Origin: Owenweeksia sp.
GTDB lineage: Bacteria > Bacteroidota > Bacteroidia > Flavobacteriales > Schleiferiaceae
Reading direction: 5' to 3'
DNA length: 32,044 bases
Assembly (NCBI GenBank): GCA_028277105.1
Contig: JANQHO010000063.1
Location: forward strand, 1 to 32,044
In this document: in pieces, positions 1-32,044 of the stretch
How the letters are laid out: each line of letters starts with the position of its first letter
How positions within the stretch are numbered: position 1 is the first letter of the stretch
Position numbers and translations under genes: made by a program
The notes under the pieces: model-generated
What the model was told of the DNA's origin: nothing
Databases searched by the model: none
Seen by the model: the letters and a program-made list of their open reading frames with translations, nothing else

Positions 1-363
1 GAAACCAGACAACAATCTACCACTATGCCTATGGGTACTTATACCACCACGGTTAACTCAAGCTATAAATATCAAATCAACAATGCCATTGCATATTGCA
101 AAATTACATTTACTCTCTACGATAAAAATGACCGATTCATTACAGGAGGCAGTTATTATTCTTCTCATAACTTACCTGACTTTCCTGCTATGGAAATTTA
201 TGTAAGCAATCCTGTAATTTCGGTACATGCCAGCGTTGTAGAAGGCCTGAGTGAAGCTTTTCGCGATAATTTCAAAGCTATTTTGAATGATTTGAATGAG
301 GTTGATATTAATTCTCCTATGGAACTACAAAGAGATCAGCTGCAAGAACTCATTGATCGATAA
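1..363 (+). CDS. hypothetical protein, 5' end outside window
   Basis: The reading frame is open from base 1, so this is the C-terminal part of a longer protein; an internal ATG at 25 would give 112 residues. The visible part is rich in Tyr, Asn and Thr and then becomes acidic and helical (about residues 75-112), ending in LQELIDR and a TAA stop. I see no signal peptide, membrane segment or catalytic motif and do not recognise the family. It ends 17 bases before the SDR gene on the same strand, so the two could be co-transcribed. Confidence 0.6.
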   Translation, partial: ETRQQSTTMPMGTYTTTVNSSYKYQINNAIAYCKITFTLYDKNDRFITGGSYYSSHNLPDFPAMEIYVSNPVISVHASVVEGLSEAFRDNFKAILNDLNEVDINSPMELQRDQLQELIDR

Positions 364-380
364 CTTCTAAAAACCTACTC

Positions 381-1133
381 ATGAAAACCGCATTCATCAC
401 CGGAGCTACCTCCGGAATCGGCTACGCCACTGCTAAATTACTGGGCACCAACGGCTATCGTATCATAGCCGCAGGCCGCAGGGCCGAAAGACTGAACCAA
501 TTAAAAAGTGAGTTGCAATCCCATACAGAAGTATATTCCATGCAGTTTGATGTACGCGACAAAGCTTCGGTTTTCAATGCGGTGAATTTTTTACCAGACG
601 ACTGGAAAAACATTGACCTGCTCATTAACAATGCCGGCAATGCCCACGGCCTGGCATCTATCCAAAACGGTGACCTGGACGATTGGGAAGTCATGCTGGA
701 TATCAATGTTAAAGGCTTGCTCTACGTAAGCAAAGCGGTATTACCCCATATGATCGCCCGTAAAAGCGGACATATCATTAATATCGGTTCCATAGCCGGG
801 CGGGAAGTTTACCCCCAGGGCAATGTGTACTGTGCTTCCAAACATGCGGTGGATGCCCTGAACAGTGCTATGCGTATGGATCTGTTGGAACACAATATCA
901 AGGTTTCGCAAATAGCGCCCGGCCTGGTGGAAACCGAATTTTCCCTGGTGCGCTTTAAAGGCGATGCCGAAAAATCCCAAAAGGTTTACGAAGGTTTTGA
1001 TGCCCTGCAAGCAGAGGATATAGCTGAGCTCATTTTATTCATCGCTACCCGGCCTGCTCATGTCAACTTAGCCGATGCCTTGATTTTACCTACAGCTCAG
1101 GCGGCTAGCAAAATGGTGAGGAAGGAATCATAG
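381..1133 (+). CDS. SDR family NAD(P)-dependent oxidoreductase (YdfG-like)
   Basis: This 250-residue protein is a classical short-chain dehydrogenase/reductase of normal length. Visible motifs are the Rossmann glycine motif TGATSGIG (residues 7-14), NNAG (83-86), the structural Asn in DINVKG (N109), catalytic Ser in GSIAG (S137) and the YxxxK pair (Y150, K154). Arg33-Arg34 after the second strand favours NADP(H). The sequence resembles the YdfG group, which oxidises 3-hydroxy acids such as serine or 3-hydroxypropionate, but the substrate cannot be read from the sequence. It is cytosolic and converges on the ribbon-helix-helix gene 3 bases downstream. A diverged copy of its last 26 codons lies at 2375-2452. 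Confidence 0.93.
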   Translation: MKTAFITGATSGIGYATAKLLGTNGYRIIAAGRRAERLNQLKSELQSHTEVYSMQFDVRDKASVFNAVNFLPDDWKNIDLLINNAGNAHGLASIQNGDLDDWEVMLDINVKGLLYVSKAVLPHMIARKSGHIINIGSIAGREVYPQGNVYCASKHAVDALNSAMRMDLLEHNIKVSQIAPGLVETEFSLVRFKGDAEKSQKVYEGFDALQAEDIAELILFIATRPAHVNLADALILPTAQAASKMVRKES

Positions 1134-1136
1134 ATT

Positions 1137-1328
1137 TTATTTTCCCGAACCCGTATCACTCTCATTTGTTTTTCGCTTGTTGGATAATCTTTTGGCGTCT
1201 TTCAAGCCTTTGTTTATGATCCACTCCAACTGCCCGTTAACACTGCGGAATTCATCATCGGCCCATTTTTCTATCTGTTTGAAGGTCTCAGGGTCAATTC
1301 TAAGAACAAATGATTTTTTTTTACTCAC
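1137..1328 (-). CDS. Arc-type ribbon-helix-helix DNA-binding protein
   Basis: A 63-residue protein with the ribbon-helix-helix pattern: a short beta strand SFVLRIDPETF (about residues 6-16), helix 1 (FKQIEKWADDEF) and helix 2 (VNGQLEWIINKGLKDA), then a basic, disordered tail. Such proteins bind DNA as dimers through the strand. The start is GTG at 1328, directly followed by a run of nine A (codons AAA AAA AAA). It lies 3 bases after the SPFH stop codon, so the two form a minus-strand operon. Known family members are often autoregulatory, and the palindrome at 2191-2205 upstream of the operon is the obvious candidate operator; that link is inference. Confidence 0.85.
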   Translation of the reverse strand: MSKKKSFVLRIDPETFKQIEKWADDEFRSVNGQLEWIINKGLKDAKRLSNKRKTNESDTGSGK

Positions 1329-1331
1329 AAA

Positions 1332-2186
1332 CTAAGAGTTTAGGGTACCGGCATTTACCACTGGCATAGCCTCTTTATCACCACACAGCACCACCATTAA
1401 ATTGCTCACCATAGAAGCCTTTTTATCATCATCAAAATCAATAATATCATCTTCAGACAATTTTTTCAAGGCATCTTCTACCATACCAACCGCGCCTTCC
1501 ACTATCTTTTTACGTGCAGCAACTATAGCAACAGCCTGTTGTCTTTTCAACATTGAACTGGCAATTTCCGGAGCATAGGCCAAATAACCTATTCGAGCCT
1601 CCATTACCTTTATCCCAGCTATAGCCAGGCGTTCTGTAATTTCATTTTCCAAAGCTTCATTTACCTCATCCATTCCCGATCTCAAGGTCAATTCCGCTTT
1701 AGTGTCTTCAAAGTTATCATAAGGATAAGAGCCTGCCAGCTTCCTTACAGCTGCGTCTGTTTGTACTCTTACAAATTCTTCATAATTGTCTACATCAAAA
1801 GCGGATTTGTAGGTATCCTTTACCTGCCATACTAAGATTACATTGATCAAAATGGGATTGCCGATCTTATCGTTCACTTTAACCCGCTCACTGTCAAAAT
1901 TCCTGGCCCGCAACGAAATCTTTTGCCTGCTGTAGAAAGGATTGGTCCAAAAGAAGCCATTGTCTCGTACTGTTCCCTTATAAGCTCCAAACAAAACCAT
2001 TACGGCAGAGCTGTTGGGATTAACAATAAAAAAGCCTCTCACTATTAAAATTATCACTGGTAAAATAAGAAGGTAAGACGGGTTTTCTGTTAACACCAGG
2101 CTGCTGATCATGTAGGTAAACACAATTATTAATACTACTAACATCAGGTAACCATTGGCTGCTTTGATCTGCTTTTCATTTTTCAT
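1332..2186 (-). CDS. SPFH/band 7 domain membrane protein
   Basis: A 284-residue protein with two N-terminal hydrophobic segments (about residues 13-32 and 37-54) followed by a band 7 domain. FFIVNPNSSAVMVLFG and KGTVRDNGFFWTNPF are typical of the family, and a long charged coiled region follows (about 150-240). Family members form large membrane rings or microdomain scaffolds, here presumably on the inner membrane with the domain on one face. The C-terminus is short and ends VVNAGTLNS. The start ATG at 2186 is chosen because it gives the full first membrane segment. It is followed by the ribbon-helix-helix gene, a pairing that suggests common control. The exact function is unknown. Confidence 0.9.
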   Translation of the reverse strand: MKNEKQIKAANGYLMLVVLIIVFTYMISSLVLTENPSYLLILPVIILIVRGFFIVNPNSSAVMVLFGAYKGTVRDNGFFWTNPFYSRQKISLRARNFDSERVKVNDKIGNPILINVILVWQVKDTYKSAFDVDNYEEFVRVQTDAAVRKLAGSYPYDNFEDTKAELTLRSGMDEVNEALENEITERLAIAGIKVMEARIGYLAYAPEIASSMLKRQQAVAIVAARKKIVEGAVGMVEDALKKLSEDDIIDFDDDKKASMVSNLMVVLCGDKEAMPVVNAGTLNS

Positions 2187-2190
2187 TATA

Positions 2191-2205
2191 ATATCATTTT
2201 GATAT
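2191..2205. promoter_or_regulatory. candidate operator upstream of SPFH operon
   Basis: ATATCATTTTGATAT is a perfect inverted repeat (6-bp arms, 3-bp centre) lying 4-18 bases upstream of the SPFH start codon. On the minus strand TATTATTG just upstream is close to the Bacteroidota -7 box. Position and symmetry fit an operator for a dimeric repressor; the ribbon-helix-helix protein of the same operon is the best candidate ligand (inference). Confidence 0.4.
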
Positions 2206-2270
2206 CACAATAATACTGATAAATCCAGAAATAAAAAAACTTATCCCTTGATTAAGAGCTTAGTCTGGTA

Positions 2271-2300
2271 AAAACAATAAGCTATACCGGCTATTACCCG
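2271..2300 (+). repeat. short dispersed repeat, copy 1 (attC-like remnant)
   Basis: The stretch AAAACAATAAGCTATACCGG plus CTATTACCCG recurs with few changes at 2546-2571 (AAAACAATAGGTTATCGG, then CTATTGCCCG). The second copy folds (GGTTAT at 2553-2558 with ATAACC at 2573-2578). Both resemble half-sites of the palindromes between the cassette-like genes and may be decayed recombination sites. Confidence 0.35.
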
Positions 2301-2374
2301 ATGAGAGCACAACGAAGTTGATTAGTTGAATTTGTACTCTAAAAACCTCTGTGTATCGTAATTATTAAACTCAG

Positions 2375-2452
2375 GCTCATCTCAATTTAGCGGACTCCTT
2401 GATTTCACCTACCACTCAGGCAGCCAGTAAAATGGTGAGGAAGGAACTATAG
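2375..2452 (+). pseudogene. decayed 3' fragment of the SDR gene
   Basis: These 78 bases align without gaps to the last 78 bases of the SDR gene (1056-1133): 65 of 78 match by eye. Translation in the matching frame gives AHLNLADSLISPTTQAASKM then VRKEL and a TAG stop, against AHVNLADALILPTAQAASKM then VRKES in the intact gene. Similarity stops abruptly upstream of 2375. It is therefore the surviving tail of a second, related SDR gene or of a duplication whose 5' part was lost. The rest of 2206-2545 holds no gene that I can see. Confidence 0.8.
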
Positions 2453-2545
2453 CGTTTAACCTAACATATTGTCACAAAATCAGGTATACCCAAAATATTG
2501 TACAAATCAGGATTTCATCTAATTTATGCCGTATATTAGGCCTAA

Positions 2546-2580
2546 AACAATAGGTTATCGGCTATTGCCCGTATAACCCG
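2546..2580 (+). repeat. short dispersed repeat, copy 2 (hairpin)
   Basis: Second copy of the 2271-2300 motif. GGTTAT (2553-2558) pairs with ATAACC (2573-2578) around CGGCTATTGCCCGT. It lies directly before the first 97-bp palindromic element and may be part of a recombination site. Confidence 0.35.
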
Positions 2581-2582
2581 TA

Positions 2583-2679
2583 GTTCAGAGCAACTTGCCT
2601 TGCGGCAAGGTATTGTTGCTCCTTCCGAAACTAGTTCGGGATCCCACTCCAATACCAAGTTGCTCTGAACGAAGCGCTA
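2583..2679 (+). repeat. 97-bp palindromic element, copy 1
   Basis: This element recurs at 3665-3761 in the same orientation with only two differences. Its first 15 bases GTTCAGAGCAACTTG (2583-2597) are perfectly complementary to CAAGTTGCTCTGAAC (2656-2670). Inside are two small hairpins, CTTGCC/GGCAAG with a 4-base loop and CCGAA/TTCGG with a 5-base loop, so the single strand can fold as a cross. It has no ORF. It could be a REP/MITE-like element, or an ORF-less cassette, since its ends are arranged like complementary cassette ends. Confidence 0.8.
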
Positions 2680-2875
2680 AACCGAAAAACCCTCTGTTTG
2701 CCCTAGGCTGTGCAACTTCGTTGCTAGCAGCTCCGAACAACTGCTAAACCTAATGATACCAAAGCTTTTCGGTACTGACCTTGCGGGTTTTACTTTTGCC
2801 GAAACAAAAAACTACGTAATTTTATTTCGCAAAATTACCCTCAGGACAGCACTACGTTTAGCGCTTCGTTAGCAA
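2668..2875 (+). other. putative attC-like palindromic site A
   Basis: AACGAAGCGCTAAAC (2668-2682) is perfectly complementary to GTTTAGCGCTTCGTT (2856-2870), enclosing about 170 bases with further internal pairing (CCGAAAA at 2683 with TTTTCGG at 2766; GTAATTTT with AAAATTAC around 2815-2838). The right end reads CGTTAGC and the next gene starts 12 bases after the GTT. This is the layout of an attC site, with half-sites at the base of a long imperfect stem. The 2680-2855 interval has no gene that I can see. Confidence 0.45.
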
Positions 2876-2882
2876 AAATATA

Positions 2883-3611
2883 ATGAGACTAATATTTCTA
2901 TTACTTATAATATTAATGAAGACCAGTATAGTACTTGGTTGCTGCAGTGCTGGTCAATACAAAATCTATCCCTTAGGTTACCAAGACGATAAATTAATCG
3001 TTGCAGAATTTCAAATGTCTAGAAATTGCATGAATGGCGATGGAGCAGGTGAAAAAAACGAATTTCATTGGAAAATAGCTGTTAACCTATCCTATATTAA
3101 TGCTGATACTACTGTAATCATTGAAAATATTGACTCTCTAACTTTCAAAGAATGTACTTGTGACTTTCGGAGCTTAAATGAAAAGAGCGAAATTGTAGCC
3201 AAATTATTCCCAGCTTACAATGAAGCTTTGAAAACGGCTAGGAGTTTAGAGGGATTTAAAGAGGTTATCCCAGAGACTTATCATTCAATAACAAAAGAAG
3301 ATACTCTTACCGACTATCAATTTATTGACTCCGACACTACCTCAGAATTTTATTATAAAGGACAGTTAAAACAATTGAATCCTGTTAACTGGGCGGCTTG
3401 TGGATTCTTAAATAACGTTCAAGAAATACGGAAATATCGATTTGAAGAAAAACAGATAATTATTGTAAATCTGAGTTGTTCTTCTATTACATCTTTACCT
3501 GAAGAAAAATTAACTAACAATAGACAAAATTTCAAATTACTCAAAACAGCGTTGATCTACACACCGACTCAATGGCATGGTTTAAGTATGGATTATATTT
3601 TAGAATATTGA
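2883..3611 (+). CDS. predicted lipoprotein, unknown function (cassette-like gene)
   Basis: A 242-residue protein with an N-terminal hydrophobic segment (MRLIFLLLIILMKTSIVLGC). VLGC at residues 17-20 is a plausible though imperfect lipobox, so it is probably a lipoprotein or at least exported. The mature part is Cys-rich near its start (CC, NCMN, CTCDF) and otherwise acidic, with no catalytic motif that I recognise. The first ATG is chosen because it gives the full signal segment. GTTAGCAAAA just upstream (2868-2877) and TTTTGCTAAC just downstream (3616-3625) are perfectly complementary, bounding the gene like an integrated cassette. Codon use is more A/T-rich than in the flanking chromosomal genes, consistent with transfer. 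Confidence 0.75.
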   Translation: MRLIFLLLIILMKTSIVLGCCSAGQYKIYPLGYQDDKLIVAEFQMSRNCMNGDGAGEKNEFHWKIAVNLSYINADTTVIIENIDSLTFKECTCDFRSLNEKSEIVAKLFPAYNEALKTARSLEGFKEVIPETYHSITKEDTLTDYQFIDSDTTSEFYYKGQLKQLNPVNWAACGFLNNVQEIRKYRFEEKQIIIVNLSCSSITSLPEEKLTNNRQNFKLLKTALIYTPTQWHGLSMDYILEY

Positions 3612-3615
3612 AAAC

Positions 3616-3675
3616 TTTTGCTAACAACGTGTAAAAATGCATTGAAACGCATTTTACACAAATCGTTCAGAGCAA
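3616..3675 (+). other. putative attC-like site B with bulged base
   Basis: TTTTGCTAAC AACG is followed by GTGTAAAAATGC (3629-3640), an 8-base loop and GCATTTTACAC (3649-3659). The arms pair completely except for one extra A on the left arm, and a GTT half-site follows in AAATCGTTCAGAGCAA. TTGCT..AAC pairs with GTT...AGCAA if CAG bulges out. Extrahelical bases in an imperfect stem with short outer half-sites are the known hallmark of attC sites recognised as folded bottom strands by integron integrases. Confidence 0.5.
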
Positions 3676-3761
3676 CTTGCCTTACGGCAAGGTATTGTTG
3701 CTCCTTCCGAAACTAGTTCGGAATCCCACTCCAATACCAAGTTGCTCTGAACGAAGCGCTA
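3665..3761 (+). repeat. 97-bp palindromic element, copy 2
   Basis: This matches 2583-2679 at 95 of 97 positions. The differences are TTAC for TTGC in the first loop and TTCGGA for TTCGGG after the second hairpin, both outside the paired arms. Its left end coincides with the right half-site of site B. The two copies lie as direct repeats 1.08 kb apart and flank the lipoprotein gene. Confidence 0.8.
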
Positions 3762-3791
3762 CAGCGGAAAATCTGTGTTTCCTCATTTTTG

Positions 3792-3980
3792 ACAACGACC
3801 AAGGATACTAAATTCGCTTTTGCTTACTGCTTTCTAAAAACCTAAGATTTTCCTCCACCAATAGGATAACATTTGACAACAATGGTTAATGCGAATTTCT
3901 AAAGGCTCCCGGTTTCGATAAATCGAACGTTACTTCGTACTTTCATCTCCCGAAACTCGCCTTAACCTTGGCCGTTGTAG
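3792..3980 (+). other. putative attC-like palindromic site C
   Basis: ACAACGACCAAGG (3792-3804) pairs with CCTTGGCCGTTGT (3966-3978) at 12 of 13 positions. Nested pairings are AAATTCGC (3810-3817) with GCGAATTT (3891-3898), or alternatively GGTTAATGCGAATTTC (3884-3899) with GAAACTCGCCTTAACC (3952-3967), 14 of 16. The two are mutually exclusive folds. The next gene starts 28 bases after the GTT at 3974. No ORF lies in 3762-4001. Confidence 0.5.
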
Positions 3981-4001
3981 CCAATTAAAAAAAAGAAAGA
4001 G

Positions 4002-4535
4002 ATGCAAGCACTCAGCCTAAAATTGACAAAGAAAATTCTGCTCGCTTTATTCGGGCTTTTCCTATTAATTCCAGAATCCTTAGTAGCGCAGATATCGGAA
4101 GCCGATAGCATAGCAATGTCAAAAGTAATCACTGATTTTAAAGAATCAATTACACAGAAAGACAGCATCCGCTTCGATAGCCTGTTTTTTAGTGAGTCTG
4201 TGAGTTTTACTGGAATTATGTCAAAAAAAACAGAATGGTCTATAAAAAAGGACTATCCAGACTTTCAAGGAATTGCCGTCTCTAACCATAAAAACTTCAT
4301 AAATGATATCTGTAAAACACCTAAAAAACAGGAAGAAAGGTTTTACAATATTATACTAGTCTCTGATGCGGTTATAGGAGCTATTTCGTTTGACTATGCG
4401 TTTTACTCGGATGGAAAAATGTTTCAATGGGGTAAGGAAAAATGGAATCTTGCAAAAGATGGAGAAAATTGGTTAATTACTGACGTTGTGTTTTCTATAC
4501 ATTTTCCAGATATTGAACCATTCCCATTTGAATAA
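4002..4535 (+). CDS. exported NTF2-like fold protein (cassette-like gene)
   Basis: A 177-residue protein with a basic N-terminus and hydrophobic stretch (about residues 10-28, ending SLVAQ) that looks like a signal peptide. The mature part follows the pattern of small NTF2/SnoaL-like proteins: an initial helix (SKVITDFKESI), FDSLFFSESVSFTG, then a series of strands including FYNIILVSDAVIGAISFDYA and the closing strand EKWNLAKDGENWLITDVVFS. No catalytic residues can be assigned. GTTGTAGCCAATT (3974-3986) upstream and AACTGGCTACAAC (4543-4555) downstream are complementary at 12 of 13 positions, so the gene sits in a unit with cassette-type ends. Translation starts 28 bases after the upstream half-site. 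Confidence 0.75.
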   Translation: MQALSLKLTKKILLALFGLFLLIPESLVAQISEADSIAMSKVITDFKESITQKDSIRFDSLFFSESVSFTGIMSKKTEWSIKKDYPDFQGIAVSNHKNFINDICKTPKKQEERFYNIILVSDAVIGAISFDYAFYSDGKMFQWGKEKWNLAKDGENWLITDVVFSIHFPDIEPFPFE

Positions 4536-4542
4536 ATTAAAA

Positions 4543-4608
4543 AACTGGCTACAACAACACCTATACGCAATGCCCTACGGGACACTACGCATAGCCAAAC
4601 CGTTAGCT
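4543..4608 (+). other. putative attC-like site D
   Basis: This is a compact palindrome between two genes. CTATACGCAATG (4561-4572) pairs with CACTACGCATAG (4583-4594) at 9 of 12 positions around a GCCCTACGGGA loop. It is flanked outside by GGCTACAACAACACC on the left and GCCAAACCGTTAGC on the right, with GGCTA/TAGCC complementary. About 65 bases long, it is the most attC-like of the sites in size and layout. Confidence 0.5.
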
Positions 4609-4616
4609 GCAATTAG

Positions 4617-4898
4617 ATGAGCATGAAATTTATTCGAGACTTATTCAAGAATGAACCTCCTAAGAGGGTAAGAATTACCAAGGGAAACATTGGTAGTTGG
4701 CCGTCATTCGCCAAACTATTGGAAGATGGGAAAATTAAGTTTGACAGAAATGGGCGTCTTAGATATAATCATGGCGCACCAGTAGGAGACTTAATATTAA
4801 CAAGAATAAATAAGGACGGAACACCTAAATACAAAGAGTCAGCTGAAGAATGGTTTGACCCTGATGGAGAAATGGCACGAAATTTCAGTTGGCCATAA
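4617..4898 (+). CDS. small basic hypothetical protein (cassette-like gene)
   Basis: A 93-residue soluble protein with no signal peptide or membrane segment. It is basic at the N-terminus (FIRDLFKNEPPKRVRITKG) and ends in an acidic/aromatic stretch (EEWFDPDGEMARNFSWP). I do not recognise a family. The start ATG at 4617 is 15 bases after the GTT half-site at 4602; a second ATG at 4623 is possible. GTTAGC before the gene is matched by GCTAAC at 4910-4915, 11 bases after the stop, as expected for cassette ends, but no complete palindrome follows, so the downstream site seems eroded. Confidence 0.6.
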   Translation: MSMKFIRDLFKNEPPKRVRITKGNIGSWPSFAKLLEDGKIKFDRNGRLRYNHGAPVGDLILTRINKDGTPKYKESAEEWFDPDGEMARNFSWP

Positions 4899-4934
4899 AA
4901 AAGAGGACTGCTAACACACAGCCCTCCCTGAATT

Positions 4935-5201
4935 TTAAGATTTTTGCCTTATTCGCTCAAAGCCTTCCCACAAGATTTTCAAATCAAAAAGAGCGGACTT
5001 TTCTTCTTCGTTAAAAGACACATCTGAATGATAGAGTGCTAAATCGTGAATCAGTTTCAAAGATTCAGATAACTGTTCCAAACCATGGAATTTCAGATAA
5101 TCCAGAAATTCTAATTGAGATTTTGATACGTGTCGGGTATCAACCGCAGTATTTGCCGAACAACCGTTCAGGCAGACACCTTGACCATTCTGTGTTGACA
5201 T
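4935..5201 (-). CDS. small hypothetical protein on the minus strand of the array
   Basis: An 88-residue protein whose C-terminal two thirds looks like a genuine helical protein: LEFLDYLKFHGLEQLSESLK, then LIHDLALYHSDVSFNEEEKS and LKILWEGFERIRQKS. The N-terminal 25 residues (Cys/Gly/Asn-rich) look less natural, and no better start is available. It is the only gene of the tract opposed to the others and has its own putative promoter upstream at 5368-5375, giving a leader of about 160 bases that contains a second ORF (5140-5340) overlapping it in another frame. No family is recognised. A toxin, antitoxin or phage-defence role is possible for reversed cassette genes but is not shown here. Confidence 0.5.
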   Translation of the reverse strand: MSTQNGQGVCLNGCSANTAVDTRHVSKSQLEFLDYLKFHGLEQLSESLKLIHDLALYHSDVSFNEEEKSALFDLKILWEGFERIRQKS

Positions 5202-5340
5202 TAGAATTGAAATTATGATGAATAAAAAGAGGGAAGGTCACCGTCAACACATTCCAAGCAATGCTTAGATTGGTCTCGGGACTTGCACCCGTATGCCTTC
5301 CCAGGATCTTCTGTTTAAACCGTTTTTGATTTTTCTGCAT
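5140..5340 (-). CDS. possible 66-residue leader ORF overlapping the 88-residue gene
   Basis: From an ATG at 5340, 28 bases downstream of the TATATTTG box, a frame of 66 residues begins very basic (MQKNQKRFKQK) and contains a hydrophobic stretch (WNVLTVTFPLFIHH). It stops at 5140 after overlapping the next ORF by 62 bases in a different frame. A +1 shift would join the two. It may be a leader peptide, the original N-terminus before a frameshift, or chance. Confidence 0.25.
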   Translation of the reverse strand: MQKNQKRFKQKILGRHTGASPETNLSIAWNVLTVTFPLFIHHNFNSNVNTEWSRCLPERLFGKYCG

Positions 5341-5363
5341 TGCGAAAATTAAAATGTGTTGAC
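5243..5363. repeat. 11-bp inverted repeat with a third half-copy
   Basis: GTCAACACATT (5243-5253) and AATGTGTTGAC (5353-5363) are perfectly complementary and enclose the leader region of the minus-strand gene. A third partial copy, TGTGTTGACATT (5191-5202), overlaps the start codon of the 88-residue ORF. Three related sites between promoter and start codon suggest a regulatory site or a leader RNA fold. A small hairpin (AAGCA/TGCTT, 5258-5268) lies inside. Confidence 0.45.
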
Positions 5364-5367
5364 AATG

Positions 5368-5375
5368 CAAATATA
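5368..5375 (-). promoter_or_regulatory. putative Bacteroidota -7 promoter box, minus strand
   Basis: Read on the minus strand, TATATTTG matches the TAnnTTTG consensus exactly and is 28 bases upstream of the ATG at 5340. I see no good TTTG -33 element at the right spacing. Confidence 0.35.
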
Positions 5376-5405
5376 CGATTAATGACGAAATGCAGGAAGA
5401 AAAGC

Positions 5406-5600
5406 CGATAACAAAAGCTATACGTAATGCGGGGTTCGGTGGTACTGGAAAGGCAAGTGTTTCATAGCCCGCCAAAGCTCTGCTTTGCCTTTCTTTCAGT
5501 AAATTTAAAGCCAAAGACACAGCTTTGGCTACCGTCCGTGCGGCTGGACAGGACAATGCCCTGCCCCTCCCGCACTACGCATAGCTAAACCGTTGCGCTT
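5406..5600 (+). other. putative attC-like palindromic site E
   Basis: GCTATACGTAATGCGGG (5417-5433) pairs with CCCGCACTACGCATAGC (5569-5585) at 15 of 17 positions. GATAACAAAA lies to its left and TAAACCGTTGCGC to its right. The enclosed 135 bases form smaller hairpins (CAAAGC/GCTTTG; GCCAAAG/CTTTGGC). Its stem shares CTATACG.AATGC and CACTACGCATAG with site D, showing the two are related sites. The next gene starts 33 bases after the GTT. It is longer than typical attC sites but within the range of long ones. Confidence 0.5.
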
Positions 5601-5624
5601 CATACTGAAAAACTAAGTGAAAAA

Positions 5625-5984
5625 ATGAAACCGAAAGAATTAATTGAAAAATGAGTAGAAACCTTTAACGAGGGAAACGCTGAAAAGATTTCGGAATTTT
5701 ATCATGATGACGCGATTAATCATCAAGTGACCAATCAACCCGTTGTTGGAAAAACTGCAATCCGAGAAATGTTTGAGCGTGAATTTAATCAAGCGGGTAT
5801 GACTTGCATAATTGAGAATACTTTTGAGGACAACGATTGGGGAATTTTGGAATGGAAAGACCCATTAGGGCTGCGTGGTTGTGGATTTTTTCAAATTGAG
5901 AACGGAAAAATTAAATTTCAAAGAGGATATTGGGATAAACTATCTTTTTTAAGACAGCATAAATTACCAATCCCAACTGAATAA
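5625..5984 (+). pseudogene. NTF2/SnoaL-like protein, interrupted by a nonsense codon
   Basis: From ATG 5625 the frame codes for a complete SnoaL-like domain of 119 residues, except that codon 10 is TGA (5652-5654) where the family pattern KELIEK-W-VETFNEGNAE expects Trp (TGG). Downstream, HDDAINHQV, GKTAIREMFEREF, WGILEWKDPLGLRGCGFF and FQRGYWDKLSFLRQH are intact. The domain belongs to the NTF2-like superfamily of small ligand-binding or enzyme proteins in the cytosol. A restart at GTG 5727 would lack helix 1, so the gene is probably inactive, or a single-base change is recent. Elsewhere TGA is used as a stop (for example at 3609), so recoding is unlikely. It lies between sites E and F; its ends GTTGCGCTT and AAAGCACAATAAC are roughly complementary. 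Confidence 0.8.
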
Positions 5985-5992
5985 AAAGTACG

Positions 5993-6196
5993 AAAGCACA
6001 ATAACGTATAACCGCAATTACGGCTGAATTATCCAATGAAAATTCTATCCGAATTGCAAATTGATGGATTTAACAGATAACATTAACCAGAAAACGTAAC
6101 TGACGGTTATACCATACCCTACGGCTGCTAATTCGCTATATTTAACCCAAAGCTGCTGCTGGAATTTTAGCAAAACACCGTCAGCCGTTATCCAGC
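5993..6196 (+). other. putative attC-like palindromic site F, possibly two nested sites
   Basis: GTATAACCG (6006-6014) pairs perfectly with CGGTTATAC (6104-6112), and CTGACGG (6100-6106) with CCGTCAG (6178-6184). The two pairings share bases, so they are alternative folds or two overlapping sites. GCTAATTC and GAATTTTAGC also pair inside. The right end CCGTTATCC lies 20 bases before the next start codon. No ORF is present in 5985-6205. Confidence 0.4.
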
Positions 6197-6205
6197 ATTT
6201 TCAAG

Positions 6206-6598
6206 ATGAACCCAGACATCAAAGCCTTTAACGAAAGTCAAACTACTGGTGAGATAGAAATATGTCATCAATTGGCCTCCATAATCAATAAACTATTGCC
6301 CGAAGCCGAAAACAAAATCTGGCACCGTCATCCTGTTTGGTTTTTAGAAGGTAACCCCATTGTTGGCTACAGCAAGCTAAGAGCTGGAATTCGTTTGATG
6401 TTTTGGAGTGGAGCCAGCTTTGATGAAGAAAATTTGAAAGCGGGTACCGGAAAATTCAAAGATGCTTCTATGCTTTATACAGCTGCAGATCAGATCAATT
6501 ATGCAGACCTGGAACGATGGATCTCAAAGTCGAGAGAAATACAATGGGATTATAAGAACATCTACAAACGAAAAGGTGAACTTGTACGGTTGAAATAG
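6206..6598 (+). CDS. DUF1801 domain protein (YdhG-like)
   Basis: A 130-residue soluble protein of the DUF1801 family: HQLASIINKLLPEAENKIWH, PVWFLEGNPIVGYSKLR, IRLMFWSGASF and the C-terminal LERWISKSREIQWDYKNIYK. The fold is related to small iron-chaperone-like proteins, but the biochemical role is unproven. It starts 20 bases after the GTTATCC half-site of site F, like the other array genes. No complementary GGATAAC or palindrome follows the stop, so it is either the last cassette with a lost site or the first chromosomal gene. A truncated member of the same family is at 28075. Confidence 0.85.
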   Translation: MNPDIKAFNESQTTGEIEICHQLASIINKLLPEAENKIWHRHPVWFLEGNPIVGYSKLRAGIRLMFWSGASFDEENLKAGTGKFKDASMLYTAADQINYADLERWISKSREIQWDYKNIYKRKGELVRLK

Positions 6599-6680
6599 AA
6601 AACGAAAGCAAAAGCAGGTCTGGCAGGCTATTTTAGGTAATTTTAAAAATATTCGGAATCCAATTAGACCACATCTATAA

Positions 6681-7793
6681 GTGACTCAAAGTTCTTTGAT
6701 AATCAACGTTTTAATCACCTATGGTGCCTTACAGGCCTTTTTCATTGCTTTTATACTGTTCCGTTCCAAACCTAAAACCCTTTTTAAATACGCCTTTGCG
6801 TCTCTTTTGATCATAGAGGGCATTACTCTTTTGGAAAGGCTTTTGGTAGAAACAGAATTGATTCATTCCCTTCCTCACCTCTTAGGTATCAGCTACCCCA
6901 TCAGCTTCTTAAAACCTCCTTTAATGCTGTTGATGGCCTTTGCCATTACTGATAAGCATTTTGAAATACAGAGGAAAATGTATGGGCATTTGATCCCTTT
7001 TGGGTTGATGTTGCTGTTGAACCTGCCCTTTTATTTTATGAGCGGAACGGAAAAACTGGATTGGGTCAGGGTTTTTATGGAAAGAATTCCTTCCTACCAG
7101 AGTTTTGATTTTTATTTCAGCCTCAGTTTTTTTGTCTATATCGGCATCTACATTTTTTGGTCCCTTAAAAAACTAAATCAATTCCGATTACAAGTCACCA
7201 ACAATGTATTGGTCAATTGGTATCGCATTATTCTCATAGCCTATTCCGTATTCCTGCTTTTGCACCTGCTTTATTTCATAACCCAACCTATTGGCAAGTT
7301 TAACTTTGCCTTGATCAACCAGCTCAGTATGCTGGCCATGAGCTTTATTATACAGGGAATTGCCTTCAAGTTAATGGACCGGTCATCCCTTTTTAAAGTC
7401 AAAACTCCCAATCTGGGTGAACTGGAAAAACGAACAGAACACGAAAAGTTGATCGTCAGAAAATTCGAGGTCGACAAAATTCACCTGAATGATGAACTGA
7501 GCCTTCAGGAGTTTTCGGATTCCGTATCACTACCACCACCTTACGTCTCTGAGCTTATTAATCAGAAGTTCAATTGTTCATTTAAAAAGCTGGTGAGCCG
7601 CTACAGGATAAAGGAAGCCAAGCAAATAATAGAAGAGTCCGCTGAAAAGAAAGTCAAGCTGATTGACATTGCTTTCCAATCCGGTTTTAATAACAAGGTT
7701 TCCTTCTACCGGGCTTTTAAGGATCTTGAAAATATATCCCCTTCAGAATATCTGGAAAAAGTCAAAAAAGAAGGTTACAGATCCATTCTGTAA
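6681..7793 (+). CDS. membrane-anchored AraC family transcriptional regulator
   Basis: A 370-residue protein with about seven hydrophobic segments in residues 7-230 and a C-terminal AraC-type DNA-binding domain. The first helix-turn-helix is near 274-297 (LSLQEFSDSVSLPPPYVSEL) and the second near 325-349 (LIDIAFQSGFNNKVSFYRAF), followed by the conserved SPSEYL (353-358). Such 7TM-AraC proteins presumably sense a membrane or envelope signal and act at promoters from the inner membrane. The start is GTG at 6681, the earliest in-frame start that keeps the first membrane segment. The SRPBCC and TfoX-N-like genes follow 56 bases downstream on the same strand and are the likely targets or operon partners (inference). 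Confidence 0.92.
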   Translation: MTQSSLIINVLITYGALQAFFIAFILFRSKPKTLFKYAFASLLIIEGITLLERLLVETELIHSLPHLLGISYPISFLKPPLMLLMAFAITDKHFEIQRKMYGHLIPFGLMLLLNLPFYFMSGTEKLDWVRVFMERIPSYQSFDFYFSLSFFVYIGIYIFWSLKKLNQFRLQVTNNVLVNWYRIILIAYSVFLLLHLLYFITQPIGKFNFALINQLSMLAMSFIIQGIAFKLMDRSSLFKVKTPNLGELEKRTEHEKLIVRKFEVDKIHLNDELSLQEFSDSVSLPPPYVSELINQKFNCSFKKLVSRYRIKEAKQIIEESAEKKVKLIDIAFQSGFNNKVSFYRAFKDLENISPSEYLEKVKKEGYRSIL

Positions 7794-7849
7794 CCATTTA
7801 CCTAATTTCATTCCTGAATTTCGTCCCCAACAATCAATAAATCGCAAAT

Positions 7850-8290
7850 ATGAAATACGCAGGCTCCATTGAAATTGACAAACCAGTGGAAATCGTTACC
7901 AAACTCTTTGCTGATCCTAAAAGTCTAAAGGAATATCAGGATGGGTTTGTTAAAAAAGAACTGGTCAGCGGAGAAGAGGGAAAAGTTGGTACTATTTCCA
8001 AAATGTATTATCAATATGGAAACCGGGATATGGAACTGACGGAAACCATCACTTCAAACCAGCTTCCCCACTCCTTTGAAGCCGCTTATCACCACAAGCA
8101 CATGGACAACACCATGAAGTGCACCTTTATACCGCTTGGCGATAGTAAGACACAATATAAATATGAGTTTGAGTATACCCGTATCAACTGGTTTATGCCC
8201 AAGCTGATGGCCATTCTATTCCCCGGTATGTATAGAAAACAGGGAGAAAAGTGGATGAGGCAGTTTAAAGAATTCGTTGAAAAACAATAG
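7850..8290 (+). CDS. SRPBCC family protein (polyketide cyclase/Bet v 1 fold)
   Basis: A 146-residue protein with the SRPBCC pattern: an initial strand (GSIEIDKPVEIV), helices with FADPKSLKEYQDGF, a series of antiparallel strands (ISKMYYQYGNRDMELTETI; TQYKYEFEYTRINW) and a long C-terminal amphipathic helix (GEKWMRQFKEFVEKQ). This fold makes a hydrophobic ligand pocket; the ligand is unknown. It is cytosolic, of full length for the family, and only 2 bases separate it from the next gene, so the two are surely co-transcribed. Confidence 0.85.
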   Translation: MKYAGSIEIDKPVEIVTKLFADPKSLKEYQDGFVKKELVSGEEGKVGTISKMYYQYGNRDMELTETITSNQLPHSFEAAYHHKHMDNTMKCTFIPLGDSKTQYKYEFEYTRINWFMPKLMAILFPGMYRKQGEKWMRQFKEFVEKQ

Positions 8291-8292
8291 TT

Positions 8293-8616
8293 ATGTGGAA
8301 AGAAAGACTTGAAATTTACGATGAACTGGTTTCCAGATGCCCAAGATTTGAAAGAAAAGGCAAAACGGTACCCTATACATCAGCCAATGGATATATGTTT
8401 TCCATACTGAACAAAGAAGGCGAACTGGGTATTCGATTTTCTAAAGAGATTCAGCAAAAGTATATGAAAGAATGGGATACCACAGTATTCAAATCGCATA
8501 ATGCTATCATGCAGGGTTATGTTCTCATACCGGACAATATGCTTCAGGATCTGGATAAGCTGGCGGTATACCTGGACGAAAGCTATGATTACGTCATGAC
8601 ACTGGAACCGAAATAA
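8293..8616 (+). CDS. TfoX N-terminal/YjbR-like domain protein
   Basis: A 107-residue protein with a pattern shared by small TfoX-N or YjbR-type proteins: GKTVPYTSANGYMFSILNKE, then GELGIRFSKEIQQKYM, VMQGYVLIPDNML-like strands (IMQGYVLIPDNML) and a final helix with YLDESYDYVMTLEPK. No enzymatic role is established for stand-alone members. It is the second gene of the pair with the SRPBCC protein. A large imperfect palindrome (8634-8678) follows. Confidence 0.7.
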   Translation: MWKERLEIYDELVSRCPRFERKGKTVPYTSANGYMFSILNKEGELGIRFSKEIQQKYMKEWDTTVFKSHNAIMQGYVLIPDNMLQDLDKLAVYLDESYDYVMTLEPK

Positions 8617-8633
8617 AAACTACAGCCAGGCGT

Positions 8634-8678
8634 AGCTTAACAGTATAAAAACATAGTTTAGCTAAACTGTTATAAGCT
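8634..8678. promoter_or_regulatory. nested palindrome before the AlkC-type gene
   Basis: AGTTTAGCTAAACT (8655-8668) is a perfect 14-bp palindrome. It lies within outer arms AGCTTAACAGT (8634-8644) and ACTGTTATAAGCT (8666-8678), which are complementary apart from a 2-base bulge. The start codon of the repair gene follows 7 bases later. It fits an operator/promoter region or a weak terminator of the upstream pair; there is no T-run. Confidence 0.45.
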
Positions 8679-8684
8679 ATAATC

Positions 8685-9530
8685 ATGATGCCTGAACTTA
8701 AAATACCGGATGCCCCCAATTCCATACAAAAAGGAGTACCTCTAAAAATGGTACTCGATCAGGCTGCAGTTGATCAGCTGGCCGAGAACCTGCAAATCAT
8801 ACATCCGCCTTTCCCCAAAACCGACTTTATTCAGGATGCTATGGAAGGTATAGAGCCCCTCAGCATTACCCAAAGAGCTGAACACATAGCCGGGGCCATG
8901 CGAAAATATTTGCCGGCAAACTATTCGGAAGCTGTTACCATTATTTTGAAATCGCTTACTCCTCCCCTGGAAAAAACGGAAGACAACGGGCTGGCTCCCA
9001 TGTTTTATATGCCCCATTGTCAATATGTTGCCAAATACGGAGTAGACAAAGAGTACAATAATGGGCAAGACCCTTTTGAGCTTTCCATGCAGGTTCAATA
9101 TGAGTTAACCCAGCGCTTTACCTGTGAATTTTCTATCCGTCCGTTTATCATCGATCATGAAGAACGAACCATACAGGTTTTCTACCAATGGATGATGGAT
9201 GATAATCCCCACGTCAGAAGATTATGCTCGGAAGGAACCCGCCCCAGATTACCCTGGGCTGTGAAATTACCTGCCTTTATCAAGAACCCTGCTCCTTCTA
9301 TCCCCATACTCGAACAGTTGAAAAACGATCCCGATCTTTATGTAAGAAGAAGTGTGGCTAATCATGTAGGGGATATAGCCAAGGATCATCTGGAACTGGC
9401 TTTAGACCTGTGTGAAAAATGGCTCAAAGGAGCCTCTAAGGAATTGAAATGGGTTATACGCCACGCGCTAAGACATCCGGCCAAAAAAGAAATGGCCAAA
9501 GCCCTTGAAATTCGAGAAGCGGCAAAATGA
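8685..9530 (+). CDS. DNA alkylation repair protein, AlkC family
   Basis: A 281-residue HEAT-repeat protein with the AlkC signature stretches: RFTCEFSIRPFIIDHEER, QVFYQWMMDDNPHVRRLCSE, GTRPRLPWAVKLPAF and DLYVRRSVANHVGDIAKDH. AlkC enzymes are monofunctional DNA glycosylases that remove 3-methyladenine and 3-methylcytosine lesions from alkylated DNA. The length fits the form lacking the C-terminal Ig-like domain. Two consecutive ATG codons (8685, 8688) can start it. The next gene overlaps its stop by 4 bases (ATGA), so the two are translationally coupled. A palindrome just upstream may control it. Another alkylation repair gene of the related AlkD type is at 29975. Confidence 0.9.
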   Translation: MMPELKIPDAPNSIQKGVPLKMVLDQAAVDQLAENLQIIHPPFPKTDFIQDAMEGIEPLSITQRAEHIAGAMRKYLPANYSEAVTIILKSLTPPLEKTEDNGLAPMFYMPHCQYVAKYGVDKEYNNGQDPFELSMQVQYELTQRFTCEFSIRPFIIDHEERTIQVFYQWMMDDNPHVRRLCSEGTRPRLPWAVKLPAFIKNPAPSIPILEQLKNDPDLYVRRSVANHVGDIAKDHLELALDLCEKWLKGASKELKWVIRHALRHPAKKEMAKALEIREAAK

Positions 9531-10054
9531 GGCAAATTCCATTAACACTGTTGCTTACGTTGAATTATTTTGTCACTTCAGCACAAGTAGATTCGTTGAG
9601 GTTCCCAACAATTCTTGATGAGGAATATGCCGTTTATCAATATGACTCGATCCTTCTTATGAACATCCTGACTTATCAGTACTCTGACTTTTGGGATATG
9701 GACAATGACGGGCTGAAGGACAGCGTAGAATTTATAAGTAATGGTGGAGCACATGCGTATTACCATTTGAGGATTTGGCTGTCATCAAAAAGTAAATGGA
9801 CGGAATTTCCGACATTTTATATTGACTTTCCTCATCCGCACGAGATAGAAAGCTTAGACGAGTTAAATGGATCATATCCTCAATTTGTTGTACGTGATTT
9901 TGACAATGATGAAGTTGACGAATTATACTTAAACCTTGACAACCCATTTGCTTCTATTCCGCAAGATTTGATTGAACAAGGAGTGACTTCAAAACAGATT
10001 TTAATTGACTACAACAATAGGGAACTAATTGTATTGAATTTTAAAAAACAATAA
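9527..10054 (+). CDS. exported hypothetical protein with Asp-rich motifs
   Basis: A 175-residue protein with a clear signal peptide (about residues 1-20, ending FVTSAQ). The mature part contains DMDNDGLKD and DFDNDEVDE, which resemble calcium-binding loops of the EF-hand or FG-GAP/VCBS type seen in secreted proteins. No sorting domain is present at the C-terminus, so a periplasmic location is likely. It overlaps the AlkC-type gene by ATGA, an odd pairing of a cytosolic repair enzyme with a secreted protein. A palindromic, attC-like tract begins 5 bases after its stop. Function unknown. Confidence 0.7.
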   Translation: MRQIPLTLLLTLNYFVTSAQVDSLRFPTILDEEYAVYQYDSILLMNILTYQYSDFWDMDNDGLKDSVEFISNGGAHAYYHLRIWLSSKSKWTEFPTFYIDFPHPHEIESLDELNGSYPQFVVRDFDNDEVDELYLNLDNPFASIPQDLIEQGVTSKQILIDYNNRELIVLNFKKQ

Positions 10055-10058
10055 ACAC

Positions 10059-10178
10059 AGCGTACAACAATGGCTGTAAAATATAGGGCTGGCGTGGTTT
10101 ACAGAAAACTTAATCACGTTTCAACGATTGGATAGGCTCGTAGGTTTCTAATCCTTACAACCTCATAACCAAATCGTT
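10059..10178 (+). other. attC-like palindromic remnant
   Basis: GCGTACAACAATGGCTGTAAA resembles the left half-sites of the 3-6 kb array (ACAACAA followed by a stem). CTGTAAA (10074-10080) pairs with TTTACAG (10098-10104), and AACGATTGG (10123-10131) pairs with CCAAATCGTT (10169-10178) with one bulged base. The rest of the 10055-10487 gap holds no gene, terminator or promoter I can identify. Confidence 0.3.
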
Positions 10179-10487
10179 ACCTTTCACAAAACTTCAAATA
10201 AAATTGGCCAGCGGATTTATTATTATTCAAAGGCGGGAGGTGTTTTGCCAGAAGGTGGACGGACTACGATGAAATTACCTGTTTCCTTTCATCTTTTCAA
10301 AAAGTACATTCACACATCAATAAATGGCATCTATACAATTTAAGATAGTGAAATAGCTATCCTTATTAGGTTTACCAGTAAAAGCAATCATTTTAAAAAA
10401 ATCAATTACGGAAAAGTCCATATTCTCCAGGAATTGCATTCGGAAATTATTGCTAATTGTTAATCTTTAACCTACCACACCCAAACC

Positions 10488-10892
10488 ATGATGAGAACAA
10501 TCCGATCAGGTATTCTTATTTGCCTTTTATCGCTGCTAGTTAGCTGTGCCTACAGATACCAAAGAATAAACCCTGAAAGTTTAAACTATATATCTAAAAG
10601 CAAGGATTCAGGTATTGATATGGAATATAAATATGCCTATCTCCATAAAAAGTATGGCAAAAAACTAAATAAAAAAGGCATTAAGATTTTAGCAGTTAAA
10701 GTAACTAATAACACTGACAAAGAACTCTCTTTTGGCTCAGATATAAAACTGGTGTATGAAAGTGGTAATGATGTAAATCTCCGGTATGGGAGAGCCCGGT
10801 TAAAAGCTGATGCTTCGTTTGAGTTGACGGAATCCGCAAGACGATCTTCACAAAAACTAATTGAGAGACTTATTTTAGATAAGCTACTGTAA
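10488..10892 (+). CDS. small predicted lipoprotein
   Basis: A 134-residue protein with a lipoprotein signal: MMRTIRSGILICLLSLLVSC, lipobox LVSC with Cys20. The mature part has GIKILAVKVTNNTDKELSFG, a beta strand pattern typical of small Bacteroidota lipoproteins that supplement the outer membrane, then a highly charged helical tail (SARRSSQKLIERLILDKLL). The switch from strand-like to Arg/Lys-rich sequence near residue 95 could mean a frameshift or fusion relative to a longer ancestor, but I cannot prove this. It is probably anchored in the inner leaflet of the outer membrane. Confidence 0.7.
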   Translation: MMRTIRSGILICLLSLLVSCAYRYQRINPESLNYISKSKDSGIDMEYKYAYLHKKYGKKLNKKGIKILAVKVTNNTDKELSFGSDIKLVYESGNDVNLRYGRARLKADASFELTESARRSSQKLIERLILDKLL

Positions 10893-10957
10893 CAGCATTC
10901 ATCAGGCAAGTTTAATTGGAAAGGGATAGGTAGATCATCAATTATAAAGCAACACTC

Positions 10958-11506
10958 ATGAAAAATATCACTGCTCTGTTTTTAAAGTTAAATCCGGGAG
11001 TACTATTTCTTTTTATAATAATGAGTAGCTTCAATTGGTATAGCAGTTCTTTACCTGTACCTGTAGTATTAATCAGTGTAATTAACTTCATTGGACAAAT
11101 GGGGCTATTAATATGGTTATATTCAATCTGCGAGAAAAGTGCTGAGGTTCTAAAAGAAAATAACATAGATTTCAATACTATAAGAACCTACAAGTACGCT
11201 CTTACGGTAATTTTGATTGCAGATTTATTATTCCTGATACTGATTAATATGGATCCTTTGACCTTGTCTACTCAAAGCGATATAGAACGAGGAGAAGCAT
11301 TCACCTACAAGAGAATTTTTCTTATTATCGGTCTGGCTATGAGTATTGGGATACTTTTTACCTATCGAAATACTCTAAAACTACTTTCAAGTGCTGAACA
11401 TGGACAGGAACAGTCTTTCTCGGGTTATTACAAATCATTCTTACTACTGCTTTTCCTTCCGTGGATCGCAGTATGGTTCATTCAGCTGAGAGTAAGAAAG
11501 ATTTAA
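10958..11506 (+). CDS. multi-pass membrane protein, unknown
   Basis: A 182-residue protein with about five hydrophobic segments (roughly residues 13-25, 34-57, 81-97, 118-137 and 158-177) separated by short charged loops (CEKSAEVLKENN; RNTLKLLSSAEHGQEQ). No transporter or enzyme motif is seen. The gene stands 65 bases after the lipoprotein gene on the same strand and 114 bases before the next cluster. Inner membrane location is expected. Confidence 0.65.
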   Translation: MKNITALFLKLNPGVLFLFIIMSSFNWYSSSLPVPVVLISVINFIGQMGLLIWLYSICEKSAEVLKENNIDFNTIRTYKYALTVILIADLLFLILINMDPLTLSTQSDIERGEAFTYKRIFLIIGLAMSIGILFTYRNTLKLLSSAEHGQEQSFSGYYKSFLLLLFLPWIAVWFIQLRVRKI

Positions 11507-11599
11507 AAAAACAGACTACCGCGCAAAACGAAGTTCAGTGCAGCTAATCTCTCGCGTGGTTCCCTTTCAAAGAAACTACTCACCAACTGTTTTTCTGCT

Positions 11600-11607
11600 T
11601 AGTTTTG
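11600..11607 (+). promoter_or_regulatory. putative -7 promoter box
   Basis: TAGTTTTG matches TAnnTTTG and lies 13 bases upstream of the ATG at 11621, implying a leader of about 9 bases. A -33 element is not obvious. Confidence 0.3.
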
Positions 11608-11620
11608 ATGTTTAACAAGT

Positions 11621-12460
11621 ATGAATATCCGGGAGCAATACCAGTCAGACATAGAATTTATCCTGTCTAAAGAAAACCACCTTGACGGAGAATACTGGAC
11701 TACCGATGACTATAGAATAGGAAAAGGCTCTCCCTTTTCGGCACGTGACATAGCTATTATACTCACAGAGCTGGGTTTTACCAGGGAAGACCCTGCAATT
11801 AAGGGTATTGCTTCAAAAGTATTCAGCACCTTAAGACCTGACGGGCGCTTCAAGATCTCACCATCCGGCACCCTGTTTCCCTGTCATACCATTACCGCTC
11901 TCCGGGTTTTATGTTATATGGGTTATTCTCAGGATGAGCGCTTGAAAACCACTTTTGCGCATTTATTTGAAATTCAGCACGATGATGGCGGCTGGAGATG
12001 TAATAAAACCAAAATGAGTAAAGGTCCCGATACAGATCTCTCAAACCCGGGCGTTACTTTAGAAGCGCTGGACGCCTTCAGGTTTACCCCTTACCTCAAC
12101 ACCGATGAACGGTTGGACCAAGCGGTGGATTCCCTGCTCCGGCATTGGGAAGTAAAAAGACCATTAGGACCCTGTCATTTCGGGATCGGTACCTTATTCA
12201 TGCAAACAGAATATCCGTTTTTGAGATACAACCTGTTTTATTACTGTCACACTTTATCATTTTACAACAGCGCTAAGCAAGACAACAGGTTTAAAGAGGC
12301 CGTTAAAGCTCTGGATGGGAAAACAAGCAACGGTATGTTAATAGTAGAAAATCCTCATCGGAGGTTAGCCAAAATGAATTTTTGCAAAAAAGGTGAACCC
12401 AGTGATTTGGCCACCATCCGGTATAAGGATCTAAAGGATAGAATTGTATTGAAAACGTAG
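11621..12460 (+). CDS. terpenoid cyclase/prenyltransferase-fold protein
   Basis: A 279-residue protein with repeats of the alpha6-alpha6 barrel found in squalene-hopene cyclases and prenyltransferases: LRPDGRF (71-77), HTITALRVLCYMGY, and FEIQHDDGGWRC (117-127), which is a QW-like motif. It is much shorter than a true squalene cyclase (over 600 residues) and lacks the DxDD motif, so it is probably not a triterpene cyclase; many short relatives of unknown activity exist. It begins a plus-strand cluster, with the alpha/beta hydrolase gene 8 bases downstream, so co-transcription is likely. Confidence 0.7.
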   Translation: MNIREQYQSDIEFILSKENHLDGEYWTTDDYRIGKGSPFSARDIAIILTELGFTREDPAIKGIASKVFSTLRPDGRFKISPSGTLFPCHTITALRVLCYMGYSQDERLKTTFAHLFEIQHDDGGWRCNKTKMSKGPDTDLSNPGVTLEALDAFRFTPYLNTDERLDQAVDSLLRHWEVKRPLGPCHFGIGTLFMQTEYPFLRYNLFYYCHTLSFYNSAKQDNRFKEAVKALDGKTSNGMLIVENPHRRLAKMNFCKKGEPSDLATIRYKDLKDRIVLKT

Positions 12461-12468
12461 AAAAGGCA

Positions 12469-13302
12469 ATGTCTAATCAGCTAATAAAAACAAAATCAGG
12501 GGTAATTGAATACAGCTCTTACGGAACCGGGCAAGCCGTTCTATTCATTCATGGCGGTCATTCAAATTCCCGTGAAAAGCTCTCTCACAAGGGATTCGAA
12601 CTGAAAAAATACCGGCTCATAACCCCTTCCCGACCTGGTTATGGACAGACCCCCTTGAATAATCATCGTACCCCGCGGGAAACTGCCGCCCTTTTTGTTG
12701 GCCTACTGGACGAACTGAATATCGAGCAGGTGATCGTTTACGGCATATCTGCCGGAGGCTTGACGGCTATTGAGCTGGCAGCCAGTTACCCCGCTAGGGT
12801 TCACAAACTCATTTTGGCTTCTGCCGTCTCAAAAAGATGGCTCCACAAAGAGGATAAAACCTATAAAATTGCCCAGGTCATGTTTGCTCCCGGGTTTCAA
12901 CAGTTCACCTGGGGGATGGTACGGCTTTTTTCAACTCTATTGCCCAGGCTGATCGCTAAGAGCTTTTTGCCTCAATTTTCTAAAAAGACCGATCCAGACG
13001 TACAAAACTCTGACATAAAAGAACTGAACCAGGCTCTGAGAAAATACAGTTCGGGAAAAGGTTTTGTCAATGATCTGGAGCAAACAGTTGACGACAAAAC
13101 CTTAAAAAAAATTGAATGCCCTACCCTGGTGATTCACAGTGAATACGACAACAGCGTTCCTTTTGAACATGCAGTTCATTCCAGTAAAAGCATAAAAGGC
13201 TCAGTTCTCGAAAGCCTTAAAAACGAATGGGGCCATCTGTTTTGGATAGGAAAAGATTCCAACGAATCGATTAAAAGAACCTTGAGTTTTATTGAAAAAT
13301 GA
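12469..13302 (+). CDS. alpha/beta hydrolase
   Basis: A 277-residue alpha/beta-fold hydrolase of complete length. The oxyanion motif is HGG (28-30), the nucleophile elbow GISAG (Ser94), the acid Asp227 in SEYDNSVP and the histidine His256 in WGHLFW. SRPGYGQT (54-61) follows the usual D/S-RPGYG pattern. A cap region of hydrophobic helices spans about 135-175. No signal peptide is present, so it is cytosolic; the substrate (an ester, lactone or other acyl bond) is not identifiable. It is coupled to the cyclase-fold gene upstream. Confidence 0.9.
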   Translation: MSNQLIKTKSGVIEYSSYGTGQAVLFIHGGHSNSREKLSHKGFELKKYRLITPSRPGYGQTPLNNHRTPRETAALFVGLLDELNIEQVIVYGISAGGLTAIELAASYPARVHKLILASAVSKRWLHKEDKTYKIAQVMFAPGFQQFTWGMVRLFSTLLPRLIAKSFLPQFSKKTDPDVQNSDIKELNQALRKYSSGKGFVNDLEQTVDDKTLKKIECPTLVIHSEYDNSVPFEHAVHSSKSIKGSVLESLKNEWGHLFWIGKDSNESIKRTLSFIEK

Positions 13303-13352
13303 GATAATTACTGAAGTTAATAAGGATTTGTTCGGTCATGGCTCCCCCTTGC

Positions 13353-13360
13353 TACATTTG
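13353..13360 (+). promoter_or_regulatory. putative promoter -7 box for the lipoprotein hydrolase
   Basis: TACATTTG matches TAnnTTTG exactly, with a TTTG -33-like element at 13327-13330. It falls 7 bases before the ATG at 13368 and inside the alternative longer reading frame that begins at 13338. This supports the later start and suggests a nearly leaderless transcript. Confidence 0.45.
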
Positions 13361-13367
13361 TCCTGCT

Positions 13368-14333
13368 ATGCCCGTAAATCACCTGACTAAAAGTATCATC
13401 ATAATAGCCAACTGCTTTATGGCCTTTTCCTGTAGCCCCATGCAGAATTTCAACCAGCCCGAAAACACAGATCATAAAGGAGGACAATACCTCAAAATGA
13501 AGGATGACACTTCCTTATTTGTTTACGACTATCTGCTCCGAGAAGATTACCGTTCTACCCTGTTTATTATCTCGGGAATCACCGGTATCAATCATCACAG
13601 GGAAAAAGATATTATCGAAGCTTTGTCCGGAGGGAAAAACAGGATTGTAATTATCCATCCCCGGGGAACAGGCTATTCCGAAGGCAAGAGAGGGGATATT
13701 GATGATTTCGAGCTGTTCTTAAACGACTACCGGGAAATTATCAGTAGGGACAGGGATTATCAATCAAAGAAACAGCCCGTATTTTTGTTCGGTCACAGTA
13801 TGTCAACCGCAGTACTTTTAGCGGTAGCCGACAGCCTGAGCAATATCAGCGGAGCCATACTGGTCAATCCGCCTTATATTCAAAAAAAGGTAAAAGGAAT
13901 GTCCCCCAATCTGGGTCAATATTTAAAGTATGCCGCCTATATGCTTTTTGCACCCCACCGGCCGGTGGTAAACATGGCGGGTGATCCTCCCAAAATGGAA
14001 AATGAGGAAGACCGGAAGGAAGCCCTTCAACGTAGCAACGACTCTTTACTGGTTAAATATTTCAGTATGTATTATATGAAGGAGTCCGGGAAACTCTTGA
14101 AATCAATTCCTTCCTTCGCGGAGCGGGCTGACTATCCCTTACTTCTCATTTACGGATTAAAAGACGATCTGGTGGATCAAAAAGGTTGTGACATCATTTT
14201 TGAAAGTTGGAAACATCCCGATAAAAAGTATCTTTTGATAGAAAAGGGCTCTCACGGTAAGTCAACCGTTATGGAAGCAAAAGGCCAAATAAATAAGTGG
14301 GTCAACGATCAAACTGCTCCCAGCTCAAATTAA
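13368..14333 (+). CDS. alpha/beta hydrolase lipoprotein (monoglyceride lipase-like)
   Basis: The start at 13368 gives a 321-residue protein; an upstream ATG at 13338 would add 10 residues (MAPPCYICPA) lying over the promoter box and spoil the signal peptide. From 13368 the N-terminus is a lipoprotein signal with AFSC (Cys22). The catalytic set is visible: nucleophile Ser144 in GHSMS, an acid in GLKDDLVD (Asp266 or Asp267) and His296 in KGSHGK. IHPRGTGYSEGKRGD resembles the serine aminopeptidase S33/lysophospholipase group, enzymes that hydrolyse monoacylglycerols or lysophospholipids. It is anchored in the envelope, unlike the cytosolic hydrolase upstream. Confidence 0.85.
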   Translation: MPVNHLTKSIIIIANCFMAFSCSPMQNFNQPENTDHKGGQYLKMKDDTSLFVYDYLLREDYRSTLFIISGITGINHHREKDIIEALSGGKNRIVIIHPRGTGYSEGKRGDIDDFELFLNDYREIISRDRDYQSKKQPVFLFGHSMSTAVLLAVADSLSNISGAILVNPPYIQKKVKGMSPNLGQYLKYAAYMLFAPHRPVVNMAGDPPKMENEEDRKEALQRSNDSLLVKYFSMYYMKESGKLLKSIPSFAERADYPLLLIYGLKDDLVDQKGCDIIFESWKHPDKKYLLIEKGSHGKSTVMEAKGQINKWVNDQTAPSSN

Positions 14334-14340
14334 TACTGAA

Positions 14341-14952
14341 GTGAATTGGGTTGAATTAAAATACGCACAAACCTATAAAGAGCTGAATTTTGAACGTCTG
14401 GGGCTTTTTCGACTGATCCGGCAGGAGTTTGGTGATCTGAAAATCCTTTACCCGGGTTCTTCCATTCATATAACACCATCCTTTTACTTTAGTGATGTTC
14501 TTTATCTCGATCGATCAGAAACCTCCCGGAAGTTTTTTGACGATATGGAATCAGTCAGCGAAATCGTCCAGCGAGAAAAGCATTATAAAAAACCTGCCTG
14601 TATACGCTTCATAGCTCAAGACTTTAATGAAGAACCCTTGAAGATCAATGATCAATTTGAGCTGTTGATCTCGCTATTTGCCGGAGATCTGATCGAAAAA
14701 TTCCTACCTTACCTCAACAAGGAAGCTTACATTTTAACTGCCGATACCTTTTCCAACCTGGATTATATGGACAATAATGGGTATCCTTTGGAAAAGATGA
14801 TCTCCAACAGAAATGGAGAAGAATACAGCTTTACTAATAGGCCGCAAAGCAAAGGAAAACCCAGGTTAACCGGCAGTAAAAATAAATTATCGTTCAAGGA
14901 TGATCAAACTTACTACTTGTTCAAAATAAAAACCCACTTAGATAATGGCTAA
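14341..14952 (+). CDS. methyltransferase-like Rossmann protein
   Basis: A 203-residue protein starting at GTG 14341, 7 bases after the hydrolase stop. LKILYPGSSIHITPSFYFSD (about 33-52) looks like a degenerate motif I of class I SAM-dependent methyltransferases, VLYLDRSE follows as the second strand and acidic position, and FELLISLFAGDLIEKFLPYL plus EAYILTADTF resemble motifs IV and V. The canonical GxGxG is altered to GSSIHIT, so cofactor binding is uncertain. It overlaps the next gene by 8 bases, indicating tight coupling. Confidence in the fold is moderate, in the activity low. Confidence 0.6.
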   Translation: MNWVELKYAQTYKELNFERLGLFRLIRQEFGDLKILYPGSSIHITPSFYFSDVLYLDRSETSRKFFDDMESVSEIVQREKHYKKPACIRFIAQDFNEEPLKINDQFELLISLFAGDLIEKFLPYLNKEAYILTADTFSNLDYMDNNGYPLEKMISNRNGEEYSFTNRPQSKGKPRLTGSKNKLSFKDDQTYYLFKIKTHLDNG

Positions 14953-15580
14953 GCCCATCGACCTAAAAATTTTATGGTATCAGATAAGCTCTCGTTATAC
15001 CAGTAATAACACACTTATTGCCGAATTATGGACTGAGATTGAAGGCTGCTATTCTGTGGAAACGCGATATTATCACAACCTGGATCACATAGCGTATATG
15101 GTGAGCAAAGCAATGGAATATAAAAAACAGTTGGCCGACCAGGATACCCTTATGTTTTCTATCTTCTATCACGATATAGTATACGATCCCCAACGAGGGG
15201 ACAATGAGGAAAGAAGTGCCGAAATAGCCCGGCAACGCCTGACAAGTCTGGAAGTACCCCAAGAAAAGATTGCCCGTTGTACCCAACAGATACTGGCCAC
15301 CTATGACCATCTAAACTATAACGACAACGACACTGAATACCTGTTGGATTTTGACCTGGCCTATCTGGGTGAAAGCCGACAAAACTACCGGGATTACTGT
15401 AGTAAGATCAGGAAAGAGTATTATGTTTACCGGGATGCTATTTATCAAACAAAAAGGGCAAAGGCCCTGCAAAATTTTCTGGACAGGGATTATATTTTCC
15501 ATACAGATGAGTTCCGCCACCAGTATGAAAAACAGGCCAGGGAAAATTTAAGCCTGGAATTACGGGGAAAATCATTATAA
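14945..15580 (+). CDS. HD-domain metal-dependent phosphohydrolase-like protein
   Basis: A 211-residue protein of the predicted HD superfamily. Metal ligands are visible as YYHNLDHI (His44, His48), FYHDIVYD (His76-Asp77) and LDFDLAYLG (Asp135, Asp137). Such proteins hydrolyse phosphoesters, often of nucleotides, but this subgroup has no assigned substrate. It is cytosolic. The start ATG overlaps the end of the methyltransferase-like gene by 8 bases, so translation is probably coupled. Confidence 0.85.
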   Translation: MAKPIDLKILWYQISSRYTSNNTLIAELWTEIEGCYSVETRYYHNLDHIAYMVSKAMEYKKQLADQDTLMFSIFYHDIVYDPQRGDNEERSAEIARQRLTSLEVPQEKIARCTQQILATYDHLNYNDNDTEYLLDFDLAYLGESRQNYRDYCSKIRKEYYVYRDAIYQTKRAKALQNFLDRDYIFHTDEFRHQYEKQARENLSLELRGKSL

Positions 15581-15656
15581 CTAAACGGCAAATTAGCTTG
15601 CTTTATATGCTTTTTGCCGTATTTTGGTTAAAGTATAAACTATTGGGATCCCTGGA

Positions 15657-16391
15657 ATGGGTCATGTGAAAAATAACGGGCTAAAAGTGAAAAAAAGTCA
15701 GGACAATTGGGCTTTACTCTACAAAATTGCCGGTGTTAGCGCCATCTTTTCAGTTTCCATCATCCCCGCCCAAATAATTCTATTTATTACCAATCCTCCG
15801 CCCGAAATCGCCTCCGAATTTATAGCCCTTTTCCAGGAAAATAGTTTACTGGGGCTTATGTCTATGGATTTCTTATACCTTATCAATAATATCATAGGCC
15901 TGGTACTTTTTCCCGCCCTTTGTCTTTCCCTATGGGACACCAATAAATCACTGATCATAATAGCCCTTATGTTAGGCGTGTTTGGATCTTCTTCCTTTTT
16001 TGTTTCCAATACCTCTCTGAATTACCTCTATCTGGTACAACAGTATAGCGAGTCGGTAACAGAGGCAGAAAGATCGGTCTATATCACTGCAGGAGAAGCC
16101 ATGCTGGCTTTATACAAAGGCACACCTTATCACATGCACTATATTTTGGGAACTATCTCTTTGCTGATCCTTTCTTTCTTGATGCTCCAGAGTGATCACT
16201 ATAAAAGAAGTACCGGAATAATAGGCCTGGCAACCAATGTGATCGCTTGTGGTTTGTACATTCCCGAAGTGGGTGCCTACATTTCAGCATTCTCGGCCAT
16301 CGGTTACATAATTTGGTTTAGCCTCATCGCCAGACGTTTCTTTATTTTGTCTCGACTTGAATTATACCCCGAGAATAATAGCTTAGATTAA
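15657..16391 (+). CDS. multi-pass membrane protein, DUF4386-like
   Basis: A 244-residue protein with about six or seven membrane segments (roughly residues 23-47, 62-95, 97-122, 157-178, 185-203 and 208-230). The overall pattern, with an N-terminal cytosolic tail, WALLYKIAGVSAIFSVSI and a central loop rich in Tyr/Glu, resembles DUF4386 membrane proteins of unknown function; I base this on pattern only. It follows the HD gene by 76 bases and precedes the VOC gene by 20 bases. Confidence 0.65.
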   Translation: MGHVKNNGLKVKKSQDNWALLYKIAGVSAIFSVSIIPAQIILFITNPPPEIASEFIALFQENSLLGLMSMDFLYLINNIIGLVLFPALCLSLWDTNKSLIIIALMLGVFGSSSFFVSNTSLNYLYLVQQYSESVTEAERSVYITAGEAMLALYKGTPYHMHYILGTISLLILSFLMLQSDHYKRSTGIIGLATNVIACGLYIPEVGAYISAFSAIGYIIWFSLIARRFFILSRLELYPENNSLD

Positions 16392-16411
16392 AACGATAAA
16401 TACTGTAAACT

Positions 16412-16771
16412 ATGATCAGAGGAGTCCACACTATGTTCTACAGTTCCCAGGCAGAGGAATTGCGAAAATTCTTAAAAGATAATTTCGGGTTTAAAGCCGC
16501 TGACGTGGGAGACGGTTGGCTGATCTTTGACCTGCCGGAATCCGACATGGGCGTTCACCCGTCTGATGAAGGTGAAGCCCCTTCAGGCACCCACGCCATC
16601 TCTTTTTATTGCGACAATATCGAAGAAACAGTAGCCGAGTTGAAATCTAAAGGAGTAGAGTTCAAGGGAGGAATAGAAGATCGCGGGTATGGGCTGGTGA
16701 CCCATTTTAAGGTACCAGGGGATTTTTACCTGCAACTATACCAGCCCAAGTATACTAAAGAATTTGATTAG
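16412..16771 (+). CDS. VOC family protein (glyoxalase/dioxygenase fold)
   Basis: A 119-residue protein with the paired beta-alpha-beta-beta-beta modules of the VOC superfamily: VHTMFYSSQAEELRKFLKDN, WLIFDLPESDMGVHPSD, then THAISFYCDNIEETVAELKS, GVEFKGGIEDRGYG and the last strand GDFYLQLYQPKY. The positions of His5, Glu-rich turns and the final Gln/Tyr are compatible with a metal site, but the reaction cannot be assigned. It converges on the minus-strand membrane protein gene with only 8 bases between stop codons. Confidence 0.85.
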   Translation: MIRGVHTMFYSSQAEELRKFLKDNFGFKAADVGDGWLIFDLPESDMGVHPSDEGEAPSGTHAISFYCDNIEETVAELKSKGVEFKGGIEDRGYGLVTHFKVPGDFYLQLYQPKYTKEFD

Positions 16772-16779
16772 TCTCTATA

Positions 16780-18285
16780 TCAAGGGTTTACCCTGTATAG
16801 GTAATAATCTGTGTTTTGGTATTCCAGCTCTAGACCAGGTTCTGTATATAATTTACGACTTACAACATAATCGATCTTATACTTCCCGGAATATTCCGGG
16901 AAGCAACTTATATCTTTTCTCAGGATCGAAAAAACCTGGAAACGCCTGTACCACTCCAGTAATTTATGCTTTTCTGCGGCCACAAACTTGAACACTAAAA
17001 AATTCTCGCGCTCTGCCTTACGCCCGAATGAACTGAAAAGATCGCTGTTGTACGGCACGCCTGTAATAATAAAAACAGCCTTCTTGTCGGTATTCTTTTT
17101 AATGTATAAGGCCATTTCATCAAAAGCCAGGTCAACCGGTAAGGCGATATTCCTCCTCATATTATTAATTCCCTGTACCACCGCTAATACTATCAACAAG
17201 CTTAATACCGCAATTTGTAAGCTTCTAGGAATACCCCAACTAACTGCATATTTTTTGCCATGACTGTAAAGTAGGTTAAATAGTATAAAGGTAGCCAGAC
17301 TGTTCGTCCTGAACGGGTAATATTTTAGCAAAAGCCCACCGGATGAGTCCAGCAGATAGCGGTCGGCCCAGGCCACCCCTACAAAAAAGAGATTAATGCC
17401 CAGCATGATCAACATCAGACTGGTTGCGGTCTTCATGTTTTTCCCTTTTTCTTTTTTTAATCGCCACCAACCAAAAGTTAAAGCCAAAATTGTAAGTACT
17501 ACCCCCCAGGCGTGATATTTCAAAAAATAATCCATTCTCTTGAATATACCCAAATGATGGGGCAGCCGCTTGTAAACATAAACCTGGTCGAGGTTGATGT
17601 TGGTTTCAGGAGCTGGATTTAAAAAGTAGCCGTAAAAAAGATATACTGCAAAAGGTAAACATAGCAGGCCATAAAGCAGACCCGCTTTTATACCCTCTCT
17701 TATTTTTCCTTTAACAGACAAATAAATCAACAGGGTTATAAAAAACCACCCACCCACTAATATGTGGAAGTAAGTGGAAAGAGCCAGAAAAACGACAGCC
17801 GTAGAGTAGCGGTTATCCAAAACCTTATTCAAAGCGAAAAAAAGAAAAATATAGGCGATAGACTTGGGCTCAAAACTGTCAAACATCCACTCGAGGCCCA
17901 ACAGGCTTTGCTTGCTCATCACAAAAAGCTGGAAAACGATAAATACCCCGGCATAATTCACTTTGAGCTTCCTAAACAGCATGGTCAGGGGAATACTGAT
18001 AAGGGCGTAATTGATCAGCCTGGCATAAAAAGCTACAGTTTCAAAATCAGCCCATTTCAGCCATGTGCCAATAATTGTTTGAAAAACAATACGCGTTCCG
18101 GCAAATTCGGTTAAGGTAAAAGAATTGGGTATCCACTGCGGATCGATAAACTGCTTGGCCATGGCCAGGTATTGCTCCTCTCCACCCGAGAGTCTAAAAC
18201 CCAGTTTATTGACACATAAAATAAGAAATATCAACAGACTACTGTTCCTTAAGTAAGGATCCTTGTACCATTGTTTACTTTTCAT
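16780..18285 (-). CDS. large multi-pass membrane protein (DUF6798-like, GT-C-like)
   Basis: A 501-residue protein with about ten or more hydrophobic segments over residues 12-395 and a soluble C-terminal domain of about 100 residues (from KKAVFIITGVPYNSDLFSSF). An acidic loop near the first segment (SGGEEQYLAMAKQF), the luminal FDSFEPKSIAYIF and the later LLKYYPFRTNSLATFI are typical of a DUF6798-type family whose topology resembles GT-C glycosyltransferases or mannosyltransferase-like proteins. It may handle a lipid-linked sugar, but this is inference. It lies alone on the minus strand, preceded by a small ORF. Confidence 0.8.
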   Translation of the reverse strand: MKSKQWYKDPYLRNSSLLIFLILCVNKLGFRLSGGEEQYLAMAKQFIDPQWIPNSFTLTEFAGTRIVFQTIIGTWLKWADFETVAFYARLINYALISIPLTMLFRKLKVNYAGVFIVFQLFVMSKQSLLGLEWMFDSFEPKSIAYIFLFFALNKVLDNRYSTAVVFLALSTYFHILVGGWFFITLLIYLSVKGKIREGIKAGLLYGLLCLPFAVYLFYGYFLNPAPETNINLDQVYVYKRLPHHLGIFKRMDYFLKYHAWGVVLTILALTFGWWRLKKEKGKNMKTATSLMLIMLGINLFFVGVAWADRYLLDSSGGLLLKYYPFRTNSLATFILFNLLYSHGKKYAVSWGIPRSLQIAVLSLLIVLAVVQGINNMRRNIALPVDLAFDEMALYIKKNTDKKAVFIITGVPYNSDLFSSFGRKAERENFLVFKFVAAEKHKLLEWYRRFQVFSILRKDISCFPEYSGKYKIDYVVSRKLYTEPGLELEYQNTDYYLYRVNP

Positions 18286-18295
18286 GTATTTGGTG

Positions 18296-18520
18296 TCAGC
18301 TCAAAAGGCTTACTTTACTGTTCTGCCAGTTATTAAGCCCCAAATTTACAACTAGTTGGCAAGACCCTTGAATCTTATCGACTACTAGCTTGCAAATAGA
18401 GTCTTCCATATGTTTACCTATATTATTTTCAGCAGTTCGAGCTAACTCCAAAGCCAAATATCGACTTCCTTTCTGGTAGTGTTCCATCACTGTACTCAAA
18501 GCTGCAACTAGATACTGCAT
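18296..18520 (-). CDS. small hypothetical protein
   Basis: From ATG 18520 this frame gives 74 residues: MQYLVAALSTVMEHYQKGSR, then YLALELARTAENNIGKHM, CKLVVDKIQGSCQLVVNLG and NNWQNSKVSLLS. The helical, balanced composition looks protein-like. It ends 10 bases before the large membrane protein gene on the same strand, so it could lead that operon. No domain is recognised and no good ribosome site is visible. It may also be chance. Confidence 0.4.
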   Translation of the reverse strand: MQYLVAALSTVMEHYQKGSRYLALELARTAENNIGKHMEDSICKLVVDKIQGSCQLVVNLGLNNWQNSKVSLLS

Positions 18521-18586
18521 CAACTTTTTGTTGAATTAATATATATTACCCCCGGTAGTTAAGTATAACTATCAACACCATATCTA

Positions 18587-19777
18587 ATGAGGATTAACAT
18601 TGCATCGCTCACTTTCTTTCTTTTTGTCTTCTGCTCTTACGCCCAGGAGAAGCCCCTGCTGGTTTTTGACCTGATTAATAAAACAATAGACTCCATCCCA
18701 GCAGCAGCCTACGACTCAATAATAGTAAGTGATAAAACTGATCATTACCTGGGAAACTTCAACAGTGATATTGAAGTGCTGCAGCAAGTACCACCTCAAA
18801 ATAATGTGTATCCCAACAGTCAGTTCACTATTAAAAAACGGGCTGCTATCGATTTTGATCTGACCAGCTACCCCCTGAGAACGAGTGTAAAAATGTTTGG
18901 TGTTATCGGAGATACCCTAAACTCATTCTGTTCAGGAAGCCTGGTAAGTAAAAGACACGTACTTACGGCTGCTCATTGTGCTACAACTCGGGGCACTGGG
19001 AATCTGATCTATGATTCCCTTTACGTCTCTCCTGTATATGATAATGGCCTCCCCAACTCTCATTTTTCCGGTAGCTATGTCCGTAAAGTTTATGTTTTTA
19101 AAGATTGGGGGTTCTGGGGAACAGACCTCGCCATATTGGAGTTGGAAGAAGCTATAGGTGAAGCAACAGGTTGGTTGAGTATTGGTTTTAATAATGTAGA
19201 TAGTCTGCTTACAACAGGCATTTTCCATAAATTTTCTTATCCCCTGGGAAAATATCCTTCCGGAATAGACACCTTAACGTACAACGGTAACAACTTATAC
19301 CATACCTATGGTAAAGTGGATATTGTAAATGAAAATCAACTACGGATCAGTAATGCCGTTGCACATGGAGGAGAAAGCGGAAGTTCTTTAATACAGGTGG
19401 TAAACGGGCAAAACTATACAACCTACGGAGTGCTTAACTTGTATTTTCAGTCAAGTCATAGCAGAATCAACAACTGGAAGTTTTATGCTTTTAAAAATAT
19501 TCTGAGCAAGGATTTGCAGCTACCCGAACAAAATAAATCGGAATTCACGGTTTACCCCAATCCTACTATGGGAATCATACGACTTAAAAACAATCGTCAA
19601 AAAATAGTAGACCTGGCTCTGTTTGATGGTTTCGGAAGAAAGGTCTTAGCCTTAAATCAATATAGACCCGATACTGAAATTGATATTTCCAATCTATCTG
19701 ATGGAGCCTATTTCCTGAAAATTATCAACGGTTCCAACATAATATCAAAAAGAATTATTAAAAACAGCAGGCCATAA
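18587..19777 (+). CDS. secreted trypsin-like serine protease with T9SS sorting domain
   Basis: A 396-residue precursor: signal peptide (1-19, ending SYA), a propeptide, and a chymotrypsin-fold domain with the complete triad: His130 in LTAAHC, Asp180 in GTDLAILEL and Ser264 in GGESGSS. Cys115 and Cys131 are placed for the usual disulfide next to the histidine. The oxyanion motif is GESGSS in place of GDSGGP. From about residue 320 (EFTVYPNPTMGIIRLKN) it ends with a type A T9SS sorting domain, FDGFGRKVLALN and DGAYFLKIINGS, so it is exported across the outer membrane by T9SS and released or attached to the surface. It is a likely extracellular degradative enzyme. Confidence 0.93.
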   Translation: MRINIASLTFFLFVFCSYAQEKPLLVFDLINKTIDSIPAAAYDSIIVSDKTDHYLGNFNSDIEVLQQVPPQNNVYPNSQFTIKKRAAIDFDLTSYPLRTSVKMFGVIGDTLNSFCSGSLVSKRHVLTAAHCATTRGTGNLIYDSLYVSPVYDNGLPNSHFSGSYVRKVYVFKDWGFWGTDLAILELEEAIGEATGWLSIGFNNVDSLLTTGIFHKFSYPLGKYPSGIDTLTYNGNNLYHTYGKVDIVNENQLRISNAVAHGGESGSSLIQVVNGQNYTTYGVLNLYFQSSHSRINNWKFYAFKNILSKDLQLPEQNKSEFTVYPNPTMGIIRLKNNRQKIVDLALFDGFGRKVLALNQYRPDTEIDISNLSDGAYFLKIINGSNIISKRIIKNSRP

Positions 19778-19959
19778 GTTTGATGATGCTGCATCCTTTT
19801 CTCACCAATGGGCTTTCTTACCCGGATGCGTTTGGCATTGTCCAGGCACATAAAAAGTCGCTATGATTTCATTTTCAGCCTGGAGCAACTGCTTCACAAG
19901 GTTTACACCGCGAAGCTGATACGTAGAATTACCATTGATTTTTTAACAGTATCCGGTTT

Positions 19960-20934
19960 TTGTATCAATCGATTTACGAAATTGGCCAGAAAAACAAGGC
20001 TGAAAAATGTCAAGTGCATATTAAAGGGCGTAATATATATAATCTGATTTCAGAATATTTCCAGATAGCATTGGGAATAGTGCTGGCCAGTATTGGTCTC
20101 AAAGCCTTTTTGTTGCCCAATGGTTTTTTGGATGGCGGAGTAACCGGCATTGCCATTTTGCTCAATACCCAAATCAACGTCAACATCTCCTACCTCCTCG
20201 TATTGCTTAGTATACCCTTTTTGATCATAGCTTATTTTACCGTATCCAAAAAGATCGTCCTCAAATCCATTATCAGTATTATCAGCCTGGCGGTATTTAT
20301 CCAGTTTGAAACTTTTGATACCATTACAGACGATAAACTGTTGGTAGCCATCTTCGGGGGGCTTTTTGTCGGTATGGGTATCGGTATCAGCGTTCGCAAC
20401 GGGGCGGTACTGGACGGTTCCGAAATACTGGGTATTTTTCTCAACGACCGTTTCGGGATCGAGATCGGTAAAATCATCCTGGTGTTCAACGTTATTCTTT
20501 TCAGTATCACTGCTGCCATACTTTCAGTAGAGGCAGCCCTTTATTCCATCCTCACCTTTCTGGTTACTGCCAAAGTCACCGATTTCATCATCAAAGGTTT
20601 TGAAGATTTCATCGGCCTCATGATCGTATCGCGCCACAGCGATGCTGTCCAGAAGGCCATTATTGAAAAGCTAGGGGCTGGCTTAACTGTTTACAAAGGC
20701 GGGCCTGGCTACGGCAGCCGGGGCGAAGTCCGTGATTTCAATATCATTCACACCGTTATTAACCGCATCGATATCCGCAAGATCCACCGGCTCATTGACG
20801 AAATAGACCCCGAAGCCTTTATTGTGGAATACGACATCAACAACATTAAAGGAGGGGTTTTAAGGCGTTACCTCGACCGTAGAAAGGGTAAAAAACTTTC
20901 TCCTCACATTGCTAAAACAAATTCTTCCTTTTAG
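19960..20934 (+). CDS. YitT family membrane protein with DUF2179
   Basis: Up to 324 residues from the TTG at 19960; GTG at 20014 would remove 18 residues and is as plausible. Five or six membrane segments span about residues 36-215 (YFQIALGIVLASIGLKAFLL; GGVTGIAILLNTQ; IFGGLFVGMGIGISVRNGAV; LDGSEILGIFLNDRF). A C-terminal DUF2179 domain follows (about 235-312), with LGAGLTVYKGGPGYGSRGEV. YitT proteins are inner-membrane proteins of uncertain transport role; the DUF2179 part is usually cytosolic. The 183 bases before it contain an 80-codon frame at 19808-20047 that I consider spurious. Confidence 0.88.
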   Translation: MYQSIYEIGQKNKAEKCQVHIKGRNIYNLISEYFQIALGIVLASIGLKAFLLPNGFLDGGVTGIAILLNTQINVNISYLLVLLSIPFLIIAYFTVSKKIVLKSIISIISLAVFIQFETFDTITDDKLLVAIFGGLFVGMGIGISVRNGAVLDGSEILGIFLNDRFGIEIGKIILVFNVILFSITAAILSVEAALYSILTFLVTAKVTDFIIKGFEDFIGLMIVSRHSDAVQKAIIEKLGAGLTVYKGGPGYGSRGEVRDFNIIHTVINRIDIRKIHRLIDEIDPEAFIVEYDINNIKGGVLRRYLDRRKGKKLSPHIAKTNSSF

Positions 20935-21033
20935 CCAGTTAAACCAACGATTTCTTAAATTTATTCCTGCTAAGTCAAACTTCATCGTTTAAGATCACCA
21001 TACTTAATAAAAATTAATAAAGCCTCCAATACC

Positions 21034-21216
21034 ATGGGAAAATACTCACAACAAAATGCTTCCTCCGGGGCTGTTTACGGTCTGGGCCTCATCGGGGCTG
21101 CCATTTACTTCATCAGCCATGCCTCCGGCTTTTGGGCCGGAGTACTAGGGCTATTAAAAGCTATTGTATGGCCCGCCTTTTTGGTTTACGAAGCCATGGC
21201 CTACCTGGGAATGTAA
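21034..21216 (+). CDS. small hydrophobic membrane protein
   Basis: A 60-residue protein with a polar N-terminus (MGKYSQQNASSG) and two hydrophobic, Gly/Ala-rich segments (about residues 14-29 and 33-57) separated by SGFW. Similar tiny membrane proteins are common in Bacteroidota; function unknown. It ends at TAA, followed 4 bases later by a strong intrinsic terminator, which supports it being a real, expressed gene. Confidence 0.7.
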   Translation: MGKYSQQNASSGAVYGLGLIGAAIYFISHASGFWAGVLGLLKAIVWPAFLVYEAMAYLGM

Positions 21217-21220
21217 GTAG

Positions 21221-21254
21221 AGTCCTTTCCGCAAAAACGGAAAGGACTTTTTTT
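21221..21254 (+). terminator. intrinsic terminator
   Basis: AGTCCTTTCCG (21221-21231) pairs perfectly with CGGAAAGGACT (21238-21248) around a CAAAAA loop and runs into seven T. It terminates the 60-residue gene. On the minus strand it lacks a downstream T-run of the same quality, though the A-run in the loop region gives weak bidirectionality. Confidence 0.9.
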
Positions 21255-21283
21255 GGGGAATACACGGAATCTTATATATTATT

Positions 21284-24200
21284 TTATTCCTTCACCAGCC
21301 GGAATACCGCCTCCTGCTCTCCGCTGGAAATATGCAAAAGGTAAATGCCGCTGGCCCCTTCTATGGTCAGTTCTACCGTTTCAGTTTGCTCAAAAGACCA
21401 GCTTTTCAGCTTCTGACCAGAAACATCACTGAGGCTTATTCTTACCTCCTCCTGCCGTTCTCCTACTTCTATTGTTACTGCACCTTTAGTGGGATTGGGA
21501 TAAAGCACTATGTTACCACTGGTAAGAGCTTCGCCCAGGCTAACGGAATTGATAAGATAACAGGCCGAAGTATCCGTACAGCCATTTTCGGTAACGATCA
21601 CAGCATAGCTGCCGTTAGTAGTAGGGATAAAACTACGGCTAACCGCTCCGTTGACGGGGGTATTATTACTGCAATCGATCCACTGGTAGATCGCTGTTTG
21701 GGCATCGGCTATCAGGTTTATTCCGTTTTGGGTAACTCCTGTATCAGCCGGATCAACCGTTAAATTGATGGTGATGATGCTGTCACAACCTTTTGCATTA
21801 AGGATAGTATCCGTATAAGTACCATTATTGATCCAAGTGTAATTACCGCTGGGAGAAATGTAGCTCTTACACACTCTGCGGTTGATCGTAGACAAAGTAG
21901 TCGAATTGACAGTAAGATTAAACGTCATAATACTATCACAGCCAACAACATTAGGAATAGTATCTGTATATATTCCTGTTAATTGCCATACATACTTACC
22001 ACTGGGGGATACCAGGCTGTCACAAACCACTGGATTGAAAGTAGCCGAGCTATTATCAATGGTAAGGTTTATCGTTATAACACTGTCGCAACCTGCTGTA
22101 TTGGGAACCGTATCCATATAACTACCACTGGTAAACCAGGTATATCTGCCACTGGGCGACACCAGGCTATCACATACTATCCGGTTAATACTAGATGAGT
22201 TATTATTGACTGTAAGATTAACCGTAATAATACTATCGCAACCTGCCGCATTGAGGAGTGTATCCAAATAAATTCCCGTTGCTGTCCATACATAGTTACC
22301 ACTGGGGGATATCAGGCTGTCGCAAACCACAGGGTTAATAGTAACCGAACTGGTAGATTTGACCGTAAGATTGATCATAATAATACTATCGCAACCTGCT
22401 GTATTGGGAACCGTGTCTATATAACTACCACTGGTAAACCAGGTATATCTGCCACTGGGCGACACCAGGCTATCGCATACTATCGTATTGACTACAGCCG
22501 AGTTATTAGAGTTCACCGTAAGATTAACTGTAATAATACTATCGCAGCCCGCTGTATTGAGGAGTGTATCCAAATAAGTTCCTGTCGCTGTCCATACATA
22601 GTTACCGCTGGGGGATATCAGACTGTCACAAACCACAGGGTTAATAGTAACCGAGCTATTGTTGACGGTAAGGTTAACGGTAATAACGCTATCACAGCCT
22701 GATGCATTGGGTAGGGTATCTGTATAAATGCCATTAGTAGCCCAGGTATAATTGCCACTGGGAGAAATCAGGCTGTCGCATACAGAAGCATTAATAGTAT
22801 CAAAGGTATTTTTAATCTTGAGATCAATGGAAATAATGCTATCGCAACCTCTGGCATTAAGGATAGTATCAGTGTATATACCGCTAGTAGTCCAGGTATA
22901 AAGGCCGCTGGGAGAGGTGTAGTGGCTACAGGCTGAGTCTGTTAGGGTGCTGGCAGTGGTATAACATTGGATAAACTTTACCAGAAAACCGTCTCTGCTA
23001 TCCCCTCCGTAGGAAGCCTGGTGGCTTCCGGTGCTGGCTATCCCAGATACCGAATTTGTTTCACCTGTGATATAAATATCATAAGAGTTATCCAGCAGGC
23101 AATCATTTGGATTGTCGATTTCTGCACCTCCGTAATAGCTGCCCCATTGCCGTATTCCGTTACTATCAAATTTTACCAGCATCACATCCCCTCTCCCTGC
23201 CCTGCTGATCTGATAAGCTCCAGGTGTGGCAATAGAAGTATCTGACCATGATTCTCCTATCAGGTAAATATTCAAAGAATCGTCTACAACACAAGCATCC
23301 CCCCCTTCCAAGTATGAACCTCCATAATAGGTAGCCCATTGTCGTACTCCATTTCGGTTAAACTTCACCAAATAAGCATCGTTTTGTCCATTTAGTGAAA
23401 CTTGATGGCTGCCTGAACTAGCTATGGCATTAGCCGAGAAGGTCATTCCTGTACAAAATATATTCGATGAAGAATCCACTGCACAGTCACCTAAAAAATC
23501 AGAATTAGTACCACCGTAATAAGTTGCCCACTGCCGCACCCCATCATCGCTAAACTTTGCTATAAATGCGTCTATATTACCACCACCATAATTGGGTTGA
23601 TGGCTACCCGGGCTAGCGATAGAGGAAATAGATGCTGCATAACCTGCTAAATAAACCTCTGAAGAATCACCTAAAACACAAACTATTCCAACATCATCCT
23701 TACTACCCCCATAATACGTACCCCATTGCCTTACTCCGCCACTATCAAACTTTACCAAAAAAGCATCAGAATCCAATCCACTTCCACTAAGTGAACTTTG
23801 ATGGCTCCCTGCGGTAGCAATGCCTGAAGTTGAAAAAGTAGAACCCGTAATATAGATATTTGAAGAACCATCCAGCACACAGGACCGACTGCTTTCACTG
23901 CGTGTTCCTCCATAATAAGTGGCCCATTGTCTACCCCCTTGTAAATTAAATTTAACTAAAAAAGCATCTTGTGTACCTCCAAAGTTACTCTGATGACTGC
24001 CCACAGTAGCAATCCCTGAATTTGAAGACGTTCCTCCTGTTACATAAATGCCAGAGGAATTATCATTATCAATAGTACAACCCAACATAGCATCATCTCC
24101 TGTACCCCCGTAATAGGTAGCCCATTGCCGTATTCCATCATTGTTAAATTTGACCAGAAAACCATCTGAAAATCCACCGCCATAGGTACTTTGATACGCA

Positions 24201-25120
24201 CCAGTAGTAGCAATTGAGGTCATAGATGGGGTAGAACCCACCATATATATATTTAAAGAATCATCCAGTACACTGGTGTAAGCCCTATCAATTTCAGCCC
24301 CACCGTAATAAGTTCCCCACTGCCTTAAGAGCACAATAGGATCAATGATCAAAGGCAAAGCAGGATCATAGGCAGAAACCTTAAAGCCTATGGTTTGATC
24401 TTTAAGGTCCCATTCAGCCGCTACTCCCTTTTCTCCCTGATAGGCTACCGGGGCCTGTTCCCTGATCTCTCCCAAAGGGGTCTGGATCACCAATTCTCCC
24501 GATTCACTAATGGATAAAGCTTCTGCTCCCTTTATTTCCCAGCGGATCTGCCGGTAATCGATGCCGGGCGCCACTACAAAATCGTATTCCAGCCTTCCGT
24601 GGTTGTCGTACCACTGCAGGTCGATGCCAGGATAAATATCTTTATAGGTAACCCTTTCAAAGGATCGCACTCCACTTACTCCTTCCGGGCATACCGCCAG
24701 GTAGTAATTTTCATAACCGAGGCGAACCTGTCCTTTTACTACTTTGTAGTCAGGGTTGATCCCCAGCCAGTTGATATCGGTGCGATAAACGGTAGTGGTA
24801 TCGGGTATTTGTTCCCTTTCCCGGCCGGGTTGTTTTTCCCGTTCCCCTGCTTCGCGCCAGCTCTCTACCCGGTAAAGCTGGTAGGAGATGCCGTCTTTGC
24901 GCAGGTGATATACCATTCCTCCAGCCTCACCCGAAAACAACACATCGGGCCGGGGCTGGTGGTACTGATCGGAAACCTGCCCTTTGTTTTCAGTGAAAAA
25001 TATCTGTTGCTCCTGCTTGTGATTAAATTCTTTCAGCAGGCCAGACTTTTGGTCAACTTGTCCGGGTAATACGGTAAAGATTAAAAGATATAAGTTTGTA
25101 AACAGTAGTCTTGTTTTCAT
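21284..25120 (-). CDS. very large T9SS cargo protein with SBBP and Cys repeats
   Basis: A 1278-residue precursor. The order is: signal peptide (about 1-20), an N-terminal domain of the kind found before SBBP propellers (FFTENKGQVSDQYHQPRPDV; YKDIYPGIDLQWYDN; about 40-260), then seven SBBP-type repeats each starting QW(A/G)xYYGG and ending with a FLVKF-like strand (about 265-690). These are followed by eight repeats of about 50 residues with two conserved cysteines (CDSL.SPSGxYxW and GCDSIITxNLTV), a linker (SFIPTTNGSYAVIVTENGC) and a type A T9SS sorting domain (IVLYPNPTKGAVTIEV to the end). It is secreted through T9SS to the surface and may act as an adhesin or structural protein; no enzymatic residues are seen. 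Confidence 0.9.
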   Translation of the reverse strand: MKTRLLFTNLYLLIFTVLPGQVDQKSGLLKEFNHKQEQQIFFTENKGQVSDQYHQPRPDVLFSGEAGGMVYHLRKDGISYQLYRVESWREAGEREKQPGREREQIPDTTTVYRTDINWLGINPDYKVVKGQVRLGYENYYLAVCPEGVSGVRSFERVTYKDIYPGIDLQWYDNHGRLEYDFVVAPGIDYRQIRWEIKGAEALSISESGELVIQTPLGEIREQAPVAYQGEKGVAAEWDLKDQTIGFKVSAYDPALPLIIDPIVLLRQWGTYYGGAEIDRAYTSVLDDSLNIYMVGSTPSMTSIATTGAYQSTYGGGFSDGFLVKFNNDGIRQWATYYGGTGDDAMLGCTIDNDNSSGIYVTGGTSSNSGIATVGSHQSNFGGTQDAFLVKFNLQGGRQWATYYGGTRSESSRSCVLDGSSNIYITGSTFSTSGIATAGSHQSSLSGSGLDSDAFLVKFDSGGVRQWGTYYGGSKDDVGIVCVLGDSSEVYLAGYAASISSIASPGSHQPNYGGGNIDAFIAKFSDDGVRQWATYYGGTNSDFLGDCAVDSSSNIFCTGMTFSANAIASSGSHQVSLNGQNDAYLVKFNRNGVRQWATYYGGSYLEGGDACVVDDSLNIYLIGESWSDTSIATPGAYQISRAGRGDVMLVKFDSNGIRQWGSYYGGAEIDNPNDCLLDNSYDIYITGETNSVSGIASTGSHQASYGGDSRDGFLVKFIQCYTTASTLTDSACSHYTSPSGLYTWTTSGIYTDTILNARGCDSIISIDLKIKNTFDTINASVCDSLISPSGNYTWATNGIYTDTLPNASGCDSVITVNLTVNNSSVTINPVVCDSLISPSGNYVWTATGTYLDTLLNTAGCDSIITVNLTVNSNNSAVVNTIVCDSLVSPSGRYTWFTSGSYIDTVPNTAGCDSIIMINLTVKSTSSVTINPVVCDSLISPSGNYVWTATGIYLDTLLNAAGCDSIITVNLTVNNNSSSINRIVCDSLVSPSGRYTWFTSGSYMDTVPNTAGCDSVITINLTIDNSSATFNPVVCDSLVSPSGKYVWQLTGIYTDTIPNVVGCDSIMTFNLTVNSTTLSTINRRVCKSYISPSGNYTWINNGTYTDTILNAKGCDSIITINLTVDPADTGVTQNGINLIADAQTAIYQWIDCSNNTPVNGAVSRSFIPTTNGSYAVIVTENGCTDTSACYLINSVSLGEALTSGNIVLYPNPTKGAVTIEVGERQEEVRISLSDVSGQKLKSWSFEQTETVELTIEGASGIYLLHISSGEQEAVFRLVKE
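21757..22940 (-). repeat. eight tandem ~150-bp coding repeats
   Basis: The Cys-repeat part of the T9SS cargo gene consists of eight units of about 148 bp on the DNA level. Units 2-3 and 4-5 (counted from the first full CDSL unit in protein order) are far more alike than neighbours: GTAAACC-containing segments at 22131 and 22434 and GTCCATA-containing segments at 22284 and 22590 are 303-306 bases apart. A two-unit block was thus duplicated recently. Confidence 0.85.
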
Positions 25121-25340
25121 AGTCTAATAATTTGATGAATACCAGGTTTTGAAAAAAACTCCCCCGGGAGTGACGATCATTGAATCCTCCGCCTAAAAAT
25201 CATTGATATTTTTGCTGAACATACGTTGACTAATACCCCACTTGTTTTCTGCAGAAAGAGTTGGTCAGCTAATTCTGAATTTTACAAGGGTTATGCCATA
25301 AATATTGTAAACTACCTTTTCTGTGTCTCAACGTCTGGCT

Positions 25341-25355
25341 TCTATTATTAATAGA
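25341..25355. promoter_or_regulatory. candidate operator palindrome before the symporter gene
   Basis: TCTATTATTAATAGA is a perfect inverted repeat with a one-base centre, 86-100 bases upstream of the symporter start, within the 321-base divergent intergenic region (25121-25441). That region otherwise holds a small GC-rich hairpin (ACTCCC/GGGAGT near 25160) and no gene. Confidence 0.3.
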
Positions 25356-25404
25356 TAGTTAACACTTTTTAAACGCTATCGATTAATGCTCCGGGAGAAA
25401 TAAA

Positions 25405-25434
25405 TTTGCCAAACCCCGATTAAACCAATATTTG
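25405..25434 (+). promoter_or_regulatory. putative promoter of the symporter gene
   Basis: TTTG (25405-25408), 18 bases, then AATATTTG (25427-25434) fits the Bacteroidota TTTG/TAnnTTTG pattern with one mismatch. The -7 box ends 7 bases before the ATG, so the transcript would have almost no leader. TAAATTTG at 25401-25408 is an alternative exact -7 box. Confidence 0.4.
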
Positions 25435-25441
25435 CAGTGTT

Positions 25442-26743
25442 ATGATAGACATTACTCCCCTCAACGACCTGGTAGGTTACCTCCGTAAACTCATAGAAAA
25501 AAAACTTTGGCTACAGGTTATTGTCGCCATTTTTCTGGGCGCCCTGGCCGGGGCGCTACTCAACCCCGCAGCCGGTATTTTTTCAGCAGACCTCAGCCAG
25601 TCTATCGGCAACTGGCTCTCCCTGCCCGGTCGTCTTTTCCTCAAGCTGGTGCAAATGATCATGATCCCGCTCATCTTTGCTTCCATTATTTCAGGTATAG
25701 TCAGCAACAGTAGCGATCAATTGAAAAAAATGGGCTTACGCCTGTTGTTTTACTTTGTACTGACCACGGCGGTATCCATTGTCATTGGCATTGTGCTTAC
25801 CCTTATTTTAAAGCCAGGCCGTTACATTTATGAAAAAGGAGCCTTTACCCTACCCGAAACTTCCTCTGCAGGAACAGTAAACAACGGAGCAGTTTTTCAA
25901 AATATACCTGAATCCATCTCTAATTTAATCCCCGAAAACCCCCTGGCCTCCATGGTTACTGGCGAAATGCTAAGCATAGTGGTATTTACCGTCATTGTAG
26001 GCATAGCCATTACTCAACTTTCAGATAAAACCGTTCAACCCATTGTGCGTTTTATTGCCGCCACCCAGGAGATCAGTATGACGGTAGTTTCCTGGGCTAT
26101 GCTGCTGGTGCCTTATGCGGTATTTGGCCTCATAGCAGAACTGACCTCTAGCGTAGGCATAGACGGTCTGGCTGGTATAGGTTATTATACTTTGGTAGTT
26201 TTACTGGGCCTTTTCTTACTGCTCCTATTTTATTTACTCCTGTTGGCCATTTTAGGGAAAACCAATCCCTTTACGTTTATGGGTAAGATCCGTGGGGTGC
26301 AGTTACTGGCCTTTTCTACTACCAGCTCAGCTGCGGTTATGCCATTGTCTATGAAAACAGCCGATGAAAAACTAGGGGTTTCTTCCAAGATCAGTGATTT
26401 CATCATTCCCATTGGTGCTACTATCAATATGGATGGCACAGCAATTTTTCAGTGCATCTCAGCTCTCTTCATAGCCCAGGCCTACGGCATAGAAATGACT
26501 GTGATCAACCTCTTACTTATTACTGTCACCATTGTAGCCGCCTCTATAGGTACTCCGGCCATTCCGGGTGGAGGTGTGGTTATCCTGGCCTCAGTACTGC
26601 AAAGTGCCGGTATTCCTACTGAAGGCCTGGTGATCATTATCGGGGTAGACCGCATTTTAGGAATGTTCCGCACTGCAGTTAATGTTACAGGCGACCTTAC
26701 CGCCTGTGTGATCTTTAACCGTTGGCAGGGGAATGCCGCATAG
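25442..26743 (+). CDS. dicarboxylate/amino acid:cation symporter (DAACS family)
   Basis: A 433-residue inner-membrane transporter of the glutamate transporter (GltP/DctA/GltPh) fold, of full length. Family hallmarks are the FLKLVQMIMIPLIFASII helix, the Ser-rich hairpin 1 with STTSSAAVMPLSM, the cation and substrate motif INMDGTAIFQ (the NMDGT motif), hairpin 2 with TPAIPGGGVVIL and VDRILGMFRTAVNVTGD in the last helix. The Asp in GVDRILG and RTAVN fit the acidic-substrate subfamily. It couples uptake of glutamate, aspartate or C4-dicarboxylates to Na+ or H+. The GNAT gene starts 6 bases after the stop, suggesting an operon. Confidence 0.95.
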   Translation: MIDITPLNDLVGYLRKLIEKKLWLQVIVAIFLGALAGALLNPAAGIFSADLSQSIGNWLSLPGRLFLKLVQMIMIPLIFASIISGIVSNSSDQLKKMGLRLLFYFVLTTAVSIVIGIVLTLILKPGRYIYEKGAFTLPETSSAGTVNNGAVFQNIPESISNLIPENPLASMVTGEMLSIVVFTVIVGIAITQLSDKTVQPIVRFIAATQEISMTVVSWAMLLVPYAVFGLIAELTSSVGIDGLAGIGYYTLVVLLGLFLLLLFYLLLLAILGKTNPFTFMGKIRGVQLLAFSTTSSAAVMPLSMKTADEKLGVSSKISDFIIPIGATINMDGTAIFQCISALFIAQAYGIEMTVINLLLITVTIVAASIGTPAIPGGGVVILASVLQSAGIPTEGLVIIIGVDRILGMFRTAVNVTGDLTACVIFNRWQGNAA

Positions 26744-26749
26744 TCAGTT

Positions 26750-27568
26750 ATGGTAGTCAAAAATCTAAGACATACCCGTTTTGAGGAGATCATCCGTTGT
26801 TTTCTGAAGGCTTTTCAGAATTATTACGTGAACCTGCCCTCTGATCCTGAATATTTCCGGGAAAGGTGGCGGGTGGCCGGAATTCGATATAATTTTTCTT
26901 ACGGCATGTTCAACGGTGAAGAGCTGGTGGGCTTCATCCTGCATGCCATCGATGAACGCCAGGGTAAAAAGATGGCCTATAATGCAGGAACAGGTGTACT
27001 TACCCTCTACCGGGGAAAAAATATCGTAAAAACCCTCTACGCTCACGCTTTGCCCCAACTAAAACAAAAAGGCATTAGCAGAGTGGTGCTGGAAGTGATC
27101 AAAAAAAACAAAAGAGCTATCAAAGCCTATGAGGAAGTAGGTTTTAAAATAGTAAAAAGTTACTGCTGCTTTCAGGGAAAGATCGAATTACCTTATAACA
27201 TCTCTTATGAGTTAGTGAAAACCGGTTATAACTCCCTGGATTGGGATCGTTTAAAGCAAGCGTCATATTCTTGGGAGAATCATCATAGCACGCTGAAAAA
27301 TGGGGCTTACGAATACTACCAATTGCTTAAAGACGAAAAGCCCGAAGCTTACTTTGTGATAGATCCCGCTGATGCTTACCTGGCCCAGTTTGATGTGCTC
27401 AAGGAAAGTGAAAATAGCTGGCCTCGTTTGTTCTCCGGCATCCGGTCTGTATCAGAAGCCGTAAAGATCAATAATGTGGACGAGAAGCTTACTACTAAGC
27501 TTGGTTTTCTCCAATCGATCGGGCTACAAAATACAGTAGATCAGTATGAAATGGAATTAGAATTATGA
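26750..27568 (+). CDS. GNAT family N-acetyltransferase
   Basis: A 272-residue protein whose N-terminal half is a GNAT domain: YGMFNGEELVGFILHAIDER, the acetyl-CoA binding region GVLTLYRGKNIVKTLY (82-97, a variant of the usual R/QxxGxG/A) and the C-terminal NKRAIKAYEEVGFKIVKSY (120-138). The second half (about 145-272) is a less conserved extension (DWDRLKQASYSWENHHSTLK) that may hold a second degenerate GNAT domain. The acceptor is unknown. It is followed by an ATGA overlap with the next gene, so the two are translationally coupled. Confidence 0.88.
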   Translation: MVVKNLRHTRFEEIIRCFLKAFQNYYVNLPSDPEYFRERWRVAGIRYNFSYGMFNGEELVGFILHAIDERQGKKMAYNAGTGVLTLYRGKNIVKTLYAHALPQLKQKGISRVVLEVIKKNKRAIKAYEEVGFKIVKSYCCFQGKIELPYNISYELVKTGYNSLDWDRLKQASYSWENHHSTLKNGAYEYYQLLKDEKPEAYFVIDPADAYLAQFDVLKESENSWPRLFSGIRSVSEAVKINNVDEKLTTKLGFLQSIGLQNTVDQYEMELEL

Positions 27569-28032
27569 AGATCAAAATATCTAAAAAGGGAAACCGCAAT
27601 CAATTGAGCTGCCAGAGAAAAGACGGTGGCTGGGAAATAGCCGACCTGGGGCCCTCCCTTCCCTTTCACGATCTGGCCCACTTTATTACCGAACAAAAAC
27701 TACAACTCACCAAGGGTTTTTACGGCAACATCTATCAGGGCTTTACGGTGGCCCAACTCTCCGATAAAGGGGTCATTAAAACCTTGCCCCATGAAGCTAT
27801 GGTAGCAGAGATCGTAACCCGGGCCTTGCAATCTCTTTACTCAGGTGCCTGTAGGCTGGACCAGTTTCGGGAAATGGTATCGGAAGAATTTAGGGCTCAA
27901 AATATCAGCTATCGTTTAGCATTTAGCGAAAAAGAAATAGAAGAAATGCTCTTACAATACCAGACGTTGATCAACCAGTGGGAACAACTATCCGAAGGAG
28001 ATACTTTGGAAATAGATCTGCAATGGAATTGA
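27565..28032 (+). CDS. hypothetical protein coupled to the GNAT gene
   Basis: A 155-residue soluble protein: a basic N-terminal strand (MKIKISKKGNRNQLSCQRKD), then DLGPSLPFHDLAHFITEQKL, a stretch with GFYGNIYQGFTVAQLSD, and a C-terminal helical part (EKEIEEMLLQYQTLINQWEQ). HDLAHF resembles a metal-ligand pattern, but this is not enough for an assignment. It shares 4 bases with the acetyltransferase gene and so probably acts with it, perhaps as a partner or substrate. Family not recognised. Confidence 0.75.
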   Translation: MKIKISKKGNRNQLSCQRKDGGWEIADLGPSLPFHDLAHFITEQKLQLTKGFYGNIYQGFTVAQLSDKGVIKTLPHEAMVAEIVTRALQSLYSGACRLDQFREMVSEEFRAQNISYRLAFSEKEIEEMLLQYQTLINQWEQLSEGDTLEIDLQWN

Positions 28033-28074
28033 AGCCAGTGTTTTTTGGAGTAAATTGAAAAAAATATAGTTACT

Positions 28075-28263
28075 ATGAATACACCTCACAATAAAGACCT
28101 CTACATAGCCGGCTTTCCGGACGGAATACAAAATATTCTGGAAAAAATAAGAGAAACTATCCGCCAGGCCGCACTAACAGCCCGGGAAACAATAAACTAT
28201 CTGATCCCCTATGAATTGATCTCAGAGATCACCTGTTTTCGGGTTAAAGAACAAACTAATTAA
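28075..28263 (+). pseudogene. truncated DUF1801 family gene
   Basis: The first 45 residues (YIAGFPDGIQNILEKIRETI; RQAALTARETINYLIP) match the N-terminal helix of DUF1801 proteins, which normally continues with a YGIPTF-like strand and about 70 more residues. Here the frame runs into unrelated sequence (YELISEITCFRVKEQTN) and stops after 62 residues. The break falls next to a perfect 15-base inverted repeat TGATCTCAGAGATCA (28217-28231). It is probably a remnant of a once full-length gene, distinct from the intact DUF1801 gene at 6206. Confidence 0.7.
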
Positions 28264-28276
28264 ATTGATAATATAA

Positions 28277-28666
28277 TTGGATACTAAAAGGCTTAGATTC
28301 AAAGATGAAATAGCAGTTGATGTGAATTATGAGAATTTGCTGGCAGCTTTGAAGAAAAATAAGAGTAAGCATGTAGAAAAGAACAAACTGTCTTCAAAAT
28401 TGATCGATCTGGATTTTGTATTTACCCCTTTACTTTCAAGCCAGAGTTTATACTCAAACAAAATTTTCAATATCAGAATAGAATCTATTCCAGGTGATAC
28501 TAAAAGTTGTCTTTTCACAGTTCAGATACCACCGGGCTATTTACTCTTGGCCACCTTCTTTATTAGCGGAATAATGGGCTTCTTTGTACACCAATTAAAA
28601 ATTGAACTGTTTACTGGTTTTGCAATATGGTTTGTCTTCCTCTTAATAAACTATTTTTACTTATAA
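28277..28666 (+). CDS. hypothetical protein with C-terminal membrane segments
   Basis: A 129-residue protein starting at TTG 28277 (no in-frame ATG nearby). Residues 1-85 are soluble and charged (LLAALKKNKSKHVEKNKL; LIDLDFVFTPLLSSQSLYSN), with two hydrophobic segments at about 88-107 and 111-128 (LLLATFFISGIMGFFVHQL; GFAIWFVFLLINYFYL). It is probably an inner-membrane protein with a cytosolic domain. No family recognised. Confidence 0.5.
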   Translation: MDTKRLRFKDEIAVDVNYENLLAALKKNKSKHVEKNKLSSKLIDLDFVFTPLLSSQSLYSNKIFNIRIESIPGDTKSCLFTVQIPPGYLLLATFFISGIMGFFVHQLKIELFTGFAIWFVFLLINYFYL

Positions 28667-28758
28667 TATATTTTTACTGGAAACAGAGATAGAGTGATAA
28701 TTGAAATGGAAGAACTAGCTAAGAGACAACATCAAACAAATAATAATATATCTAGACT

Positions 28759-29175
28759 TTGAAAACACTCGCCATCTCCCTCCTCCTTATCTTAAGCCTG
28801 TCGGCTATTATGATCGGTCTAGGCCTTATAGCAGATCCCAGTGGAAGATCCTTCATGGTTCCCCTTGAGCTGCTGGAAGGTACCCCTTTTAACAATTATT
28901 TTATTCCCGGCATACTATTGCTTCTGCTCCATGGTCTACCCGCTTTTATTATTGCTCTGCTAGCTGTAAAAAAATCCAGGTATTATACTTTAGCCATAGC
29001 CATGCAGGGTGCCCTCTTATTGCTCTGGCTTACTGCGGAGTTAGCACTCAACCTTAATTTTTACTATCCTTTGATACACATCCCCTCTTTCCTCATTGCT
29101 ATCCTACTGATCTATAGTGGCTTGAAATTGTATTACTACAAAAAACAACAAACATGGGTAAAGGAAGAATCGTAA
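28759..29175 (+). CDS. small four-helix membrane protein
   Basis: A 138-residue protein starting at TTG 28759 with four hydrophobic segments (about residues 3-22, 48-68, 76-96 and 103-123) and a charged C-terminus (YYYKKQQTWVKEES). ADPSGRSFMVPLELLEGTPF between segments 1 and 2 is a conserved-looking external loop. Function unknown; related proteins of this layout occur in Bacteroidota. A decayed copy of its last membrane segment lies just downstream. Confidence 0.65.
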   Translation: MKTLAISLLLILSLSAIMIGLGLIADPSGRSFMVPLELLEGTPFNNYFIPGILLLLLHGLPAFIIALLAVKKSRYYTLAIAMQGALLLLWLTAELALNLNFYYPLIHIPSFLIAILLIYSGLKLYYYKKQQTWVKEES

Positions 29176-29183
29176 CCCTTAGC

Positions 29184-29249
29184 CCTTTAATGCACAACAT
29201 CCCCTTTTATCTTATTGGCATCCTGCTGATCTAAATTGGCCTGAATATT
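29184..29249 (+). pseudogene. decayed copy of the end of the membrane protein gene
   Basis: In the matching frame this reads NIPFYLIGILLI, a TAA stop and IGLNI, against HIPSFLIAILLIYSGLKL at the end of the gene before it. Bases after the shared ACATCCCCT align at about 70 percent by eye over 44 positions. It lies only 10 bases downstream of the gene's stop codon, so it looks like a tandem duplication of the gene's 3' end. Bases 29250-29381 hold no gene I can see. Confidence 0.5.
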
Positions 29250-29381
29250 CCATGCTACATTACCGCTACCCTTTTATTCTGTTCATTATTGTTACCTTAC
29301 CCTTTAGTCTGAGCAGCCTCATACCTTAGTGATCAATTTTAAAGGCGGACTTTTTGAAATTAAACAGTAAACTCCTCAATT

Positions 29382-29912
29382 ATGTCACAGCAATTAGAGT
29401 TTGAATCGAGGCTCATGGGTGGCCATCCTAACTCCCTGGGCAATACTGTAGAAGTAGTTGAAGAAGTACTGGCCCATCCTGAAAAATTTGACGAACTCTT
29501 CCATTGCTATTTCAGCAAGGATGAAGTTGTAAGATTACGTGTTTCCAATGCCATGAAACGCATCGCTAAAGCAGACAGGTCACTGCTTCTGCCTTACCTT
29601 GACCGTTTTCTCAATGAAATAGCCCATATTGACCAGGCCTCTACCCAGTGGACCCTCGCCCAGCTTTTTGATTTGCTGGAAAAGGAACTGGACCCTCATC
29701 AGAAAGAACAGGCTTTAAGCATTATGCAAAACAATCTTACCCACCACACCGATTGGATCGTTCTTAACCAGAGTATGACTACCTTGGCTGGGTGGGCCAA
29801 AATAGACCAAAACCTCAAAAAATGGTTGCAACCTCATTTGGAAAGACTGGCAGCCGACTCCCGTAAATCCGTAGCCAAAACGGCTCTTAAATTTATGGAA
29901 ACGCTTTATTGA
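29382..29912 (+). CDS. HEAT-like repeat protein
   Basis: A 176-residue all-helical protein: VVEEVLAHPEKFDELFHCYF, EVVRLRVSNAMKRIAKADRS, LLLPYLDRFLNEIAH, QWTLAQLFDLLEKEL and SRKSVAKTALKFMETLY form repeated antiparallel helix pairs of the HEAT/ARM type. Such proteins serve as binding scaffolds. It stands 62 bases upstream of the AlkD-type DNA glycosylase, itself a HEAT-repeat protein, so it may belong to the same repair unit, but no direct evidence is visible. Start ATG chosen as first in frame. Confidence 0.7.
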   Translation: MSQQLEFESRLMGGHPNSLGNTVEVVEEVLAHPEKFDELFHCYFSKDEVVRLRVSNAMKRIAKADRSLLLPYLDRFLNEIAHIDQASTQWTLAQLFDLLEKELDPHQKEQALSIMQNNLTHHTDWIVLNQSMTTLAGWAKIDQNLKKWLQPHLERLAADSRKSVAKTALKFMETLY

Positions 29913-29963
29913 CAAATAATTACTTGCCTATTGCCCTTTAAGCATCACATTACTGAATACCTG

Positions 29964-29971
29964 TAAATTTG
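29964..29971 (+). promoter_or_regulatory. putative -7 promoter box, leaderless
   Basis: TAAATTTG matches TAnnTTTG exactly and ends 3 bases before the ATG of the AlkD-type gene at 29975, which would place the transcription start at or next to the start codon. A -33 TTTG is not clear. Confidence 0.35.
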
Positions 29972-29974
29972 AAT

Positions 29975-30682
29975 ATGAGTGATACCGTAAATACCATAAG
30001 GCTGGAACTACTGGAACTCGCTGACGAAAAAACCAAAAAAACCGGGCATTACTTTTCTAAAGAACCCGTAATGCTGCATGGTGTTAAAACCGCTTTGGTA
30101 AGTAAAATCGCTAAAAAACACTTTGAACTTATTAAGAGTAAAAGCAAAGCAGAGATCTTTGATCTCTGTGAAGAACTCTGGCAGTCAGGTTATCTGGAAG
30201 AATCCTTTATTGCCTGCAAATGGTCGTTTTTTATCCGCAAAGATTATGAGCCAGACGATTTTAAGATTTTTGAGAAATGGGTAGATCAATATGTCAACAA
30301 TTGGGCCTCCTGCGACACCCTTTGCAATCACACCGTAGGTGCTTTTGTAGCCAGATATCCGAACTATATAAATGATCTAAAAAAATGGACCTCTTCCTCA
30401 AACAGGTGGATGAGGCGGGCAGCTGCGGTTAGCCTCATTATCCCAGCCAGGAAGGGTAAATTTTTAAACGATATCGTGGAAATTGCCGATCTCCTCCTCA
30501 CCGACCAGGACGATCTAGTACAAAAAGGCTATGGCTGGCTGCTCAAATCAGCCAGCCAGGTTCACCAAACCGCCATATTTGAATATGTGATGAGTAAAAA
30601 AGCCGTAATGCCTCGCACCTCTTTGCGATACGCTATCGAAAAAATGCCTCCGGAACTAAAGGCCGAGGCTATGAAAAAATAA
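29975..30682 (+). CDS. DNA alkylation repair glycosylase, AlkD family
   Basis: A 235-residue HEAT-repeat glycosylase from ATG 29975; a TTG at 29969 would add two residues and lies in the promoter box. The residues known from AlkD as important are in place: Trp110 and Asp114 in NNWASCD, Arg148 in RWMRRAAAVS and Trp188 in KGYGWLLKSAS. AlkD removes positively charged N3- and N7-alkylpurines from DNA without flipping out the damaged base. The C-terminus YAIEKMPPELK is typical of the family. It is cytosolic. Together with the AlkC-type gene at 8685 it gives this region two alkylation repair glycosylases. Confidence 0.93.
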   Translation: MSDTVNTIRLELLELADEKTKKTGHYFSKEPVMLHGVKTALVSKIAKKHFELIKSKSKAEIFDLCEELWQSGYLEESFIACKWSFFIRKDYEPDDFKIFEKWVDQYVNNWASCDTLCNHTVGAFVARYPNYINDLKKWTSSSNRWMRRAAAVSLIIPARKGKFLNDIVEIADLLLTDQDDLVQKGYGWLLKSASQVHQTAIFEYVMSKKAVMPRTSLRYAIEKMPPELKAEAMKK

Positions 30683-31067
30683 ATAAACTCTGTCCTGTTA
30701 GCATTTCTGTTTTTCTTAACAGTCTTTTCTATGAAAACCGGGAGGAGAGTTTTACCTTTTAAATCTATTCTCATAAAACTAGGTATAACTGCCTGATCGG
30801 TTTAAAGAAAGTACTTTGATCCACTGTTAAATATCTGAAGAACTGACAATACTGGGTTGAATATCGAGCTATTTATCAAATCATTTCAAGTGAATTTTTG
30901 ATCAGTTCCGAAAATTCCGGTATTTTAACAGGATACTAAATCCCCCTGGTATTAGAAGACTCCATAGTACATCTAATAACATTAATAGCTCATGGAAATC
31001 TGGTGATAACTAAATAATAGTTGATGTACTAAGACATTATTACTATTTTTCAGACAAAATTTTGAGG
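30683..31067. other. intergenic region before the large secreted protein gene
   Basis: 385 bases without a gene. Seen in it: a possible weak hairpin (CTGTTA/TAACAG, about 30697-30722) after the AlkD gene, and a 9-base perfect inverted repeat TAGTACATC (30965-30973) with GATGTACTA (31023-31031), 37-103 bases upstream of the next start. No clear promoter box was found. Confidence 0.3.
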
Positions 31068-32044
31068 ATGAAGATTTACAAAATCTGTTTAGCTTTTTTG
31101 CTTTCGGTATCTTTCTTTAATGCCGGAGCCACTCACTTATTGGGGGGTGAGATCACCTGGGAATGTCTTCCCAACGGGAATTTTGTTTTCACCATGAATA
31201 TTTATGACGATTGTGAAGGAACTGCAAATCCCGGAACAGGAACAGAATTTATCAACTCCAATTCGCCAGCAGGGACAATAATGTTATCCTTTGTTGGCAT
31301 AACGGATGTTTCGCCCTTCTGTGCCGACCCCAACCTGAGAATATCCTGCGCAGCTGCGGTTAGCGGAGGAGATTGTAAGTTAGGAGCCGCTGATAAATAT
31401 ACCTACCGTTCTGGTGAAATTACCATAAATGGCACCCCCCCTCCCGGAGGCTGGGAATTCACCTGGAGCCAATGTTGCCGTCCCGGTGCAGGGAACTGTA
31501 CCGTAGACCCCAATGCTACCGGGGGAGTGCAAAATATTATAAATCCCGGTAGCACAAGCTATTGGTTACGGGCCAAGATGTACCCTTATACTCCTCCCGG
31601 GGCAACTACTCCTTTAAGCACCAACCCCTGTTACGACAGCAGCCCTGAATTTGCAGAAAACGGTAGTGTAGTTATTTGCAGCGGTTATAAATTTACTTAT
31701 AACCACCTGGCTTCTGATAAAGAATTGGACAGTATGCGTTTTGTATGGGCTGACCCCTTAGCTGCCGGAGGTGGTGTTGTTAACTGGAGGGGTGGTTACA
31801 ACTCTCAAAACCCTTTTCCCGATCAAACCGAAAACCCTTTGAACGGCCCTGTCACCCTCGACCCTGTTACCGGAGAGATGACCATGGAAGTTTATTCTCC
31901 CGCTGAAGGCTCCTATGCCAGTTGTGTTTCTATTCAGGCCTATAAATGCGGCCAGCTGGTAGCTGAAGTCTTCCGCGATGTGGCCATTTTCTTTAGAAAT
32001 GACTGTGCCCCTAATAATCAACCTGAAGCTACTATTGACACTTC
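31068..32044 (+). CDS. large secreted protein of the gliding/T9SS type B group, 3' end outside window
   Basis: An open frame of 325 codons that continues past the window end. It begins MKIYKICLAFLLSVSFFNAG (signal peptide) followed by ATHLLGGEITWECLPNGNF, the start shared by many large Bacteroidota surface proteins that end in a type B T9SS sorting domain and gliding-motility-associated C-terminus. The segment visible is Cys- and Gly-rich (WSQCCRPGAGNCT; SYASCVSIQAYKCGQ), with DPVTGEMTMEVYSPAEG, as in these proteins. The C-terminal domain cannot be seen, so the sorting type is inferred. It probably is an adhesin or structural surface protein. Confidence 0.85.
   Translation, partial: MKIYKICLAFLLSVSFFNAGATHLLGGEITWECLPNGNFVFTMNIYDDCEGTANPGTGTEFINSNSPAGTIMLSFVGITDVSPFCADPNLRISCAAAVSGGDCKLGAADKYTYRSGEITINGTPPPGGWEFTWSQCCRPGAGNCTVDPNATGGVQNIINPGSTSYWLRAKMYPYTPPGATTPLSTNPCYDSSPEFAENGSVVICSGYKFTYNHLASDKELDSMRFVWADPLAAGGGVVNWRGGYNSQNPFPDQTENPLNGPVTLDPVTGEMTMEVYSPAEGSYASCVSIQAYKCGQLVAEVFRDVAIFFRNDCAPNNQPEATIDT

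Follow-up and report, generated by a model that had tools for sequence, protein, structure and literature searches.

The window analysed here, a 32,044-nucleotide stretch from the 174-contig draft genome of Owenweeksia sp., carries at positions 2446-6187 what is, judged from its sequence, a decayed cassette array of the integron type in a Bacteroidota chromosome. At the left end lies a degenerate duplicate (2375-2458, 82%) of the 3' end of a short-chain dehydrogenase gene, a copy of window positions 1056-1139, situated where an integrase gene remnant breaks off. The remnant, the 5' end of an integrase gene of the I2-less kind described below, occupies 2446-2482 on the minus strand and includes a stop, reading DFVTIC*VKRYSS where the integrase of contig C164 of the same genome reads DFGKILEVKRYSA. 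Adjoining it on the plus strand are an attI-like site (2483-2585), with its crossover at the G^TT of 2583, and an ORF-less mini-cassette of 141 bp (2583-2723) that is 98% identical to C164:82451-82591 and whose ends are complementary at 13 of 13 positions in a 13-nt comparison.

The units that follow are likewise on the plus strand. Positions 2724-2867 hold a further ORF-less unit or a degenerate site, a long imperfect palindrome ending in CGTT at 2868, with its best partner arm near 2661 and a score of 32.6 in a simple hairpin scanner. The cassette at 2868-3625 (ends complementary at 11/13 positions) carries an ORF of 242 aa (2883-3611) for which a Pfam family was sought and none matched, and is followed by attC site C1 (3619-3670), scored at 21.9 and 26.5 bits by covariance models, the latter with an E value of 0.0014. 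A partial second copy of the mini-cassette (3665-3771) again starts exactly at GTT, and beyond it lies site C2 (3870-3978, scanner score 36.6), in surroundings (3849-3976) 91% identical to C164:96343-96470. The next cassette (3974-4555; ORF 4002-4535, 177 aa; ends 12/13) has a homologue in genome G074 (83%) in which identity starts exactly at the crossover, and the short-looped site D (4549-4607; 50.7 bits, E 3.9e-11) separates it from a cassette extending to site E (4602-5412, ends 9/13) that combines a plus-strand ORF (4617-4898) with a reversed, minus-strand ORF (4935-5201). Site E (5406-5597; 42.9 bits, E 3.4e-7) has an 85% relative at G074:C34:17280. The cassette at 5592-6010, with ends complementary at only 7/13 positions, carries a SnoaL-like pseudogene (ATG at 5625, in-frame TGA at 5652), and its neighbor, site F (5996-6123; 42.9 bits, E 3.3e-7), has conserved left and hairpin arms and a degenerate right end.

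A last GTT half-site at 6187 precedes a DUF1801 gene (6206-6598; the unit spans 6187-6598), which is probably part of the resident right flank, since no distal site follows it and the homologue in a relative adjoins that of a HEAT gene. A lone, weak attC-like site (10062-10181, plus strand; 27.6 bits, E 7.8e-4) follows an ORF at 9527-10054. The first-pass annotation had placed five plus-strand genes directly after GTT half-sites, and units do start at the GTTs of 2868, 3974, 4602, 5592, and 6187, just ahead of such genes, although the gene at 6206 probably does not belong to the array; its claim that at least two units have mutually complementary ends agrees with the values for the 2868 and 3974 units. 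It had also called the locus CALIN-like and devoid of an integrase. At least two attC sites do lie within 4 kb, with no intact integrase nearby, the arrangement by which a CALIN is recognized. However, the integrase remnant beside attI had been overlooked, and the locus does not count as a pure CALIN, since attI and the truncated start of an integrase gene are still there. An Rfam search of the window returned nothing at gathering scores, and a search of plasmid DNA with the block found similarity to the SnoaL-type gene only. Conservation of gene order, which the annotation had named as evidence against a cassette array, was not seen: in no relative is the block found with its order intact, and its cassettes recur elsewhere with exact ends. 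Relatives do retain a pair of SPFH and ribbon-helix-helix genes (window 1137-2186), but with different neighbours, and the AraC gene at 6681 is near that pair in no relative examined.

The sites themselves were modelled with two covariance models of our own, one built from trimmed sites (R1) and one from full-length sites (R2), the latter because R1 missed sites with long loops. Matches at 3619-3670, 4549-4607, 5406-5597, and 5996-6123, together with the attC-like sites and complementary unit ends, bear out the annotation's view of an integron-like array in a Bacteroidota chromosome. The attC sites are of the R''-L''-L'-R' hairpin type with a crossover at G^TT; 92.7% of the hairpin is paired and its covariation is 0.591 (0.166 when shuffled), statistics that are partly circular because sites were collected partly by hairpin score. 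Unaffected by this circularity are the position of the sites beside integrases and the asymmetry of a wobble pair in the L box, here termed invariant, where alignment pair 25-52 is G.U in 31 of 32 sites, corresponding to G.T on the bottom strand. Central mismatches are A/C rather than C/A by 55 to 2, and the bottom strand is the more stable in 74 of 83 sites, by a mean of -3.0 kcal/mol. The aligned A1 sites show no consistent bulge in the L box, having the G.T wobble there instead, in a sample biased by a scanner that penalised bulges.

It is most improbable that the palindromes are ordinary intergenic hairpins, such as terminators, REP or MITE elements, with a coincidental layout, despite the MITE-like look of a mini-cassette that ends in inverted repeats. 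The best array sites score 32 to 42 in the hairpin scanner, whereas reverse strands reach at most 31.5 and shuffled sequences at most 31.1. Furthermore, consecutive sites, which bound cassettes, are complementary at 5 or more of 6 positions in 38 of 60 pairs across 20 arrays, where 3.1 are expected and at most 9 occurred in 2000 shuffles. The covariation with its invariant wobble argues against the same explanation, as do shared units cut exactly at G^TT; cassettes with complementary ends recur as units in silico.

A complete platform is present in the same genome on contig C164, adjoining secA, where a tyrosine recombinase gene lies next to an attI site and a divergent cassette array, as in an integron. 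The annotation had proposed searching neighbouring sequence for a tyrosine recombinase with the IntI patch; the genome has an integrase and, with it, a second array. The 141-bp cassette is common to the two loci, and its flanks diverge exactly at GTT on both sides. The C164 integrase is of the Xer/IntI fold, against which no row of the VIA-align list speaks; the catalytic residues are invariant, and the protein has the C-terminal SPLD motif in common with IntI. Its spacing between the GKGxKDR and HxLRH motifs is that of the I2-less integrases, 59-60 residues, compared to 101 in every canonical IntI compared, and the insertion of about 42 residues that contains the I2 helix, and with it the IntI-specific additional domain (I2 or patch III), is absent. 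Similarly, the predicted fold of a homologue has no I2 helix and is nearest to archaeal Xer, XerA, and IntI4. Among NCBIfam models the best match is NF040815 (recomb_XerA_Arch; 234 bits, cut-off 220), with 203 bits over the whole protein to TIGR02249, below the cut-off of 265. Scores of 201.5 bits to XerD (cut-off 329.6) and 191 to XerC (335) place the protein outside those equivalogs, and separate XerC/XerD-like genes lie on contigs C5 and C16.

Much of this resembles canonical integrons, such as those of IntI1 and Vibrio cholerae IntI4, and CALINs: a tyrosine recombinase gene beside attI, crossover at G^TT, R and L boxes, mostly one-gene cassettes in one orientation with complementary ends, and an imperfect attC hairpin whose bottom strand is the more stable. 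These likenesses would suit a canonical CALIN with attC sites of the usual kind, its cassettes supplied by an ordinary, I2-containing IntI. That reading is nevertheless very unlikely, because neither the genome, where the TIGR02249 score above is the best, nor the sampled class holds a canonical IntI, and because the attC model has no match in the IntI1 locus and one weak match (20.8 bits) among four canonical loci. The present system also differs from canonical integrons in an integrase that falls outside the starred IntI clade, in its invariant L-box wobble and lack of consistent bulges in aligned sites, and in its occurrence in the class Bacteroidia, where a layout with integrase and array codirectional is found in many lineages.

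The window's stretch from integrase remnant through attI aligns with the corresponding regions of genome G133 (score 94, null maximum 65), a Flagellimonas plasmid (91, null maximum 56), and its own C164 (76, null maximum 49). The match to the attI contexts of G133 and the Flagellimonas plasmid runs up to GTAGTT and diverges beyond, and the same conservation up to GTT, with divergence after it, is found between Salinimicrobium loci L060 and L061.

Among candidates scored, the attC covariance model matches at least 92 of 119 sampled Bacteroidia genomes, and none of 14 non-Bacteroidota controls among the matches listed. The I2-less integrase occurs in 64 of the 119, 62 of which have attC, a co-occurrence with a Fisher p of 1.8e-8. 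Relatives of the integrase adjoin attC arrays in many Bacteroidota in two layouts, with control directions nearly free of sites; the clearest arrays are those of the genome's own clade, Salinimicrobium, Gillisia, Neolewinella, and Carboxylicivirga, and one array is plasmid-borne and adjoins erm(F). However, of the 55 genomes that lack a strong match to the I2-less integrase, at least 30 do have attC. The sites there may be acted on by a different enzyme, or the integrase may have been lost, or missed in drafts. The presence of attC in such genomes, and the relatedness of the host Xer-like proteins, would favor sites worked by another recombinase, whether the cell's own XerC/XerD or a canonical IntI coming from other bacteria, with the I2-less gene a bystander. 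Such an arrangement is unlikely given the co-occurrence, the absence of canonical IntI from all 119 Bacteroidia genomes by a search that found it in 105 of 395 across the phylum, and arrays that begin at the I2-less gene, with attI conserved and cassettes diverging exactly at its GTT. Xer proteins have the same fold, and archaeal Xer and XerA are the closest solved structures, but they resolve chromosome dimers at dif, whereas the present integrases adjoin attI and cassette arrays.

Because the integrase family includes recombinases upstream of IS91-type transposases, membership in it is by itself no proof of an integron role. The genes of about 30 relatives immediately precede one for an IS91-type zinc-ribbon transposase, including cases in Cyclobacteriaceae with attC arrays, as would be expected if the arrays reflected an IS91-type element with an accessory tyrosine recombinase inserting beside hairpin sites. 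This origin has hardly any likelihood here, since no IS91-type gene is found at the loci with the clearest arrays. The recombinases of IS91-type elements are related and also I2-less, but they are partnered with the transposase and are not of the genome's own clade.

The window locus is thus very probably a decayed copy of an integron-type platform whose cassettes were moved at G^TT by an I2-less integrase, a reading drawn from comparative sequence data. The C164 integrase or its relatives would excise and insert cassettes at G^TT, recognizing the folded bottom strand of attC and targeting the attI next to the integrase's own gene. Canonical IntI reads extrahelical bases with its I2 helix; in the absence of that helix, the strand would be chosen through the greater stability of the bottom strand and the invariant G.T wobble. 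Having lost its integrase, the window copy may now serve as a cassette reservoir, workable in trans from C164.

The I2 helix has been described as unique to these integrases among proteins, as needed for cassette capture and as the source of single-strand activity, and IntI1 becomes inactive when it is deleted (Escudero et al. 2020, PMC7790495). Smyshlyaev et al. 2021 (PMC8138268) regard the insertion as essential for integron function, and their account of an Integron-like subgroup of simple tyrosine recombinases ties its insertion-less members to no array or attC. Surveys have found integrons almost absent from Bacteroidetes, that of 2022 naming, for Bacteroidetes proper, a single complete one, in Salinibacter (PMC9024848). 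The annotation's suggestion of an unrecognised cassette system holds, as standard surveys would miss arrays of this type. On balance, we favor the view that Bacteroidia have their own branch of integrons, in which an integrase without I2 recombines folded, single-stranded attC via the G.T wobble and strand stability rather than extrahelical bases, either as an ancestral pre-I2 form or by an independent route, and hidden from finders that require I2. Despite the supposed near-absence of integrons, most of the Bacteroidia genomes sampled have integron-type sites and about half have an I2-less integrase, which opens the origin of single-strand recombination to direct testing. A large reservoir of mobile cassettes, including the plasmid-borne array beside erm(F), may have escaped current tools.

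The half-sites, palindromes and complementary ends for which the first-pass annotation proposed an integron-like cassette array at 2271-6598 are present when the sequence is read and folded, and the block was found in this order in no relative compared. Only two of its genes match Pfam, one SnoaL-like but disrupted (in-frame TGA at 5652), the other a DUF1801 gene at 6206. On the minus strand at 5202-5400, a long leader with paired segments lies 5' of a reversed 88-aa ORF and matches no Rfam family at the gathering score. A lone, weak attC-like site (10062-10181) is located immediately 3' of an ORF at 9527-10054, ~4 kb from the array.

The window is the entire contig C170 of a 3.9-Mb genome (174 contigs, 98.5% complete), and most matches of the block to this genome fall on one stretch of a second contig, C164, directly beside a tyrosine recombinase gene. 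That stretch is a complete platform, in which secA (recognised by eye) is followed by the recombinase gene on the minus strand and then by an array of plus-strand units that include a TPR protein, a beta-lactamase family member, a HigBA-like pair, alpha/beta hydrolases, a WYL regulator and a GNAT acetyltransferase. The units are parted by the same type of site as in the window block, the first starting with GTTGGCATT and ending with AATGCCAAC, and attC-like sites occur in the genome on C164, C170, C172, C102, C148, C34, C45 and C35. A repeat of a different type from attC, GCTAAAAAGCAATAAAAATGTAAACTCCGT..ACTACTTTTAGC, also recurs between C164 units (locus L019, 7680-7745, 12478-12540 and 18060-18125). 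One C164 unit (L019 13643-14983) encodes a secreted protein whose CDS..SPSG-type repeats and sorting tail resemble those of the window's 1278-aa protein (21284-25120).

A scanner for bottom-strand hairpins between AAC and CGTT located arrays beside relatives of the recombinase in many Bacteroidota. Unit starts complement their own ends at 5/6 or more positions in 38 of 60 consecutive site pairs, versus 3.1 expected, and in a 32-site alignment 92.7% of cells are paired (68.8% after shuffling) and covariation scores 0.591 (0.166 after shuffling), pairing statistics that are partly circular in that sites were selected partly by hairpin score. On the bottom strand, one position pairs as a G.T wobble in 31/32 sites and another in 32/32; the top strand has A.C mismatches there. 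Of the 83 sites mismatched at the centre, 55 have A on the left and C on the right and 2 the reverse, an asymmetry that is not circular because the scanner scored both directions alike; the bottom strand folds more stably than the top in 74. Neolewinella arrays (L070, L084) have GC-rich attC sites whose left arm, unlike that of flavobacterial sites, seems to hold an additional base.

The C164 integrase has 59 residues between its GKGxKDR and HxLRH motifs, compared to mostly 59-60 in relatives, 65-67 in Xer-like proteins of the same genome, and 101 in every canonical IntI compared, where the spacing is due to the insertion that holds the I2 helix. Catalytic residues are invariant. In a quick tree whose root was not inferred, all canonical IntI fall in one fully supported clade with the C164 integrase outside, grouped with those of G076, G099, G053, G133, G027 and a plasmid copy. 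A predicted model of a Salinimicrobium homologue (mean pLDDT 85.8) lacks a helix at the I2 location, its best structural matches being archaeal Xer, XerA and IntI4. NCBI has its own model for the integrase, NF040815.

The segment at 2446-2585 can be aligned with the integrase start and adjacent attI of three other loci: G133 (score 94 against a null maximum of 65), a Flagellimonas plasmid (91 against 56) and C164 of the same genome (76 against 49). The earlier statement that the window has no integrase thus needs amending, as a 5' remnant exists in this region, but it is short, contains a stop and adjoins a second copy of the 3' end of the dehydrogenase gene. Because of this alignment and remnant, the window is read as an integron-type locus, itself once a platform, whose integrase was lost. 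A 141-bp unit without an ORF (2583-2723) is 98% identical to C164:82451-82591 from GTT to CGTT, with different flanks in the two contigs, and a third, partial copy begins at the GTT at 3665. Gene 4002 has a counterpart in G074, with 83% identity that sets in exactly at the crossover (G^TT), and the attC 3' of the gene in the window is not retained there. Pairwise comparisons, among them one in Salinimicrobium, show conservation of the integrase region up through attI and divergence from the GTT of attI onwards.

Our covariance model from full-length attC sites (R2) matches 92/119 Bacteroidia genomes with E-values no higher than 1e-3 (in many no higher than 1e-13), 15/61 genomes in another class of the phylum, and 0/14 in other phyla. 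Canonical IntI was found in 0/119 of the same Bacteroidia genomes, and by the same search in 105/395 phylum-wide, one of them labelled as the same class. The I2-less integrase occurs in 64/119 Bacteroidia genomes, 62 of which carry attC, versus 30 of the 55 without it. The integrase is divergent from the array in the C164 clade and in G110/G129, and upstream and codirectional in Salinimicrobium, Gillisia, Neolewinella, Carboxylicivirga and others. About 30 relatives, treated separately, sit instead 5' of an IS91-type transposase. In Planctomycetota, Calditrichota and Chloroflexota MAGs (L079, L117, L123, L131), an I2-less recombinase adjoins canonical IntI. In three of the four it points away from IntI and lies near the position of the first cassette; an IS91-type transposase follows it in L079, L117 and L123. 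A mobilizable Flagellimonas marinaquae plasmid (L160, NZ_CP092416, 10818-13724) has this integrase type and a two-site array, with erm(F) between the two and a dihydrofolate-reductase-family gene between complementary ends as cassette.

The last report on integrons in Bacteroidetes proper has a single complete one, from Salinibacter (PMC9024848). An additional domain is what defines IntI (PMC9668308; PMC2426708), and the I2 helix has been described as necessary and unique (PMC7790495). We found no literature on arrays with an I2-less integrase in a search that did not extend to subscription journals or preprints. The anatomy of the arrays, their common boundaries, their association with the integrase and the absence of the I2 region are direct observations. 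The C164-type integrase would recombine attC as a single bottom strand, a process in which the G.T wobble may play a role, and the window array may be worked in trans from C164. Judged from sequence, the system appears to work like an integron; since a test for the I2 domain found none, it is classed apart from the canonical type.
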